64,000 nt of DNA from an uncultured Comamonas sp. (GTDB taxonomy: Bacteria > Pseudomonadota > Gammaproteobacteria > Burkholderiales > Burkholderiaceae_C). The stretch covers positions 1-64,000 of the forward strand of contig CABIIJ010000018.1 of NCBI GenBank assembly GCA_902175065.1, given 5' to 3'. Made by a program: the position numbers and the translations under genes. Positions 1 to 64,000 of the stretch are shown here, one piece after another (the stretch's first letter is position 1; each line of letters begins with the position of its first letter). The notes under the pieces were generated by a model. The model did not search any database. It was not told where the DNA came from and saw nothing but the letters and a program-made list of their open reading frames with translations.

Positions 1-92
1 GCGCCCTCGGCGGCCAGACGCAGGCAGGATGCGCTGCCGATACCACCGCCGCCGCCGGTGACGATGGCGGTCTTGTCTTCAAAGCGTTTCAT
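1..92 (-). CDS. SDR-family oxidoreductase, N-terminal fragment
   Basis: The minus strand opens with ATG at 92-90 and reads into the left edge, so only the first 30 residues are visible. They begin MKRFEDKTAIVTGGGGGIGS, which is the first beta strand and the glycine-rich TGxxxGIG dinucleotide-binding loop of a classical short-chain dehydrogenase/reductase (NAD(P)H-binding Rossmann fold, cytoplasmic). An AGGA ribosome-binding site lies about 6 bases upstream of the ATG. The substrate cannot be told: the catalytic Ser-Tyr-Lys residues are outside the window. The family call is secure; anything narrower, such as FabG-like or hydroxyacyl-CoA dehydrogenase, would be a guess. Confidence 0.85.
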   Translation of the reverse strand, partial: MKRFEDKTAIVTGGGGGIGSASCLRLAAEG

Positions 93-428
93 TGCATGTC
101 CTATGGTTTGCTAGGTTGGTTGGCTTGGCCGATGATGCGGTATAGCAACAGCCAAATAAGTAAATATGTTTACGGAAATTCTAAAACCGAGCTTGGGGCG
201 ATGCAAGCCTGAAAACGCATAAAAAGTCATGGTTAACCATGAAAATGGAGAGAAATGCTTCCTGGTTTCATGGTTGTTGTAGGTGTAGTTGTTTGGTATT
301 TGTGGAAATATATTGTTTTAAATTGGCAAATTTTCCTGCTGCCTTCAAAGTGCGGGGAAGGGCTGCCGGGCAGGATGCAGGCGCAAAAAAACCCGCCAGC
401 GGCGGGGTGGGGGAGGGGAGGCAGGTTC
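93..428. other. AT-rich intergenic region with two small palindromes
   Basis: This 336-bp gap lies between the SDR gene start and the trhP stop and is clearly more AT-rich than its surroundings. It holds two perfect inverted repeats: GTAAATATGTTTAC at 160-173 (5-bp arms) and CATGGTTAACCATG at 228-241 (14-bp palindrome, with a further CATGGTT half-site at 268-274). These are plausible operator sites for control of the SDR gene, but no regulator gene is visible and no convincing promoter hexamers were found. No protein-coding gene is supported here. Confidence 0.4.
384..407 (-). terminator. Rho-independent terminator of trhP
   Basis: Read on the minus strand, a CCCGCC stem with a 3-base loop and GGCGGG partner (392-406) is followed by a run of seven T (complement of 385-391). 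It sits just past the trhP stop codon at 429-431 and has the classic stem plus U-tract layout. Confidence 0.85.
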
Positions 429-1784
429 TTACAGCAGCCGGGCGATCAGGCCCCCTTCTACCGGCCCGGCCAGCGGCACGCGCACGCGTACCGGGTTGCC
501 GGGGGCGACCTGCACGGGGTCGCCGTCCAGGTTGAACATCTGCTCCAGCTTGACGGTGCGGTTGCCGCTGGGGTGGATGACCTCGATGGTGTCGCCCACG
601 GCAAAGCGGTTCATGGTTTCGATCTCGGCCATGCCATCGGCGTAGCCGCGCACCTGGCCGACGAAGTGGCTGCGCTGCAGCACGCTGGTGCCGGTTTCGT
701 AGTTCTGGTAGTCGTTGGCCGGGCGGCGTTCCAGCAGGCCGCCGGTGTAGCCCCGGTTGGCCAGTCCTTCCAGCTCGGTGATCAAATGCGGGTCGAAGGG
801 GCGGCCCGCCACGGCGTCGTCAATGGCGCGGCGGTAGACCTGGGCGGTGCGGGCGACGTAGTACAGGCTCTTGGTGCGCCCCTCGATCTTGAGGGAATCG
901 ACGCCGATCTTCACCAGCCGCTCGACGTGCTCCACGGCCCGCAAGTCCTTGCTGTTCATGATGTAGGTGCCGTGCTCGTCCTCCATGATCGGCATCAGCT
1001 CGCCGGGGCGGCCTTTTTCTTCGAGCAGGTACACGCTATCGGCCTGGGGGTGGCGCGACATGGTGGTGCCCTGGAACTGGCTGTCGGCGTCCTCGCGGGA
1101 TTTGCTGAAGCTGAATCCCTGCTCCATCGGCGTGGCCAGGGCTTCGCCGGTGTTGGGATCGACGGCGGCGTCGTGCGTCTTGTATTCCCAGCGGCAGGCG
1201 TTGGTGCAGGTGCCCTGGTTGGGGTCGCGGTGGTTGAAGTAGCCCGACAGCAGGCAGCGGCCCGAGTAGGCGATGCACAGGGCGCCGTGGACGAAGACTT
1301 CGATCTCCATGTCCGGGCATTCCTGGCGGATTTTCTCGATCTCGTCCAGCGACAGCTCGCGTGACAGGATGATGCGCGAGACGCCCATCTTCTGCCAGAA
1401 CTTCACCGTGGCCCAGTTGGTGGTGTTGGCCTGCACCGAGAGGTGAATTTCCTGCGCGGGCCACTTTTCCTTGACCATCATGATCAGGCCCGGGTCGGCC
1501 ATGATGAGGGCGTCGGGGCCGCAGTCGATCACCGGCTCGATGTCGCGGATGTAGGTGCGCACCTTGTCGTTGTGCGCGATCAGGTTGCTGGTGACGAAGA
1601 ATTTCTTGCCGCGTGCGTGCGCTTCCCCGATGCCCTGGGCGATCTGCTCCAGGCGGAATTCGTTGTTGCGGGCACGCAGCGAGTAGCGCGGCTGGCCGGC
1701 GTAGATGGCATCGGCGCCAAAGTCGTAGGCGGCACGCATCTTGTCGAGCGAGCCGGCGGGCAGGAGCAGTTCAGGGGCTTTCAT
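429..1784 (-). CDS. trhP: TrhP (YegQ), U32-family tRNA hydroxylation protein
   Basis: A 451-residue protein, the same size as E. coli YegQ/TrhP (453). From family knowledge, TrhP is a peptidase-U32-like, iron-sulfur-dependent protein that takes part in prephenate-dependent 5-hydroxylation of U34 in tRNA, on the way to cmo5U/mcmo5U. Motifs match the family along the chain: KAPELLLPAG at the start, GADAIYAGQPRYSLRARNNE, FVHGALCIAYSGRCLLSG and the GTCTNACRWEY stretch carrying the clustered cysteines thought to hold the Fe-S cluster, then MNSKDLR and SLKIEGRTKS. The reading frame stays open 90 codons upstream of the chosen ATG, but homology begins at MKAPELL, so the ATG at 1784-1782 is preferred. 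It is a single gene ending in its own terminator. Confusion with RlhA (YdcP, about 650 residues) is unlikely on length. Confidence 0.92.
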   Translation of the reverse strand: MKAPELLLPAGSLDKMRAAYDFGADAIYAGQPRYSLRARNNEFRLEQIAQGIGEAHARGKKFFVTSNLIAHNDKVRTYIRDIEPVIDCGPDALIMADPGLIMMVKEKWPAQEIHLSVQANTTNWATVKFWQKMGVSRIILSRELSLDEIEKIRQECPDMEIEVFVHGALCIAYSGRCLLSGYFNHRDPNQGTCTNACRWEYKTHDAAVDPNTGEALATPMEQGFSFSKSREDADSQFQGTTMSRHPQADSVYLLEEKGRPGELMPIMEDEHGTYIMNSKDLRAVEHVERLVKIGVDSLKIEGRTKSLYYVARTAQVYRRAIDDAVAGRPFDPHLITELEGLANRGYTGGLLERRPANDYQNYETGTSVLQRSHFVGQVRGYADGMAEIETMNRFAVGDTIEVIHPSGNRTVKLEQMFNLDGDPVQVAPGNPVRVRVPLAGPVEGGLIARLL

Positions 1785-1904
1785 CGTGGGCGCGATTGTC
1801 GTGCAAAGTGGTTTTCCTGCTGGCGGCGGCTGTTTTGCCTGCGGGGCCACGGTGGCGGCAAGGTAACATCCGCGCTTTGTCCAAAACCGAGGGGGAGAGA
1901 CGCC

Positions 1905-2753
1905 GTGCAATGCACCCACTGCCAAGCCAGCTTGAAAGAAGGCACCAAGTTTTGCCCGCACTGCGGCCAGATGGCCCAGGCCGAGCCTGCCGCAGGGCTG
2001 CCGTGCCCGCAGTGCCAGACGCTGCTCAAACCCGGCGCGAAGTTCTGCAACCACTGCGGCGCCACCGTGGCTGCCGTGGCGGCGGCCAGTGCCGCGCCCG
2101 CAGCGCCGAATACTACGGATTCAGTAGCTTCTTCCACGCCTGTAGAGCCGGTTTCAGATACAAAACCACCGCTACCACCCTTGTTCCCTGCGGAACAAGC
2201 TACAAAAATGGGAAGCAACCTGGCTTTGTGGATTGGCCTGGCGATTGCGCTGTTCGGGGCCATCACCCTGGCGGTTTACTTCGTCATGGGCAACAGCGGC
2301 CCGGCCCCGCAGAAGATCGGCCCGATGGAGCTGCCGACCCCGCCGGTCGTGGAGCAGGCCTCGCCGCCTGCCGATAGCCTGCCCGAAGCCCAGCAGCCGC
2401 AGCTGGTGCCCAGCGTGCCCCTGCCGGGCGAAGCGGCAGAGGCTGCTGCCGATACTGCCCCCGTAACGCAAGTCACCCCCGTGCAAGCCGCCCCGGCCAG
2501 GCCCGCCCCGCAGCCCAAACCGGTGACACGCCCCGTGCCCAAGCCCGCGCCCGAGCCGCTGCCTCAGCCGGAAGCACCCGCCGCCCCCGCGCCGGTGCCG
2601 CAGGAGGCTGCGGTCAAAACCTGCGCCCAGGCCGGTCTGCTGATGCGCCCGGTCTGCGCCGTGGAAGGGCCGCGCACTTTCTGGAAGTGCGCCCCCGACG
2701 GCAAGCGCTGGGACAACAATATCCCCGGCTGCCGCCGCAGCGAGGAAAACTGA
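1905..2753 (+). CDS. Double zinc-ribbon membrane protein
   Basis: A 282-residue protein starting at GTG 1905 with a GGGGGAGA Shine-Dalgarno sequence about 7 bases upstream; the open frame extends further 5' but only over trhP. Two treble-clef zinc ribbons open the protein: CTHC...CPHC (about residues 3-21) and CPQC...CNHC (about 33-51). A Ser/Pro/Thr-rich linker follows (partly encoded by a dispersed 78-bp repeat), then one transmembrane helix (LALWIGLAIALFGAITLAVY, about 106-125), a long Pro/Ala-rich spacer and a short Cys-containing C-terminal region ending WDNNIPGCRRSEEN. The layout suggests cytoplasmic zinc ribbons, a single span and a periplasmic tail. Function is unknown; such double zinc-ribbon proteins are poorly studied. 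Confidence 0.75.
   Translation: MQCTHCQASLKEGTKFCPHCGQMAQAEPAAGLPCPQCQTLLKPGAKFCNHCGATVAAVAAASAAPAAPNTTDSVASSTPVEPVSDTKPPLPPLFPAEQATKMGSNLALWIGLAIALFGAITLAVYFVMGNSGPAPQKIGPMELPTPPVVEQASPPADSLPEAQQPQLVPSVPLPGEAAEAAADTAPVTQVTPVQAAPARPAPQPKPVTRPVPKPAPEPLPQPEAPAAPAPVPQEAAVKTCAQAGLLMRPVCAVEGPRTFWKCAPDGKRWDNNIPGCRRSEEN
2125..2202. repeat. 78-bp TAGCT palindromic repeat, copy 1 (inside a CDS)
   Basis: Left arm TAGCTTCTTCCACG (2125-2138) and right arm TGCGGAACAAGCTA (2189-2202) are imperfect inverted repeats, with a GGTTTCAGATAC core shared with other copies. It lies wholly within the zinc-ribbon protein gene and supplies about residues 74-99 (VASSTPVEPVSD... to ...FPAEQA) in frame, in the linker before the membrane helix. 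Confidence 0.7.
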
Positions 2754-2783
2754 ACGGATAGGGTCTGATCTGACGTGAAAAAG

Positions 2784-2813
2784 AAAGGCAGCTTGCAAAG
2801 CTGCCTTTTTTTC
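2784..2813. terminator. Bidirectional rho-independent terminator
   Basis: AAAGGCAGCTT / AAGCTGCCTTT arms (2784-2794 and 2798-2808) form a long stem with a very short loop. T-rich tracts lie on both sides (TTTTTTT at 2806-2812 on the plus strand, TTTCTTTTTC on the minus strand), so it can serve both convergent genes, the zinc-ribbon gene and acnA. Confidence 0.85.
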
Positions 2814-2832
2814 ATGATGCTGCGCTGCCGCG

Positions 2833-5706
2833 TTATTGCGCCAGCAACTGCCGCAGCACGAACGGCAGGATGCCGCCGTGGCGGTAGTAGGCCACCTCGA
2901 TGGGGGTGTCGATGCGCAGCTTCACCGTCAGCTGCTGCTGCGAGCCGTCGGCGCGGTGGATGACCACCCGGGCCTGGCTTTGCGGGGCCAGGTCGGCGGG
3001 CGGGATCACGTCCACGCGCTCGTCGCCTTGCAGGTTCAGGCTTTCCCAACCGTCGCCGGGCAGGAACTGCAGCGGCAGCACGCCCATGCCGACGAGGTTG
3101 GAGCGGTGGATGCGCTCGAAGCTTTTGGCAATCACGGCCTGGATGCCCAGCAGCTGCGTGCCCTTGGCCGCCCAGTCGCGGCTGGAGCCGGTGCCGTATT
3201 CCTCCCCGGCAAAAATCACCGTGGGCGTACCGGCGGCCTGGTAGAGCATGGCGGCATCGTAGATGGGCATTTTTTCGCTTTTCCCGTTGTCGCTGTGGTA
3301 CAGCGTCACGCCGCCTTCCTCGCGCGAGCCGCCTGCCAGCGGCGGGATCATCAGGTTCTTGATGCGCACGTTGGCAAAGGTGCCGCGCATCATCACCTCG
3401 TGGTTGCCCCGGCGCGAGCCGTAGCTGTTGAAGTCGGCCTTGGCCACGCCGTGCGCCTTGAGCCACAGCCCGGCGGGCGAGCTTTCCTTGATCGCCCCGG
3501 CCGGGGAGATGTGGTCGGTGGTGATCGAATCGCCGAACAGCGCCATGATGCGGGCGCTGCGGATGGGCTGCGCGGGCGAGGTGGTGTCGGGCGCGAGGCT
3601 GAAATCCTCGAAGAACGGCGGTTGTGCGATGTAGGTGCTGGTCGGCCAGTCGTAGGTGTCGCCGGTGACGCCTTCGATGGCTTCCCACAGGGCGCCGGGT
3701 TCGGTCCTGACCTTGGCGTAGTTGGCGCGGAAGGCCTCGCCCTGCATGGCGCTGGCAACCAGGGCCTGCACCTCGCGGTCGCTGGGCCAGATGTCGCGCA
3801 GGTAGACGCTCTGGCCGTCCTTGCCGGTGCCCAGCGGGTCTTTTTGCAGGTCGAGGCGCACCGTTCCGGCAATGGCGTAGGCCACGACCAGCGGCGGGCT
3901 CATGAGGAAGTTGGCCTTGATGTTGGGGTGAATCCGCGCCTCGAAATTGCGGTTGCCCGACAGCACCGAGGCGCACACCAGGTTGTTGCGGGTGATCACG
4001 TCGTTCAGCTCGGGCGTCAGATCGCCCGCATTGCCGATGCAGGTGGTGCAGCCGTAGCCGGCCAGGGCAAAGCCGAGTTTTTCCAGCGCGGGCAGCAAGC
4101 CGGTATCGGTCAGATACTGGGTGACGACACGCGAGCCGGGGGCCAGCGAGGTCTTGATGTGCGGCTGCACCGTCAGGCCCGCTGCCACCGCCTTTTGCGC
4201 CAGCAACCCGGCGGCCAGCAGCACGCTGGGGTTGCTGGTGTTGGTGCAGCTGGTGATGGCGGCAATCAGCACGTCGCCATCGCCAATGCCCTGGCTGCTG
4301 GCGTGCGAGCCGTCGATTTCGCACACCGACGGCTTGTGCTCCTCGCTGTGGGCGCTGCTGAGGGTGGGGCGGTTGCCGTCCATTTCCACTACCGAGCGCG
4401 GGGCGCCCAGATCGGGGCTGGTGCCGTTGTCGGCGGGGCCGCCTGCGCCGCATTCGATGGCAAAGCGCTGGCCCAGGCGCTCGGCGGGCAGGTTGAAGCC
4501 GTTGTCGGCCATGGGGGCGGAAAAGAGCTGGTCGAACTTGCCGGCCACGTTTTCCAGCGCAATGCGATCCTGCGGGCGCTTGGGGCCGGCCACGCTGGGG
4601 CGGACGGTGGACAAGTCCAGCGTTACCACGCGCGAATAGTCCAGCTCCCCGGCCCGGGGCACGCCAAACAGCCCCTGGGCGCGGAAGTAGGCTTCGAAGT
4701 CGGCAATCGCCTGCGCACTGCGGCCCGTGCCCCGGAAGTAGTCCAGGGTTTTGTCATCGACGGGGAAGAAACCCATGGTCGCGCCGTATTCCGGCGACAT
4801 GTTGCCGATGGTGGCGCGGTCGGGCACGGACAGGCTGGCCGTGCCGGCGCCGAAGAATTCGACGAACTGGCCGACGACCTTTTCCTGGCGCAGGCGTTCG
4901 GTAATGGTCAGCACCAGGTCGGTGGCCGTCACGCCCTCGCGCAGCTGGCCGGTCAGCTCGAAACCGACCACATCGGGAGTGAGGAAGTAGACCGGCTGGC
5001 CCAGCATGGCGGCCTCGGCCTCGATGCCGCCCACGCCCCAGCCGACCACGCCGATGCCGTTGATCATGGTGGTGTGGCTGTCGGTGCCGACCAGGGAGTC
5101 GGGGTAGCAAATGCCGTCTTTCGTTTGATGGACACCGGGGGCCAGGTATTCCAGGTTCACTTGGTGGACGATGCCAAAGCCCGGCGGCACCACGCCGAAG
5201 GTGTCGAAGGCCTGCATCCCCCATTTCATGAACTGGTAGCGCTCGTGGTTGCGCTTGAATTCGAGCTGCATGTTCTGCCCCAGCGCCTGCGGGGTGCCGT
5301 AGTGGTCCACCATGATCGAGTGGTCGACCACCAGATCGACCGGCACCAGCGGCTCGACCGCCTGGGGCGCCTTGCCCAGTTGCTGCGCCGCTGCACGCAT
5401 GGCGGCCAGATCGACCAGCAGGGGCACGCCGGTGAAGTCCTGCAGCACCACGCGGGCGACGACGAAGGGAATTTCCTCGGTGCGTTCGGCCTGGGGCTGC
5501 CAGTTGGCCAGCTGGGCGACGTGCTCGGGCAGGACCTTGGCCCCGTCGCAGTGGCGCAGCACGGCTTCGAGCACGATGCGCAGCGACACCGGCAGCCGCG
5601 CCACGTTGGGAAATTGCCTGGCCAGCGCGGGCAGGGAATACAACTGGCCCTGGCGGCCTTGGCCCAGGGCCAGGGGCTGGAGGGTGGAAGCAAATGCGTG
5701 GGACAT
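2833..5706 (-). CDS. acnA: Aconitate hydratase AcnA
   Basis: Catalyses citrate-isocitrate isomerisation in the TCA cycle with a [4Fe-4S] cluster; cytoplasmic. The 957-residue sequence shows the AcnA/IRP signatures: [38 protein letters not shown], the cluster ligands in SCTNTSNP (near residue 485) and [11 protein letters not shown], and the C-terminal swivel motifs [13 protein letters not shown] and [10 protein letters not shown]-like [18 protein letters not shown]. coli AcnA has 891 residues; the extra length is mostly a polar, low-conservation insert of about 50 residues (about 428-476) just before the cluster loop. The ATG at 5706-5704 has an AAGGA site 8-9 bases upstream. No acnA-linked prpF/prpC genes are present, so it appears to be the stand-alone TCA enzyme. 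Confidence 0.95.
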
Positions 5707-5883
5707 GGCGAGATCCTTTCTGTAAGCCGTAACGGAAAGCAGTCACCGGCCCATTGTGCCCCTGCGATCCCGGCGACCCCTGCACCACCATACGGAAAGA
5801 CCATTACCCGCGTGCCAACAATAAGTCGAGCGCAGTTTTACCATCGGTAGTTGTTCGGGTTTACCAGGTTCTCCAAAAATACT

Positions 5884-6831
5884 ATGCAAGCACTGTGGAT
5901 GGTGGCGGGCGCGTTCCTTTTTGCCACCATGGGCGTTTTCGTCAAATACGCCAGCGCCTCGTTCACGACGGCGGAAATCGTTTTTTACCGGGGGCTGATC
6001 GGCATGGCCGTGCTGTGGTGGCTGGCCCGCCGCCAGGGCATCGGCCTGGCCACGCGCCACCCGTGGATGCACGGCTGGCGTTCGCTGGTCGGCGTCACGG
6101 CCATGTCCGGCTGGTTCTATGCCATCACCAAGATGCCCCTGGCCACGGGGATGACGTTCAACTACATGAGCAGCCTGTGGATTGCCGCCTTTCTGGTCGC
6201 CGGCGCCCTGTGGACGTGGCGGCCGGGCCATACCGGGGCGCGGCGTTCGCTGAATATCCCGCTGCTGGGGACAATCGTCATGGGCTTTGTCGGCGTGCTG
6301 CTGTTGCTGCAGCCCAGCTTTGCCCGGCAGCAGGGCGTGGCGGCGCTGGCGGGGCTGTCTTCGGGGGTGCTGTCGGCCATGGCCTACATGCAGGTGTCGG
6401 CCCTGTCCCGCGCCGGGGAGCCGGAGGCGCGTACCGTGTTCTATTTCTGCCTGGGCTGCGCGGTCGGCGGCGGGGCCGTCATGCTGGGCTGGGGCGTCTC
6501 GCCCTGGCCGGGCATCGGGCAAAGCCTGTGGCTGCTGCCCGTGGGCATCCTGGCAGCCGGCGGGCAGTTGTGCATGACGCGGGCCTATGCCACGGCGCAA
6601 ACCCCCCGGGCCACGCTGGTGGTGGCCAACCTGCAATACACCGGGCTGATTTTTGCCAGTGCGTACAGCCTGGTGTGGTTCGACGACCAGATCAACCTGC
6701 TGGGCTGGCTGGGCATGGCCCTGGTGGCCGCCAGCGGCATTGCGGCCACCGTGCTGCGTGCCCGCAGCAAGGCCCCCGCGCCTGCGGTGGCAGAGGCGCC
6801 GATGGCCGCAGCATCCACTGCCGGGCGCTAG
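5884..6831 (+). CDS. EamA/DMT-family transporter
   Basis: A 315-residue inner-membrane protein of the drug/metabolite transporter superfamily: two EamA repeats, about ten hydrophobic helices, and the typical start MQALWMVAGAFLFATMGVF. Proteins of this family usually export small metabolites; the substrate cannot be told. The ATG at 5884 matches the usual EamA start better than an in-frame TTG at 5851, which would add 11 residues; neither has a strong ribosome-binding site. It is divergent from acnA. Its stop codon TAG (6829-6831) is part of the CTAG at which a MITE-like element begins. Confidence 0.85.
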   Translation: MQALWMVAGAFLFATMGVFVKYASASFTTAEIVFYRGLIGMAVLWWLARRQGIGLATRHPWMHGWRSLVGVTAMSGWFYAITKMPLATGMTFNYMSSLWIAAFLVAGALWTWRPGHTGARRSLNIPLLGTIVMGFVGVLLLLQPSFARQQGVAALAGLSSGVLSAMAYMQVSALSRAGEPEARTVFYFCLGCAVGGGAVMLGWGVSPWPGIGQSLWLLPVGILAAGGQLCMTRAYATAQTPRATLVVANLQYTGLIFASAYSLVWFDDQINLLGWLGMALVAASGIAATVLRARSKAPAPAVAEAPMAAASTAGR

Positions 6832-6994
6832 GGGATCCTCTGCACGAATCGCCGCGCCGCCCGCATCTGCGGCCTCGGGCGGTCTGCGGCGTTCCAAATC
6901 CTCGCGATAGCTGCGGCTATCCCTGCGGTTTGCGCCTTGCAGCCCATCCCGATCCGCAGCGCAGGCTTACCGCTCGATTCGTGCAGAGGATCCC
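6832..6994. mobile_element. MITE-like element, copy A (about 163 bp)
   Basis: Perfect 20-bp terminal inverted repeats, GGGATCCTCTGCACGAATCG at 6832-6851 and its complement at 6975-6994, enclose a non-coding, GC-rich interior with an internal GATAGC/GCTATC hairpin. A nearly identical interior is found at 36128-36288. It starts directly after CTAG (6828-6831), which includes the stop of the upstream gene; the right flank is CTGG, a possibly decayed CTAG duplication. No transposase is encoded, so it would depend on an enzyme acting in trans. Confidence 0.8.
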
Positions 6995-7066
6995 TGGCGT
7001 TACGTGTCGTCGTAGTGCGGCAGGGGGCGGCGGCACAATAGGCGTTTTCGTTCTGGAAGATCGTCT

Positions 7067-7942
7067 ATGACCAGCGCCTTGTCTTTTCCCCTGTTGATTT
7101 CTGTCGCCCAATTGCAATCCCTGCAGGCCGGCGGCCAGCCGCTGATGGTGTTCGATTGCAGCTTCGATCTGGCCCAGCCCGGCGCGGGTCTGCTGCAGTA
7201 CCGGGAGGCGCATGTCCCCGGCGCGGTCTATGCCCACCTGGATGAGAGTCTGAGCGCCGCCGCAGGCGATGCCGCCGCCAGCGGGGGCCGCCATCCGCTG
7301 CCCAGCCGCGAGGCGTTTGCCGCCTGGCTGCGCAGCGTCGGCTTTCGCAGCGACATGCAGGCGGTGGTTTATGACCGCCAGGGGGTGAACTACTGTGGGC
7401 GCCTGTGGTGGATGCTCAAATGGGCCGGGCACGAGGCCGTGGCGGTGCTCGATGGCGGGCTGCAAGCCTGGCAGGCCGCAGGCGGTGCGGTGGAAAGTGG
7501 TGCTGGCCCGGCGTATGCCCCTGGGGATTTTGCGTTGCAAGCGCCGCTGCGCCGTCTGGTCGGTGTCGATGCCGTGCAGGCCCAATTGGGCAGTGCCGTG
7601 CAGACCATCGTCGATGCCCGTGCCCCGGCGCGTTTTCGGGGCGAGGTGGAGCCGCTGGACCCTGTGGCCGGACACATTCCCGGCGCGTTGAACCGCCCGT
7701 TCACCGACAACATCGCCCTGGATGGCCGTTTCAAGCCTGCCGCCCTGCTGCGGGCCGAGTTCGACGCCCTGCTGGCCGGGCGCGATCCGGCCAGCGTCGT
7801 CCACCAGTGCGGCAGCGGCGTCAGCGCCGTGCCCAATCTGGTCGCGATGGAAGTGGCAGGATTTGCGCCGACGGCCTTGTTTGCCGGGAGCTGGAGCCAG
7901 TGGTGCAGCGACCCCGGCCGCCCCTGCGCCCAGGGCGCTTGA
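7067..7942 (+). CDS. sseA: 3-mercaptopyruvate/thiosulfate sulfurtransferase
   Basis: A 291-residue two-domain rhodanese. The N-terminal domain (about 1-150) is the inactive rhodanese repeat with the HVPGAVYAHLDE motif; the C-terminal domain carries the active cysteine, C248, in the loop CGSGVSA. This CG(S/T)G(V)(T/S)A loop is typical of mercaptopyruvate sulfurtransferase (SseA) rather than thiosulfate rhodanese (CRKGVT). It transfers sulfur from 3-mercaptopyruvate to thiol acceptors or cyanide in the cytoplasm. The ATG at 7067 has GGAAGA about 7 bases upstream. It is a single gene. Confidence 0.88.
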   Translation: MTSALSFPLLISVAQLQSLQAGGQPLMVFDCSFDLAQPGAGLLQYREAHVPGAVYAHLDESLSAAAGDAAASGGRHPLPSREAFAAWLRSVGFRSDMQAVVYDRQGVNYCGRLWWMLKWAGHEAVAVLDGGLQAWQAAGGAVESGAGPAYAPGDFALQAPLRRLVGVDAVQAQLGSAVQTIVDARAPARFRGEVEPLDPVAGHIPGALNRPFTDNIALDGRFKPAALLRAEFDALLAGRDPASVVHQCGSGVSAVPNLVAMEVAGFAPTALFAGSWSQWCSDPGRPCAQGA

Positions 7943-8377
7943 TGGCGTTGCGGCGGCGGTATGGACCGCAGTAGGCTGCAGTAGGGGGCAAGCACCCTGC
8001 TTTTCCCCCCATGCAGCCGCAGTCGCTGCGGCATGATGCAGGCTTCCTGGGCGTGTCGTTCCTTTTTGCGGTGCGATGGCAAAGCCCGGGGCTGGTGGGA
8101 AAAACCCCGGTTATTCCGGCTTTGCGGTCTTCCCTGCTAGGGTTACAGTAGCGTTCAAAATAAGGCAGCGGGTTCTGGCGGCCAGCCTGCTGTAAGAAAA
8201 AATCCTACATGCTCCGCACCTTTCGCTGACACGGCACTCCCGCTCTTTCTGACCCAAGGTATGGGCGCACGCTGACTCAAGTTCCCCCGGCCCTTTGGCC
8301 ACAATTGCTTCCAACAACAGCGCGGTACGAAAACCGCACAACAGGCAGCCCGGCTGCCGGACTGGAAAGGAAGCACC
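7943..8377. promoter_or_regulatory. Long upstream region of flhDC
   Basis: A 435-bp non-coding stretch precedes flhD, in keeping with the large regulatory regions usual for the flagellar master operon. It contains an inverted repeat TGTAAG-N7-CCTACA at 8191-8209 (one mismatch between arms), the most evident operator-like motif, and a CCGGGG/CCCCGG stem at 8086-8110 that might end the sseA transcript, though it lacks a T-run. No recognisable -10/-35 pair is obvious and no gene is supported. Confidence 0.45.
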
Positions 8378-8704
8378 ATGAGCAACGAACAACTTCTCGC
8401 CGAAATCCGCGAAGCCAATCTGACTTACCTGATGCTGGCGCAAAACCTGATTCGCCAGGACAAGGCCGAAGCCATTTTCCGCCTGGGCCTGAGCGAAGAA
8501 GCCTGCGACCTGCTGGTCACCCTGTCTGCCGGGCAGGTGCTGAAGCTGGCCTCGCGCAACACCTTGCTGTGCAGCTTCCGCGCCGACGATGAAATGGTCT
8601 GGAGCCTGCTGACCAACCACAGCAGCAACAAGAACACCAACGACACCTTGAACACCCTGCACGCCAATATCGTCATGGCCAGCCGGGTTTCCGAAGTGCT
8701 GTAA
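8378..8704 (+). CDS. flhD: Flagellar master regulator subunit FlhD
   Basis: A 108-residue FlhD: starts MSNEQLLAEIREANLTYLML and contains AQNLIRQDKAEAIFRLGLSE and the C-terminal LHANIVMASRVSEVL. With FlhC it forms the FlhD4C2 complex that activates class II flagellar promoters in enteric and beta-proteobacteria. AAGGA lies 7 bases before the ATG. It is followed after 35 bp by flhC, forming the usual two-gene operon. It marks the organism as probably motile; no other flagellar genes are in the window. Confidence 0.95.
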   Translation: MSNEQLLAEIREANLTYLMLAQNLIRQDKAEAIFRLGLSEEACDLLVTLSAGQVLKLASRNTLLCSFRADDEMVWSLLTNHSSNKNTNDTLNTLHANIVMASRVSEVL

Positions 8705-8739
8705 GCCGCCGTCCGAATATTCGCTGAAGGAGTATCGCC

Positions 8740-9291
8740 ATGACTGCTGCTGCCGCCACCGCCAAAAGTGTCCTCAATGAATCCCGCCAGATCGAACGCG
8801 CCGCCATGCTGATCGAAATGGGCGCCCGGATGCAGGTGCTGGAATCGGAAACCTCGCTGTCCTACGAGCGCCTGATCCGCCTGTACAAGGAGATTGCGGG
8901 CAAGTCCCCCTCCAAGGGCCAGCTGCCGTTCTCCACCGACTGGTTCCTGACCTGGCAGGAAAACATCCACAGCTCGCTGTTCCTGAACATCTACGAATAC
9001 CTCTCCAAAGGGGTCGATGCCGACCCGATCGAAGTGCTCACCAAGGCCTACCGCCTGTATATGGAGCAGGTGCAGACGCTGGAGCTGGAGTGCCTGCTGT
9101 CCTTCACCCGCGCCTGGCGCCTGGTCAAGTTCGTCGATGCGCAGATGCTGACCCGCACCAAGTGCAGCAAATGCACCGGCATGTTCGTCACCGAGATGTA
9201 CGAAAACGCCAAGCATTACGAGTGCGGCCTGTGCAACCCGCCTGCCCGTGCCGGCAAGAGCAAGGCAGCCGGCGCACTGGCGCTGCACTGA
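8740..9291 (+). CDS. flhC: Flagellar master regulator subunit FlhC
   Basis: A 183-residue FlhC. The zinc-binding cysteines are all present (C142, C145, C162, C165 in KCSKC and ECGLC), as are the family motif QLPFSTDWFLTW and the helix around LECLLSFTRAWRLVKF. FlhC supplies most of the DNA contacts of the FlhD4C2 activator. GAAGGAG lies about 7 bases upstream of the ATG. It is transcribed with flhD, and a strong terminator follows the stop by about 28 bp. Confidence 0.95.
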   Translation: MTAAAATAKSVLNESRQIERAAMLIEMGARMQVLESETSLSYERLIRLYKEIAGKSPSKGQLPFSTDWFLTWQENIHSSLFLNIYEYLSKGVDADPIEVLTKAYRLYMEQVQTLELECLLSFTRAWRLVKFVDAQMLTRTKCSKCTGMFVTEMYENAKHYECGLCNPPARAGKSKAAGALALH

Positions 9292-9319
9292 ACCGTTTTT
9301 TTCCTTTCCCTTCTTGATG

Positions 9320-9346
9320 CCCGGCAGTTTCTGCCGGGTTTTTTTT
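9320..9346 (+). terminator. Rho-independent terminator of flhDC
   Basis: CCCGGCAG-TTT-CTGCCGGG (9320-9338) followed by eight T (9339-9346). It is placed between flhC and the convergent gabD and has a T-run only on the plus strand. Confidence 0.92.
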
Positions 9347-9361
9347 CGTGGCTGGGCCGGG

Positions 9362-10834
9362 TTACTTCAGCACATCGCCCAGGTTGACGTACTTCACTTC
9401 CAGGTACTCGTCCATGCCCTGGTGGGCGCCCTCGCGGCCCAGGCCGGATTGCTTGACGCCGCCGAAGGGCACCTGTTCGCTGCCCAGCAGGCCGATGTTG
9501 ACGCCGACCATGCCGTATTCCAGCGCTTCGCTCACGCGGATGATGCGGCCGATGTCGCGGCTGTAGAAGTAGCTGGCCAGGCCGAATTCCGTGGCGTTGG
9601 CGGCCTCGATGGCTTCCTGCTCGGTCTGGAAGCGGAACACCGGCGCCAGCGGGCCGAAGGTTTCCTCGCGGGCCACGCGCATGTCCCGGGTGGCGTTGGC
9701 GATCACCGTGGGTTCGAAGAACTGGCCTTGCAGCCGCTGGCCGCCGGTGACGATGCTGCCGCCCCTGGCGACGGCATCGGCAATGTGCTCCTGCACCTTG
9801 TCCAGCGCGGCGGGTTCGATCAGCGGGCCTTGCGTCACGCCCGGCTCGAAGCCGTTGCCCACTTTCAGGCCCTTGACGCGCTCGGCCAGCTTGGCGACGA
9901 AGGCGTCGTAGACGCCCTCCTGCACGTACAGGCGGTTGGCGCAGACGCAGGTCTGGCCGGCATTGCGGTATTTGCTGGTCATGGCGCCTTCCACGGCGCT
10001 GTCCAGGTCGGCGTCGTCGAACACGATGAAGGGGGCGTTGCCGCCCAGCTCCAGCGCCAGCTTCTTGATGGTGGGGGCGCACTGCGCCATCAGGATGCGG
10101 CCCACTTCGGTCGAACCGGTAAAGCTCAGGTGGCGCACCACCGGGCTGTCGCACAGCACCTTGCCCACGGCGGCGGCATGCTCGGTGGGCACCACGTTGA
10201 TCACGCCCTGCGGGATACCGGCGCGGTGGGCCAGCTCGGCCAGGGCCAGGGCGCACAGCGGGGTGAATTCGGCGGGTTTCACCACCACGGTGCAGCCCGC
10301 AGCGATGGCCGGGGCGACTTTGCGCGTGATCATGGCCACGGGGAAGTTCCAGGGCGTGATGGCGGCGCAGACGCCGATGGACTGGCGCAGCACCATGGCG
10401 CGGCGGTCGGGCGCGAAGCTGGGCACGGTTTCGCCGTAGGTGCGCTTGGCTTCCTCGGCGTACCACTCGACGAAGCTGGCGCCGTAGACGACTTCGCCCG
10501 TCGCCTCGGCCAGCGGCTTGCCCTGTTCGGCGGTCATCAGGCGGGCCAGGTCGCCCTGGTGTGCCAGGATCAGCTCGAACCATTTGCGCAGCAACTGGCT
10601 GCGCTGCTTGTGCGTCAGGCTGCGCCAGGCGGGCAGGGCCGCCTCGGCGGCGTCGATGGCCTGCTGCGTGTGGGTGGCCGTGAGGTTGGCGACCTGGGCC
10701 AGTTCCAGGCCGGTGGCGGGGTCGGTGACGGCAAAGGTGTCGCTCCCCTCGACCCAGGCGCCGTCGATGTAGCCGGCGGTCTTGAGCAGGGTGGGGTCCT
10801 TGAGCTGGTGCAGGGGCGAGTGGTGGGGGGTCAT
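9362..10834 (-). CDS. gabD: Succinate (or glutarate) semialdehyde dehydrogenase
   Basis: A 490-residue NAD(P)-dependent aldehyde dehydrogenase of the GabD/DavD type. Family motifs are clear: ITPWNFPVAMITRKVAPA, FTGSTEVGRILM, the general-base region LELGGNAPFIVFDDADLD and the catalytic cysteine in NAGQTCVCANR (near residue 293). GabD oxidises succinate semialdehyde to succinate; the close relative DavD oxidises glutarate semialdehyde to glutarate. Because glutaryl-CoA dehydrogenase and a family III CoA transferase lie upstream in the same direction, the five-carbon reaction is at least as likely here. The sequence alone does not separate the two. It is the last gene of the minus-strand catabolic run. 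Confidence 0.88.
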   Translation of the reverse strand: MTPHHSPLHQLKDPTLLKTAGYIDGAWVEGSDTFAVTDPATGLELAQVANLTATHTQQAIDAAEAALPAWRSLTHKQRSQLLRKWFELILAHQGDLARLMTAEQGKPLAEATGEVVYGASFVEWYAEEAKRTYGETVPSFAPDRRAMVLRQSIGVCAAITPWNFPVAMITRKVAPAIAAGCTVVVKPAEFTPLCALALAELAHRAGIPQGVINVVPTEHAAAVGKVLCDSPVVRHLSFTGSTEVGRILMAQCAPTIKKLALELGGNAPFIVFDDADLDSAVEGAMTSKYRNAGQTCVCANRLYVQEGVYDAFVAKLAERVKGLKVGNGFEPGVTQGPLIEPAALDKVQEHIADAVARGGSIVTGGQRLQGQFFEPTVIANATRDMRVAREETFGPLAPVFRFQTEQEAIEAANATEFGLASYFYSRDIGRIIRVSEALEYGMVGVNIGLLGSEQVPFGGVKQSGLGREGAHQGMDEYLEVKYVNLGDVLK

Positions 10835-10928
10835 GTCGGTCTCGGTAATGGGTTGGGAAAAAACGCGGAGAGCACGCGCAGCAGCGGGCCAGTGTAGGAA
10901 AGCGGCAGGCCCTGCGTGTGCGATGGGG

Positions 10929-12152
10929 TCAGGAGGCCAGCGCTGGTGCTGCGGTTTCCGTTGGCAGCCAGTCGCGCAGCACCTCCTCGGTGTGCTGGCC
11001 CAGCAGCGGCGGGGCCATGCGGTATTGCACGGGCGTGGCGCTCAGGCGCACCGGGCTGGCGACGGTGGCGACCGTGCCCAGCGGGTGCGGCAGGTCGACC
11101 CGGATGCCCCGGGCCTGCACCTGCGGGTCGGCAAATACCTGGTCGAGCCGGTTCACCGGGCCGCAGGGCACGTCGGCCTGCTCCAGTGCGCCGACCCATT
11201 CGGCGGTGGTGCGCATGACCGTCGTCTGGCGCAGCAGCGGAATCAATACGGCGCGGTGCCGGACGCGCTGCGGGTTGGTGGCAAAGCGCTCGTCCTGCGC
11301 CCATTCCGGGTGGCCGGCCACTGCGCAGAAGCGGGCGAACTGGCCGTCGTTGCCCACGGCCAGGATCATGTCGCTGTCGGCAGTGGGAAAGCTCTGGTAG
11401 GGCACGATGCTGGGGTGGGCGTTACCCATGCGGCGCGGCACCAGGCCGCCGACCAGGTAGTTGGCGGCCTGGTTGGCCAGGGCGGCTACCTGCACGTCCA
11501 GCAGCGCCGTGTCGATGTGCTGGCCCAGGCCGGAGCGGCTGCGCTCCTGCACCGCTGCCAGGATGCCGATGGTGGCGTACAGGCCGGTGAGGATGTCGGT
11601 CAGCGCGACGCCCACCTTTTGCGGGCCGGCGCCGTCTTCACCGTCGGGCACGCCGGTAATGCTCATCAGCCCGCCCATGGCCTGGATCAGAAAGTCGTAG
11701 CCGGGCCGCGCGGCATAGGGGCCGTCCTGGCCGAAGCCGGTGATGGAGCAGTAGATCAGGCGCGGGTTGAGGGCGTTCAGGCTGGCGTAGTCCAGGCCGT
11801 ATTGCGCCAGGCCCCCGGTCTTGAAGTTTTCCAGCACGATGTCGGCTTTTGCGGCCAGTTGCTGCAATTGCTGCTGCCCGGCGGGGCTGGCCATGTCGAT
11901 GGCGATGGAGCGCTTGTTGCGGTTGGCGCAGAGAAAGTAGGCCGATTCGCGCGTCGGCTGGCCGTCGGCATCCTGAAGGTAGGGCGGGCCCCAGGCGCGG
12001 GTGTCGTCGCCGCTGCTGGGGCGCTCGACCTTGACCACGTCGGCGCCCAGATCGCCCAGGATCTGGCTGGCCCAGGGGCCGGCCAGCACGCGGGAGAGAT
12101 CGAGCACGCGCATTCCGGCCAGGGGCTGGGAGCGGGGGGAAGGATTTGTCAT
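10929..12152 (-). CDS. Family III (CaiB/BaiF) CoA transferase
   Basis: A 407-residue class III CoA transferase: MRVLDLSRVLAGPWASQILGDLGADVVKVE at the N-terminus (nucleotide-like fold binding CoA) and YDFLIQAMGGLMSITG, where the aspartate is the predicted acyl-accepting residue. Such enzymes move CoA between carboxylic acids. Lying between gcdH and gabD, it is a good candidate for activating glutarate to glutaryl-CoA with succinyl-CoA as donor, as in mammalian SUGCT; this is inferred from context. A 95-bp gap separates it from gabD, and a 128-bp gap holding a palindromic repeat separates it from gcdH. Confidence 0.85.
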   Translation of the reverse strand: MTNPSPRSQPLAGMRVLDLSRVLAGPWASQILGDLGADVVKVERPSSGDDTRAWGPPYLQDADGQPTRESAYFLCANRNKRSIAIDMASPAGQQQLQQLAAKADIVLENFKTGGLAQYGLDYASLNALNPRLIYCSITGFGQDGPYAARPGYDFLIQAMGGLMSITGVPDGEDGAGPQKVGVALTDILTGLYATIGILAAVQERSRSGLGQHIDTALLDVQVAALANQAANYLVGGLVPRRMGNAHPSIVPYQSFPTADSDMILAVGNDGQFARFCAVAGHPEWAQDERFATNPQRVRHRAVLIPLLRQTTVMRTTAEWVGALEQADVPCGPVNRLDQVFADPQVQARGIRVDLPHPLGTVATVASPVRLSATPVQYRMAPPLLGQHTEEVLRDWLPTETAAPALAS

Positions 12153-12177
12153 GGCAGGTATTTCAGAAAAAATAAAG

Positions 12178-12255
12178 GAGCTGCTACCGCTTGTATATAA
12201 AGGATTTCAAAATAAAAACCATTTGAAATCGTTAAATAATAAGCGGTAACAGCTC
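12178..12255. repeat. 78-bp TAGCT palindromic repeat, copy 2
   Basis: Arms GAGCTGCTACCGCT (12178-12191) and AGCGGTAACAGCTC (12242-12255); the pairing extends outwards to 12174-12259 (AAAGGAGC... / ...GCTCCTTT). An inner GATTTCAAA / TTTGAAATC stem is also present. It fills the gap between gcdH and the CoA transferase gene and would form a strong hairpin in their common transcript. Confidence 0.8.
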
Positions 12256-12280
12256 CTTTATAAGGAGTTTGAACCGGTTC

Positions 12281-13468
12281 CTAGAACGCCGCAATGCCGG
12301 TCTGGGCACGGCCCAGGATCAGCGCGTGGATGTCGTGCGTGCCCTCGTAGGTGTTCACCACCTCCAGGTTCACCAGATGGCGGGCCACGCCAAACTCGTC
12401 GCTGATGCCGTTGCCGCCGAGCATGTCGCGGGCAGTGCGGGCGATGTCCAGCGCCTTGCCGCAGTTGTTGCGCTTGAACAGGCTGGTGATTTCCACGGCG
12501 GCGGTGCCCTCGTCCTTCATGCGGCCCAGGCGCAGCACGCCTTGCAGGCCCAGGGTGATTTCGGTTTGCATGTCGGCCAGCTTTTTCTGGATGAGCTGGT
12601 TGGCCGCCAGCGGCTTGCCGAACTGCTGGCGGTCCATGGTGTACTGGCGGGCGGTGTGCCAGCAGGCTTCGGCCGCGCCCATCGCGCCCCAGGCAATGCC
12701 GTAGCGGGCGCTGTTCAGGCAGGTGAAGGGGCCTTTCAAGCCACGCACTTCGGGGAAGGCGTTTTCTTCGGGCACAAACACCTGGTCCATGACGATCTCG
12801 CCGGTGATGCTGGCGCGCAGGCCCACCTTGCCGTGGATGGTGGGGGCAGAGAGGCCCTTCCAGCCCTTTTCCAGCACAAAGCCGCGAATGGCTCCGGCAT
12901 CGTCCTTGGCCCAGACGACAAACACATCGGCCACCGGGCTGTTGGTGATCCACATCTTGCTGCCGGTGAGCTGGTAGCCGCCGTCCACCTTTTTGGCGCG
13001 GGTGACCATGCCACCGGGGTCGGAGCCGTGGTTGGGCTCGGTCAGGCCAAAGCAGCCGATCCATTCGCCGCTGGCCAACTTGGGCAGGTATTTTTGTTTG
13101 GTTTCTTCGTTGCCAAATTCGTAGATGGGCACCATCACCAGCGAGGACTGCACGCTGGCCATGGAGCGGTAGCCGGAATCGACGCGCTCGATCTCACGGG
13201 CAATCAGGCCGTAGCTGACGTAGTTCAGGCCGGGGCCGCCGTATTGCTCGGGGATGGTGGGGCCGAGCAGGCCCAGCTCGCCCATCTCGCGGAAGATGGC
13301 CAGGTCGGTTTGCTCCTTGCGGAAGGCTTCCAGCACGCGGGGCGCGAGCTTGTCCTGGCAGTAGGCGGCGGCGGCCTCGCGCACCATGCGTTCTTCGTCG
13401 GTCAGCTGCTGGTCGAGCAGCAGCGGGTCGGCCCATTGGAAAGCGGTACGGGTGGTTTTCTGGAGCAT
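12281..13468 (-). CDS. gcdH: Glutaryl-CoA dehydrogenase
   Basis: A 395-residue acyl-CoA dehydrogenase of the glutaryl-CoA dehydrogenase subgroup, which oxidises and decarboxylates glutaryl-CoA to crotonyl-CoA, passing electrons to ETF. The N-terminal [20 protein letters not shown], the FAD-domain motif [14 protein letters not shown] and the C-terminal [17 protein letters not shown] with the catalytic Glu (about residue 375) fit GcdH well. The frame is open far upstream but the family start and a GGAAGGAAA site favour ATG 13468-13466. It is part of the gabT-gabP-gcdH-CoA transferase-gabD run; electrons would go to the etfBA product encoded at 44-46 kb. Confidence 0.92.
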
Positions 13469-13506
13469 GTGGGGATTTCCTTCCGGATATAAAAAAACAA
13501 GGGGTA

Positions 13507-14964
13507 TCAGGTGGCGCTGGCCTCGGCCCGCAGGCCGGTCTGGGATGCCTGGGGAGCCGGAGTGGCCCGCTGGCCGCCGATGTTGAACTTCTGCGCCACC
13601 AGGCCCATGAGGACGATCACGGCGGCCAGCATGGAGGTGTAGACCACCTCGGTGCGGTAGGTGCCTTCCCACACCATCACCACCAGCGCGGCGGGGATGG
13701 CGAAGATCACGGCATAGGTCAGCCAGGGGAACAGCCACATTTTGAACGTGATCGGGGTCTTGGCGGCGTCCAGCTTCTGGCGCATCTTGAGCTGGGAGAT
13801 GGCGATGCACAGATAGACATACATGGCGACGGTGCCGGTGGCCGACATCAGCACGTCGTAGATGTCCATTTTCTCGGTGGCCGTCAGGTAGATGGCGACG
13901 AAGGCGAACACGCTGGACACCAGCACGCCCACCCAGGGGCTGCCGCTGTGCCTGCCGGTGATCTGCATGATGCGGTGGGCATCGCCCCGGCGCGAGAGCG
14001 AATACAACATGCGCGAACAGGTATACAGGGCCGAGTTGAAGCAGCTGCAGACCGAAGTCAGCACCACGAAGTTGACGATGTGGCGGGCCTCGGGAATGCC
14101 CAGGCGCGTCAGCGTGACGGTGTAGGTGCCGTGCGTGGCCTGTTGCAGCAGCGGGTCGTCGTAGGGCACCAGGCAGACGGCGATGAAGATGGAGCCGACG
14201 TAGAACAGGATGATGCGCCACACCACGGATTTGGTGGTCTTGACGATTTCCTTGCTGGGGTTTTCCGACTCGGCGGCCGCCACCGTGACGATTTCTGCGC
14301 CGATGAAGGCGAACATCACCCCGAGCATGGCCGTCACCACGGCACCGAAGCCGTTGGGCATGAAGCCCTCTTTGGTCAGGTGGGTGAACCCGACGGCATC
14401 GGGCTGGCCCCAGGGCCACAGGTGGGTCAGGGCCAGCAGGCCGATGATCAGGAAGACGACGATGGCCGTGACCTTGATGAGCGCAAACCAGAATTCGAAT
14501 TCGCCGTAGTTCTTCACCTTCATCAGGTTCACCAGCACCAGCGAGACGGTGACGACCAGCATGTAGCCCCAGATCGGAATCATCGGGAACCAGTCGTGCA
14601 GGATCTTGCCCGCCACATACGCTTCCCAGCCCATGAGCAGCGCCCAGAAGTACCAGTACAGCCAGCCGATGGTGAAGCCCGCCCAGCGGCCGATGGCGCG
14701 GTCGGCATAGGTCGAGAAAGAGCCGGTATCGGGCTGCGCCACGGCCATCTCGCCCAGCATGCGCATGACCAGCACCACGACGATGCCGCCCGCGATGTAG
14801 GCCAGGATGGCCGCCGGCCCGGCATTGGCAATCACCTTGCCCGAGCCGATGAACAGCGCCGCGCCGATCACGCCCGCGATCGAGATCATGGTGAGGTGGC
14901 GCGAGCGCAATCCGTTTTTCAGTGCGGTACCGCTGCGGGCGCCACAGGCTGCTTGTGTTGTCAT
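13507..14964 (-). CDS. gabP: GABA/amino-acid permease of the APC family
   Basis: A 485-residue, 12-helix amino acid-polyamine-organocation transporter. Signatures: [20 protein letters not shown]-like N-terminus with GSG substrate loop ([20 protein letters not shown]), [20 protein letters not shown], and [20 protein letters not shown] in the sixth helix region. It is closest by motif to GabP/AnsP-type proton symporters. Its place between gcdH and gabT suggests uptake of GABA or 5-aminovalerate. The ATG at 14964-14962 is preceded by GAGGAG, and upstream in-frame codons are not supported by homology. Substrate assignment is inferred from context. Confidence 0.85.
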
Positions 14965-15127
14965 GATGTCTCCTCGTTTATTTTCGTATGGGGGGAAGCG
15001 CAGGGGCTTCGATAAACGTCGGGGTGCGGCTCCCCCCGCACGGGAGGGGAATGCGCCGGGCATGGCCGGGCGCCCGCGCCGGGGGCGGCTGCCCCCGGAT
15101 GCAGTGGATTCGGGCTTGTTGGGCCTG
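14965..15127. other. gabP-gabT spacer with strong hairpin
   Basis: This 163-bp GC-rich spacer contains a perfect CCGGGGGC-GGCT-GCCCCCGG hairpin (15079-15098) and a GTGCGG/CCGCAC stem near 15034-15053. Neither has a T-run, so they more likely stabilise or partly attenuate the message between gabT and gabP than terminate it. Confidence 0.4.
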
Positions 15128-16426
15128 TCAGGCCTGCTTGGCGGCGGCGATGCTGGCGGCCAGGATGTCCAGCCCCTCGTCCAGCAGCGCATCGCTGGCC
15201 GTCAGCGGCACCAGGATGCGCAGCACGTTGCCGTAGGTGCCGCAGGTCAGCAGGATCAGGCCCCGGCGGGCGGCTTCGGCGCTGACCGCCTTGGCCAGCT
15301 CGGGGGCCGGCTGCTGCAGGTCGCCGTTCTTGCACAGCTCGACGGCCACCATGGCCCCCAGGCCGCGGATGTCGGCCAGCTCCGGGTGCTTTTCGGCCAT
15401 GGCTTCGAGCTTGGCCACCATCTGCTGGCCCACGGTGCGCGAGCGCTCCAGCAGGTTGTCCTGCGCAAAGGTGTCCATCACGGCCAGGGCCGCCACGCAG
15501 GCGATCGGGTTGCCCGCATAGGTGCCGCCCAGGCCGCCGGGCGCGGGGGCGTCCATGATGTCGGCGCGGCCCGTGACGGCGGAGATGGGGAAGCCCCCCG
15601 CCATCGACTTGGCCAGGGTGATCATGTCCGGCACCACGCCGCTTTGCTCGATGGCATACCAGGTGCCGGTGCGCCCGGCGCCGGTCTGCACCTCGTCCAC
15701 GATCATCACGATGCCGTGCTGGTCGCACACCGCGCGGATGTGTTCCAGCAGCGCACGCGGCGCGGGGTTGAAGCCGCCTTCGCCCTGCACCGGCTCGATG
15801 ATGATGGCCGCCACGCGGCCGGGTTCGATGTCGTTCTTGAAGATCTGCTCGATGGACTCGATGGCATCCTCCACCGTCACGCCGCGCTTGGGGTTGGGGA
15901 AGCGGGCGTGGAAGATTTCACCGGGGAAGGGGCCGAAGCCGGCCTTGTAGGGCACGACCTTGCCCGTCAGCGCCATGGTCAGCGAAGTGCGGCCATGGTA
16001 GGCGCCGGTAAAGGCAATCACGCCGCCGCGCCGGGTGTGGCAGCGGGCGATCTTGACGGCGTTCTCCACCGCCTCGGCGCCGGTCGAGAGGAACACGGTC
16101 TTCTTGGCGAAGTTGCCGGGGGCCTTGTCGTTCAGGCGCTCGGCCAGTTCCACGTAGCTTTCGTAGGCCAGCACCTGGAAGCAGGTGTGGGTGAAGCGCT
16201 GCATCTGCGCCTGCACCGCTTCCATGATCTGCGGATGGCGGTGGCCGGTGTTGAGCACGGCGATGCCACCGGCAAAATCGATGTAGCGCTTGCCTTCCAC
16301 GTCCCAGATTTCGGCGTTGTCGCCCCGGTCGATGAAAATCTGGTGGGTGTGGCCCACGCCGCGCGGAATGGCTGCTTCGCGGCGGGCGTACAGGCTGGCG
16401 TTGGTGGTCTTGGTGGTGTCGAGCAT
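15128..16426 (-). CDS. gabT: 4-aminobutyrate (or 5-aminovalerate) transaminase
   Basis: A 432-residue class III PLP aminotransferase. GabT/DavT motifs: [80 protein letters not shown], and the PLP lysine in TLAKSMAGG (about residue 271). It moves the omega-amino group of GABA or 5-aminovalerate to 2-oxoglutarate, giving succinate or glutarate semialdehyde. It is the first gene of the catabolic run, divergent from a MocR regulator. AAGGAAG lies 5 bases before the ATG at 16426-16424; the longer open frame is not supported. Context with gcdH favours a DavT-like role. Confidence 0.92.
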   Translation of the reverse strand: MLDTTKTTNASLYARREAAIPRGVGHTHQIFIDRGDNAEIWDVEGKRYIDFAGGIAVLNTGHRHPQIMEAVQAQMQRFTHTCFQVLAYESYVELAERLNDKAPGNFAKKTVFLSTGAEAVENAVKIARCHTRRGGVIAFTGAYHGRTSLTMALTGKVVPYKAGFGPFPGEIFHARFPNPKRGVTVEDAIESIEQIFKNDIEPGRVAAIIIEPVQGEGGFNPAPRALLEHIRAVCDQHGIVMIVDEVQTGAGRTGTWYAIEQSGVVPDMITLAKSMAGGFPISAVTGRADIMDAPAPGGLGGTYAGNPIACVAALAVMDTFAQDNLLERSRTVGQQMVAKLEAMAEKHPELADIRGLGAMVAVELCKNGDLQQPAPELAKAVSAEAARRGLILLTCGTYGNVLRILVPLTASDALLDEGLDILAASIAAAKQA

Positions 16427-16514
16427 GGCTTCCTTGCAGGTTGGAGAACAGTGGAAGCCATTCTGTCGATCACCCCCAGGGGCTAACATACACAGCTTCT
16501 GCCGGGGCTGGCAG

Positions 16515-16541
16515 GTACTGTGCAGGCCGTGTGGACAGTAC
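16515..16541. promoter_or_regulatory. Inverted repeat, candidate MocR operator
   Basis: A perfect inverted repeat GTACTGT-N13-ACAGTAC lies in the 194-bp space between divergent gabT and the MocR regulator gene. The position and the 20-bp centre-to-centre spacing of the arms, about two helical turns, suit a dimeric GntR/MocR regulator. Binding is inferred, not shown. Confidence 0.5.
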
Positions 16542-16620
16542 AAACAAACCCGCTCCGCAATAACCCTGACCCCTGCTCCTTGATCCCCTGCGTAGCAGCC
16601 CGCCCAGGCTGCTTTTTGCC

Positions 16621-18042
16621 ATGTTCGTGCTCGATTCTTCCTCCTCCGTGTCCCTGGTCCAGCAGATCGTGGACGGTTTCAGCCGCCTTGTCGAAGAGGG
16701 GGCGCTGCGCTCCGGCGCCAAGCTGCCGTCCATCCGGCAGTTCGCCCATGCGCACGGGGTGAGCGTCTACACCGTGGTCGACGCCTACGACCGGCTGGTG
16801 GCGCAGGGCTATTTTGTCTCGCGCCCGCACCTGGGTTTTTTCGTGCGCCGACGCCGACAGGACGATGGCCAGGTGCCCGCCGCCGGGGGCCGCTACGACT
16901 TCGATTCGATGTATTACATGCGGCGCATCTTCGAGCACCGGGGCCTCAGCCGCAAACCCGGCTGCGGCTGGCTGCCGGAGGACTGGCTGTTCGGCGACGG
17001 CGTGCGCCGTGCGCTGCGCACCCTGGCTTCGGGCGAGATCAGCATCAGCGGCTATGGCGAACCCAAGGGCTTTGTGTCCCTGCGCCAGCTGGTGCGCGAC
17101 CTGCTGGCCGAGCACGAAGTGGCGCTGACCGCCGAGCAAATCCTGCTCACGTCCGGTTCCAGCCACGCGCTGGATCTGATTGCCCGGCGGCTGGTTCACG
17201 CGGGCGATCCGGTGCTGATCGACGATCCGAGCTATGCCAACCTGTGCTTCGGCCTGCGCTTGCTGGGCGCGGAATTGCTGGGCGTGACGCGCACGCAGGA
17301 AGGCTATGACCTGGCCTTGCTGGAACGCCTGCTGGAAGAGCACCGCCCCAAGGTGTTCTTCACCCAGCCCCGGCTGCACTGCCCGACCGGCGCATCGGCC
17401 ACGCTGGCGCACATGTACCGCGTGCTGCAACTGGCGGAGAAATACGACGTGACGCTGGTGGAGAACGACATCTACAGCGACCTGGACCCGCGCCCCTACC
17501 CGTCCTTTGCCAGCCTGGACCAGCTCAACCGCGTGGTCTACATCAGCAGCTTTTCCAAGACCATCTCCCCCAACCTGCGCGTGGGCTACATGGCGGGCAA
17601 CCCGGAGCTGATCGAGGACCTGGCCCAGCTCAAGATGATTGCCGGCCTGACTTCCGCCGAACTGTCCGAGCGCATCGTCTACGGCGCCCTGATCGACGGG
17701 CGCTGGCGCAAACATGCCAAGACGCTGCGCGATCGCCTCACCGCCGCGCATGAAAAAGTGGCGGCCCGCTTCCTGGCGCTGGGCTTCGAGCTGTTTACGG
17801 AACCCAAGGCGGGCATGTTCCTGTGGGTGCGCCATCCACAGATCGCCGATGCCAACGTGCTGGCGCTGCGGGCGACCGAGCATGACATCCTGCTCGGGCC
17901 GGGGCATCTGTTCTCGCCCGGGCTGGAGCCAAGCCCGTGGCTGCGCTTCAACATGGCGTTCTGCGAGGATGAAGCGGTGTTTGACTTTTTGAAGCAGGAG
18001 ATAGAGCGGGCGCAGGAACCGGTGCAGGGCGGGAATGCCTGA
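16621..18042 (+). CDS. MocR-family (GntR/aminotransferase) regulator
   Basis: A 473-residue fusion: an N-terminal GntR winged helix (about 1-75; AKLPSIRQFAHAHGVSVYTV is the recognition region) and a class I aminotransferase-like domain (about 100-470) with the PLP lysine in SSFSKTISPNLRVGY (near residue 314) and GSSHALDL. MocR/GabR proteins sense PLP or its adducts with amino acids such as GABA. Divergent placement from gabT makes it the likely regulator of the gabT-gabP-gcdH run. The ATG at 16621 has no clear Shine-Dalgarno sequence. It carries little Cys and has normal composition for the region. Confidence 0.88.
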   Translation: MFVLDSSSSVSLVQQIVDGFSRLVEEGALRSGAKLPSIRQFAHAHGVSVYTVVDAYDRLVAQGYFVSRPHLGFFVRRRRQDDGQVPAAGGRYDFDSMYYMRRIFEHRGLSRKPGCGWLPEDWLFGDGVRRALRTLASGEISISGYGEPKGFVSLRQLVRDLLAEHEVALTAEQILLTSGSSHALDLIARRLVHAGDPVLIDDPSYANLCFGLRLLGAELLGVTRTQEGYDLALLERLLEEHRPKVFFTQPRLHCPTGASATLAHMYRVLQLAEKYDVTLVENDIYSDLDPRPYPSFASLDQLNRVVYISSFSKTISPNLRVGYMAGNPELIEDLAQLKMIAGLTSAELSERIVYGALIDGRWRKHAKTLRDRLTAAHEKVAARFLALGFELFTEPKAGMFLWVRHPQIADANVLALRATEHDILLGPGHLFSPGLEPSPWLRFNMAFCEDEAVFDFLKQEIERAQEPVQGGNA

Positions 18043-18053
18043 TTCATGCGCGA

Positions 18054-19559
18054 TCAGCGGTGCAAATCACGCAGCACCTGGGCCAGCCTCCTGACGGCTG
18101 CCTCCATTTCATGCGGCGCGTGGGCCGCAAATCCCATCAGGAAACCGGTGGTGGCGGATTGGCTGGACGCATGCAGCGCCGACAGCCCCAGCAGGTCGAT
18201 ACCGGCACGGCGGGCGCGGGCAACCGCCTCGTCTTCGGGGGTGTCGCGGATGAACACACAGGGCATCTGCATGCCGCCTGCGGGCACGCGCGGTTCCAAA
18301 AAATCGGCCAGGTGCTGGCGTACCAGCCGTGCCATTGCGTCGCGGCGCCCGGCATAGAGGGTGCGCATGGTGCGGACATGGGCGCCGAAGTGGCCGCCTT
18401 CGATGAAGCGTGCCAGCGTGAGCTGGGCAATGGAGGCGCTGTGCCCGTCCAGCAGCGTCCGGGCCACGGTCATGGGCGCGACCAGCGGCGGCGGCAGCAC
18501 CATGTAGCCGATGCGCAGGCCCGGAAACAACGACTTGGTGAAGGTGCCGATGTAGATCGTGCGCTCGTGCGGATCCAGTCCCTGCACGCAGGCGGTGGGC
18601 TTGCCTGCATAGTGGAATTCGCTGTCGTAGTCGTCCTCGATGATCCAGCCCTGGTGCTGCCTGGCCCATTCGATGATGGCCAGGCGCCGGTCCAGCGCCA
18701 GCGTCGCCCCCGTGGGGAACTGGTGCGATGGCGTCAGGGACACCGCCCGGGCGGGTTTGCCCGGGGCTTGCGTGGCGGCCAGCAAATGCTCCACCCGCAG
18801 GCCGTCCGCATCCAGCGGCACGGGCACGCAGTCCAGCCCTGCGGCATCGAATGCCTTGCGTGCGCCGTGGTAGGCGGGGTCTTCGATGTATATCCGTTCG
18901 CCGGCGTCGAGCAGCACCGTGGCGCACAGGGTCAGGGCCTGCTGGGAGCTGGTCAGCACCAGCACGCGCTCGGGCGTGGCACGTGCGCCACGTTCGAGAT
19001 TGACGTAATCGGCAATGGCGCGGCGCAGCGGTTCCATCCCCTGCGGCGGGCCGGGAAGCAGCGCCTGGGTGCCGTATTCCTTCAAGACCTGCCGGTGCAG
19101 GCGCTCCCAGGTGGGCAGGGGAAAGCTGCGCGTCTCCGGCACGCCGGGGGCGAAGGGGCGCGGCACTGGAAAGTCACGCACGCCGCCGCTGCGCAGCATG
19201 GCGCCAGCACGCTGGCTCAGGCGCGGTGCGGGCGGCTCTTCCATGCGGGGCTGCCGGGGGGGCATGCTGCGCCCCGGCAGGCGCTGAAGGCGCTCCGACA
19301 CGAAGCTGCCGCTGCCCACGCGCCGCTCGATAAAGCCTTCGGCGTGCAACTGGCCATAGGCCGCCTCCACCGTGTCGCGGGAAACCCCCAGCGACTTTGC
19401 CAGGGCGCGTGATGCCGGCAGGGGACGGCCCACGTCCAGCGTGCCGTCCAGAATCAACTGGCGCATGGCCCGCTGCACCCGCACATGCAGGGGCAAGGTA
19501 TCCGGCGCGGGGGCGCCGATCCAGGCCTTGACGGATTCAAGCGGGGCATGTTTGAACAA
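18054..19559 (-). CDS. MocR-family regulator, PdxR-like
   Basis: A 501-residue MocR protein: GntR winged helix (about 20-90; RPLPASRALAKSLGVSRDTV) plus a fold-type I aminotransferase domain with the PLP lysine in TFTKSLFPGLRIGYM (near residue 342) and EDDYDSEFHYAGKP. It is convergent with the other MocR gene (stops 11 bp apart) and divergent from the benE-yggS-pdxY-aminotransferase operon. In several bacteria PdxR, a MocR member, controls pyridoxal phosphate synthesis or salvage, so the neighbourhood supports a PdxR-like role; the exact effector is not evident. The two MocR proteins here are clearly different sequences, not a recent duplication. Confidence 0.85.
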   Translation of the reverse strand: MFKHAPLESVKAWIGAPAPDTLPLHVRVQRAMRQLILDGTLDVGRPLPASRALAKSLGVSRDTVEAAYGQLHAEGFIERRVGSGSFVSERLQRLPGRSMPPRQPRMEEPPAPRLSQRAGAMLRSGGVRDFPVPRPFAPGVPETRSFPLPTWERLHRQVLKEYGTQALLPGPPQGMEPLRRAIADYVNLERGARATPERVLVLTSSQQALTLCATVLLDAGERIYIEDPAYHGARKAFDAAGLDCVPVPLDADGLRVEHLLAATQAPGKPARAVSLTPSHQFPTGATLALDRRLAIIEWARQHQGWIIEDDYDSEFHYAGKPTACVQGLDPHERTIYIGTFTKSLFPGLRIGYMVLPPPLVAPMTVARTLLDGHSASIAQLTLARFIEGGHFGAHVRTMRTLYAGRRDAMARLVRQHLADFLEPRVPAGGMQMPCVFIRDTPEDEAVARARRAGIDLLGLSALHASSQSATTGFLMGFAAHAPHEMEAAVRRLAQVLRDLHR

Positions 19560-19621
19560 TTGGTCGGTACCTTATTGGAAAAATGGCATGAATTGGCAGT
19601 CCATTCTAGTTTTATAAATCC

Positions 19622-19642
19622 CGCCATTGATTCGCCATTGAT
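19622..19642. promoter_or_regulatory. Tandem direct repeats, candidate PdxR/MocR site
   Basis: CGCCATTGAT occurs twice with an 11-bp period (19622-19631 and 19633-19642) just upstream of benE. MocR regulators such as GabR and PdxR are known to bind direct repeats, so this is a reasonable target for the divergent regulator. Confidence 0.5.
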
Positions 19643-19661
19643 AGAGGAGCACCGTCCGGCC

Positions 19662-20900
19662 ATGCCATCCATTCCACCCGTTTCATCCGCCCCTGCCGTG
19701 CGCTGGGGCGATTGGCTCCACCCCGCCGTGGCGGGGCTGATCTCGGTCATCGTCAATTACGGCGGCACCTTCATCCTGGTCTTTCAGGCCGCGCAAGTGG
19801 CGGGTCTCGGCCCGGAGCTGACGGCGTCGTGGGTCTGGTCGGTGTCCATCGGCGTGGGGGTGACGGGCATCATCCTGAGCTGGCTGTCCCGCGAGCCCAT
19901 CATCACCGCCTGGTCGACGCCCGCTGCCGCCTTCCTCGTCACGGCGCTGGCGACCACGCCTTATGCCGAGGCCGTCGGCGCCTACCTGATCTCTGCCGCC
20001 GCGTTTGTGCTGCTCGGCCTGTCCGGCTGGTTCGAGCGCGTCATCCGCCTGATTCCGCCGGGCGTGGCCGCCGGGCTGCTGGCGGGCATCCTGCTTCAGT
20101 TCGGCATAGCGGCCTTTGGCGGCATGGGCATCGACCCGCTGCTGGCCGGGCTGCTGATCGTGGCCTACGTGGTGCTCAAGCGGTTTACCGCCCGCTATGC
20201 GGTGGTCGGCATCCTGGCGCTGGGCCTGGTCTTTTTGCTGGTGCAGCAGCGTGTCGATCTGTCCGGGCTGCGCCTGCAACTGGCCGCGCCGGTTTTCACC
20301 ATGCCGGTGTTTTCGCTCAATGCCCTGCTCAGTGTGGCGCTGCCGCTGTTCCTGATCACCCTGACCGGCCAATACATGCCCGGCATGCTGGTGCTGCGCG
20401 GCGACGGCTTCAAGACCAGCGCCAACCCCATCGTGACGCTGACGGGCCTGGGGTCGCTCCTGATGGCGCCGTTCGGCTCCCACGCCTTCAACATCGCGGC
20501 GATCACCGCCGCCATCTGCACGGGCAGGGAGGCGCACGAAGACCCGGCCAAGCGCTGGCTGGCGGGCATGGCCGCAGGCGTGTTCTACATCCTGGTCGGC
20601 GTGTTCGGCGTCACGCTGGCGGCTGTCTTCATGGCCTTTCCGGCCACCTTCATCACCACGCTGGCGGGGCTGGCGCTGCTCGGCACCATCGGCGGCAGCC
20701 TGGCGGGCGCGATGGCCGATGCCAAGACGCGCGAAGCCTCGCTGATCACCTTCTTGGCCGCTGCCGCCAATATCAAGCTGCTGGGTATCGGCGGCGCATT
20801 CTGGGGGCTGGTGATCGGGCTGCTGGCCTATGCGGTGCTGCATGGCAGGCTGCCGCAGCCCGCCGTGGTGCCAGCGCCGCTCAACAAGGGAGTGAACTGA
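19662..20900 (+). CDS. BenE-family transporter (candidate B6-vitamer transporter)
   Basis: A 412-residue, about 12-helix inner-membrane protein of the benzoate/H+ symporter (BenE) family: WLHPAVAGLISVIVNYGGTF, EPIITAWSTPAAAFL, FGSHAFNIAAITAAICTG and the GTIGGSLAGAMAD region. BenE of Acinetobacter imports benzoate, but there are no benzoate genes here; downstream lie yggS, pdxY and an aminotransferase, with a PdxR-like regulator upstream. This suggests import of pyridoxal, pyridoxine or a related compound (inference). The TGA overlaps the ATG of yggS (TGATG). The ATG at 19662 has GAGGAG rather far upstream (about 13 bases), which leaves the start slightly uncertain. Confidence 0.82.
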   Translation: MPSIPPVSSAPAVRWGDWLHPAVAGLISVIVNYGGTFILVFQAAQVAGLGPELTASWVWSVSIGVGVTGIILSWLSREPIITAWSTPAAAFLVTALATTPYAEAVGAYLISAAAFVLLGLSGWFERVIRLIPPGVAAGLLAGILLQFGIAAFGGMGIDPLLAGLLIVAYVVLKRFTARYAVVGILALGLVFLLVQQRVDLSGLRLQLAAPVFTMPVFSLNALLSVALPLFLITLTGQYMPGMLVLRGDGFKTSANPIVTLTGLGSLLMAPFGSHAFNIAAITAAICTGREAHEDPAKRWLAGMAAGVFYILVGVFGVTLAAVFMAFPATFITTLAGLALLGTIGGSLAGAMADAKTREASLITFLAAAANIKLLGIGGAFWGLVIGLLAYAVLHGRLPQPAVVPAPLNKGVN

Positions 20901-21712
20901 TGCCGGGATTTTCCGATACGCCAACGCGCCACGCGCAGCATGGCCGTTACCCTGAGGCCGCTTCGGTCGAGGATTTCCAGCGCAATCTGGCCGCCGTGCA
21001 GGCACGCATTGCCGCTGCCTGCCACCGGGTGGGGCGGGCGCCGCAGACCGTGCGCCTGCTGCCGGTCAGCAAGACCAAGCCCGAAGCCAGCCTGCGCCTG
21101 GCCCATGCCGCCGGGTGCCGCATGCTGGGCGAAAACAAGGCGCAGGAGGCCCACGGCAAATGGCAGGCCATGGAGGACCTGACCGATCTGCAATGGTCGG
21201 TGATCGGCCACCTGCAAACCAACAAGGCCAAGCTGGTGGCCCGCTTTGCCGCCGAGTTCCAGGCACTGGACAGCCTGCGCGTGGCCGAGGCGCTGGAGCG
21301 CCGCCTGCAAGCGGAAGGCCGGTCGCTGGACGTGTTCGTGCAGGTCAACACTTCGGGCGAAGTCAGCAAGTACGGGCTGCCGCCAGGGGATGTGCCCGCC
21401 TTTCTCCAGGCGCTGCCCGCCTTCACGGCGTTGCGCGTGCGCGGGCTGATGACGCTGGCGCTGTTTTCCAGCGAGGCCGAGCGCGTGCGCCAGTGCTTCG
21501 TGCGGCTGCGCACCCTGCGCGACCGGTTGCGCCAGAGTGCGCCTGCGGGCATGGCGCTGGATGAGCTGTCGATGGGCATGTCGGGCGACTTCGAGATCGC
21601 CATCGAGGAAGGCGCCACCGTGGTGCGTGTCGGCCAGGCCATCTTCGGTGCGCGTCCTTTGCCGGACAGCCACTACTGGCCCGGTGAAGCCGATGCAGGG
21701 GAAGCGTCATGA
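20900..21712 (+). CDS. yggS: YggS/PLPHP pyridoxal-phosphate homeostasis protein
   Basis: A 270-residue alanine-racemase-N-like PLP-binding protein (PLPBP/YggS/PipY). The PLP lysine is K58 in [43 protein letters not shown] and [23 protein letters not shown] are family hallmarks. It carries no known catalysis; it buffers and delivers PLP and its loss disturbs B6 and amino acid pools. It is somewhat longer than E. coli YggS (234) owing to an N-terminal extension of about 25 residues. It is translationally coupled to benE (1-base overlap) and to pdxY (ATGA overlap). Yggs is more often beside proC or the pil genes, so this B6 setting is informative. Confidence 0.93.
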
Positions 21713-22641
21713 CCGTCCCGTCATCCGTTGCGAATTCTCTCCCCCTTGCGCTGGATGTGGTGTCGGTTCAGTCGCAGGTGGTCTATGGCCGGGTGGGCAA
21801 CAACGTCGCGGTGCCGACGCTGGAAGCGCTGGGATTGTCGGTTGCCGCGGTTCCCACCGTGGTGTTCAGCAACACGCCGCATTACCCGACGATGCACGGC
21901 GGTGCGCTGCCCCTCGAATGGTTCGAGGGCTATTTGCAGGACTTGTCGGCACGCGGGGCGCTGTCTGCCTTGCGTGCCGTCCTGGTGGGGTACCTGGGCA
22001 GCCCGCAGCAGGCCGATGCCCTCGCGCGTTGGGCCCAGGCGCGGCTGAAGGAGCAGGCCGGTCTGCGCATCGTGATCGACCCGGTGATCGGCGATCACGA
22101 CCACGGGGTCTATGTCGATCCCGGGCTGGTCGATGCCTACCGCCGGGACTTGCTGCCATTGGCCGACGGATTGACGCCGAACGGCTTTGAGCTGGCGCAT
22201 CTGACCGGGCTGGCGGTGAACGATGTGGAAAGCGTCGTCGCCGCTGCCCGAACGCTGCTGACGGGGCGAACGCAATGGGTTGCCGTGACCAGTGCGGCAC
22301 CCGAGACCTGGACACGGGACGCGATGCAGGTGGTGCTCGTCACCCGCACGCAAGCCGAGGTCATCGTGCACCCACGCATTGACGCCACTCCCAAGGGCAC
22401 AGGCGATCTTTTCTGCGCCACCTTGGCCGGGCATTGGCTGGGCGGCCTTGGCCTGGCAGAGGCCGCCACTCGGGCATGCCGCCATGTCGTGCAGGCGTTG
22501 CGCCGCACCGAACAGGCGCGTTGCGCCGAACTGCTGCTGCCGATGGCGGGCAACCACGGCAGCGACAAAGCCACCGCACGCGAGTGCATCAGCCAATTCA
22601 CTTACAGGATTTTTCCATGCAATCAGCCACTTCCCACCTGA
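21709..22641 (+). CDS. pdxY: Pyridoxal kinase PdxY
   Basis: A 310-residue ribokinase-family kinase that phosphorylates pyridoxal (and possibly related vitamers) to PLP. Motifs: [15 protein letters not shown] with the substrate loop, [41 protein letters not shown], and the anion-hole/catalytic segment [17 protein letters not shown]. The ATG overlaps the yggS stop by four bases. Its last 25 bp overlap the start of the next gene. Together with yggS it anchors the reading of this operon as B6 salvage. Confidence 0.92.
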
Positions 22642-23828
22642 TGCGGGCCTATGCCCGCCAACCGGTTTCCTTCGTGCGCGGCAGCGGTGCGCGGCTTTGG
22701 GACGAACACGGCGTGGAGTACCTGGATGCCATCGCCGGTGTTGCGGTCACCAGCCTGGGCCACGCCCATCCCGAGATTGCCGCCGTCATCGCCGAGCAGG
22801 CAGGGATGCTGCTGCACACCTCCAATGTCTTTCGCATCGACTGGCAGGAACGGCTGGGCGAGCGCCTGTGTGCGCTGACGGGCATGGAGAGCGCCTTCTT
22901 CTGCAACTCGGGTGCCGAGGCCAACGAAACCGCCCTCAAGCTGGCACGGTTGCATGGCCATCGCAGGCAGATCGCGGAGCCAAAGATCCTGGTGATGGAA
23001 AACGGCTTTCACGGCCGCACCATCGCCACGCTCTCCGCCACCGGCAATCCCGCCAAACAGAGCGGCTTCGCGCCGTTGCTCCCCGGTTTCCTGCGCTTGC
23101 CCTACGACGATATCGGCGCCGTACGCCAGGCGGCCCGGCAGTCGCCCGGCATCGTGGCGGTGCTGATCGAGCCGGTGCAGGGCGAAGGCGGCATCCGCGT
23201 GGCCAGCGCCGATTACCTGCGCGAACTGCGGGCGTTGTGCGACCGGCATGGCTGGCTGCTGATGCTCGATGAAATCCAGAGCGGCATGGGCCGCACCGGC
23301 GCCTGGTTCGGGCACCAGCACGCAGGCATCGCGCCGGATGTGATGACGCTGGCGAAAGCGCTGGGCAACGGCATCCCCATCGGCGCCTGTCTGGCACGCG
23401 GCGCGGCGGCCGACCTGTTTTCACCCGGCCAGCACGGCTCCACCTTCGGCGGCAATCCGCTGGCCTGCCGGGTGGCCTGCACCGTGCTGGACATCATGGC
23501 GCGAGACAAGCTGCCGGAGCGTGCCGCCGTCCTGGGCGCACGCCTGCTGGCCGGGTTGCAGAAGGCATTGGGCGATCACCCGAACGTCATCGCCATTCGC
23601 GGCCAGGGGCTGATGGCAGGAATCGAGATGGACAGGGATTGCAAGGCGCTGGTCGGGCGGGCGCTGGAGGAACAGCACCTGCTCATCACCGTCACCCGCG
23701 ATACCGTCATCCGGCTGCTGCCGCCCCTGATTTGCGACGAGATGCAGATCGACGCCATCGTGGCACGTGTGGCGCGTTTGCTGGAGCCTGCATGGACAAT
23801 CGGGATGGAGATCACGCCCTCGCAATAA
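22617..23828 (+). CDS. Class III aminotransferase, acetylornithine transaminase-like
   Basis: A 403-residue PLP enzyme close in motif to Arg[75 protein letters not shown] and the PLP lysine K247 in TLAKALGNG. ArgD makes N-acetylornithine in arginine synthesis and often also aminates succinyldiaminopimelate or acts on other omega-amino compounds. Its place as the last gene of a B6 operon, starting inside pdxY (25-bp overlap), raises the option that it uses pyridoxamine-related chemistry or is simply an argD paralogue. AGGA precedes the ATG. The exact substrate is not decidable from sequence. Confidence 0.8.
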
Positions 23829-23854
23829 TCCGGAGAACAGAAATAGTCGTCCCC

Positions 23855-24712
23855 ATGCCCCCACTCTCCTGGCTGCGCCGCCTTGGTATTTTTCTTGCGC
23901 TGTGTATGCTTGCCGCTGCGGCCAGCGCCGACACGCTCACTCTGGCCAACACCTACCGGTCCGGGCTGGACGTGCAGGCGTACTGGGTGAGCGAGAAATA
24001 CGACGGCATCCGCGCCCATTGGGATGGGCGGCAGTTGCGCAGCCGCCAGGGGCTGCCCATCGACGCGCCCGCATGGTTCACCCAGGGCTGGCCTGCGCAG
24101 GCGCTGGATGGCGAGCTGTGGGCGGGCCGGGGGCAGTTCGCCGCCGTGCAGGCCACGGTGGCGTTGGGGCGCAAGGATGCGGGCGGCTGGCGGGCGCTGC
24201 GCTACATGGTGTTCGACCTGCCGCAGCACCCCGGCGGATTTGCCCAGCGCCAGCAGGCTTTGCAGCGCATGGTGCAAGGTCTGGGCCAGCCCTGGGTGCA
24301 GGCAGCGCCGCAGTGGCAGGTGCCCGGCCATGCGGCCCTGATGGAGCAACTGCACGCTGTCAGCAAGGCGGGCGCGGAAGGTTTGATGCTGCGCCGCGCC
24401 GACAGCCCCTACCGCCCGGGCCGCAGCGATGACCTGATCAAGCTGAAATTGTTCGAGGACGCCGAAGCCGTGGTCGTGGCCCACCTGCCCGGCAAAGGCA
24501 AATACCAGGGCATGACCGGCGCATTGCTGGTGGAGATGCCCGGCGGCCAGCGCTTCAGGATCGGCAGCGGCCTCACCGATGCCGACCGCGCCCGGCCTCC
24601 GGCCATCGGCAGCACCATTACCTACCGTTTCAACGGCACGCACGCCAGCGGCCTGCCGCGCTTTGCCCGGTACTGGCGGGTGCGGGAGGAAGGGCTGGAT
24701 ACTAAAAAATAG
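23855..24712 (+). CDS. Periplasmic ATP-dependent DNA ligase (Lig E type)
   Basis: A 285-residue minimal ATP-dependent ligase. An N-terminal signal peptide (RRLGIFLALCMLAAAASA, cleavage near residue 25) precedes the nucleotidyltransferase domain with motif I EKYDGIRAHW (lysine nucleophile K48), motif III-like YMVFDLP, motif IV AEGLMLRR and motif V DLIKLKLF, then a short OB-fold domain ending RFARYWRVREE. Lig E proteins of Neisseria, Haemophilus and similar bacteria are periplasmic and are suspected to act on extracellular or incoming DNA. The ATG at 23855 lacks a strong ribosome-binding site; no better start was seen. It follows the B6 operon by 26 bp and may be read through. Confidence 0.88.
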   Translation: MPPLSWLRRLGIFLALCMLAAAASADTLTLANTYRSGLDVQAYWVSEKYDGIRAHWDGRQLRSRQGLPIDAPAWFTQGWPAQALDGELWAGRGQFAAVQATVALGRKDAGGWRALRYMVFDLPQHPGGFAQRQQALQRMVQGLGQPWVQAAPQWQVPGHAALMEQLHAVSKAGAEGLMLRRADSPYRPGRSDDLIKLKLFEDAEAVVVAHLPGKGKYQGMTGALLVEMPGGQRFRIGSGLTDADRARPPAIGSTITYRFNGTHASGLPRFARYWRVREEGLDTKK

Positions 24713-24791
24713 TAGCTTGTTCCGCTCTTTATATAAGGATTTCAAGATGTTTTATATCTTGAAATCCTTTTTTTATCAGTGGAAGAAGCTA
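24713..24791. repeat. 79-bp TAGCT palindromic repeat, copy 3
   Basis: Arms TAGCTTGTTCCGCT (24713-24726) and AGTGGAAGAAGCTA (24778-24791); an inner AAGGATTTCAAGAT / ATCTTGAAATCCTT stem makes nearly the whole element one long hairpin. It begins immediately after the ligase stop codon (24710-24712) and may also act as the transcript end. Confidence 0.82.
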
Positions 24792-24811
24792 TGAAAATCC
24801 AGAAACGATCA

Positions 24812-24844
24812 GGGCACTGCCGGCGGTCAGCGCCGGCAGTGCCC
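24812..24844 (-). terminator. Perfect 14-bp stem hairpin, probable terminator
   Basis: GGGCACTGCCGGCG-N5-CGCCGGCAGTGCCC lies just past the stop of the minus-strand glycine-zipper gene. The T-run on the minus strand is weak (TGATCGTTTC), so termination is probable but not certain. Confidence 0.5.
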
Positions 24845-24868
24845 TGGGCATGTTGATGGCAGCAGTGC

Positions 24869-25351
24869 TTACTGTGCTGCAGCGCGTGCGGTAGCCGCCT
24901 TGGCCCGGGCGGCTTCCAGCTGTTGCTGCAGGGCGGCGGCTTCGGCCTCGGCTGCCTGGGCGTCGGCTTCAGCCTGGGCCTTGGCGGCGGCGTTCGGGTC
25001 TTGCTTGTCGCCCTGGAAGGTGCCGGCCAGGGCATTGCCCGCCATCGTGCCGGCCACGGCGCCGACGGCAGCACCTGCCATCGTGCCCATCATGCCGGAG
25101 CCGCCGCTGGCCGCCGGGGCCGCTGCTGCGGGCGCTTGCGTGGCCGGGGTGGCCGCAGCGGGCCGTTGTGCGGCTGCGGGCGCAGCCGGGGTGGCAGGCC
25201 GGGCAGGCGCCTGGCTTACCGCAGCGGGACGTGCCGCCGGCCTTTTTGCACCCAGGCGCTTGGCCTGGGCTGTGGTGGGAATGGAGAATGCCGCAATGGT
25301 CACCGCCAGGATAGAAGCCGTCGCACGCAGGGAAGTCGTTGTCATATTCAT
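24869..25351 (-). CDS. Secreted Ala/Pro-rich glycine-zipper protein
   Basis: A 160-residue protein with a Sec signal peptide (MNMTTTSLRATASILAVTIA... to TTAQA, cleavage near residue 30). The mature part is a low-complexity Ala/Pro-rich stretch, then a glycine zipper (SGMMGTMAGAAVGAVAGTMA, about 81-100) of the kind that packs in or on membranes, and an Ala/Glu/Gln-rich coiled-coil-like C-terminus. There is no lipobox. Function is unknown; glycine-zipper proteins of the envelope (for example 17-kDa antigen-like) are the nearest comparison. The first ATG with an AAAGAAAG site is at 25351; a second in-frame ATG lies two codons on. Confidence 0.7.
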   Translation of the reverse strand: MNMTTTSLRATASILAVTIAAFSIPTTAQAKRLGAKRPAARPAAVSQAPARPATPAAPAAAQRPAAATPATQAPAAAAPAASGGSGMMGTMAGAAVGAVAGTMAGNALAGTFQGDKQDPNAAAKAQAEADAQAAEAEAAALQQQLEAARAKAATARAAAQ

Positions 25352-25418
25352 TGCTTTCTTTTGGGTTGCACAATTTTCGGAGCCTGCCTTGGAGGGCCGC
25401 ATGGCGCGAGAGTTCCTG

Positions 25419-25445
25419 AAAAAAACAAACCGCCCGAAGGCGGTT
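25419..25445 (-). terminator. Rho-independent terminator of tyrB
   Basis: On the minus strand, AACCGCC-TTCG-GGCGGTT (25428-25445) with an extra-stable UUCG loop is followed by TTTGTTTTTTT. It lies just past the tyrB stop at 25467-25469. Confidence 0.88.
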
Positions 25446-25466
25446 GTGCTCGAAGGGGGTTGAGCT

Positions 25467-26669
25467 TTAGCTCTGCATCACCTTGGCGATGGCCTGGCAG
25501 ACGTAGGCCACGTTCTGGCTGTTGAGCGCGGCCACGCAGATGCGGCCGGTGTCGGTGCCGTAGATGCCGAATTCGCTGCGCAGGCGCAGCATCTGGTCCT
25601 TGTTCAGGCCGGAGTAGCTGAACATGCCGATCTGCTGCGTCATGAAGGACATGTCCTGCTGCACGCCGGCGGCTTTCAGGCCATCGACCAGCGCCTGGCG
25701 CATGGCCTTGATGCGCACGCGCATTGCGCCCAGTTCCTCTTCCCACTGCTGGCGCAGCGCCGGGGTGTTCAGCACCTTGGCAACCACGGCGCCGCCGTGG
25801 GTGGGCGGGTTGGAGTAGTTGGTGCGGATGGCGATTTTGAGCTGCGAGAGCACGCGGGCGGCTTCTTCCTTGTCGCTGGCGACCACCGACAGGGCGCCGA
25901 CGCGCTCGCCGTACAGGCTGAAGCTTTTGCTGAACGAGGTGGAGACAAAAATATTCAGGCCCGCTGCGACGAACTTGCCGATCACTGCGCCGTCTTCGGC
26001 AATGCCATGGCCAAAGCCCTGGTAGGCCATGTCGAGGAAGGCGACCAGGTTGTTCGCCTTCACCACTTCAATCACCTGATCCCACTGCGCGGCGGTGATG
26101 TCGTAGCCGGTGGGGTTGTGGCAGCAGGCGTGCAGCACGGCGATGGTGCCGGGGGCGGCGGCGCTCAGGCTTTGCAACATGCCGTCGAAGTTCACCCCGC
26201 GCTTGGCCGCGTCGTAGTAGGCATAGGTGCCGACTTCAAAACCGGCGTTCTGGAAGATGGCGCGGTGGTTTTCCCAGCTGGGGTCGGAGATCAGCACCTT
26301 GGCATCGGGGCTGAGTTTCTTCAGGAAATCTGCGCCGATCTTCAGGCCGCCGGTGCCGCCGATGGCCTGCACGGTGGCAACGCGGCCACTGGTCACAGGT
26401 TCGGAGTCGGCGCCGAAGACCAGGGCCTTGACGGCGTTGTCGTAGGCAACAATCCCGTCGATGGGCAGATAGCCACGGGCTGTCGGGGTGTCCATGAGGG
26501 CTTTTTCAGCCGCTTGCACGCACTGCAGCAGGGGCAATTTGCCGTTGTCGTCGAAGTACACGCCCACGCCCAGGTTGACTTTTTGCGGGTTGGTATCGGC
26601 AGCGTATTGTTCGTTCAGGCCCAGGATGGGATCGCGGGGGGCCATGGCGACAGCGGAAAAAAGAGACAT
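25467..26669 (-). CDS. tyrB: Aromatic amino acid (tyrosine) aminotransferase
   Basis: A 400-residue class I aspartate/aromatic aminotransferase (about the 397 of E. coli TyrB). Motifs: ADTNPQKVNLGVGVYFDDNG, TVQAIGGTGGLKIGADFLK, SDPSWENHRAIFQNAGF, LHACCHNPTGYDITAAQW and the PLP lysine in STSFSKSFSLYGERVG (near 247). It interconverts aromatic amino acids or aspartate with their 2-oxo acids. AspC and TyrB cannot be fully told apart by eye, but the G-T-G-G-L-K and SFSLYGERVGAL forms are those usually annotated as TyrB in Burkholderiales. AAGGACA lies 10 bases before the ATG. It is monocistronic with its own terminator. Confidence 0.88.
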   Translation of the reverse strand: MSLFSAVAMAPRDPILGLNEQYAADTNPQKVNLGVGVYFDDNGKLPLLQCVQAAEKALMDTPTARGYLPIDGIVAYDNAVKALVFGADSEPVTSGRVATVQAIGGTGGLKIGADFLKKLSPDAKVLISDPSWENHRAIFQNAGFEVGTYAYYDAAKRGVNFDGMLQSLSAAAPGTIAVLHACCHNPTGYDITAAQWDQVIEVVKANNLVAFLDMAYQGFGHGIAEDGAVIGKFVAAGLNIFVSTSFSKSFSLYGERVGALSVVASDKEEAARVLSQLKIAIRTNYSNPPTHGGAVVAKVLNTPALRQQWEEELGAMRVRIKAMRQALVDGLKAAGVQQDMSFMTQQIGMFSYSGLNKDQMLRLRSEFGIYGTDTGRICVAALNSQNVAYVCQAIAKVMQS

Positions 26670-26796
26670 GGTTTTTTGTCCTTGAGGGTAGAAGAAAAGC
26701 GTGCTCTCCCTCTCGATAGCAAGCCGGACGCCGCTAGGGAAAGCCCTCCATTTTATGGGCGAATGGGCCGCTTTTGCAGCCCATTGCGAGAACTTG

Positions 26797-27924
26797 TTAC
26801 GCCATCTGGCTGATGGTTTTGCGAAACCGCGCCAGCGACAGGGCGAACAGGGCGCTGCCGATGGCCGCCAGGGCCAGGAAGGGCCGCCACACCACGTCCA
26901 GCCCGGCACCCCGGTAGAGGATGGCCTGGCCCAGCTCGACGAAGTGGGTGGTCGGGGCCAGCAGCATGATGTTCTGCACCAGTTGGGGCATGGATTCGCG
27001 CGGCGTCATGCCGCCCGAGAGCAGTTGCAGCGGCAGCAGGATCAGCACCATGAGCAGCCCGAACTGCGGCATGGAGCGGGCAATGGTGGCCAGGAAGATG
27101 CCCATGGCCGTGGTGGCGAACAGGCACAGCGCCGCCCCGGCCATGAACAGGGGGATGCTGCCCTCGATGGGCACCTGCAGCAGGCCGCGCACCACGAGGT
27201 GCAGGGAGATGCCGGCGGCCAGCAGCACCACCGCGCCCATCGACCAGACCTTGGCCAGCATGATCTGCGTGGGCGTGACGGGCATGACCAGCAGGTGTTC
27301 GATGGTGCCGTGCTCGCGCTCGCGGATCAGCGCCGCGCCGGTGAGGATGATGGAGAGCATGGTCACGTTGTTGATGATCTGCATCAGCGCCCCGAACCAG
27401 ATCTTGTTCAGCCCCGGGTTGAAGCGGGCACGCAGCTCCAGCGCCACGGGCAGGGCGGTGGCGGCGCGGTGGCGCTGGGTGAATTCGCGCACCTCGGCCA
27501 GGGCGATCTGCTGGATGTAGCCGCTGCCGCTGAAGGCCTGGCTCATGCGCGTGGCGTCCACGTTCAGTTGCAAGGTGGCGTTTTTGCCTGCCAGCACGTC
27601 GCGCTGGAAGTTGGGCGGAATGGTCAGGGCGAAGGTGAAGTCGCCCGCGTCCATGCCCGCATCCACTGCCTGCCAGGAGAGCAGTTGCGGCGGCATGAAG
27701 TGCGGCGGGTAAAAGGCCGAGGCGATGCGCTGCGACAGGGGCGAGTGGTCCTCGTCCACGATGGCGATGGGCGCGTGGTGCAGCGTCTCGGGCATGGCCG
27801 AGGCGGCGGTGTAGACCGAGGCGGTGAAGGTGTAGACGATCAGGATCAGCATCACCGGGTCGCGCCACAGGCTCCACAGTTCCTTGATGCCCAGGCGCCA
27901 GATGTTTTTCAGGGTGAGCAGCAT
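26797..27924 (-). CDS. ABC-2 type permease (YhhJ-like)
   Basis: A 375-residue ABC-2 exporter membrane subunit: an N-terminal helix (RDPVMLILIVYTFTASVYTA), a large extracytoplasmic loop (about 45-170) and five C-terminal helices with the ABC-2 signature LIREREHGTIEHLLVMPVTP. It is the last gene of the efflux operon, starting 4 bp after the RbbA-like gene, as yhhJ follows rbbA in E. coli. It pairs with the permease half of that protein to form the channel. Confidence 0.9.
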   Translation of the reverse strand: MLLTLKNIWRLGIKELWSLWRDPVMLILIVYTFTASVYTAASAMPETLHHAPIAIVDEDHSPLSQRIASAFYPPHFMPPQLLSWQAVDAGMDAGDFTFALTIPPNFQRDVLAGKNATLQLNVDATRMSQAFSGSGYIQQIALAEVREFTQRHRAATALPVALELRARFNPGLNKIWFGALMQIINNVTMLSIILTGAALIREREHGTIEHLLVMPVTPTQIMLAKVWSMGAVVLLAAGISLHLVVRGLLQVPIEGSIPLFMAGAALCLFATTAMGIFLATIARSMPQFGLLMVLILLPLQLLSGGMTPRESMPQLVQNIMLLAPTTHFVELGQAILYRGAGLDVVWRPFLALAAIGSALFALSLARFRKTISQMA

Positions 27925-27928
27925 GGCT

Positions 27929-30727
27929 TCAGCGCTCCTGCTTGGGCAGCGCCCAGATGGCGATGCCCATGATGACGGGGATGGCCAGCGCCAGCGCGGT
28001 GAACGCCGCCGTCAGGTCGCCCAGGGTGAGCGCCTTGCTGAACACGCCCCGGCTGATGGCGAACATGTGGGTGGCCGGGTAGATCTCGCCCACCCAGCGG
28101 CCCGCGCCTTCCAGGGACGACACCGGGTCGGTCAGCCCGGAGAATTGCGAGGCCGGGATGATGGTGCCCAGCATGGCGAAGAACATGGCTGCAATCTGGC
28201 TGCGCGTGACCGCCGAGGCCAGCAGCCCCATGCCCGTGGCGACGATGGAAAACAGCAGCGCCGCCAGGCTCAGGGTGGCAAAGCTGCCGGTGATCGGCAC
28301 GCCGAAGGCGAACACCGCCAGGGCGCACATCAGCAGGTAGTTGAGCATGGCCAGCAGCACGTAGGGCAGTTGCTTGCCCAGCAGAAATTCCACGCGCGTC
28401 ACCGGGGTGGTGTAGAGGTTGAGGATGGAACCTAGCTCTTTTTCGCGCACCACGGCCAGGGCGGTGAGCATGGCGGGCAGCATGAGCAGCAGCATGGGCA
28501 TGACTGCCGGGGCCATGGCGGGCAGGCTTTTGACGTCCGGGTTGTAGCGAAAGCGCGTTTCCACCGCCACGGCGCTGCCGGGTTTCAGGCCCGTGCGCTC
28601 GCGTGCCTGCTCGGCCAGCCAGTGCTGGTGGATGCCTTGCACGTAGCCGCTCACCGTCTCGCCGCGCTGGGGCATGGCCCCGTCGAACCAGGCGCCGATG
28701 GCGGCGGGCTGGCCCGCCAGCACCGTGCGGCCGAAGCCGGGGGGAATTTCCAGCGCCAGCGACAGCTCGCCGCTGCGCATCCGCTGGTCGAGTTCGGCGT
28801 AGCTGGCCAGCGGCGCCCGCTCGGTGAAGTAGCGCGAGCCGGACAGGCTTTGCGCATAGCTGCGGCTGATGCTGGTCTGGTCGTGGTCGAGCACGGCAAA
28901 GCGCAGGCTCTCCACGTCCATGTTGATGCCCAGGCCGATCACCACCATCAGCACCAGCGAGCCGACCAGCGCCAGCGTGGCCCGCACCGGGTCGCGCTGC
29001 AGCTCCAGGGTTTCGCGCCAGACGTAGCTCCACAGGCGTTGCAGGCTGAAAGCCGGGGTGGCGGGGCGAGGTGCTATTTTTTCAGGTGCTTGTTCCGCTG
29101 ATTTATAAACGTTTTCATGGTGTTTTATCTCTGAATCTGTTTGTTTTTCAGCGGCAAAAGCTATGTTTGTTGATGCTTCTCCTGCCGGGGGCGGGGCCTC
29201 GCCCGAGGCTTCGAGCAGATAGCCGATGAAGGCTTCCTCCAGCGTGGCCGCGCCGCGTTTGGCGACCAGGGCGGCGGGGGTGTCGCTGTCGAGCACCCGG
29301 CCCGCGTGCATCATGGACATGCGGTCGCAGCGCTCGGCCTCGTTCATGAAGTGGGTGGAGATGAAGATCGTCACCTGATCGCGGCGTGACAGTTCCACCA
29401 GCAGTTGCCAGAACTGGTCCCGCGCCACGGGATCGACGCCGGAGGTCGGCTCGTCCAGGATCAGCAGCTCGGGCCGGTGCACCATGGCCACGGCCAGCGA
29501 CAGGCGCTGGCGCAGGCCCAGGGGCAGGCGCTCGGGCAGGGCATCGGCCTCGCCTTGCAGGCCAAAGCGCTCCAGCATTTCCTGCACGCGGGCGGGCACG
29601 TCCGCTTCGGGGACGTGAAAGAGCTGGGCGTGCAGCACCAGATTCTGTCGCACCGTCAGCTCTCCGTACAGCGAGAAGGCTTGCGACATATAGCCCACGC
29701 GCCGCCGCGTGGCGATGTCGTGCGGGTTCACCAGATTGCCGAACAGCCAGGCCTGCCCTTCGCTGGCGGGCATCAGGCCGGTGAGCATCTTCATGGTGGT
29801 GGATTTGCCGCAGCCGTTGGAGCCGAGGAAGCCAAAAATCTCCCCGCGCCGGATGCGGAAATTGACGTGATCGACGGCCACGAAGTCGCCAAAGCGCATG
29901 GTCAGGTCACGCGCCTCGATGGCGATGTCGTCGGCACGCGCCTGCAGCGGCGGGATGACGACCTCGGCATGGCCGCGCTTTTTCTCGGCGGGCAGCAGGG
30001 CGATGAAGGCGGCCTCCAGGTGCTGCGTGCCGGTTTGCGCCAGCAGCGCGGCGGGGGTGCCGGTGGCCAGCACCTGGCCTGCGTCCATGGCCACCAGCCA
30101 GTCGAAGCGCTGGGCTTCGTCCATGTAGGCGGTGGCGACCAGCACGCTCATGCCGGGGCGGGTGGTGCGGATGCGGGCGATCAAGTCCCAGAACTGGGCG
30201 CGGGCCAGGGGATCGACGCCGGTGGTCGGTTCGTCCAGGATGAGCAGGTCGGGGTCGTGGATCAGGGCGCAGCACAGGCCCAGCTTCTGCTTCATGCCGC
30301 CGGAGAGTTTGCCCGCCGGGCGGGCCAGAAATTTGTGCAGCCCGGTGGCCTGGGTCAGGTCGTCGATGCGCCTGCGCCGTTCGGCAGCGTCGTGGCCAAA
30401 CAGGCGGGCGAAGAATTGCAGGTTTTCCTCCACCGACAGGGTGGGGTAGAGGTTGCGCCCCAGCCCCTGCGGCATGTAGGCCACGCGCGGCAGGATGGCG
30501 TTGCGGTGGCGGCGCTGGGCCATGTCGCCGCCCAGCACCTCGATCTGGCCGTGCTGGATGATGCGGGCCCCGGCGATCAGTGCCAGCAGGCTGGATTTGC
30601 CCACGCCGTCCGGGCCGATCAGGCCGACCATGCACCCGGCGGGGATGTCCAGCGTGATACCGGCCAGGGCGTGCGTGTCGCCATAGCGCAGGGCGACATC
30701 GGTCAGGTGGACGACAGCTTCTGCCAT
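27929..30727 (-). CDS. RbbA-type ABC transporter: two ATPase domains fused to a permease
   Basis: A 932-residue fusion. The first ATPase (about 1-240) has Walker [10 protein letters not shown], signature LSGGMKQK and Walker [14 protein letters not shown]. The second (about 275-500) has Walker [10 protein letters not shown], a degenerate signature ([11 protein letters not shown]) and Walker [14 protein letters not shown]. An ABC-2 permease domain (about 560-932) follows, with [20 protein letters not shown]. The order matches E. coli RbbA/YhiH (911 residues), named for ribosome binding but genomically an exporter subunit. The linker between the second ATPase and the permease (about residues 522-547) is encoded by a 78-bp dispersed repeat in frame. 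The operon context with HlyD, a second permease and an outer-membrane factor points to drug or solute efflux. Confidence 0.9.
29086..29163. repeat. 78-bp TAGCT palindromic repeat, copy 4 (inside a CDS)
   Basis: Arms GTGCTTGTTCCGCT (29086-29099) and AGCGGCAAAAGCTA (29150-29163). It lies wholly within the RbbA-type gene and, read on the minus strand, encodes 26 codons of linker beginning [12 protein letters not shown] and ending KSAEQA without breaking the frame. Confidence 0.75.
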
Positions 30728-30732
30728 GGCGT

Positions 30733-31803
30733 TTATTGCGGTACGTTGGGTTGCAGGCTGGCGGGCCAGGGGGTGCTGGCATCGAGCTTCACCCAGGTCA
30801 CGCCGGGCAGGCCGGTCTTGACCTGTTGCAGATGGCGGGCGAGCAGTTCGCGGTCAATCTGCGCCCGCACGCGGAACATCAGTTTCTGGCGTTCGCTGGC
30901 GGTTTCCACGGTTTTGGGGGTGAACTGCGCGGTGGCCGAGACAAAACGGATGGTGGCCGGGATGACGATGTGCGGCGCGGCGTCCAGGATGATGCGGGCC
31001 TCGCTGCCGATGGCCACGCGCCCGGCGGCCGTTTCGGGCAGGAAGAAGGTCATGTAGACGTCCGACAGATCGACCAGGTTCAGCACCCGGCCCCCGGCAC
31101 CCAGCACCTCGCCCTCCTGGGCGATGCGGAACTGCACCCGGCCATCGCGCGGGGCGGTCAGGGTGGCATCGTGCAGGTCGGCGTCGATGCGTTCGATGCT
31201 GGCCTGCGCGGCGGCCACCTGGGCTTCTGCACCGGTGACCTGGGTGCGGGCTGCCTGCACGGCGGCGCGGGCGGCGTCGGTCTGGGCCTGGGCGGCGGTC
31301 ACGGCGGCCTGGGCGCTGCGCTGGCGGGCGCGGTCGTCGTCCAGCTCCTGCTGGGACGATGCGCCATCGCGGGCCAGCTCGGTGGAGCGGGCCAGGCGGC
31401 GCTGCGCGGCATCCAGCTCGCTCTCGCGCAGGGCCACTTGCGCCTGGGCGGCCCGCAGGTCGCTTTCGCGCAGCGCCACCTGGGCGTGGGCGGTGGCCAC
31501 GCCGTGCTGCGCCTGGGCGTGGCGGGCCACGGCTTCGCTGCGCTGGGCCTGCAGGGTGGCCACGTCCATGCGGGCCAGAGCTGCACCGGCCTGGACGAAG
31601 TCGCCCTCGGCGGCCAGCACTTCGGCCAGGCGGCCCGGCAGTTTGGTGGCGATGTCGATCTCGGTGGCCTCGATGCGGCCATTGCCCTGGATGAAACCGG
31701 CGCCTGGGCCGCTGTCGCGGCTGGCGTTCCAGGCAAGGTAGGCGGCTGCGGCGATCAGCGCCAGGGCGGCGGGGGCGATCCATTTTTTGAGACGTGCGTC
31801 CAT
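30733..31803 (-). CDS. HlyD/MFP-family periplasmic adaptor
   Basis: A 356-residue membrane-fusion protein: N-terminal anchor helix ([20 protein letters not shown]), biotinyl-lipoyl-like halves around [20 protein letters not shown] and [19 protein letters not shown], and between them a long Ala/Gln-rich alpha-helical hairpin (about 85-195) containing a tandem [13 protein letters not shown] / [13 protein letters not shown] repeat. It bridges the ABC permeases to the outer-membrane factor. It resembles E. coli YhiI, the partner of RbbA-YhhJ. It ends 5 bp before the RbbA-type start. Confidence 0.9.
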
Positions 31804-31830
31804 GGTGTGCTTTCCTGAATGTTCTTTCTT

Positions 31831-33318
31831 TTACTCTGCGGCGGGCGGGGGCAACTGGGCGCTGCCGCCGCCCAGGGCGGTGTAGAGCTGCAGGCGGGCG
31901 CTGTGCAAGGCCCGCTCGGCCTGCACCACCTGCTGCTGGGCGGTGAGCAGATCGCGCTCGGCGTCCAGCACCTCGAAGTAGCGCGTGGCCCCCGCGTCAT
32001 AGCGCCGCCGGGCCAGGCGGGCGCGTTCGGTCAGGGTGGCTTCGGTGGCCTGCAGGCTGTGCAGTTGCGTGTCCAGCCACTGGCTGGCCGCCAGGGCATC
32101 GACCACGTCGCGGAAGGCGGCTTCAATGGTGCGCTGGTAGTGGTTCACGGCTTGCGCGCGCTGCACTTCGCTCAACTGCACATTGGCCTTGCGTCGCCCC
32201 CCGTCGAACAGCGGCAGGGAAATGCTGGGCGCAAACGTCCAGGCGCGGCTGCCGGTGGTGAACAGGCCGTCCAGCTCGGCGCTGGCCGTACCGCCCAGGG
32301 CGGTGAGCGCAATGCGCGGGAAATACATGGCCCGCGCGGCACCGATGCGGGCGTTGGCCGCCTGCAATTGGTGTTCGGCGGCCAGGATGTCGGGCCGGTT
32401 CTCCAGCAACTGCGCGGGCAGGCCCGGGGCCAGGGGGGCCAGCGGCAGCAGCTCTGCCAGCGGCTGGGTGCTGGGCGGCAGTGCCAGATCGGGCTGTCCG
32501 ACCAGCAGGCCCAGGGCGTGCAACTGGGTGCTGCGTTGCAACTGCAATTGGGCGACCAGGGTGCTGGCCTGCTGCCAGAGCAGTTCCACCTGAACGAAAT
32601 CCAGGCGCGAGGACGACCCCACTTCCACCCGGCGGGCAAATACGCGCTGTGCTTCGGCGCGGGTGGCCAGGGCTTGTTCGGCCAGGTGAATGCGCCAGTC
32701 CAGCTCGCGCACGGCCAGCCAGCCATCGGCCACCTGGGCCACCAGCAGCAGGTGGGCGGCGCGTTGGCCTTCGGCGCTGGCCCAGTAGCTGTGCAGGGCG
32801 GCTGCGTTCATGCTGCGCACGCGACCCCACACATCCAGCTCCCAACTGGTGAAGCCCACGCCCAGCTGGTGCTGGCTGGAGATCACCGGCTGGCCGCTGA
32901 GATTCAAATCCCCCGGTACCAGCGCCCGTTGCGATTCCAGCCCCAAACCCACGGCGGGGCCGCGTTCGGCTCGGGCGATGCCGTAGGCCGCGCGGGCTTG
33001 CGCCACCTGCAGCATGGCAGCCTGCAGGTCGCGGTTGTGTTGCAGGGCGTGTTCGATCAGCGTCTGCAACTCGGGGTGGCGGAAGTAGTTACGCCAAGCC
33101 AGTTGGTCCACGTCGCTGGCTTGCTCCGGGTTGTCCGCAAATTGCGCGGGCAGGGCGGTGGTGGGGCGCTCGTACACCGGGGCCAGGTTGGTGCAACCGG
33201 CCAGGACAAGAGCACATGCCAAGGGCGGCAAGCTGCGGGCCAGCCAGGCAATCAGGCCCTTGCGGCGGGGGGAGGGGGCACAGCCGTGCTGTGCAGTAAA
33301 GGTCGGGAGTTTGTGCAT
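31831..33318 (-). CDS. Outer-membrane efflux lipoprotein (NodT/OprM family)
   Basis: A 495-residue TolC-superfamily channel. The N-terminus has a lipoprotein signal with lipobox LVLAGC (Cys near residue 42). Two OEP repeats follow, with YERPTTALPAQF, WRNYFRHPELQTLIEHALQHNRD and, in the second half, ENRPDILAAEHQLQAANARI and the APSISLPLFDGGRRKAN segment typical of the family. First gene of the efflux operon, just downstream of the TetR operator. It supplies the outer-membrane exit duct. Confidence 0.92.
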   Translation of the reverse strand: MHKLPTFTAQHGCAPSPRRKGLIAWLARSLPPLACALVLAGCTNLAPVYERPTTALPAQFADNPEQASDVDQLAWRNYFRHPELQTLIEHALQHNRDLQAAMLQVAQARAAYGIARAERGPAVGLGLESQRALVPGDLNLSGQPVISSQHQLGVGFTSWELDVWGRVRSMNAAALHSYWASAEGQRAAHLLLVAQVADGWLAVRELDWRIHLAEQALATRAEAQRVFARRVEVGSSSRLDFVQVELLWQQASTLVAQLQLQRSTQLHALGLLVGQPDLALPPSTQPLAELLPLAPLAPGLPAQLLENRPDILAAEHQLQAANARIGAARAMYFPRIALTALGGTASAELDGLFTTGSRAWTFAPSISLPLFDGGRRKANVQLSEVQRAQAVNHYQRTIEAAFRDVVDALAASQWLDTQLHSLQATEATLTERARLARRRYDAGATRYFEVLDAERDLLTAQQQVVQAERALHSARLQLYTALGGGSAQLPPPAAE

Positions 33319-33337
33319 GGTTCAAACCAGAATAACA

Positions 33338-33351
33338 ACCGACTAGTCGGT
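33338..33351. promoter_or_regulatory. TetR-type operator palindrome
   Basis: ACCGACTAGTCGGT is a perfect 14-bp palindrome in the 91-bp space between the divergent efflux operon and the TetR gene. Such ACCGAC..GTCGGT palindromes are typical TetR/AcrR sites, so it probably mediates repression of both directions. Confidence 0.7.
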
Positions 33352-33409
33352 ATCTAATAGCATACTTGGTTTTTTTAACCGAGCTTTTTGAGGCGTGACA
33401 ATACTGGCC

Positions 33410-34030
33410 ATGATGGATAACGATAGGGATCAACCCAAGCGCAGATTGCGCCTGGCACCTGCGCAGCGTGTGCCGCAGATACTGGACGCTGCGTTGCAGG
33501 AGTTTTCCCGCCGAGGCTTCACCGCCGCGCGGATGGACGACATCGCTCAGCGCTGTGGTCTGTCCAAAGGCGGGTTGTATGCCCATTTCGACAGCAAGGA
33601 CGCTATCTTCAAAGCGCTGCTGGACCGCAGTATGAACCGCACCGACTGGGCACAGATGCCGCAACTGGCGGCGGGGGCCGACACCCGGGCGGTGGCGGAG
33701 TGGACGGTCGACCGGCTGCAGGCCGCCTTGCTGGCCCCGGAGGTGATTACGCTGGTGCGCCTGTTGATTCCCGAGCGCGAGCGCGTGCCGCTGCGCGTGG
33801 ACGAGTGGAAAAAGCTGACCCAGCAGCACACCCAGCAGGTCATGGCCGTGATCCACCACAACCTGGAGGCCAGCGGCCGCAAAGACACCGTGCTGGCCCG
33901 CCACCCCTGGCTGGTGCTGTCGCCCATCGTGCATGTGCTGTTGTGGCGTACCGTGTTTGGCGAAGGTGCCGAAACCGATCCGCACTACCGCCAGGCGCAT
34001 ATTGATATGTTGTGCGAGTTATTGGCCTGA
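33410..34030 (+). CDS. TetR/AcrR-family repressor of the efflux operon
   Basis: A 206-residue repressor. The TetR HTH is at about residues 12-60: RVPQILDAALQEFSRRGFTA, then DDIAQRCGLSKGGLYAHFDS KDAIF (helix-turn-helix with the usual GLYAHF). The C-terminal ligand domain is variable. It is divergent from the ABC efflux operon with a palindromic operator between. Start choice is uncertain: GTG 33395 (adds 5 residues, GAGG too close), ATG 33410 and ATG 33413 are all possible; 33410 is taken. The inducing ligand is unknown. Confidence 0.85.
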   Translation: MMDNDRDQPKRRLRLAPAQRVPQILDAALQEFSRRGFTAARMDDIAQRCGLSKGGLYAHFDSKDAIFKALLDRSMNRTDWAQMPQLAAGADTRAVAEWTVDRLQAALLAPEVITLVRLLIPERERVPLRVDEWKKLTQQHTQQVMAVIHHNLEASGRKDTVLARHPWLVLSPIVHVLLWRTVFGEGAETDPHYRQAHIDMLCELLA

Positions 34031-34069
34031 TGGCTGTTGTGGCAGCGTGCCCGTTAAAGTTTTCCCCGT

Positions 34070-36127
34070 ATGCAAAAAACTCCCTCACCCGCCCCGGCGG
34101 GGCAATTCGTGCATTTCGACAATTCCCCGTTTGCGCTGTTCCAGCCTTATCCCCCGGCGGGCGATCAGCCCACGGCCATTGCGCAACTGGTCGAAGGCGT
34201 GCGCGACGGCGAATCCTTCCAGACGTTGCTGGGCGTGACGGGGTCGGGCAAGACTTTCACCATGGCCAACGTGATTGCCCGGCTGGGCCGCCCGGCCATC
34301 GTGTTTGCGCCGAACAAGACGCTGGCGGCGCAGCTCTACAGCGAGTTCCGCGAGTTCTTTCCCCAGAACGCGGTGGAGTATTTCGTCAGCTATTACGACT
34401 ATTACCAGCCCGAAGCCTACGTGCCGCAGCGCGATCTGTTCATCGAAAAAGACAGCGCCATCAACGAGCACATTGAGCAAATGCGCCTGTCCTGCACCAA
34501 AAGCCTGCTGGAGCGGCGCGATGTGATCATTGTGGCCACCGTCTCGGCCATCTATGGCATTGGCGAGCCGGAGAGCTACCACCAGATGGTGCTGATGCTG
34601 CGCGTGGGCGACCGCATTGCCCAGCGCGAGCTGATTGCCCAGCTGGTGCGGATGCAGTACCAGCGCAACGACGACGATTTCAGCCGGGGCAAGTTCCGCG
34701 TGCGCGGCGACACCATCGACGTGTTCCCGGCCGAGCATTCCGAGCTGGCCATCCGCATCGAGCTGTTCGACGACGAGGTGGACGGCCTGCAATTGTTCGA
34801 CCCGCTCACCGGCCAGGTGCAGCAGCGCATCCCGCGTTTTGCCGTCTATCCCAGCAGCCATTACGTCACCCCGCGCGACGTGGTGTTGCGGGCGGTGGAA
34901 ACGATCAAGGAAGAGCTGCACGAGCGTGTGGCCGAACTGGTCGGGGCGGGCAAGCTGGGGGAAGCACAGCGCCTGGAGCAGCGCACGCGGGTCGACCTGG
35001 AAATGCTGGCCGAGGTCGGGCACTGCAAGGGCATCGAGAACTATTCGCGCCACCTCTCCGGCGCCGCGCCGGGCGAGCCGCCGGCCACGCTGACCGACTA
35101 TCTGCCCAAGGATGCGCTGATGTTCCTGGACGAAAGCCACCAGATGATGGGCCAGCTCTCGGCCATGTACAACGGCGACCGCTCGCGCAAGACCACGCTG
35201 GTCGAATACGGCTTTCGCCTGCCGTCGGCGCTGGACAACCGGCCTTTGAAGCTCCAGGAGTTCGAGCAGCGGATGCGCCAGGCGATCTTCGTCTCGGCCA
35301 CGCCGGCGGATTATGAAAAGCAGCACAGCGGCCAGGTGGTCGAGCAGGTGGTGCGCCCGACCGGTCTGGTGGACCCTGAAATCGAAGTGCGCCCGGCCAG
35401 CAGCCAGGTCGATGATGTGCTGCAGGAAATCCGCCTGCGGGCGCAGCAGAACGAGCGGGTGCTGATCACCACGCTGACCAAGCGCATGGCCGAGCAGCTC
35501 ACCGAATACCTGAGCGAAAACGGCGTGCGCGTGCGCTATCTGCATTCCGATGTGGACACGGTCGAGCGCGTGGAAATCATCCGCGACCTGCGCCTGGGCG
35601 CCTTCGATGTGCTGGTGGGCATCAACCTGCTGCGCGAGGGGCTGGACATTCCCGAAGTCTCGCTGGTGGCGATTCTGGATGCCGACAAGGAAGGTTTCCT
35701 GCGGGCCGAGCGCAGCCTGATCCAGACCATTGGCCGCGCCGCCCGCAACCTGCACGGCAAGGCCATTCTGTATGCCGACCGCATCACCGACTCCATGCGC
35801 CGCGCCATCGACGAAACCGAGCGCCGCCGTGCCAGGCAAACGGCGTTCAACCTGGAGCACGGCATCGTGCCGAAGGCCATCGTCAAGCGGGTAAAGGATT
35901 TGATCGATGGTGTCTATAGCGACAAATCCCAGCAGCAAAGCCGCGAAGTGGCCCGCGCTGCGGCCGGGGCGCAGGCGGCGGCAGTGTTGTCCGAGGCCGA
36001 CCTGGCCAAGGAAATCAAGCGCGTGGAAAAAGACATGCTCGACTGTGCCAAGCGCCTGGAGTTCGAATCGGCCGCGCGGCTGCGTGATCAGCTGGCGGTG
36101 TTGAAAAATCAGTTGCTCGGGGTCTAG
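34070..36127 (+). CDS. uvrB: UvrABC system protein B
   Basis: A 685-residue UvrB, the helicase-like damage-verifying subunit of nucleotide excision repair. Walker A is [16 protein letters not shown]; the beta-hairpin region [28 protein letters not shown], the helicase motifs [17 protein letters not shown] and QTIGRAARN, and the C-terminal UVR motif ([20 protein letters not shown]...) that contacts UvrC are all present. It lacks a strong Shine-Dalgarno sequence at ATG 34070. I see no LexA-type box in the 39-bp gap to the TetR gene. The TAG stop lies in the CTAG that borders a MITE-like element. Confidence 0.97.
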
Positions 36128-36288
36128 GGATGCTCTGCACGAATCGCCGCGCCGTCCGCATCTGCGGCCTCGGGCGGTCTGCGGCGTTGCAAATCCTCGC
36201 GATAGCTACGGCTATCGCTGCGGTTTGCGCCTTGCAGCCCATCCCGATCCGCAGCGCAGGCTTACCGCTCGATTCGTGCAGAGCATCC
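36128..36288. mobile_element. MITE-like element, copy B (161 bp)
   Basis: Terminal inverted repeats are AGGGATGCTCTGCACGAATCG (36126-36146) and its exact complement (36270-36290), with the interior almost identical to copy A at 6832-6994 (a few single-base differences). CTAG stands directly on both sides (36124-36127 and 36289-36292), consistent with a 4-bp target duplication of the kind made by IS5-type elements. No coding capacity. Confidence 0.82.
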
Positions 36289-36289
36289 C

Positions 36290-36305
36290 TAGGGATCCTT
36301 TGCAC
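36290..36305. repeat. Solo partial terminal repeat of the MITE family
   Basis: AGGGATCCTTTGCACG directly abuts copy B and matches the first 16 bases of the family terminus with one change (AGGGATCCTCTGCACG). It looks like the remnant end of a second, mostly deleted element. Confidence 0.5.
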
Positions 36306-36334
36306 GCTACTTGGGGATGATTCTTATTTCACTT

Positions 36335-36369
36335 TATCCGACTAGGTTATTGGGTTTTTGTGGTATAGT
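36335..36369 (+). promoter_or_regulatory. iscR promoter with candidate IscR type 1 site
   Basis: A good -10 hexamer TATAGT (36364-36369, preceded by TGG) has no good -35. About 20 bases upstream, TATCCGACTAGGTTATTGGG (36335-36354) resembles the left half of the IscR type 1 consensus (YYGACTR...), with a weaker right half. This suggests negative autoregulation by [2Fe-2S]-IscR, as in E. coli. Confidence 0.5.
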
Positions 36370-36486
36370 CCTACAAATCACTCAAGAAATAAAAAAACAC
36401 GGCTTCCAGCCTTGGACAAGGCTCTTTGGCGCAGGCCGGTTTTTCCGTTTTTGGGATTCTTGAACTCATTTCCAAAGGAGCTTGCG

Positions 36487-37023
36487 ATGCGTTTGACCAC
36501 CAAAGGCCGTTTTGCCGTTACTGCCATGATCGACCTGGCCTTGCGCCAGAACAGCGGCCCCGTCACTCTGGCGGCGATCAGCCAGCGCCAGCAAATTTCC
36601 CTGTCCTACCTGGAGCAGCTGTTCGGCAAACTGCGCCGCAACGAGCTGGTCGAGTCCACCCGCGGCCCCGGCGGCGGCTACACCCTGGCCCGCAAGGCGG
36701 CAGACATTACCGTCACCGACATCATCACCTCGGTGGACGAGCCGATCGACGCCACCCAGTGCGGTGGCAAGGAAAACTGCCTGGGCGAGCAGGGCCGCTG
36801 CATGACGCACGACCTGTGGGCCGCACTCAACCGCCATATGGTGGAGTTCCTCAACTCCGTCACCCTGCAAAAACTGGTGGAAGACCAGCTGGCCCGGGGC
36901 ATTCAGATCGAAGACAAGCCGGTGGTGCGCCGGGCGATTTCCTCGGCCCCGGTGGTCAAGCCCATCCGGGTGAACGCGCCCAATTCGGTTTTTGCCCTGG
37001 GCAACGCCTTCAACAAATCGTGA
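36487..37023 (+). CDS. iscR: Iron-sulfur cluster regulator IscR
   Basis: A 178-residue Rrf2-family regulator: [20 protein letters not shown] start, winged helix with [29 protein letters not shown], and the [2Fe-2S] ligand loop with C92, C98, C105 and a following His (CGGKENC...RCMTHDLW). In its holo form IscR represses isc genes; the apo form activates suf-type genes. The ATG at 36487 has AAAGGAG upstream. Its stop overlaps the preferred GTG start of iscS. All cluster ligands are intact, unlike the IscU-like protein two genes on. Confidence 0.95.
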
Positions 37024-38252
37024 GCGCCGTGCCGGTGCCGCGCAAGCGGCCTGTTTACCTCGACTACGCCGCCACCACGCCGGTCGACCCGCGCGTGGTG
37101 CAGGCCATGCTGCCCTGGCTGGCCGAGCACTTCGGCAACCCCGCTTCCAGCAGCCACGCCTGGGGCTGGGAGGCCGAGGAAGCCGTCGAGCAGGCCCGCA
37201 GCCACGTCGCCGCGCTGATCGGCGCCCAGGCGCGGGACATTGTCTGGACGAGCGGCGCCACCGAATCGGACAACCTGGCCATTACCGGCGCGGCCCTGGC
37301 CTACCAGGACAAGGGGCGGCACCTCATCACCGTCAAGACCGAGCACAAGGCCGTGCTGGACACCATGCGGGCGCTGGAAAGGCAGGGCTTCAGCGTGACC
37401 TGCCTGGACGTGCTGCCCAATGGCCTGCTGGATCTGGCGGCGCTGGAAGCGGCCTTGCGCCCGGACACCATTCTGGTCAGCGTCATGGCGGTGAACAACG
37501 AAATCGGCGTGGTGCAGGATTTGGCCGCCATCGGCCGCCTGTGCCGCGAGCGCGGCATCGTCTTTCACGTCGATGCGGCCCAGGCCAGCGGCAAGATCGC
37601 ACTGGACGTGCAGGCCACCCCGATCGACCTGATGAGCCTGGCCTCGCACAAAACCTATGGCCCCAAGGGCATCGGCGCCTTGTACGTGCGCCGCCAGCCG
37701 CGCGTGCGCCTGCAGGCGCAAATGCACGGCGGCGGGCATGAGCGCGGCTTGCGCTCGGGCACCTTGCCGACGCACCAGATCGTCGGCATGGGCGAAGCCT
37801 TCCGGCTGGCGAAGCTGGAAATGGCGCAGGACACGGCCCATGCGCAGCGCTTGCAGCAGCGCCTGCTGGCCGGGCTGGCCGATCTGGAGCAGGTCTTCCT
37901 CAATGGCGATGCCGTCCACCGGGTGCCGCACAACCTCAACTTCAGCTTTGCCCATATCGAAGGCGAAGCGCTCATGACCGGCGTGGCCGAGGTGGCGCTG
38001 TCCAGCGGCTCGGCCTGCACCTCGGCCAGCATTGAACCCAGCCATGTCCTGCGAGCCTTGGGACGCAGCGACGCGCTGGCGCACAGCAGCCTGCGCATCA
38101 GCTATGGCCGTTTCACCACCGAGGCGGACATCGACCAGGCCATCGGCAGCATCCGCGCCGCCGTACAGCATCTGCGCAGCCTGAGTCCCCTGTGGGATCT
38201 GCACCAGCAAGGTGTGGATGTTGCCAACATGGCGTGGCCCGCTTTCCTGTAA
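37020..38252 (+). CDS. iscS: Cysteine desulfurase IscS
   Basis: A 410-residue class V PLP enzyme that takes sulfur from cysteine for Fe-S clusters and tRNA thiolation. [36 protein letters not shown], the PLP lysine K211 in [12 protein letters not shown], and the active cysteine C333 in [10 protein letters not shown] are all present; the long group I mobile loop is kept. The GTG at 37020 overlaps the iscR TGA (GTGA), which suits translational coupling; GTGs at 37029 and 37035 are alternatives. It may be a general IscS or one serving this unusual locus. Confidence 0.93.
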
Positions 38253-38324
38253 GCCCCGCGCCCGCCGGGCACCGCTTCTTTCCCTGCCCCAGCATTGCTA
38301 CGAAAGTTTGGCGACAATCCGGCC

Positions 38325-38747
38325 ATGGCCTCTCCCGAGTATTCCGATCTGCTGCTGGAACATAGCCGCCACCCGCGCAACGCCGGGGCGTTTGCTGCGT
38401 CCGCACCGGACATCGGCACCGCCCTGGTGGGCACCCCGGAGAACGGGGCTGTCATCCAGCTGCAAATCCAGGTGCAGGCCGGGCTGCCCGCGCAGATCAA
38501 GGCCGCCCGCTTCAAGGCCTATGGCGATACCGCCACCATCGCCGCCGCATCGCTGATGACCGAGTGGCTGCACGGCAAAACCCTGGAGGAAGCGCAGCAG
38601 CTCACCAGCAGCGAGCTGGTGCAGGCGCTGGCTGTGCCCCCGGCACGGGTGTTCGGCGCCATGCTGGTGCAGGATGCCGTGCGCAGTGCCATCGCCCACT
38701 ACACCCGCCAGAATCCGGCCAGCCAGCAGTCCGCCGCACTCTCATGA
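38325..38747 (+). CDS. IscU/NifU-N-like protein lacking all cluster-ligand cysteines
   Basis: A 140-residue protein with an unmistakable IscU fold signature: HPRNAGAF, VGTPENGAVIQLQIQV, AARFKAYGDTATIAAASLMT, EWLHGKTLEEAQ, and LAVPPARVFGAMLVQDAV. Compared with IscU of E. coli, C37 is Asn (N40), D39 is Ala (A42), C63 is Asp (D68), H105 is Phe (F110) and C106 is Gly (G111), so no [2Fe-2S] cluster can be built in the usual site. There is also no Cys in the whole chain. The LPPVK chaperone-recognition motif survives only as VPPAR. It lies 72 bp after iscS and overlaps or nearly meets iscA. It might regulate or escort IscS, or act on tRNA sulfur transfer; function is unknown. ATG 38325 lacks a clear ribosome-binding site. 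Confidence 0.85.
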   Translation: MASPEYSDLLLEHSRHPRNAGAFAASAPDIGTALVGTPENGAVIQLQIQVQAGLPAQIKAARFKAYGDTATIAAASLMTEWLHGKTLEEAQQLTSSELVQALAVPPARVFGAMLVQDAVRSAIAHYTRQNPASQQSAALS

Positions 38748-38764
38748 CAAGGAAACGCATCACC

Positions 38765-39091
38765 ATGACCACCATCACCCTGACCGAAGCCGCCGCCCGC
38801 CATGTCGCCCAGCACCTGCAGCGCCGCGGGCATGGCGTGGGCGTGCGCCTGGGCATCAAAACCACCGGCTGCTCCGGCTTTGCCTACCAGCTGGACTACG
38901 TCGATGAGGCCGCCGCCAACGACGTCGTGTTCGAGCAGCACGGCACCAAGCTCATCGTCGCACCGGAAAACCTCGCCGTGCTGGACGGCACCGAAGTGGA
39001 CTTCGTGCGCAACGGCCTGAACGAAAGCTTCCAGTTCAAAAACCCCAACGAACGCGATCGCTGCGGCTGCGGCGAAAGCTTCCGCGTCTAA
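38765..39091 (+). CDS. iscA: A-type iron-sulfur carrier (IscA-like)
   Basis: A 108-residue HesB/IscA family protein with the three conserved cysteines C36 (KTTGCSGFAY), C100 and C102 (DRCGCGESF). It accepts and delivers Fe-S clusters, chiefly [4Fe-4S]. AAGGAAA lies about 11 bases before ATG 38765; an alternative ATG at 38744 overlaps the upstream stop (ATGA) and would add seven residues. It ends the isc-like operon; hscB, hscA and fdx, which follow iscA in a full isc operon, are absent. Confidence 0.92.
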   Translation: MTTITLTEAAARHVAQHLQRRGHGVGVRLGIKTTGCSGFAYQLDYVDEAAANDVVFEQHGTKLIVAPENLAVLDGTEVDFVRNGLNESFQFKNPNERDRCGCGESFRV

Positions 39092-39100
39092 TTAAAAAAA

Positions 39101-39178
39101 TAGCTGTTTCCACATGCTGTTAAATAATTTCAGATATAAAACATGCTGAAAATAAGCAATAGCCAGTGGAATAAGCTA
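39101..39178. repeat. 78-bp TAGCT palindromic repeat, copy 5
   Basis: Arms TAGCTGTTTCCACA (39101-39114) and AGTGGAATAAGCTA (39165-39178), with the ATTTCAGATA core. It occupies the gap between iscA and the exonuclease gene, 9 bp past the iscA stop. Confidence 0.75.
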
Positions 39179-39195
39179 TAAAAAATAAATAATTC

Positions 39196-39915
39196 ATGCA
39201 ACGCATCATCGTTCTGGATACTGAAACCACCGGCCTGTCGCCCGAGAACGGCGACCGGGTGATCGAACTGGGCTGCGTCGAGCTGGTCGCACGCAAGCTC
39301 ACCGGCAACAATCTGCACCTGTACTTCAACCCGGAGCGCGACAGCCACGAAGATGCCCTGCGCATCCACGGCCTGACGACCGAGTTCCTGAGCGACAAGC
39401 CCAAGTTCGCACAAAAAGCGCAGGACATCCTGACCTACCTGCAAGGGGCGCAACTGGTCATCCACAATGCGCCTTTCGACGTCGGGTTTCTGGACAAGGA
39501 GCTGTCCCTGCTCGGCCTGCCGCCACTGAAAACCTACGTCAGCGATGTCACCGACTCCCTGGCCATGGCCAAGGACCTGTTCCCCGGCAAACGCAACTCC
39601 CTGGACGCCCTGTGCGACCGCCTGGGCGTGGACAACAGCGGCCGCACCCTGCACGGCGCCCTGCTGGATGCCGAGCTGCTGGCCGACGTCTACATCTACA
39701 TGACCCGTGGCCAGCACGCCCTGCTGGGCGATGACGGCCTGGGCGGCGGCTTCGGCGCGGGGGACGACGCCCGCAACCGGATCGACCTGCGCCAGTTTGA
39801 CTTGCCCATACTGCAAGCCACGCCCCATGAGCTGGCCGCTCATGCCGAAGCCCTGGAGGCCATCGATAAAGCCAGCAAAGGAAAAACTATCTGGCGCAAC
39901 CTGGATGCCGCATGA
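39196..39915 (+). CDS. dnaQ: DnaQ-family 3'-5' exonuclease (Pol III epsilon)
   Basis: A 239-residue DEDDh exonuclease: Exo I VLDTETTGLSPENGDRVIEL, Exo II LVIHNAPFDVGFLDKEL and Exo III LHGALLDAELLADVYIYM with the catalytic His. RVIELGCVEL and the C-terminal tail length fit the proofreading epsilon subunit of DNA polymerase III. It starts 17 bp after a palindromic repeat with no clear Shine-Dalgarno sequence and lies upstream of the tRNA pair. Confidence 0.93.
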   Translation: MQRIIVLDTETTGLSPENGDRVIELGCVELVARKLTGNNLHLYFNPERDSHEDALRIHGLTTEFLSDKPKFAQKAQDILTYLQGAQLVIHNAPFDVGFLDKELSLLGLPPLKTYVSDVTDSLAMAKDLFPGKRNSLDALCDRLGVDNSGRTLHGALLDAELLADVYIYMTRGQHALLGDDGLGGGFGAGDDARNRIDLRQFDLPILQATPHELAAHAEALEAIDKASKGKTIWRNLDAA

Positions 39916-39974
39916 ATTTGTGCCATAATTCTCGCTTTCGCTCAGTGGCACCGACGGTGCTGTTTGCGGCGAAG

Positions 39975-40049
39975 GGGTGATTAGCTCAGTGGTAGAGCAC
40001 TGCCTTCACACGGCAGGGGTCGCAGGTTCGAACCCTGCATCACCCACCA
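39975..40049 (+). tRNA. tRNA-Val (anticodon CAC), first copy
   Basis: A full cloverleaf with encoded CCA: acceptor GGGTGAT / ATCACCC, D-arm TTAGCTCAGTGGTAGAGC, anticodon stem CTGCC/GGCAG with loop TTCACAC (anticodon CAC, reading GUG), T-arm GCAGGTTCGAACCCTGC, discriminator A, CCA at 40047-40049. Confidence 0.95.
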
Positions 40050-40057
40050 GACTTACC

Positions 40058-40132
40058 GGGTCGTTAACTCAGCGGTAGAGTGCCACCTTCACACGGTGGA
40101 AGCCAGTGGTTCGATCCCACTACGACCCACCA
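40058..40132 (+). tRNA. tRNA-Val (anticodon CAC), second copy, divergent
   Basis: A second cloverleaf 8 bp on: acceptor GGGTCGT / ACGACCC, D-arm TTAACTCAGCGGTAGAGT, anticodon stem CCACC/GGTGG with the same loop TTCACAC (CAC), T-arm CAGTGGTTCGATCCCACTA region, CCA at 40130-40132. The stems differ widely from the first copy, with compensating pairs, so it is a distinct functional-looking isoacceptor rather than a fresh duplicate. Confidence 0.92.
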
Positions 40133-40139
40133 TCCATCT

Positions 40140-40168
40140 CCTGCCTGCATCGCTGGCAGGTTTTTTTT
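40140..40168 (+). terminator. Rho-independent terminator after the tRNA pair
   Basis: CCTGCC-N9-GGCAGG (40140-40160) followed by eight T (40161-40168), just 8 bp past the second tRNA. Confidence 0.85.
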
Positions 40169-40207
40169 GCCCTGAATTCCTGACCTTGTGCGAACGGCTG
40201 CAGGCCG

Positions 40208-41200
40208 TCAGCCCGGCTCCACCGCCAGGGCGTGCAGGCAGCGTTGCAAGTGGGCGGCTCCGCTGTCCGGCGGGATGCGGGTGCCGCTGGGCAGGTGCAG
40301 TCCCCACTGGCTGTGGTGTTCGTGCGCGTGCAGCACCCAGGCGGTCAGGCGGGCAATTTGTGCTTCCCGGCCGGACAAGCCTGTGGCCTGGGCATCCAGC
40401 CAGAGCCACTGTGCTGCCTGTCCCTGGTAGCTGCGCACGACCAGTTCGCCGTTGCCGCTGGCCAGGGTCTGGGCCGATTTTTTCCAGACGATGTCCCGCA
40501 CGCGGTCGCCGCGCCGGTAAGGGCGCACGCCGTCCTGCGCCTCCTGACCGCCATGGGGCGCGGCGGTGGTTGCTGCCGCCGGCGGGCTGTGCGCATCCGG
40601 CAGCGGCGGGCAGGGTGTTTCTGGTGCCGGGTAGGTCAGCAAACGGCTTTGGGGCTGCCAGTAGCTCCATAGCCGGAAAACGCCCAAGGGGTAGTGCGAC
40701 TGCAGCAGCACCCGGGGCAGGGGCTGCCAGCCCCGGGCGTCGGGGGCGAAGCTCAGGGCTACAGGGGTGCTGTCTGCAACATCATTGAAGGCCAGCGGCC
40801 GATCGGCGGGTTGCGGCAGAAAGGTCAGGCCGATGGCGTAGCGCAGCCGGTTGCCCGAGGTCGAAAGCGTGATGGGCACTGGCACGGGCTGGTGCGCAAA
40901 TGCTGGCGGCAACGGGCCAAGCTGCACTTGCAGCCCTTGCAGGTTGCGGTACGCGACCCCCACGCTGGCGCCGGCGGCCGACAGCAGCCAGAAGGTGAGC
41001 AGATAGCCGAGGTTGAGCTGGAAGTTGATCGACGCCAGCAGGAGTAGCAGTACCGTCAGCGCCAGGAACCAGCCCGCCCGGGTGGGCAGCACGTAAATCG
41101 TGCGCTGGCGCAGTTCCTGCTGGTCGCCGGGCGGATGGCGCCGGGCCAGCCAGCGTTGCCATGGTTGCTGCCAGCGGCTCTGGCGGGTCGGGGCGTTCAT
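40208..41200 (-). CDS. DUF58-domain membrane protein
   Basis: A 330-residue protein: two N-terminal helices (GWFLALTVLLLLLASINFQL and LGYLLTFWLLSAAGASVGVA, about 40-80) and a DUF58 domain with the family motif RPYRRGDRVRDIVWKKSAQT near residue 235. DUF58 proteins pair with MoxR ATPases, often with a transglutaminase-like membrane protein downstream; here that third gene is missing and the tRNA terminator follows. The ATG at 41200-41198 overlaps the moxR stop (ATGA), so the two are coupled. Function is probably in envelope protein maturation or stress, by family knowledge; not specific. Confidence 0.87.
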   Translation of the reverse strand: MNAPTRQSRWQQPWQRWLARRHPPGDQQELRQRTIYVLPTRAGWFLALTVLLLLLASINFQLNLGYLLTFWLLSAAGASVGVAYRNLQGLQVQLGPLPPAFAHQPVPVPITLSTSGNRLRYAIGLTFLPQPADRPLAFNDVADSTPVALSFAPDARGWQPLPRVLLQSHYPLGVFRLWSYWQPQSRLLTYPAPETPCPPLPDAHSPPAAATTAAPHGGQEAQDGVRPYRRGDRVRDIVWKKSAQTLASGNGELVVRSYQGQAAQWLWLDAQATGLSGREAQIARLTAWVLHAHEHHSQWGLHLPSGTRIPPDSGAAHLQRCLHALAVEPG

Positions 41201-42114
41201 GGCAGTGCTGTGGCTGCCAGCATGGCCTGGGCCTGTTCGCTGCTGCTGCGGCCTGCCGTGGCGATGGGGTGCAGGCGGTGGGCCATGGTTTGCACAAAAA
41301 TGGCCTGCACATCGTCCGGGGCTGCGTAATCGCGCCCCTGGAGGAGGGCGTGGGCCTTGGCCGCCCGCACCAGAGCGATCCCGGCACGCGGGGACAGCCC
41401 TTGCTGAAACCATTGTCCGCTGCGCGAGGCGTCGAGCAAGTCCTGCACGTAGTCCAGCAGGGGTGGGGCAGCATGGGTTTGCAGCACGGCTGCTTGCAGC
41501 TGCGCCAGGGTGGCGCTGTCGATTTGCGCCTGGATGGTGTCGGCCAGGTGGCGGTGGCCGTTGCTGAGCAGCAGCTGACGCTCGGCTTCGCGGCTGGGGT
41601 AGCCCAGGCTGATGCGCATCAGAAAGCGGTCGAGCTGGCTTTCCGGCAGGGGGTAGGTGCCTAGCTGCTCCAGCGGATTCTGCGTGGCGATGACGAAAAA
41701 AGGTGTCGGCAAGGGGTGGCTGGCGCCTTCGATGCTGACCTGTTTTTCCTCCATGGCTTCAAGGAGGGCGCTTTGGGTTTTCGGGCTGGCACGATTGATT
41801 TCATCGGCCAACAGCACCTGGGCAAAGATGGGGCCTGGGTGAAAGCGAAAGCGCTGCTCGGCTGCCTCGTACACACTCACCCCGGTGAGGTCGCTGGGCA
41901 TCAGATCCGCCGTGAACTGTACCCGTGAAAATTGCAGGCCGAAGCTGTGTGCCAGGGCATGGGCCAGGGTGGTTTTGCCCACGCCGGGGACATCTTCCAG
42001 GAGCAAATGTCCCCCAGCCAACAAACAGGTGATGCAGTCCTGCACTTGCTGTTTTTTGCCGACAAGCACCGTGTTAAGCTGCTGTAACAAGGTTTGGAGG
42101 GTGTGTTGATACAT
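41197..42114 (-). CDS. MoxR-family AAA+ ATPase
   Basis: A 305-residue AAA+ ATPase of the MoxR class: Walker A EDVPGVGKTTLAHALAHSF (about 40-58), Walker B AQVLLADEINRASPKTQSAL, sensor 1 FFVIATQNPLEQLGTYPLPE with SQLDRFLMRI arginine finger, and a C-terminal lid domain. MoxR ATPases act as chaperones, typically with a VWA or DUF58 partner that is encoded next to them, as here. It is divergent from the HDAC-family gene across only 43 bp. Confidence 0.9.
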   Translation of the reverse strand: MYQHTLQTLLQQLNTVLVGKKQQVQDCITCLLAGGHLLLEDVPGVGKTTLAHALAHSFGLQFSRVQFTADLMPSDLTGVSVYEAAEQRFRFHPGPIFAQVLLADEINRASPKTQSALLEAMEEKQVSIEGASHPLPTPFFVIATQNPLEQLGTYPLPESQLDRFLMRISLGYPSREAERQLLLSNGHRHLADTIQAQIDSATLAQLQAAVLQTHAAPPLLDYVQDLLDASRSGQWFQQGLSPRAGIALVRAAKAHALLQGRDYAAPDDVQAIFVQTMAHRLHPIATAGRSSSEQAQAMLAATALP

Positions 42115-42157
42115 GCTTGAACCTGGTTGAAAAAGATGAAAGCGGAGGCAATGGGTT

Positions 42158-43111
42158 ATGAGTAAAACAGGGTATTACAGCCACTCTTTATGCCGTAAAC
42201 ACGAAATGGGTGTGGGCCATCCGGAGTGTCCGGAACGGCTGTCGGCCATTGAAGATCGGTTGTTGATCAGCGGTGTTTTCGATGCGCTGGAGCGTCAGGA
42301 GGCACCGCAAGCCACCTGGGAAGATATCGAACTGGCCCATGATCGCATGTATGTGGCCGCGTTACGGGGCTTGACCGACCGGCTGCTTGAAGAGCAGCAG
42401 GCAGGCGGGCCGGATTATGCGCAGATCGACACGGATACTTCGATCAACGCCTTTACCTTCGATGCCGCGCGGCATTCTGCCGGTGCGGCACTGGCGGCAA
42501 CCGAAGCGGTGCTTTCCGGTACGTTGGAAAACGCCTTTTGCGCCGTTCGCCCGCCAGGGCACCATGCCTGCCGCGACAAGGCCATGGGGTTTTGCTTTTT
42601 CAATAACATAGCCATCGCCGCTTTACATGCCTTGAACCGGCGCAACCTGCAGCGCGTTGCAGTCATTGACTTCGACGTCCACCACGGCAACGGCACGGAA
42701 AACATTCTGGCCGGTGACGAACGGGTGCTGATGGTCAGTTTCTTCCAGCATCCCTTCTATCCCTATAGCGGCGACAAGGACCCGGCTGCGAACATGCTCA
42801 ATGTGCCCATGCCTGCCTACACCAAGGGCATGGAAGTGCGCGAGATGATCGAAATGATGTGGCTGCCCCGACTGGAGGCGTTCAAGCCCGAGATGATCTT
42901 CGTCAGCGCCGGTTTCGATGCCCACCGCGAGGACGATATGGGCCAGATGGGCCTGACGGAAAACGACTACACCTGGATTACCGAGAAAATCAAGGACGTT
43001 GCCCGCCGCTTTGCCAAGGGGCGCATCGTTTCCTGCCTCGAAGGCGGCTACATGATGAGTCCCCTGGCCCGCAGCGTGGAAGCGCACCTGCGCGTTCTGG
43101 CGGACGTGTGA
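42158..43111 (+). CDS. HDAC-family deacetylase / amidohydrolase
   Basis: A 317-residue class II histone-deacetylase-like zinc enzyme. Metal and catalytic motifs are intact: GHPECPERL, AVRPPGHHACRDKAMGFCFF (His-His dyad), VIDFDVHHGNGTE (Asp/His zinc ligands), SAGFDAHREDDMG (third ligand) and CLEGGYMMS. Bacterial members deacetylate polyamines, acetoin-related or small acetylated compounds. GGAGG precedes the ATG. Followed after 15 bp by the crotonase-like gene in the same direction, so a two-gene operon is likely. Substrate unknown. Confidence 0.9.
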   Translation: MSKTGYYSHSLCRKHEMGVGHPECPERLSAIEDRLLISGVFDALERQEAPQATWEDIELAHDRMYVAALRGLTDRLLEEQQAGGPDYAQIDTDTSINAFTFDAARHSAGAALAATEAVLSGTLENAFCAVRPPGHHACRDKAMGFCFFNNIAIAALHALNRRNLQRVAVIDFDVHHGNGTENILAGDERVLMVSFFQHPFYPYSGDKDPAANMLNVPMPAYTKGMEVREMIEMMWLPRLEAFKPEMIFVSAGFDAHREDDMGQMGLTENDYTWITEKIKDVARRFAKGRIVSCLEGGYMMSPLARSVEAHLRVLADV

Positions 43112-43126
43112 GCAGGAGGCCGGCGT

Positions 43127-43906
43127 ATGAGTCTGGAACCGGTACTGCTGCAACAGGATGGGCGGGGTGTCGCCACACTGACTTTGAATGATCCGCAGCG
43201 CTTCAATGCGCTGGGCCAGGACATGCTGGTGGCCTTGCAACAGCGGCTGGATGCGCTGGCTCGGGATGAGCAACTGCGCGTCGTGGTACTGGCCGGTAGC
43301 GGCAAAGCTTTTTGCGCGGGCCACAACCTGAAGGAAATGTCCGCCCACCCCGATCTGTCCTGGTACCAGCAATTGTTTGCGCAATGCTCGCGGGTCATGC
43401 AATCCATCCAGAGTTTGCCGGTACCGGTCATTGCCCGGGTGCATGGCATGGCCACGGCGGCAGGCTGCCAGCTTGTGGCGCAGTGCGATCTGGCGGTGGC
43501 CAGTACCGAAGCCAGCTTCGCCACCAGCGGCATCCACTACGGCCTGTTCTGCGCCACGCCCAGCGTTCCCCTGGTGCGCAACGTGCCTTTCAAGCACGCC
43601 ATGGAGATGTTGCTGACGGGCGACTTCATCGACGCCCGGACCGCGCTGGAACAAGGCTTGCTCAACCGTGTGGTGGCGGCGGATGCACTGGATGCGGAGG
43701 TCGAAAAACTGGTGCAGTCCATCGTGGGCAAGCCCCGGACAGCCATTCGCATGGGCAAGGCCATGCTCTATCGGCAGCGTGAGATGGGGCTGGAGGCTGC
43801 GTACCAGTTGGCCGGGCAGACCATGGCTGCCAACATGATGGACGCCGATGCCCAGGAGGGGGCATCGGCATTTGCCCAGAAGCGCACGCCTAGCTGGAAA
43901 TCCTAG
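43127..43906 (+). CDS. Crotonase-like protein (ECHDC3 type), catalytic Glu residues missing
   Basis: A 259-residue enoyl-CoA hydratase/isomerase superfamily member: oxyanion-hole segments AGSGKAFCAGHNLKEM and VHGMATAAGCQLVAQCDLAVA. At the two usual hydratase glutamates the chain has Gln (GCQL instead of GCEL) and Gly (FATSGIHYGLF), a pattern shared with the mitochondrial-type ECHDC3 group. It probably still binds an acyl-CoA but is unlikely to be a standard hydratase. It is coupled to the HDAC-family gene and lies upstream of etfBA. Confidence 0.85.
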   Translation: MSLEPVLLQQDGRGVATLTLNDPQRFNALGQDMLVALQQRLDALARDEQLRVVVLAGSGKAFCAGHNLKEMSAHPDLSWYQQLFAQCSRVMQSIQSLPVPVIARVHGMATAAGCQLVAQCDLAVASTEASFATSGIHYGLFCATPSVPLVRNVPFKHAMEMLLTGDFIDARTALEQGLLNRVVAADALDAEVEKLVQSIVGKPRTAIRMGKAMLYRQREMGLEAAYQLAGQTMAANMMDADAQEGASAFAQKRTPSWKS

Positions 43907-43938
43907 GGTAATCCCTTGGTGATTTGTGGCAATCGGCG

Positions 43939-43981
43939 TTGGCCTTTTTGTGCAATTCTGCTTAAAATCGAACGATCGTTC
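43939..43981 (+). promoter_or_regulatory. etfBA promoter with 12-bp palindromic operator
   Basis: A -35-like TTGGCC (43939-43944) and a -10 TAAAAT (43963-43968, 18-bp spacing) are followed directly by the perfect palindrome GAACGATCGTTC (43970-43981). A repressor bound here would block the start site. The same 12 bp occurs at 45859-45870 before the acyl-CoA dehydrogenase gene. The form is that of a TetR-family operator. Confidence 0.6.
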
Positions 43982-44010
43982 TATTTTTTGGATCTGGATT
44001 TCCCAATTCG

Positions 44011-44041
44011 GTGCGCTAAATAGCGCACTGGCATTTTTTTC
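44011..44041 (+). terminator. Hairpin with T-run in the etfB leader
   Basis: GTGCGCTA-AA-TAGCGCAC (44011-44028), a perfect 18-bp palindrome, is followed a few bases on by seven T (44035-44041). It lies between the proposed etf promoter and etfB, so it could end upstream transcripts or attenuate etfBA. Confidence 0.45.
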
Positions 44042-44100
44042 CTGCCATAGAATGTGCAGTTTACGTTAACGTCAATTCCAAGGTAGTAAGGAGCCGCAGC

Positions 44101-44850
44101 ATGAAGGTATTGGTCCCAGTCAAGCGCGTGGTGGACTACAACGTCAAGGTCCGTGTGAAATCGGACGGTACGGGTGTAGACATCGCCAACGTGAAGATGA
44201 GCATGAACCCCTTTGACGAAATTGCCGTCGAAGAGGCCGTGCGCCTGAAGGAAAAAGGTGTCGTCACCGAAGTCATCGCCGTTTCCTGCGGCGTGGCCCA
44301 GTGCCAGGAAACCCTGCGCACGGCCATGGCCATCGGTGCTGACCGCGCCATCCTGGTGCAGACCGATGCCGAATTGCAGCCTCTGGCCGTGGCCAAGCTG
44401 CTCAAGGCGCTGGCCGACAAGGAGCAGCCCGGCCTGGTGATCCTGGGCAAACAGGCCATCGACGACGATGCCAACCAGACCGGCCAGATGCTGGCGGCCC
44501 TGGCCGACCTGCCTCAGGCGACTTTCGCTTCCAAGGTGGAAGTGGCCGACGGCAAGGCACAAGTCACGCGCGAAGTCGATGGCGGCATGGAAACCCTGAG
44601 CCTGGCCCTGCCTGCCGTGGTGACGACCGACCTGCGCCTGAACGAGCCGCGTTACGTCACTCTGCCCAACATCATGAAGGCCAAGAAAAAGCCGCTGGAA
44701 ACCGTCACTCCCGAAGATCTGGGCGTGGACGTGACCCCGCGCATCAAGACCGTGAACGTTGCCGAGCCTGCTGGCCGCAAGGCCGGGGTGAAGGTGCCGG
44801 ACGTCGCCGCCTTGGTCGAAAAGCTGAAGAACGAAGCCAAGGTGATCTAA
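44101..44850 (+). CDS. etfB: Electron transfer flavoprotein beta subunit
   Basis: A 249-residue EtfB, AMP-binding subunit of the ETF heterodimer that carries electrons from acyl-CoA dehydrogenases to the respiratory chain. [59 protein letters not shown] and the C-terminal [18 protein letters not shown] (recognition-loop region) are typical. It is followed by etfA with an AGGAGG site starting at the stop codon. Likely electron acceptor for GcdH and the acyl-CoA dehydrogenase in this window. Confidence 0.96.
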
Positions 44851-44863
44851 GGAGGATATGGAA

Positions 44864-45796
44864 ATGACCGCACTTGTTATTGCTGAACACGACAACGCCT
44901 CCCTCAAGAGCGCCACGCTGAACACCGTGACCGCAGCCGCTGCTTGCGGTGGCGACGTGCACGTGCTGGTGGCTGGCGAAAACGCCGCTGCTGCCGCCGC
45001 TGCTGCCGCCCAGATCGCCGGTGTTGCCAAGGTGCTGCACGCCGATGGCGCAGCGCTGAAAGACGGCCTGGCCGAAAACCTGGCTGCCCAGGTGCTGGCC
45101 GTGGCCGGCAACTACAGCCACATCCTGTTCCCGGCGACGGCCAGCGGCAAGAATGCTGCCCCGCGCGTGGCGGCCAAGCTGGACGTGGCGCAGATCTCCG
45201 ACATCACCAAGGTGGTGAGCGCCGACACCTTCGAGCGCCCCATCTACGCCGGCAACGCCATCGCTACCGTGCAATCGGTCGATGCCGTGAAGGTCATCAC
45301 CGTGCGCGGCACCGGCTTTGACGCTGCTGCTGCCACCGGTGGCAGCGCACCCGTGGAAACCGTGGCTGCCGTGGCCGATTCGGGCAAGAGCAGCTTTGTG
45401 GGCCGCGAGCTGTCCAAGAGCGACCGCCCCGAACTCACTGCCGCCAAGATCATCGTCTCCGGTGGCCGCGCCCTGGGCAGCGCCGAGAAGTTCGAGGAAG
45501 TCATCACCCCCCTGGCCGACAAGCTGGGTGCTGCCATCGGCGCTTCGCGGGCTGCCGTCGATGCGGGCTATGCCCCCAACGACCTGCAAGTGGGCCAGAC
45601 CGGCAAGATCGTCGCCCCCCAGCTGTATGTGGCCTGCGGTATTTCCGGTGCCATCCAGCATTTGGCCGGGATGAAGGATTCCAAGGTCATCGTGGCGATC
45701 AACAAGGACCCGGAAGCGCCCATCTTCTCGGTGGCCGACTACGGTCTGGAAGCCGACTTGTTCACGGCGGTGCCGGAATTGGTCAAGGCCCTGTAA
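44864..45796 (+). CDS. etfA: Electron transfer flavoprotein alpha subunit
   Basis: A 310-residue EtfA, the FAD-binding partner of EtfB. N-terminal [16 protein letters not shown]-terminal FAD domain with [10 protein letters not shown]-like [52 protein letters not shown] and [20 protein letters not shown]. The start at ATG 44864 is chosen over ATG 44858 because AGGAGG (44850-44855) is 8 bases away from the former and only 2 from the latter. A terminator follows. Confidence 0.96.
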
Positions 45797-45813
45797 GCCA
45801 GGGTGGAAACAGC

Positions 45814-45840
45814 AAAGGGGGCACTGTCCCCCTTTTTTTA
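45814..45840 (+). terminator. Rho-independent terminator of etfBA
   Basis: AAAGGGGG-CACTGT-CCCCCTTT with seven T (45833-45839), 18 bp past the etfA stop. Confidence 0.9.
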
Positions 45841-45858
45841 TACGTAAGTAGAAATATA

Positions 45859-45870
45859 GAACGATCGTTC
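45859..45870. promoter_or_regulatory. Second copy of the GAACGATCGTTC operator
   Basis: The 12-bp palindrome, within TAGAACGATCGTTC, lies 24 bp before the acyl-CoA dehydrogenase ATG and is the same as the site at the etfBA promoter, pointing to control by one shared repressor not encoded in the window. Confidence 0.65.
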
Positions 45871-45893
45871 TTTTACTGCACAGGAGATCCGTG

Positions 45894-47684
45894 ATGAGTT
45901 TTTCTGCCCCCGTCAAAGACATGCTGTTTGCCATGGAGCATCTGGCCAACATCGAACAAGTTGCACAAATCCCCGGTTTTGAAGATGCCGGGCTGGAAAC
46001 GGCCCAGGCCGTGCTGGAAGAATGTGCCAAGCTGTGCGAAGGCGTGATCGAGCCGTTGAACATCCCCGGCGATACCGATCCTTCGAGTTTGAAAGACGGC
46101 GTTGTCACCACCACCCCCGGTTTCAAGGAGGCCTTTGCCCAGTTTGCCGAAGGCGGCTGGCAGGGGCTGCAGCATCCGGTCGATTTTGGCGGCCAGGGCC
46201 TGCCCAAGACGATTGGTGCGGCGTGCCTGGAAATGCTCAACAGCGCCAACCTCAGCTTTGCCCTGTGCCCCTTGCTCACCGATGGTGCAATCGAGGCGCT
46301 GCTGACGGCCGGCAGCGATGAACTCAAGGCGGTGTACCTGGAAAAACTCATCTCCGGCCAGTGGACGGGCACGATGAACCTGACCGAGCCGCAGGCCGGC
46401 TCCGACCTGGCCCTGGTGCGCACCAAGGCCGAGCCGCAGCCCGATGGCAGCTACAAAATCTTCGGCACGAAAATCTTCATCACCTATGGCGAGCACGACA
46501 TGGCCGAGAACATCGTCCACCTGGTGCTGGCCCGTGTGGCCGGGGCGCCCGAAGGCGTCAAGGGCATCAGCCTGTTCGTCGTGCCCAAGTTCCTGGTCAA
46601 CAGCGATGGCAGCCTGGGCGAGCGCAACGACGCCTACTGCGTGAGCATCGAGCACAAGATGGGCATCAAGGCCAGCCCCACGGCGGTGCTGCAGTTTGGC
46701 GACCATGGCGGCGCCATCGGCTACCTCGTGGGCGAGGAAAACCGGGGCCTGGAATACATGTTCATCATGATGAACGCCGCCCGCTACGGCGTGGGGGTGC
46801 AGGGCATTGCCGTGGCCGAGCGTGCCTACCAGCGTGCCGTGCAGTACGCCCGCGAGCGCGTGCAAAGCCGCCCGGTCGATGGCAGCGTGCCGGGGGCGGC
46901 CAGCATCATCCACCACCCGGACGTGCGCCGGATGCTGATGACCATGCGGGCCTTTACCGAAGGCTGCCGGGCCATGGCCAGCACCGCTGCGGCGGCTTAC
47001 GACGCCGCGCACCACCACCCGGATGCGGCGGTGCGCCAGGCCAATGCCACCTTCTACGAATTCATGGTGCCGCTGGTCAAGGGCTACAGCACCGAGATGA
47101 GCCTGGAAGTGACCAGCCTGGGCGTGCAAGTACACGGCGGCATGGGCTTCATCGAGGAAACCGGCGCGGCCCAGTACTACCGCGATGCAAAAATTCTGAC
47201 CATCTACGAAGGCACCACCGCCATCCAGGCCAATGACCTGGTGGGCCGCAAAACCGCCCGCGATGGCGGCCAGAGCGCCCGTGCCATCGCCGAGCAGATC
47301 GCCAGGACCGAAGCCGACCTGCAAGCCACCGCCACCCCAGCGGCGCTGTCGATGGCCCGCCATCTGCAAACGGCCCGTGAAGCCTTTTTGCAGGCCGTGG
47401 ACTTTGTGGCGGGCAAGGCCAAGGCATCGCCCAATGCGGTGTATGCCGGCAGCGTCCCCTACCTGCTGCTGACCGGCAACCTGGTCGCGGGCTGGCAAAT
47501 GGGCCGCGCCCTGCTGGTGGCCCAGGACAAGCTGGCCGCTGGCGAGGAGGTGGCTTTCATGCAGGCCAAGATCACCACCGCCCAGTTCTATGCCGAGCAC
47601 ATCCTGACCCGCGTGCCCGGCCTGGCGCACACCGTCTGCACCGGGGGCGACAGCGCTTGCGCCTTGCCGCTGGAAGCGTTTTAA
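45894..47684 (+). CDS. Acyl-CoA dehydrogenase, long (about 600-residue) type
   Basis: A 596-residue FAD acyl-CoA dehydrogenase of the long subgroup (with DmdC, the 3-methylmercaptopropionyl-CoA dehydrogenase, and FadE-like enzymes of about 590-600 residues). MNLTEPQAGSDLALVRTKAE (FAD domain), EHKMGIKASPTAVLQFGDHG, GVQVHGGMGFIEETGAAQYY and the RDAKILTIYEGTTAIQANDL catalytic Glu region are clear; an extra C-terminal domain follows. AGGAGA favours ATG 45894 over GTG 45891. It shares an operator with etfBA, its likely electron acceptor. Chain-length preference cannot be read from sequence. Confidence 0.9.
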   Translation: MSFSAPVKDMLFAMEHLANIEQVAQIPGFEDAGLETAQAVLEECAKLCEGVIEPLNIPGDTDPSSLKDGVVTTTPGFKEAFAQFAEGGWQGLQHPVDFGGQGLPKTIGAACLEMLNSANLSFALCPLLTDGAIEALLTAGSDELKAVYLEKLISGQWTGTMNLTEPQAGSDLALVRTKAEPQPDGSYKIFGTKIFITYGEHDMAENIVHLVLARVAGAPEGVKGISLFVVPKFLVNSDGSLGERNDAYCVSIEHKMGIKASPTAVLQFGDHGGAIGYLVGEENRGLEYMFIMMNAARYGVGVQGIAVAERAYQRAVQYARERVQSRPVDGSVPGAASIIHHPDVRRMLMTMRAFTEGCRAMASTAAAAYDAAHHHPDAAVRQANATFYEFMVPLVKGYSTEMSLEVTSLGVQVHGGMGFIEETGAAQYYRDAKILTIYEGTTAIQANDLVGRKTARDGGQSARAIAEQIARTEADLQATATPAALSMARHLQTAREAFLQAVDFVAGKAKASPNAVYAGSVPYLLLTGNLVAGWQMGRALLVAQDKLAAGEEVAFMQAKITTAQFYAEHILTRVPGLAHTVCTGGDSACALPLEAF

Positions 47685-47702
47685 GCTTCACCTCTAAAAA
47701 TA

Positions 47703-47780
47703 TAGCTTTTACCGCTGATCATTATTGAATTTCAGATATTTTCATATTTGAAATCATTGCTGATAAAGCGGTAGAAGCTA
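47703..47780. repeat. 78-bp TAGCT palindromic repeat, copy 6
   Basis: Arms TAGCTTTTACCGCT (47703-47716) and AGCGGTAGAAGCTA (47767-47780) with one mismatch, inner TTTCAGATAT / ATATTTGAAA. It fills most of the space between the acyl-CoA dehydrogenase and nitronate monooxygenase genes. Confidence 0.85.
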
Positions 47781-47821
47781 TCTTTTTATATTCATTCCAT
47801 TCTTTCAGAAGGCCATCCTCC

Positions 47822-48781
47822 ATGTCACGCATCCCCGCCGTTTTGCAGAAGCTGCGCCTGCCGGTCATCGGCTCGCCCTTGTTCATCATCAGCAATCCCC
47901 AACTGGTGATTGCCCAGTGCCAGGCCGGCATCGTCGGCTCCATGCCCGCCCTCAATGCCCGTCCGGCTGCGCAACTGGACGACTGGCTGGCCGAAATCAC
48001 CGAAACCCTGGCCGCCTGGGATGCGGCCCACCCCGACCAGCCGGCCGCGCCGTTTGCCATCAACCAGATCGTGCACAAGAGCAACGACCGGCTGGAGCAG
48101 GACATGCAGATCTGCGCCAAGTACAAGGTGCCCCTGGTCATCACCAGCCTGGGCGCCCGCGAGGACGTGAACCAGGGCGTGCATGGCTGGGGCGGGGTGG
48201 TGCTGCACGATGTGATCAACAACAAATTCGCCCACAAGGCGATTGAAAAAGGGGCCGATGGCCTGATCGCCGTTGCTGCGGGTGCAGGCGGTCATGCCGG
48301 CAGCAAAAGCCCGTTTGCGCTGGTGCAGGAAATCCGCCAGTGGTTCGACGGCCCGCTGGTGCTGTCCGGCGCCATCGCCTCGGGCGGTGCCATCCTGGCC
48401 GCCCAGGCCATGGGGGCGGACTTTGCCTACATGGGTTCGGCCTTCATCGCCACCGCCGAGGCCCGGGCCAGCGAGGCGTACAAGCAGGCCATCGTCGACG
48501 GCAATTCGGACGACATCGTCTATACCAACCTGTTCACCGGCGTGCATGGCAACTACATGGCCCAGTCCATCCGTGCCGCAGGCCTGGATCCCGAGAACCT
48601 GCCCGAAGCCGACCCCAGCAAGATGAACTTCGGCGGCAACGCCGCTGCCAAGGCCTGGAAAGACATCTGGGGCTGCGGCCAGGGCATTGGCACCATCGGC
48701 AAAGTTCAACCGGCTGGCGCCCTGGTGGCGCAATTGCAGGCCGAATACCAGGCGGCCCGCCAGCGTCTGCAACTGGCCTGA
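47822..48781 (+). CDS. Nitronate monooxygenase-family FMN enzyme
   Basis: A 319-residue TIM-barrel flavoprotein of the NMO/2-nitropropane dioxygenase family: LRLPVIGSPLFIISNPQLVI, AGIVGSMPALNARP, GADGLIAVAAGAGGHAG (FMN phosphate site with the family His) and LSGAIASGGAILAAQAMGAD, YMGSAFIATAEA. NMOs detoxify propionate-3-nitronate; many close relatives in fatty-acid gene settings have unknown substrates. GAAGG lies upstream of ATG 47822. It is the last chromosomal gene before the proposed element boundary. Confidence 0.87.
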   Translation: MSRIPAVLQKLRLPVIGSPLFIISNPQLVIAQCQAGIVGSMPALNARPAAQLDDWLAEITETLAAWDAAHPDQPAAPFAINQIVHKSNDRLEQDMQICAKYKVPLVITSLGAREDVNQGVHGWGGVVLHDVINNKFAHKAIEKGADGLIAVAAGAGGHAGSKSPFALVQEIRQWFDGPLVLSGAIASGGAILAAQAMGADFAYMGSAFIATAEARASEAYKQAIVDGNSDDIVYTNLFTGVHGNYMAQSIRAAGLDPENLPEADPSKMNFGGNAAAKAWKDIWGCGQGIGTIGKVQPAGALVAQLQAEYQAARQRLQLA

Positions 48782-48808
48782 TCCGGCCCGGCGTACACAG
48801 CGGCGGGC

Positions 48809-48816
48809 ATAAAAAA
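48809..48816. other. Candidate attachment site (end) of the integrative element
   Basis: ATAAAAAA, whose complement TTTTTTAT differs in one base from the 8-bp TTTTTCAT repeats known to flank Tn4371. It lies just past the last host-like gene and before the trb module, where the element end is expected. The matching other end is outside the window, so this is inferred. Confidence 0.35.
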
Positions 48817-49047
48817 TGGCCAGTGTCAAGCCTTTCGTGCAAGCCACGCGAGGCTTGAAACCATATACAGGGCAGTAGGTTAGCTCTGTTTCATGCCGCT
48901 CGCAGAGAATGCGGCGTTGTGGGCTGGGAGCCACATAAGAGCCTGGAGAAAGCAAGCAGGGTCGCGTTGCAGCGATGGAGATTGCCAAGAACTGGCAGGC
49001 CTGCTCGGTCATTTTAGCCCATTCCCTCGCAGCCTATCCAGAACGAA

Positions 49048-49074
49048 GAACGCGCAGCGTTGGGCTGCGCGTTC
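49048..49074 (-). terminator. Hairpin at the end of the trb operon
   Basis: GAACGCGCAGC-N5-GCTGCGCGTTC, a perfect 11-bp stem 32 bp past the DUF2274 stop on the minus strand, followed by TTCGTTCTGG rather than a pure T-run. Probably the end of the transfer transcript. Confidence 0.55.
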
Positions 49075-49105
49075 GAGGGATGGTCAATCTGGTTTCGGTG
49101 CACCT

Positions 49106-49351
49106 TCAGCTTGGTTTCGGCGGCAAGGCCTTGTTGGCGTTTCCTTTCCTGAATCCCCTGTCTCCCGCCATGAAGGCTTCCAGCATGTGCGGGATCAGCG
49201 TCGTGGCATCGACCGCCTCGCCATACGCCTGCGCATGCAGCGCGGCGTAGCGGTCGAGGTCGGCTTTCAAGCTGGCCGGGCAAGCGAAGGTCAGCTTCAT
49301 GCTCTCGGTCTTGGGGAGCGGCCCCAGCCGCAGTTTCCTGGTCGTGCTCAT
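49106..49351 (-). CDS. DUF2274-family small protein at the end of the trb operon
   Basis: An 81-residue protein: MSTTRKLRLGPLPKTESMKL, then TFACPASLKADLDRYAALHA. This is the DUF2274 type that regularly follows trbI in Tn4371-like elements; the predicted short helix-rich form resembles ribbon-helix-helix or MobC-like small DNA-associated proteins, but no function is known. The ATG overlaps the trbI stop (ATGA), so it belongs to the transfer operon. Confidence 0.8.
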   Translation of the reverse strand: MSTTRKLRLGPLPKTESMKLTFACPASLKADLDRYAALHAQAYGEAVDATTLIPHMLEAFMAGDRGFRKGNANKALPPKPS

Positions 49352-50625
49352 CGTGAAGTCCCCTTGTTGAAGAACAACGGCTGATAGGGCCGCAGCACCA
49401 GATCGCGGTTGACGATGATGCGCACCGGCAAGCCCGGGCGGCTGGTCAGCGTGGGCTGGATGTTGAGGTTGCGCCGGGTCACCTCCTGGCCGACCTGGTT
49501 CACGGTGTCCTGCAGGCTGTCGCGCCCAGCGATGATGACGCGATCGCCATCCTGACGGTTCTCCGGCGCGGCCAGTTCGGCTCCCACACCCAGCAGCGTG
49601 GTCAGCACGGCTCCTGCAAAGATCCGATCCCAATGCCAGTCCACGTCGTCTTCCAGGCCGGCATAGCCCGCCGGGTCGGTGCCGACCAGGTTGTCGAGCG
49701 TGAGCGATGACGTGTCCGGCAGGATGATGCGGTTCCACACCACCTGAACGCGGCTCTGCCCGTAGCTGACCTGGCTGTTGTACTTGCCCAGGATGCGTGA
49801 GCCCTGCGGGATCAGCAGGAACTTGCCAGTGGCCGTGTCATAGATCGGCTCCGTCACCGTGGCGATCACGTCGCCCGGCAGGTCTGATTTGATGCCCGTG
49901 ACCAGCGCCCCGGCGATCACCGTGCCAGCCATCACCTGGTATGGGGATGCGGGCATTTTCAGGTTGCCGGAATTACGGGTTTCCGTAGAGCCGCCTGTCA
50001 GGAACGCCTCTTTCTGGTCTTGACGGTTCTGCACGGCAGTTGGGTCAGCAGGCTGGGCCGCCGTCGAAGCCGGGCCAGCGGCCAGCGGATCGAAAGCAGC
50101 ATTGGCGGCGAAGCCTGGGGCGGCAGCAACCTGCGACTGCGCCACGGGCGCGGCCTGCGGGGAGCCACTGCGGAAGAACACGGATGAAGCTGCCGCCGCT
50201 TCTTCTTCCTTGCGCAGCGCATCGTTGGGGTCGTAGCCGGGCGCGGCATAGGTGGCGGCGACCGGCTGCTGAGAATTGACGATGGCTGGCCCCAGATCAC
50301 CCGGCAGCGGTGGCCCCAGCTCCGGCACATCGGGCGGCAGCGCTGGCAGCTTGGAATAGTCCGTTGGCAGCGCATCCAGCCCTTCCGAGCGCGAGACACG
50401 ATCCACGTTGTACAGCTTGGTGGATTCGCCTGCACCGCGTTGCTGCGGTTGCAGCGACCAGATCAGCACGCCCATCACGCCAACTGACAAACCGCCGGCG
50501 AGGATGGCCAGCGTGCGCCGGTTCAGGCGCGTGACCGGGCGCGGCTGGACGCGCAGCGCCACCGCCTCGGGCGCCACCTTGCCCGCCTGCGGCGTGGCAA
50601 GGTCGGGAGTATCGTCCTGGCTCAT
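49348..50625 (-). CDS. trbI: Conjugal transfer protein TrbI (VirB10-like)
   Basis: A 425-residue VirB10 homologue: cytoplasmic N-terminus, one helix (RRTLAILAGGLSVGVMGVLI, about 36-55), a Pro-rich periplasmic region, and the C-terminal TrbI/VirB10 barrel domain with QVMAGTVIAGALVTGIKSDLPG, FLLIPQGSRILGKYNSQVSYG and PENRQDGDRV. It links the inner- and outer-membrane parts of the type IV secretion channel. It starts 2 bp after trbG. Confidence 0.95.
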   Translation of the reverse strand: MSQDDTPDLATPQAGKVAPEAVALRVQPRPVTRLNRRTLAILAGGLSVGVMGVLIWSLQPQQRGAGESTKLYNVDRVSRSEGLDALPTDYSKLPALPPDVPELGPPLPGDLGPAIVNSQQPVAATYAAPGYDPNDALRKEEEAAAASSVFFRSGSPQAAPVAQSQVAAAPGFAANAAFDPLAAGPASTAAQPADPTAVQNRQDQKEAFLTGGSTETRNSGNLKMPASPYQVMAGTVIAGALVTGIKSDLPGDVIATVTEPIYDTATGKFLLIPQGSRILGKYNSQVSYGQSRVQVVWNRIILPDTSSLTLDNLVGTDPAGYAGLEDDVDWHWDRIFAGAVLTTLLGVGAELAAPENRQDGDRVIIAGRDSLQDTVNQVGQEVTRRNLNIQPTLTSRPGLPVRIIVNRDLVLRPYQPLFFNKGTSR

Positions 50626-50627
50626 GC

Positions 50628-51632
50628 TCAGTTCCTCCCGGCAATGCCATCGGTGCGCTCGATGCGCACCACGTCACCCTTGTCACCACCCAGGCGCAGT
50701 TCGGCCGCGCCGAACAGACGATCCACGATGTAGTACGGCGGACGGAAACGGTAGTTCACCAACTGCCCGTCGCCCTGCGTGCCGATGACGAACAGCGGCG
50801 GCAGCTCGCCTTGGGCGATGCCTGCCGGGAACTGGATATAAACCTTCTCGCCATCATCGAAGGCACGCAGCGGCTTCCACGGCGGATTGCTGCCGCTGAT
50901 TGCATAGCGAAAGCGGATGTTCTCCAACGACAGACCCGCATCAACCGGCGCGGCAGCGTTGGCGGCTTGCGCCTGGCGCTGCAAGGCCAGCATCCGATCC
51001 TTGGGATAGTCCCAGGACACCGACGCCATCCATGCCTTGTCGGTCGAGGTCAGTTCCAGCAAGTACGTTCTGCGGCTGGTGGTGATGACCAGATTGGTCT
51101 TCAACCCGGAACGGATAGGCTTGACCAACACATTGACACGCAGATCGACCCCGCTGCCGCTGGAGGTGTCACCCACGATCCAGCGCACGGTATCGCCCGC
51201 AGCGACCGTCACCAGTTCCTCGCCGGGCTGGAGCGCGATCACCGTCACGCGGCCCACGGACGCATAGACCTGGTACAGCGCGCCATCGGTGAAGGGCCAG
51301 ACCTGGATCGCATTGACGTAGCCCTCGCGGGTCGGTGCGATCCGCGCTTCGGCATTGGCGCGGGAGACGCGCACTTTCTCGTCGGCGGGCTCCGGTGCCA
51401 CCGGGGCCGCATCAACGTCCGGCAGCGGCTTCAACTGCGCGGGCAATGCCAACGGTTCGGGCACAGCCACGACTTCGATGGGCTTGGGCGGCTCGGGCAA
51501 TGGCTGCGCCTGCACCGGCTCATCGAGCGAGATCACCAGCGGCGGTTTGCCCTGCGTGGCGCAGCCCGCAAACAGGACAGTCGATGCCAGCAGGATCTCC
51601 GGCAATACGGTTCTACGGAAACGTGCATTCAT
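50628..51632 (-). CDS. trbG: Conjugal transfer protein TrbG (VirB9-like)
   Basis: A 334-residue VirB9/CagX homologue with a lipoprotein signal (lipobox LFAGC, Cys near residue 24), then a Pro-rich spacer and the beta-rich domain with GYVNAIQVWPFTDGALYQVY, VGRVTVIALQPGEEL and FRYAISG...PPWKPLRAFDDGEKVYIQFP. It forms the outer ring of the core complex with TrbI. Its ATG overlaps the trbF stop. Confidence 0.94.
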   Translation of the reverse strand: MNARFRRTVLPEILLASTVLFAGCATQGKPPLVISLDEPVQAQPLPEPPKPIEVVAVPEPLALPAQLKPLPDVDAAPVAPEPADEKVRVSRANAEARIAPTREGYVNAIQVWPFTDGALYQVYASVGRVTVIALQPGEELVTVAAGDTVRWIVGDTSSGSGVDLRVNVLVKPIRSGLKTNLVITTSRRTYLLELTSTDKAWMASVSWDYPKDRMLALQRQAQAANAAAPVDAGLSLENIRFRYAISGSNPPWKPLRAFDDGEKVYIQFPAGIAQGELPPLFVIGTQGDGQLVNYRFRPPYYIVDRLFGAAELRLGGDKGDVVRIERTDGIAGRN

Positions 51633-52333
51633 GGTTTGGCTCCTTCAGAAGAATCCAGTTCACGGCTCCACGACAGGCCATTGACGTAGATGCCCAGCGG
51701 GTTGCGGCGCAGGCGTTCTTCGGTGCGCGGGGTCTGCTGCACGATGGACACCACCGCCGTCCATCGCTCCAGCCCGGCAGCCGCACCATTGACGTAACGG
51801 CGTTCCGTCCAGCGCACGTTGAACGACGCATCGCTGGCGCGAACCACACTGGTGATCTGCACCGTCACCGACTCCTTGCCGATGCGGGCGAACGGGTCAT
51901 TCACCCGCGCGTAGTCGTTGAGCACCGCCGCGCCCCGGTCGGTGGTGTAGTCATAGGCATCGAGCCAGTTCTGGCGCACGACGATGGGGTCGATGGACAG
52001 CGAGCGCACCAGCGTCACGAAGCGCGCGATGTGGTGCGCCGTCTGCGCATCGGTGGGCCGGTACGGCGTGGCCGCTTCGCCCACGGTGCGCACCTGGCCG
52101 GACTGATCCACCTCGATGACATAGGGCGTGACGATGGACTGGGCCGAGCGCCACACCAGGCCACCGGCCATCAGCAGCGCGAGCGCCAGGCAGCCGAAGG
52201 CCATCAGCCGCCAGTTCTTGGCCTGCACGCGGGCCGAGCCGATGCGCTCGTCCCAGACCTGGGCAGCGGCTTGATACGGGGTGGCAGGCTGCGGCGTATC
52301 GGCATAGCGCACCTGCGGTCGTTTGAATCGCAT
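51629..52333 (-). CDS. trbF: Conjugal transfer protein TrbF (VirB8-like)
   Basis: A 234-residue bitopic inner-membrane protein: MRFKRPQVRYADTPQPATPY, ARVQAKNWRLMAFGCLALAL transmembrane helix (about 40-65), and a VirB8-type NTF2-like periplasmic domain with RNPLGIYVNGLSWSRELD at its end, a TrbF hallmark. It is a scaffold of the inner-membrane complex. AAGGAG lies before the ATG. Confidence 0.94.
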   Translation of the reverse strand: MRFKRPQVRYADTPQPATPYQAAAQVWDERIGSARVQAKNWRLMAFGCLALALLMAGGLVWRSAQSIVTPYVIEVDQSGQVRTVGEAATPYRPTDAQTAHHIARFVTLVRSLSIDPIVVRQNWLDAYDYTTDRGAAVLNDYARVNDPFARIGKESVTVQITSVVRASDASFNVRWTERRYVNGAAAGLERWTAVVSIVQQTPRTEERLRRNPLGIYVNGLSWSRELDSSEGAKP

Positions 52334-52350
52334 GGAGTTCTCCTTGAAAG

Positions 52351-53733
52351 TCAGCTATCGGAATCCCGCAGGCTCGGGCCTTGGCCCGAACCGCCGCCGT
52401 CGCCACCGCGCAGCGTGTGCGCGGCCGTGGTGGTGGCCTGGGTGAGTCGTTGGCGGCGTTGCAGGCGCTTGGCCCAGCCCGGTTGTTCCTGCTTCTGCGC
52501 ATTAGCCGTGTCGCCTGTGCTGGCCTGCCCGGAGCTGACAGCGCCACCGCCTGAGCCACCGTCGGTGCCGGAGCCTTGCCAGCCTGCTTTGAATGGCGCG
52601 GCCGCCTTGGCCGCCGCTGCTTTGATGCCAGCACCGGCGCGCTGGCCAGCGGCCTGTGCGCCGCCCTTGGCGACACTGCCCAGCCCTGCGATTGCGCCTT
52701 TGGCACCGCCGCCCGCAGCGGCAGAACCGGTCTGGAATGCTGACTTCGCGCCGCCTGCCGCTGAGGTGGCGGCCCGCGCGCCAGCCCCGGCGAGCTTGGC
52801 GGCAGCCGGGGCCATGCGCGCTCCGGCCATCACGGCACCGCCCACGCCTGTGGCGGCGGCACCTACGGCAACCGCCGTGCCTGTGGCACCAATCGCAGCA
52901 CCGGCCATCGCGCCTGCGCCAAGCTGCGGTGCACCGGATACCAGCCCGGTGGCAATGCCCGGCCCGAAGATCCCCAACGCCAGCAGCGTGAGCGAGGCCA
53001 GCATGATGACCACCGCATGGTCGATGGACGGCTCGGCCGGATGCACCTGGAAATCGGCAAACAGGCCCGAGCCGATGCCGACGATAACGGCCAGCACCAG
53101 CACCTTGATGCCCGAGGACACCACGTTGCCCAGCACCTTCTCGGCGAGGAAGCTGGTCTTGTTCCAGAGCGCGAACGGCACCAGCACGAAGCCCGCGAGC
53201 GTGGTCAGCTTGAACTCGATCAGCGTGATGAAAAGCTGGATCGCCAGCACGAAGAAACACAGGATCACCACCGCCCAGGCCAGGAACATGACCACGATGG
53301 GCGTCATGTTCACGAACACTTCGGGGAAGCCCGCCATGTCGCTGATCTGCTCAAGAATGGGGGCCGCCGCGTCGATGCCGGTCTTGGCCAAGCGTCCCGG
53401 TTGCAGGAATTCGCCCATGCTCATCGTCGAGCCGCTGGCCGTCAGGCCCAGGCCCGCGAACGAACGGAAGACGATGCTGGCCAGCCAGTTGAAGTTGTTG
53501 ATGATGTAGGCGAAGGCGCCGACGTAGAGCACCTTGCGCAGCAGCTTGGCGATCACGTCGTCGCCCTGGCCGGTGGCGTGGCTCATCGCCCAGTACAGCC
53601 CGGCGATGGTCATGTCGATGACGATCAGCGTGGCGGTGAGGAACGCGACTTCGCCCTGCAGCAGCCCAAAGCCCGAGTCGATGTAGCGCGAGAAGGTGGC
53701 AAGAAAGCGGTCGATCACTGTCACGTCATTCAT
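52351..53733 (-). CDS. trbL: Conjugal transfer protein TrbL (VirB6-like)
   Basis: A 460-residue polytopic membrane protein: MNDVTVIDRFLATFSRYIDS, five to six helices in the first 270 residues, then a long Ala/Gly-rich tail (GAGAMAGAAIGATGTAVAVG and similar) and a polar C-terminus. This mix is typical of P-type TrbL. Inner-membrane channel part of the T4SS. It overlaps the trbK stop by four bases. Confidence 0.93.
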   Translation of the reverse strand: MNDVTVIDRFLATFSRYIDSGFGLLQGEVAFLTATLIVIDMTIAGLYWAMSHATGQGDDVIAKLLRKVLYVGAFAYIINNFNWLASIVFRSFAGLGLTASGSTMSMGEFLQPGRLAKTGIDAAAPILEQISDMAGFPEVFVNMTPIVVMFLAWAVVILCFFVLAIQLFITLIEFKLTTLAGFVLVPFALWNKTSFLAEKVLGNVVSSGIKVLVLAVIVGIGSGLFADFQVHPAEPSIDHAVVIMLASLTLLALGIFGPGIATGLVSGAPQLGAGAMAGAAIGATGTAVAVGAAATGVGGAVMAGARMAPAAAKLAGAGARAATSAAGGAKSAFQTGSAAAGGGAKGAIAGLGSVAKGGAQAAGQRAGAGIKAAAAKAAAPFKAGWQGSGTDGGSGGGAVSSGQASTGDTANAQKQEQPGWAKRLQRRQRLTQATTTAAHTLRGGDGGGSGQGPSLRDSDS

Positions 53734-54044
53734 GGCACGTCCCCCTCGAAGGGCATGGCGTCCTGGTTACTGGCGGGTGTGTCGAAGCTCGGCGGGATCG
53801 GCGGCAGATCGGCCAGCGTGCGGAACTCGTCAGGCCCGGTTTCACCGGCGAAGAAGCGCAGCCGGAAAGCATCGGCCGCGGCCAGGCAGGCGTCTTCGCC
53901 TGCCGTCGTCCTGTCGGCTGCACACTGCGCAAGCAAAGCCTTGAGCCGCACGGGATCGGCGGCCAGGGCAGCGGCCAGGTCTTCGGTCGGCTGCTGACTG
54001 CAAGCGACCAGCAGCACGGGAAGCAGCAAGGAAACGCATCGCAT
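53730..54044 (-). CDS. trbK: TrbK-type entry-exclusion lipoprotein
   Basis: A 104-residue lipoprotein: MRCVSLLLPVLLVACSQQPT with the lipobox Cys near residue 15. The mature part has the EexN/TrbK pattern ADPVRLKALLAQCAADR...DACLAAADAFRLRFF. In RP4, TrbK stops uptake of a second copy of the same plasmid; in Tn4371-like elements a small lipoprotein gene sits at this place between trbJ and trbL. It resembles the second such protein at 61688-61960. Confidence 0.82.
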   Translation of the reverse strand: MRCVSLLLPVLLVACSQQPTEDLAAALAADPVRLKALLAQCAADRTTAGEDACLAAADAFRLRFFAGETGPDEFRTLADLPPIPPSFDTPASNQDAMPFEGDVP

Positions 54045-54056
54045 GGCCGTCTCCCG

Positions 54057-54800
54057 TCAGTTGCCGTAGAAATCCACGCGCTGCGGCGTGTAGGGCGTGC
54101 CATCACCCAGGAAGCGGCGCGTCACTTCACGGCCACGTTCGACTGCCGCCGCTTGGCGTGCCAGTTCCAGCGCGGCGGCGCGTTCCTGCGTGATCTGGAG
54201 CTGCTGCGCCTGGATGGACTGCTTGGCCTGTAAGGCCAGAAGCTGGTTGGTCGCCTGCATGGCTTGCAGCGCGCCGGTGGCGGACTGACTCTGGCTGACC
54301 AGATCGGACAGCGCGCTTTCGTCTTGCGCCAGGTTCTGCGACACCTGCGCCTGCATCCGCATCGCGGTGTGCAGGCCGTTCAGCGTGTTCTTCCAGCGTT
54401 CCTGCGCGTCGCGCAGCATCTGGTCGCCGCTGACGGTCGCGGCGTACTGCTCCGGGTACAGCCGGGCGAAAGTGGCATCCATGCTCTGCACGTCATAGGC
54501 CAGGCCGCGTGCCTCGGCGATCAGCCGCTCGGTGGTCGCCAGCGTCGAACGCAAGCGATTGACGATGTTGAAGTCCAGATTCGCCAGATTGCGCGCCTGG
54601 TTCATCAGCATCTGGGCTTCGTTCTGGAGTTGGTTGATCTGGTTGTTGATCTGCTCCAGCGTGCGAACAGCGGTCAGCGTGTTCTGCACAAAGTTGGACG
54701 GATCGAACACTGTCAACGCGGATGCGGGCTGAACGGCCAGCAGCGATGCCGACAGCACGGCGGCGAGTGAGACGGACAGCAAACGGGGTTGGGTCTTCAT
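54057..54800 (-). CDS. trbJ: Conjugal transfer protein TrbJ (VirB5-like)
   Basis: A 247-residue secreted protein: signal peptide (LLSVSLAAVLSASLLAVQPA, cleavage after SALA-like ASA near residue 29), then FDPSNFVQNTLTAVRTLEQI NNQINQLQNEAQML and long helices rich in Gln, with the C-terminal YTPQRVDFYGN. TrbJ/VirB5 proteins are minor pilus parts. The ATG at 54800-54798 overlaps the trbE stop and has GGAGG 8 bases upstream; a longer open frame is not supported. Confidence 0.93.
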   Translation of the reverse strand: MKTQPRLLSVSLAAVLSASLLAVQPASALTVFDPSNFVQNTLTAVRTLEQINNQINQLQNEAQMLMNQARNLANLDFNIVNRLRSTLATTERLIAEARGLAYDVQSMDATFARLYPEQYAATVSGDQMLRDAQERWKNTLNGLHTAMRMQAQVSQNLAQDESALSDLVSQSQSATGALQAMQATNQLLALQAKQSIQAQQLQITQERAAALELARQAAAVERGREVTRRFLGDGTPYTPQRVDFYGN

Positions 54801-57247
54801 GGTGAAACCTCCGGTCGTTGAGAAGCGAGGAAGGACGCTGCTGCCGGTGAGGACGGCAGCAGGTCGGCGGCCCAATCGAGGCCGCGATGGCGCAACCAGG
54901 CACCGGCGAAGCCCGGTGTGCCTGCGTCCAGCAGCACGCGATCCACGTCGCGTTGGTCTTGCGGAGTGGAAGCCCCGGCAAAGGCCAGCGTGGCTGGCCC
55001 CAGGTCGAGGTCGAACAGGCGATTGCCCAGACGTGATTGGTAGTAGTAGTCACGCTTGGGTTGCGCGGTCGCCACGATCTCGATCTGGCGCGCGTTCAGC
55101 CCGAAGCCTTCGTAGATCGTGCGGATCTGCGGCTCGGTGGCCTGCGGGTTCGGCAGAAAAATCCGGCTGGCGCAGCTTTCGATCACCGCCGGGGCAATGC
55201 TCGAATCCTTGATGTCGGCCAGCGACTGCGTGGCGAAGATGACGCTGACATTCTTCTTGCGCAGCGTCTTGAGCCACTGGCGGATGCGGGCGGCGAACAC
55301 CGGGTCATCGAGGAACAACCAGGCTTCATCGAGGATCAGCAGCGTGGGCGCGCCGTCGAAGCGTTCATCGAAGCGGGCGAACAGGTATCCCAGCACGGCC
55401 AGCACCGCCGCCTTGCTGTGCATCAGTTCTTCCATCTCGAAGCCCTGCACGCTGCCGGAACCCAGCCGGTCGGCATCGGCGTCCAGCAGCTTGCCGTGGG
55501 CACCGCCCAGCACATAGGGCGCGAGTGCCTGGCGTAGTGCGTTGGATTGCAGCAGCACCGACAGGCCCGTCAGCGTGCGCTGCTCGACCGGCGCACCGGC
55601 GAGGCTGCCGAGTGCCGACCAGATCGCTGCCTTCTCGTCCGGGCCGATGGTCACGCCTTCGTGCAGCAAGCGGCCTTCAACCCATTCGGCGGCCCAGGTG
55701 CGGTAGCCCTCCTGGTCGATGCGAGCCAATGGCTGGAAGGCAATCGCCCCGTCATTGCCCAGGTCGTAGTGCTCGCCGCCGAGGCCCAGGATGGTGGCAC
55801 GCATCGAGCGCCCCATGTCGAAGGCTAAGATGCGCGAGCCCGGATAACGGCGGAACTGCATCGCCAGCGTGGCAAGCAAGACCGACTTGCCCATGCCGGT
55901 CGGCCCCGCGACTAGCGTGTGGCCCACGTCGCCAATGTGCGTCACCAGCCGGAACGGGGTCGCGCCATCGGTGCGGGTGACGATCAGCGGTGGGCCATCG
56001 AGATGCGCGTTCTTCTCCGGCCCAGCCCACACGGCGGACAACGGCATCATGTGGGCCAGGTTCAGCGTCGAGACGATGGGCTGGCGCACGTTCGCATAGG
56101 CATTCCCGGGAATGGACGACAGCCAGGCATCGACTGCATTGAGGGTCTCGGGGATGGTCACGAAGCCCCGGCCCTGGATCACGCGCTCCACCATGCGCAG
56201 CTTCTCGTCGGCTATGGCCGGGTCGGCATCAAGCACCGTCACGGTGGCTGTCAGGTAGCCGAAGGCGACTTGATCGCTGCCCAGCTCTTGCAAGGCTGCA
56301 TCAGCATCGGCGGCCTTGTTGTTGGCATCGGTATCGACCAGCGGGCTTTCCTGCTGGAAGATCGTCTCGCGCAACAGCGCGACGACGTTCTTGCGCTTGG
56401 CGAACCACTGGCGGCGCAGGCGGCCAAGTTCTTTTTCCGCCTCGGCCTTGTCCATGCAGAGAAAGCGCGTGCTCCAGCGGTAGCCAAAGCCCAGGCGGTT
56501 GAGGTCGTCCAGAATCCCGGGCCAGGTCGAGGTCGGGAAACCCCGCACCGACACCACCCGCAGGTGCTGCTCGCCCAGCATCGGTGCCAAGCCACCGACC
56601 AGCGGCGAGTCCGCCAGCAGCGCGTCGATGTGGAACGGCACTTCGGGCATGCCCACGCGGTAGCGCCGCGTGGACACCGTGGCGTGCAGGTAGGTCAGTG
56701 TCTGGCTGTCATCGAGCCAGGCAATCTCCGGCATCACGCCATCGAGCAGGTCGAACACGCGATCTGTTTCTGCCACGAAGGCTTCTAGCCGACCCTGCCA
56801 GTCCACACCGTCGCCCGGCGCGTTCTCATAGAGCATCTTGGCGGCGCGGGCGCGGGATTCTTCTGGTGGCAGATAAGCCAGCGTGAGGTGATAGGCGCTC
56901 TCGTAGTGATGGCCGGATTCCTCGAAGGCTGCGCGGCGTTCTTCCTCCACCAGCCAGGACAGCGGCTCGGGGAAGCCGGAACGCGGATAGCCCGCCGCTG
57001 CGCAGCGCTCGGCTTCGATGAACAAGGCCCAGCCCGATCCCAGGCGGCGCAGTGCGTTGTTGAGCCGCGCCGACGTGGCGATCAGCTCGCCTTGCGTGGC
57101 GCTGTCCAGATCCGGCCCGCGAAAACGTGCCGTGCGCTGGAACGAGCCATCCTTGTTCAAGACGACGCCCGGCCCGATCAGCCCGGCCCAGGGCAACCAG
57201 TCGGCCAGCAGCGCGGGCCGCTGGCGGTATTCGGCAAGGTTCAGCAT
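54797..57247 (-). CDS. trbE: Conjugal transfer ATPase TrbE (VirB4-like)
   Basis: An 816-residue VirB4-class ATPase that powers pilus and channel assembly at the inner membrane. Walker A GDVGHTLVAGPTGMGKSVLL (near 455-474), Walker B TLLILDEAWLFLDDPVFAAR, motif D and RIRQWLKTLRKKNVSVIFATQS are intact. The N-terminal LNLAEYRQRPALLADWLPWA is typical of TrbE. It is 13 bp after trbD and overlaps trbJ. Confidence 0.96.
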   Translation of the reverse strand: MLNLAEYRQRPALLADWLPWAGLIGPGVVLNKDGSFQRTARFRGPDLDSATQGELIATSARLNNALRRLGSGWALFIEAERCAAAGYPRSGFPEPLSWLVEEERRAAFEESGHHYESAYHLTLAYLPPEESRARAAKMLYENAPGDGVDWQGRLEAFVAETDRVFDLLDGVMPEIAWLDDSQTLTYLHATVSTRRYRVGMPEVPFHIDALLADSPLVGGLAPMLGEQHLRVVSVRGFPTSTWPGILDDLNRLGFGYRWSTRFLCMDKAEAEKELGRLRRQWFAKRKNVVALLRETIFQQESPLVDTDANNKAADADAALQELGSDQVAFGYLTATVTVLDADPAIADEKLRMVERVIQGRGFVTIPETLNAVDAWLSSIPGNAYANVRQPIVSTLNLAHMMPLSAVWAGPEKNAHLDGPPLIVTRTDGATPFRLVTHIGDVGHTLVAGPTGMGKSVLLATLAMQFRRYPGSRILAFDMGRSMRATILGLGGEHYDLGNDGAIAFQPLARIDQEGYRTWAAEWVEGRLLHEGVTIGPDEKAAIWSALGSLAGAPVEQRTLTGLSVLLQSNALRQALAPYVLGGAHGKLLDADADRLGSGSVQGFEMEELMHSKAAVLAVLGYLFARFDERFDGAPTLLILDEAWLFLDDPVFAARIRQWLKTLRKKNVSVIFATQSLADIKDSSIAPAVIESCASRIFLPNPQATEPQIRTIYEGFGLNARQIEIVATAQPKRDYYYQSRLGNRLFDLDLGPATLAFAGASTPQDQRDVDRVLLDAGTPGFAGAWLRHRGLDWAADLLPSSPAAASFLASQRPEVSP

Positions 57248-57259
57248 GTCGGCTTCTCC

Positions 57260-57529
57260 CTACACGTCCAACAGCGGCTTGTGCTTGATGTGCCGGGCGA
57301 AGACCTGCATGAACTGCGGATCGACACGCGCACCCCAGACCGCCAGCGAATGGCCGACGATCCAGAGCACCACGCCGGGAATCCACAGTTGCAGGCCCAG
57401 CCCCACGGCTGCGGCCAGCGTGCCGTTGGCAATCGCCACGGTGCGCGGCACGCCGCCCAGCAGGATCGGTTCGGTCAGCGAGCGGTGCAGCGGCACTTCA
57501 AAACCCGGAAGATAGGTCGCGGTACTCAT
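57260..57529 (-). CDS. trbD: Conjugal transfer protein TrbD (VirB3-like)
   Basis: An 89-residue VirB3-type membrane protein: FEVPLHRSLTEPILLGGVPR then two close hydrophobic helices (AVGLGLQLWIPGVVLWIVGH region). It is always next to TrbE and probably anchors it. The ATG overlaps the trbC stop by four bases. Confidence 0.93.
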   Translation of the reverse strand: MSTATYLPGFEVPLHRSLTEPILLGGVPRTVAIANGTLAAAVGLGLQLWIPGVVLWIVGHSLAVWGARVDPQFMQVFARHIKHKPLLDV

Positions 57530-57912
57530 ACGACGGCCCCGCCGGAGAAGCTGAAGAACGACAGGAAGAAACTCGAAGCCGCGAAGGCAATGCTCAACCC
57601 GAAGACGATCTGGATCAGCTTGCGGAAACCGCCGCTGGTGTCACCGAAGGCCAGCGCCAGGCCCGTCGCAATAATGATGATGACCGCGACGATGCGTGCC
57701 ACCGGCCCCTGGATGGATTCGAGAATGGATTGCAGTGGACCTTCCCACGGCATCGAGGAACCGGCAGCCTGCGCCGTGCCCGCCAGCAACAGCATCAACA
57801 CGGCGAGTAGCAGCCCTTGTCCTGCGGGGCGGGCAAGGCGATGCAAACGCGCCAGCATGGGCAGCAGGGAAAGCGGATTGTCAGAAAGACGGAAAGCATC
57901 AACGTGCGTCAT
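57526..57912 (-). CDS. trbC: Conjugal transfer pilin TrbC (VirB2-like)
   Basis: A 128-residue prepilin: a long signal region ending LLLAVLMLLLAGTAQAAGSS (cleavage near residue 50), then a mature part of about 78 residues with two helices (IVAVIIIIATGLALAFGDTS and the LIQIVFGLSIAFAASSFFLS segment). This is the usual VirB2/TrbC pilin form. It overlaps trbB and trbD. Confidence 0.93.
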   Translation of the reverse strand: MTHVDAFRLSDNPLSLLPMLARLHRLARPAGQGLLLAVLMLLLAGTAQAAGSSMPWEGPLQSILESIQGPVARIVAVIIIIATGLALAFGDTSGGFRKLIQIVFGLSIAFAASSFFLSFFSFSGGAVV

Positions 57913-58976
57913 GGCAGTTCTCCAGATTGGTCAGGGATCAAGGAAGGCGCAGCGGCGGCTGCAAGGGGAACCGGCGTCAGCTCGGGAAACGGTGCTTCCA
58001 GGGCATCCGCCAGGCGGTAGCCCGCGCCGTCGAAACCGACGACGCGAGAAATGGTTTCGACGTGGCGCTTGCGGCCACGTCCAGCGATGTGGATCACCAC
58101 ATTGACCGCCTCGGCGATCAGGGCACGGGGCGGATTCACCGCGACTTCGAGAATCAGTTGCTCCAGGCGCAGCAGCGCGCCCAACGCGGAGCCGGCATGG
58201 ATGGTGGCGATGCCACCGGGGTGGCCTGTGCCCCAGACCTTCACCAGATCCAGCGCTTCGCCGCCGCGCACTTCGCCCACGATCACGCGATCCGGGCGTA
58301 GCCGCATCGTGGCGCGCACCAGCTCCTGCATCGACACCACGCCCGCGCGGGTGCGCAGCGGCACATGGTCACGGGCCGCGCATTGCAGTTCGATGGTGTC
58401 TTCGAGCACCAGCACGCGGTCGCCGGTGGCGGCGATCTCGGCCAGCAAGGCATTGGCCAGCGTGGTCTTGCCGGTGCTGGTGCCTCCGGCGATCAGGATG
58501 TTGTGCCGCTCGCGCACGGCATGACGCAGGAACACGGCCTGCCCGGCGCTCAGGATGCCATCGGCCACATACCGTTCCAGACCGATGATGCTCACGGCAC
58601 GCTTGCGCAGCGCAAAGGCCGGGCCGGGCGCGGCTGGCGGCAAGATGCCCTCGAAGCGCTCGCCGGTTTCTGGCAGTTCGGCAGTCAAGAGTGGCTGGCC
58701 GCGATGCACCTCCGCACCGACATGGGCGGCGACCAGGCGGATGATGCGTTCGCCATCGGCTTCGGGCAGTTCGACTCCAAGCGGCGCACGGCCAGAGGAC
58801 AGCCGATCCACCCACAATGTCCGGTCGGGGTTGAGCATCACTTCCACCACGTCCGGGTCTTCCAGCGCAGCAGCGATCACCGGCCCCATCGCCGTGCGCA
58901 GCATCTGGATGCGGCGATCCTGGGACGCCGCAGCGGATGAGCGTGGATCGGGCGGGATCTGTGGAACGGCACTCAT
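57909..58976 (-). CDS. trbB: Conjugal transfer ATPase TrbB (VirB11-like)
   Basis: A 355-residue secretion ATPase of the VirB11/GspE class: N-terminal domain with VVEVMLNPDRTLWVDRLSSG, Walker A IAGGTSTGKTTLANALLAEI, the Asp box VLEDTIELQC, Walker B-like MRLRPDRVIVGEVRGGEALD and the His box TGHPGGIATIHAGSALGALL. It overlaps the CopG-like gene and trbC. Confidence 0.96.
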   Translation of the reverse strand: MSAVPQIPPDPRSSAAASQDRRIQMLRTAMGPVIAAALEDPDVVEVMLNPDRTLWVDRLSSGRAPLGVELPEADGERIIRLVAAHVGAEVHRGQPLLTAELPETGERFEGILPPAAPGPAFALRKRAVSIIGLERYVADGILSAGQAVFLRHAVRERHNILIAGGTSTGKTTLANALLAEIAATGDRVLVLEDTIELQCAARDHVPLRTRAGVVSMQELVRATMRLRPDRVIVGEVRGGEALDLVKVWGTGHPGGIATIHAGSALGALLRLEQLILEVAVNPPRALIAEAVNVVIHIAGRGRKRHVETISRVVGFDGAGYRLADALEAPFPELTPVPLAAAAAPSLIPDQSGELP

Positions 58977-59449
58977 GACGCACGCTCCGCAGTGTGTTCA
59001 TGGGCGGCTGCCATCGCCGCCGCGTCATCCATCCGCATCGGGTCGGGATGCAGTTCCTCCACCACGTCCCGCACCAGGCTGCGGCCGCGCAGCAGGTGGC
59101 GGCCCAACTGTTCGACGAACTGCTCGAAACGCGCCTTGCCCTGAGCGCGAGCCGCATCCTGATGGGCCTCCGGCACCGGCGTGCTGACGGTCAGGTAGTA
59201 GCGGACGAACAGCGCCAGCGTTTCGATCTGGATGTTCTGGTCGCGCTCCAGACGCTCGGCCTGCCGCGACAGGCGATCCAGCCGCTTGGCAATGGCGGCC
59301 TCGCGCTGGTCGCCGGCATCGGGCGACAGCCAGGAGGCCAAGGCGGCGGCGACGATGCTGGACTTGGACACGCCTTTCTTGGCGGCCAGTTCGTCCAGAC
59401 GCTTGGCGTGCTCGTGCTGGATGAACAGATTCAATCGGTATTGGCTCAT
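58973..59449 (-). CDS. CopG/ribbon-helix-helix-like protein between traG and trbB
   Basis: A 158-residue protein: YRLNLFIQHEHAKRLDELAA then KKGVSKSSIVAAALASWLSP, a ribbon-helix-helix type DNA-binding N-terminus, followed by charged helices (KRLDRLSRQAERLERDQNIQ) and a C-terminal LVRDVVEELHPDPMRMDDAA. It holds the fixed place between traG and trbB in Tn4371-like elements and may autoregulate the transfer operon. It overlaps both neighbours by four bases. Confidence 0.85.
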   Translation of the reverse strand: MSQYRLNLFIQHEHAKRLDELAAKKGVSKSSIVAAALASWLSPDAGDQREAAIAKRLDRLSRQAERLERDQNIQIETLALFVRYYLTVSTPVPEAHQDAARAQGKARFEQFVEQLGRHLLRGRSLVRDVVEELHPDPMRMDDAAAMAAAHEHTAERAS

Positions 59450-61452
59450 AGGTCGATTCCGTCGTTGGGGTTCAGCGATGCCAGCCGCGCCGTGCGTTGC
59501 AAGGCGGGGTCGAGCTGGCCGGGAAGCACCGGGGGCATGTCGTCGTCATCGAGCAGCGACAGGTCGCTGGTCGTGGCATCCATCTCGGGGGCGTAGGCGA
59601 TGGCTTCGGACAGCTCGGGCTGGCGGCGTGGGCCGCCGTCGTCGGTCGAACCCAAGGCCTCCAGGTCATCGACGGATGCCGTGGCTGGCGCCGCAGGAAC
59701 CGCAGGTATTCCCAGGCCGCTCCAGTCGTCAGGTCGTGCAGGCGGCACATCGGCATAGCGGCCAGCCGTCACCGCAGGCGGCGGCAACACCCGTTGCTTG
59801 AAATTGGCGTCGGCGAAATAGCGCAGCTTCTTGGCCTTGATCGGCGGCAGGCTGGACACCATCACCACCGCTTCATCGGTCGGCAGTTGCATCACTTCGC
59901 CCGGCGTCAGCAGTGGCCGCGCCGTCTCCTGCCGCGACACCATCAGGTGCCCCAGCCACGGTGCAAGCCGGTGGCCTGCGTAGTTGCGCTGGGCGCGTAA
60001 CTCAGTGGCCGTGCCCAAGGTTTCGGAAATGCGTTTGGCCGTGCGTTCGTCGTTGGTGGCGAAGGTCACGCGCACATGGCAGTTGTCCAGAATCGAATGG
60101 TTCTGGCCGTAGGCCTTGTCGATCTGGTTGAGCGACTGTGCGATGAGAAAGCTGCGGATGCCATAGCCCGCCATGAAGGCCAGCGCCGTCTCGAAGAAGT
60201 CGAGTCGTCCCAGCGCCGGGAACTCATCGAGCATCAGCAGCAGCTTGTGGCGGCGCTCGATGCCGTCGCTGCCGTCGAGCGATTCGGTGAGCCGTCGACC
60301 GATCTGGTTGAGGATCAGCCGGATCAGCGGCTTGGTGCGGGAAATGTCCGAAGGCGGCACCACCAGATACAGCGAGACGGGATGCTCTGCCGCGATCAGG
60401 TCAGCGATGCGCCAATCGCAGCGCGAGGTGACTTCGGCCACGGTCGGATCACGGTACAGGCCAAGGAATGACATGGCAGTGGAGAGCACGCCCGACCGCT
60501 CGTTGTCCGACTTGTTGAGAACTTCGCGGGCAGCGGATGCAACGACAGGATGCTGGGCATCGCCCAGGTGTTTGGTCGTCATCATCCGGTGCAAGGTCAG
60601 CTCGAACGGGCTGGCCGGATCGGACAGGAAGTTGGCGACTCCACACAGCGTCTTATCTTCGCCTGCATAGAGCACATGCAGGATCGCGCCGACCAGCAGC
60701 GCGTGACTGGTCTTCTCCCAGTGGTTGCGCTTCTCCAACGCGCCTTCGGGATCGACCAGGATGTCCGCGATGTTCTGTACATCACGCACCTCATGCGCGC
60801 CGCGCCGCACTTCCAGCAGCGGGTTGTAGGCCGCCGAACTGGCATCGGTCGGGTTGAACAGCAGGCAGTGCGAGAAGCGCGAACGCCAGCCGGCTGTGAT
60901 CTGCCAGTTCTCACCTTTGATATCGTGGATGACGGCGGACGCGGGCCAACTCAACAATGTCGGCACCACCAGGCCCACGCCCTTGCCGGAGCGCGTCGGC
61001 GCAAAGGTCAGGACGTGTTCCGGCCCTTCGTGTCGCAGGTAGTGGCCGTCATGTTGGCCGAGAAAGACGCCAGCAGGCTGCGTCAGCCCGGCCTTGCGAA
61101 TGTCGGCGGCATCGGCCCAGCGGGCCGAGCCATAGGTCGTCACTTTGCACGCCTGGCGCGAGCGCCACACCGACATGGCAATGGCGACCGCCACGGCCAA
61201 CAGGCCGCTGCTCGCCGCGATCATGCCGCCGGTGTCGAACACCTGCGGCGCGTAGGCGTCGAAGAAGAACCACCACTCGAACAGCTTCCACGGGTAATAG
61301 ACCGGTGTACCGTGGAAGTCGAACCAGGGCAAGCCCAGGCGTAGCTGATAGCCCAATGCTGCGGCTGTCCATTGCGTGGCACCCCACACACCGGCGATCA
61401 CGATGCCGAACACGGCGGCGATCTGCCCGAACAACACGCCCTGAGCCTGCAT
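59446..61452 (-). CDS. traG: Coupling protein TraG (VirD4-like)
   Basis: A 668-residue type IV coupling protein that brings the relaxosome to the channel. Two N-terminal helices (about 6-28 and 75-100), Walker A FAPTRSGKGVGLVVPTLLSW, the RHKLLLMLDEFPALGRLDFF Walker B, and RNYAGHRLAPWLGHLMVSRQ near the end are typical of TraG in P-type systems. The frame runs 17 codons further upstream, but MQAQGVLFGQIAAVFGIV with GGAGG 8 bases before it is the more likely start. It begins its own transcription unit after a terminator and candidate promoter. Confidence 0.95.
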   Translation of the reverse strand: MQAQGVLFGQIAAVFGIVIAGVWGATQWTAAALGYQLRLGLPWFDFHGTPVYYPWKLFEWWFFFDAYAPQVFDTGGMIAASSGLLAVAVAIAMSVWRSRQACKVTTYGSARWADAADIRKAGLTQPAGVFLGQHDGHYLRHEGPEHVLTFAPTRSGKGVGLVVPTLLSWPASAVIHDIKGENWQITAGWRSRFSHCLLFNPTDASSAAYNPLLEVRRGAHEVRDVQNIADILVDPEGALEKRNHWEKTSHALLVGAILHVLYAGEDKTLCGVANFLSDPASPFELTLHRMMTTKHLGDAQHPVVASAAREVLNKSDNERSGVLSTAMSFLGLYRDPTVAEVTSRCDWRIADLIAAEHPVSLYLVVPPSDISRTKPLIRLILNQIGRRLTESLDGSDGIERRHKLLLMLDEFPALGRLDFFETALAFMAGYGIRSFLIAQSLNQIDKAYGQNHSILDNCHVRVTFATNDERTAKRISETLGTATELRAQRNYAGHRLAPWLGHLMVSRQETARPLLTPGEVMQLPTDEAVVMVSSLPPIKAKKLRYFADANFKQRVLPPPAVTAGRYADVPPARPDDWSGLGIPAVPAAPATASVDDLEALGSTDDGGPRRQPELSEAIAYAPEMDATTSDLSLLDDDDMPPVLPGQLDPALQRTARLASLNPNDGIDL

Positions 61453-61523
61453 ACCTTGGCCTCCGATTTCTCCTGCGCTGATTCCCCGTGGAATACGCGG
61501 CACAAAGGCGTGCCGCAGACGTC

Positions 61524-61552
61524 AGGATCGGTGCCGGTTCAGTGCCTGTCAA
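61524..61552 (-). promoter_or_regulatory. Candidate promoter of traG-trb
   Basis: On the minus strand a perfect -35 TTGACA (complement of 61547-61552) is followed after 17 bp by GATCCT (complement of 61524-61529), a poor -10. It lies between the terminator at 61614-61646 and the traG start and may need an activator, such as the adjacent LysR protein. Confidence 0.4.
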
Positions 61553-61613
61553 AGACCGTTATCGGCAGCAAGGTGATGCGAAAAACATCGCTCCAAGCAG
61601 GGACGAAGCCAAT

Positions 61614-61646
61614 AAAAACGCCGCAGGCGTGAGCGCACTGCGGCGT
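61614..61646 (-). terminator. Terminator between the EexN-like gene and traG
   Basis: On the minus strand ACGCCGCAG-N11-CTGCGGCGT (9-bp perfect stem, 61618-61646) is followed by TTTTATT. It separates the lysR-eexN unit from the traG-trb unit. Confidence 0.75.
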
Positions 61647-61687
61647 GTCGAGAAAGAAAATCAGGATATGCGGCAAGCCGCCAACGG

Positions 61688-61960
61688 TCAGAACTTCGGG
61701 GGTGTTTCCGATGGCGTGTAAGGCACCTTGCCGTCGCCGAAGAAGCGCTTGTTCGTGGCTTCGGCCACGCGGTTGCAAAGCACGTCGCCCATCGTCGGGC
61801 GCTCGGTCTTGCACTGGCGGCGCAGTTCCTTCAGTCGCTCGGGATTGGCTGCCAGCTCTTCCACGGTTGGCACATTGACTTCCTTCTTAGGCGTCTCCGA
61901 CGGGCCGCAGGCCGCGAGCAAAGCAACCAACAGGAACGGAAAAAGCAACTTCATGGTCAT
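61688..61960 (-). CDS. EexN/TrbK-like entry-exclusion lipoprotein
   Basis: A 90-residue lipoprotein: LLFPFLLVALLAACGPSETP with the lipobox Cys at residue 18. The mature part has VEELAANPERLKELRRQCKT and LCNRVAEATNKRFFGDGKVP, matching the EexN/TrbK exclusion pattern also seen in the trbK gene at 53730-54044. The ATG overlaps the lysR stop (ATGA). Presumed role: lowers redundant transfer between cells that carry the same element. Confidence 0.8.
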   Translation of the reverse strand: MTMKLLFPFLLVALLAACGPSETPKKEVNVPTVEELAANPERLKELRRQCKTERPTMGDVLCNRVAEATNKRFFGDGKVPYTPSETPPKF

Positions 61961-62901
61961 GGCTCGATTTCCTCTTGAAGATCAGGCTCAACAGGTGGTG
62001 GGGATCTGCGGCCTTCTGGAGATTCGATGGCCTGCACGCGCTCGATGAAGCGTGCCAGCACGCCCGAGGATTCGCCTTCCCGATGCAGCACATAAGTCGT
62101 CAGCATGGGCGCACGCCCCGCGAGTGGACGGGCGACAACGCCGGATTCGCGGCTGGCCGCAATGTGCGGTGCTCCAGTGATCCCCAGCGCAAAGCCCGCC
62201 GACACCAATGCCATCATCAAATCGCAGGACGCGACCCGCTCGGCAATCAGCGGTTCCATATCTGAGCGGCGTAGCACACGCTCGACCTGGCGAGCATGGC
62301 CTTCGCATACTTGTGCATCGCACAGCACCAGAGGATGGCGCAACACCTCTTCCAGCGGGATGCGTTTGTGCCTGAGCAGCGGATGCCGCGCAGGCACTGC
62401 CACCATCAGGGGATCACTCCAGACTGCCTCAGCAGTGATTCCATCGCCCACTTCATCGGACTGCGCGAAACCCACGTCATAGAGGTCATCACGCAGTCCC
62501 TTGATCTGCTGTGACAGCGGCACCTCGAACAGACGGATATCTACTTCGGGTTCCTCCTGCCGGCACAACGCCAACAAGGTCGGCAGGCGCGACGGCGTGA
62601 TGCCGTCGGATAGGGCAATGCGCAATTGCCAATGAAAGCCATTGACCGCCGCCTGTACGCTGTCACGGGCCTGCTGCAAGGCAGTGAAGATACGCGGTAC
62701 ATGCTCCAAGAACAGCTTGCCCGCCCGCGTCAGCCGTGTGCTGCGACTTGTGCGGTTAAACAACTGTTCGCCCAGGTCTTCTTCCAGTTCCTTGATGGTG
62801 CGCGACAGCGGCGATTGCTCGATGTGCAGCCGCTCGGCGGCACGGGCGAAGTGGAGTTCTTCGGCCACAGCCAGGAAACAGCGCAGATGCCGAAGCTCCA
62901 T
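61957..62901 (-). CDS. LysR-family transcriptional regulator
   Basis: A 314-residue LysR protein: N-terminal HTH MELRHLRCFLAVAEELHFAR, AAERLHIEQSPLSRTIKELE, and a periplasmic-binding-like effector domain (about 90-295). It lies between an MFS gene (14 bp upstream, same strand) and the exclusion lipoprotein, upstream of traG. It may control the MFS cargo, the transfer genes or both; the usual divergent target is missing. Effector unknown. Confidence 0.9.
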   Translation of the reverse strand: MELRHLRCFLAVAEELHFARAAERLHIEQSPLSRTIKELEEDLGEQLFNRTSRSTRLTRAGKLFLEHVPRIFTALQQARDSVQAAVNGFHWQLRIALSDGITPSRLPTLLALCRQEEPEVDIRLFEVPLSQQIKGLRDDLYDVGFAQSDEVGDGITAEAVWSDPLMVAVPARHPLLRHKRIPLEEVLRHPLVLCDAQVCEGHARQVERVLRRSDMEPLIAERVASCDLMMALVSAGFALGITGAPHIAASRESGVVARPLAGRAPMLTTYVLHREGESSGVLARFIERVQAIESPEGRRSPPPVEPDLQEEIEP

Positions 62902-62915
62902 CGTGCGCCCTCCCG

Positions 62916-64000
62916 TCAGCCCGCTAACCGCTGCGTTCTCGCCAGCATCGGCAACAACACGCAGACCAGCAGGGCTGCACCGAGGTTGTAGAGCATGCCG
63001 GTCACGAAGGCCGAGGCGTACTCCCCGGCCTGTGCGGCCATACCTTCATCGGCAGTCAGCGCCGCTGCGAACAGGATGCCGACCACGGCCACACCCAGCG
63101 CCGCACCGACCTGCTGCACGGTCGAGATCACGCCCGACGCCATGCCGGCCTGCGCTTCATCGACAAAGCCCAGCACCAGATTCAGCAGCGGCGTCATGAT
63201 GAACCCTTGGCCAGCGCCAACCACGACCAGCACGGGGATCAGCCGCGCGGGCACCAGCTCCGCGCCAGCCATCCACACCTGTGCGATCAGCAGCCCGATG
63301 GACACCGCATAGGCCATCGCACCCGCCACGATGGCCTGCGCCCCCCAGCGCGCGACCAAACGTGGCGCGGCCAAGGATGCCAGCACGAAGCCCACGCTGC
63401 ACGGCGCGAAGATGCTGCCCGCCATGAAAGGGTCAAGTCCCAGTCCGGTCTGCACCAGCAAGGCGAAGCATAGGAAGAAGGAACTGGACGTGGAATAGAC
63501 CAGCAGCACCAGCACCGCGCCCAGCGCGAAGCGGCGCTGGGCCAGCAGGCGCATATCCACCAGTGGCAAGCCGCCCGCCATACGCCGTTGCTCTTGCTGC
63601 CGATGGAACAGGGCCAGCAGCAGCACCGCCACACCTAGCGACAACAGGCTCCATGCCGGCCAGCCCTGCCCAGGCCCCTCGATCAGCGGCACCAGCAGCA
63701 ACGTCAGCCCGGCGCTGACCAACGCCACGCCCATCCAGTCCAACGCCGGGCGCTGCGGTGCGCGGGACTCGGGGATGGTGCGTGCCGCCGCGATGGCGAA
63801 CAGCCCGATGGGCACGTTGATGAGAAAGATGCTGCGCCAGCCCAGGCCGAATAGATCGGCATGCACCAGCCAGCCGCCCAGCACCTGCCCGGCGATGGCC
63901 GCCAGGCCAAGCGTCATTCCCAGCAGGCCAAAGGCGCGGCGGCTGTCGTCACCGTCGAAGTTGACACGGATGGATGCATAAACCTGTGGGAACAGCAAAG
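62916..64000 (-). CDS. MFS transporter, DHA2-like, 5' end outside the window
   Basis: At least 361 residues are visible; the gene runs off the right edge, so the N-terminal third is missing. The part seen starts in the cytoplasmic end of an early helix (LFPQVYASIRVNFDGDDSRR AFG), then has GLLGMTLGLAAIAGQVLGGW and WRSIFLINVPIGLFAIAAA, a motif C/D2-type pattern typical of 14-helix DHA2 drug exporters, and about ten further helices. Likely a proton-driven exporter carried as cargo of the element with the neighbouring LysR gene. Substrate unknown. Confidence 0.88.
   Translation of the reverse strand, partial: LLFPQVYASIRVNFDGDDSRRAFGLLGMTLGLAAIAGQVLGGWLVHADLFGLGWRSIFLINVPIGLFAIAAARTIPESRAPQRPALDWMGVALVSAGLTLLLVPLIEGPGQGWPAWSLLSLGVAVLLLALFHRQQEQRRMAGGLPLVDMRLLAQRRFALGAVLVLLVYSTSSSFFLCFALLVQTGLGLDPFMAGSIFAPCSVGFVLASLAAPRLVARWGAQAIVAGAMAYAVSIGLLIAQVWMAGAELVPARLIPVLVVVGAGQGFIMTPLLNLVLGFVDEAQAGMASGVISTVQQVGAALGVAVVGILFAAALTADEGMAAQAGEYASAFVTGMLYNLGAALLVCVLLPMLARTQRLAG

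Follow-up and report, generated by a model that had tools for sequence, protein, structure and literature searches.

A cysteine-free IscU homologue in the isc locus of an uncultured Comamonas and altered IscU proteins in related genomes

The isc locus and its IscU homologue

The window, that is, the whole stretch of DNA analysed, comprises 64,000 nucleotides of contig CABIIJ010000018.1 from an uncultured Comamonas sp. (GenBank assembly GCA_902175065.1, genome G000 in our set). It carries an isc locus on the forward strand in the order uvrB-iscR-iscS-iscU-iscA-dnaQ, of which iscU is an altered form. The upstream boundary is uvrB (34070..36127, forward strand, named by reading rather than family search), which neighbours isc in canonical and altered loci alike, wherever the contig extends that far. 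The product of iscR (36487..37023, forward) belongs to Pfam Rrf2, scores 211.3 bits against TIGR02010 (cut-off 207.55) and, read by eye, retains its three cluster cysteines in a stretch of 19 residues. Next comes iscS (37029..38252, forward; start position uncertain by a few codons), with 651.1 bits against TIGR02006 (cut-off 643.2), an intact active-site loop of 10 residues and a retained C-terminal SPLWDL tail. The iscA product (38765..39091, forward; Pfam Fe-S_biosyn) reaches 150.5 bits against a TIGR02011 cut-off of 150.6 and keeps CGCGESF, again read by eye. A preliminary description of this DNA had called the iscS and iscA neighbours intact, and the active-site loop and CGCGESF agree with it.

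A TATAGT-containing stretch at window positions 36340-36410, upstream of iscR, is shared with G016 and G009 and weakly resembles the consensus of an IscR type 1 site. Scored against that consensus, the best candidate sites upstream of iscR reach 17-22 of 25 in 19 genomes. The candidate in the window scores 18, where 300 shuffles gave a mean of 15.7 and a maximum of 19; stronger matches (21-22 of 25) occur in genus g96.

A dnaQ-like exonuclease gene (39196..39915, forward, named by reading) directly follows iscA and forms the downstream boundary. Comparison with the canonical Comamonas G018 marks 39092..39195 (forward) as the place of the absent hscB-hscA-fdx. G018 has about 3.2 kb there (L048 5203-8425) and the order iscR-iscS-iscU-iscA-hscB-hscA-fdx between the same flanking genes (HscB confirmed by PF07743; hscA and fdx named by reading), so the window's locus is about 3 kb shorter. 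A genome-wide profile search found no HscB in the window's genome, and cyaY was not found there either; fdx is absent from the isc locus, the region examined for it. The best match to the HscA model in this genome, at 616.4 bits under a cut-off of 708.6, is read as DnaK. That hscBA and fdx are missing had been noted before, and the comparison bears this out.

Between iscS and iscA, at 38325..38747 on the forward strand, lies the altered iscU, an intact open frame that translates into 140 amino acids with zero cysteines. Pfam NifU_N matches residues 5-130 with 90.9 bits (cut-off 22), in agreement with the full-length homology to IscU claimed earlier, and the protein thus has the full-length fold domain of the IscU family as well as the position between iscS and iscA expected of a scaffold gene. 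Against NCBIfam iscU (TIGR01999) it scores 114.2 bits, under the equivalog cut-off of 192.4. It lacks the three cysteine ligands and D39 of a TIGR01999-type scaffold, having N-A-D-F-G for C-D-C-H-C: N40, A42, D68, F110 and G111 align to E. coli C37, D39, C63, H105 and C106, that is, C37N, D39A, C63D, H105F and C106G in E. coli numbering. The E. coli reference behind these assignments agrees with alignments to solved IscU chains. The LPPVK motif, which binds HscA, is replaced by VPPAR, and HscB, a partner of that motif, was not found. These replacements, the missing cysteines and the changed motif are as first described.

By sequence, the top solved relatives are IscU and ISCU chains, the nearest being 2kqk (100.9 bits), the apo-IscU(D39A) of E. 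coli. An AlphaFold2 model built from three input sequences (mean pLDDT 73.2; residues 1-21 and 135-140 below 50) has the IscU fold. ISCU/IscU chains lead its Foldseek matches, and 3lvl, the E. coli IscS-IscU complex, ranks 13.

Several simple explanations can be set aside. A sequencing error or local mutation is ruled out because the two nearest relatives, at 91% and 71% identity, have lost the same five residues; whether close relatives hold the cysteines was a check that the preliminary description had proposed. It had also proposed a search for a canonical iscU-hscBA-fdx locus elsewhere in the genome, and SufU is the sole further NifU_N match, which rules out a second, canonical iscU. The window protein is not itself a SufU, as it has no cysteine and does not lie in a suf operon.

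The SUF system and the loss of cluster ligands

The suf genes of the window's genome, located away from the isc locus, are sufB-sufC-sufD-sufS-sufU and a sufT-like gene (SufB confirmed by TIGR01980, the other names by reading). The encoded SufU, in the suf locus on contig C93, is a separate protein that bears cysteines. The locus as first pictured is real, but that picture overlooked the SUF system and the absence of hscB and cyaY.

Within Comamonas, the window protein finds matches in 51 of 53 genomes, and SufB occurs in six (G000, G009, G016, G026, G031 and G039). Among the 33 matched IscUs that were read, alterations are confined to the six SufB-bearing genomes and present in every one of them, and C-D-C-H-C occurs in the remaining 27; the identity of the 18 unread IscUs to the window protein is 40-43%, as it is for the canonical proteins. 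Across the wider family, the window protein has matches in 393 of 399 genomes and SufB exceeds its cut-off in 54. We sampled 74 genomes of the family for HscB, 59 with SUF and 15 without, and failed to find it in 20/59 of the former versus 0/15 of the latter. In five of these 20 (G146, G159, G323, G389 and G394) the sole match is weak and lies on the suf contig; we take it to be SufU. Fourteen of the 15 HscB-minus genomes that retain IscU have lost C37 and D39. The 66 further IscUs of this comparison have intact ligands, and so do all 39 SUF-bearing genomes with HscB. CyaY follows HscB: searches of 19 of the 20 HscB-minus genomes yielded none, G323 (85% complete) alone having it, and it was present in 20/20 comparison genomes with canonical IscU. 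Co-occurrence of cyaY and hscBA has been reported earlier (PMC4440780). Of 19 HscB-minus genomes searched for IscS, 17 have it; it was not found in G323 and G394.

The one HscB-minus genome with intact IscU ligands is G370, which has SUF and in which neither HscB nor CyaY was found. Its contig (L142, G370:C210) breaks off shortly after iscA begins, so that hscBA-fdx would not be visible there; CyaY is also not found, so it may be a true exception. G370 is possibly a transitional state or an assembly gap. The best-supported cause of ligand loss within the family is takeover by SUF together with loss of HscBA, CyaY and, at the locus, Fdx; the cluster-holding residues were apparently lost because SUF took over.

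Ligand loss is independent and has occurred at least four times in the family. A UvrB tree of 22 rows (G026 left out, having no UvrB on its contig; the G016 row 29% filled) needs four changes to account for it, and its starred branches force four. Within g71 and within g5, altered genomes have intact sisters from their own genus; the altered clade of g1 has the intact G025 and G014 as its sisters, with the intact G018 elsewhere on a weak branch; in g96, all five sampled SUF-bearing genomes are altered. The case in the window is not unique, a recurrence that the preliminary description missed, and the loss is not the even one that it saw. Among the 14 altered proteins, C37 and D39 are lost in all, C63 in 12, C106 in six (the window protein, G016, G009, G320, G382 and G403) and H105 in three. 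G039 and G026 retain C63, H105 and C106, G031 retains H105 and C106, and none of the five residues is left in G000, G016 or G009. The losses appear in series along the Comamonas clade, whose tree order is G039, G031 and then the G000/G016/G009 group. As read from the sequences of relatives, the order of loss is C37/D39, then C63, then C106/H105, with the window's clade as the end state.

H105 and C106 are retained together in 8/14 altered proteins after C37/D39 are gone, a pattern that would suit a sulfur relay in which C106 takes persulfide from IscS and passes it on in the manner of SufU or TusA. The window protein, having no cysteine, cannot work in this way, and the five other losses of C106 speak against the idea elsewhere. 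C106 is moreover buried in E. coli IscU (PMC2854127), so its retention may be structural. We regard a relay as very improbable for the altered proteins as a group, and it is ruled out for the window protein.

The emptied site may also have been repacked. S107A, S65A, S69A and T60A each occur in three genera of altered proteins and C63S in four; S107A is present in 12/14. Parallel changes in three genera also affect other positions, among them K115R, V73L and V118I, so convergence by itself does not set the cluster site apart. In E. coli IscU, the laboratory variants D39A and S107A favour the structured state, and Y11A and K89A favour disorder (PMC13423590). The window protein naturally has alanine at both 39 and 107; it additionally has Y11S and K89T, which lie near the disorder-favouring changes.

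Selection on the altered protein and its tie to IscS

Pairwise codon modelling (GY94 form, F3x4, custom script) covered seven pairs of altered IscU. For four pairs that span three genera, omega was 0.139 (G000/G016), 0.135 (G031/G039), 0.141 (G320/G382) and 0.149 (G227/G368), with likelihood-ratio statistics against omega=1 of 27.3, 52.8, 37.3 and 44.5 and p values of 1.8e-7, 3.7e-13, 1.0e-9 and 2.5e-11, in the same order. Neutrality is rejected in six of the seven pairs, two of which, both with G009, are saturated; it is not rejected for G147/G439 (LRT 3.7, p=0.053), a pair that is too close. A rerun trimmed to the BLAST matches gave 0.110, 0.118, 0.089 and 0.113 for the four main pairs, and some distant pairs gave higher or unstable values (G000/G039, 0.68 by NG86 and 0.17 by ML). 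Three canonical IscU pairs have omega of 0.031, 0.009 and 0.067, so that the altered proteins stand about two- to sixteenfold higher. None of the 14 altered iscU genes read has a broken frame. With omega in close pairs not near 1 and 14/14 frames open, a pseudogene is ruled out. These are the dN/dS and frame checks that the preliminary description had called for, and its claim that the gene is not decaying holds as far as neutrality is concerned (omega about 0.14, p=1.8e-7 for G000/G016).

The constraint has nevertheless loosened. In the canonical pair G276/G229, IscU is the second-most conserved of six proteins (91.7%, with IscS at 87.2% and IscA at 89.5%); between G403 and G276 it is the least conserved (76.7%, with IscS at 91.7% and IscA at 88.6%). 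Among the proteins compared, IscU ranks last in conservation in 4/4 altered and 3/3 altered-to-intact pairs. Taken together, raised omega and low IscU identity with neutrality rejected indicate a constraint that is relaxed but real. The main rival to an IscS-binding role starts from here: IscU may have become nearly dispensable after SUF, with weak selection for harmless folding and eventual loss. The fall in conservation rank and the raised omega fit such slow decay, as do three genomes (G146, G159 and G389; loci L167, L165 and L166) with iscR-iscS-iscA and no iscU. It has to contend with the rejection of neutrality in three genera, with the open frames, and with four genomes (G147, G320, G382 and G439) in which iscA is gone from the isc locus and the altered iscU remains directly before dnaQ. 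On balance we consider slow decay unlikely, if a serious contender. The loci of these four, all g96 genomes, are L135, L137, L138 and L139.

The same four genomes bear on two further explanations. The gene could be a relic of operon structure, its frame kept for translation coupling to iscA, given that it lies between iscS and iscA in 10/14 genomes. Selection acts on the amino acids, however, and in the other four the gene has survived at the locus without iscA; we find this reading hardly credible. Alternatively, the altered protein might bind a client other than IscS, such as a SUF component, IscA or IscR: SUF co-occurs with it, and iscA and iscR share its operon. No sequence sign of such a client was found and its retention does not need an iscA at the locus, which leaves this option quite improbable.

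The E. coli IscU makes contact with helix 12 of its IscS (R379-K391), IscS without residues 376-404 fails to bind IscU, and IscU binding is likewise lost on removal of its residues 1-12 and disrupted by K103E (PMC2854127). Against this background, the IscS tail motif (L/I)SPL, which lies in that helix, is retained in all 14 genomes with an altered IscU and absent from all three that have iscS and iscA and no IscU (G146, G159 and G389). Against a tie to IscS, the end of the tail beyond SPL is gone in G009, G031, G039 and G026. In G026 (L041, G026:C406, 1-1497), whose contig begins inside iscS, IscS and the altered IscU lie in one open frame as a natural fusion; its IscU has no N-terminal helix, for which the fusion to IscS could stand in.

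The contact residues give a mixed picture. K59 is retained in 13/14 altered proteins and K or R at 103 in 12/14; the K42 position is K or R in only 8/14, and Y11, T60 and G64 are mostly lost. The non-contact K80 is retained in 12/14, equal to K103. The test covered 11 published IscS contacts, with C63 set aside; they are retained no more strongly (mean 0.64) than the remaining invariant positions (0.60), and 32% of random position sets score as high. Special conservation of the contact residues was thus tested and not found, a further point that fits slow decay. The IscS tail, as far as sequence comparison goes, supports reading the altered IscU as an IscS partner; the contact residues do not stand out.

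A putative ligand-free partner of IscS

We favour, with a probability of roughly 55%, the reading that altered IscU is no longer a scaffold after the SUF takeover and is kept as a ligand-free partner of IscS. An ancestor would have had or gained a SUF system; SUF co-occurs with ligand loss, and that it came first is our inference. Next, hscB, hscA and fdx were deleted between iscA and dnaQ, as the locus shows, and cyaY would have been lost, as its absence suggests. The cluster site was given up in the repeatable order seen across relatives. With no HscBA to empty it, an IscU that went on loading sulfur and iron would act as a dead-end sink, so that loss of the ligands may have been advantageous. 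What remained has stayed under purifying selection, as the codon analysis shows, and persists even where iscA has left the locus. Finally, the protein would have retained IscS binding, its ligand-free subunit occupying the IscU site and setting the share of persulfide that reaches other candidate acceptors, for example TusA or ThiI. The E. coli IscU competes with TusA for IscS and displaces it, acceptors binding singly (PMC2854127).

The second job proposed in the preliminary description stands in part. It offered three candidates in place of decay: an IscS-binding modulator is the most economical reading of these sequences, a sulfur relay is impossible for a protein without cysteine, and no finding points to a regulator read by IscR.

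More tentatively, and at less than even odds, the repeated cases may reflect a convergent "pseudo-scaffold". Given SUF takeover and loss of HscBA in this family, IscU would become a gate or stabiliser devoted to binding IscS, its site repacked and its structured state favoured now that opening by HscA is no longer required. Whether the disordered state of IscU is functional, serving HscA, or an artefact of a crowded cysteine site is still debated (PMC13423590).

Altered IscU resembles proteobacterial IscU (E. coli IscU; TIGR01999) in fold, operon place and purifying selection, and the canonical Comamonas IscUs listed are 40-43% identical to the window protein. It differs in having no cluster ligand, in VPPAR for LPPVK, and in a genome where HscB and CyaY were not found and hscBA-fdx is absent from the locus. 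SufU, a zinc-dependent sulfurtransferase, shares the NifU_N fold and is encoded in the genome's own suf locus; unlike it, the window protein has no cysteine and its gene adjoins iscS. CyaY/frataxin and IscX are modulators that bind IscS jointly with IscU (PMC2854127). By analogy, altered IscU may likewise act as a non-acceptor protein bound to IscS, although they belong to other families and cyaY was not found in the window's genome.

A ligand-less IscU is thus neither unique to the window's genome nor a pseudogene. We found no prior description of one in titles or opening abstracts, a search that lay mostly outside subscription journals, and to our knowledge the IscU active site is commonly treated as invariant. 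For annotation this is a warning, since a match to IscU does not equal a working ISC system. For the family, it amounts to a natural experiment with at least four replicates, in which HscB was lost, the site was lost and the protein was retained. These proteins allow us to ask what IscU does for IscS beyond clusters, and whether loss of the chaperone lets IscU become fully structured.
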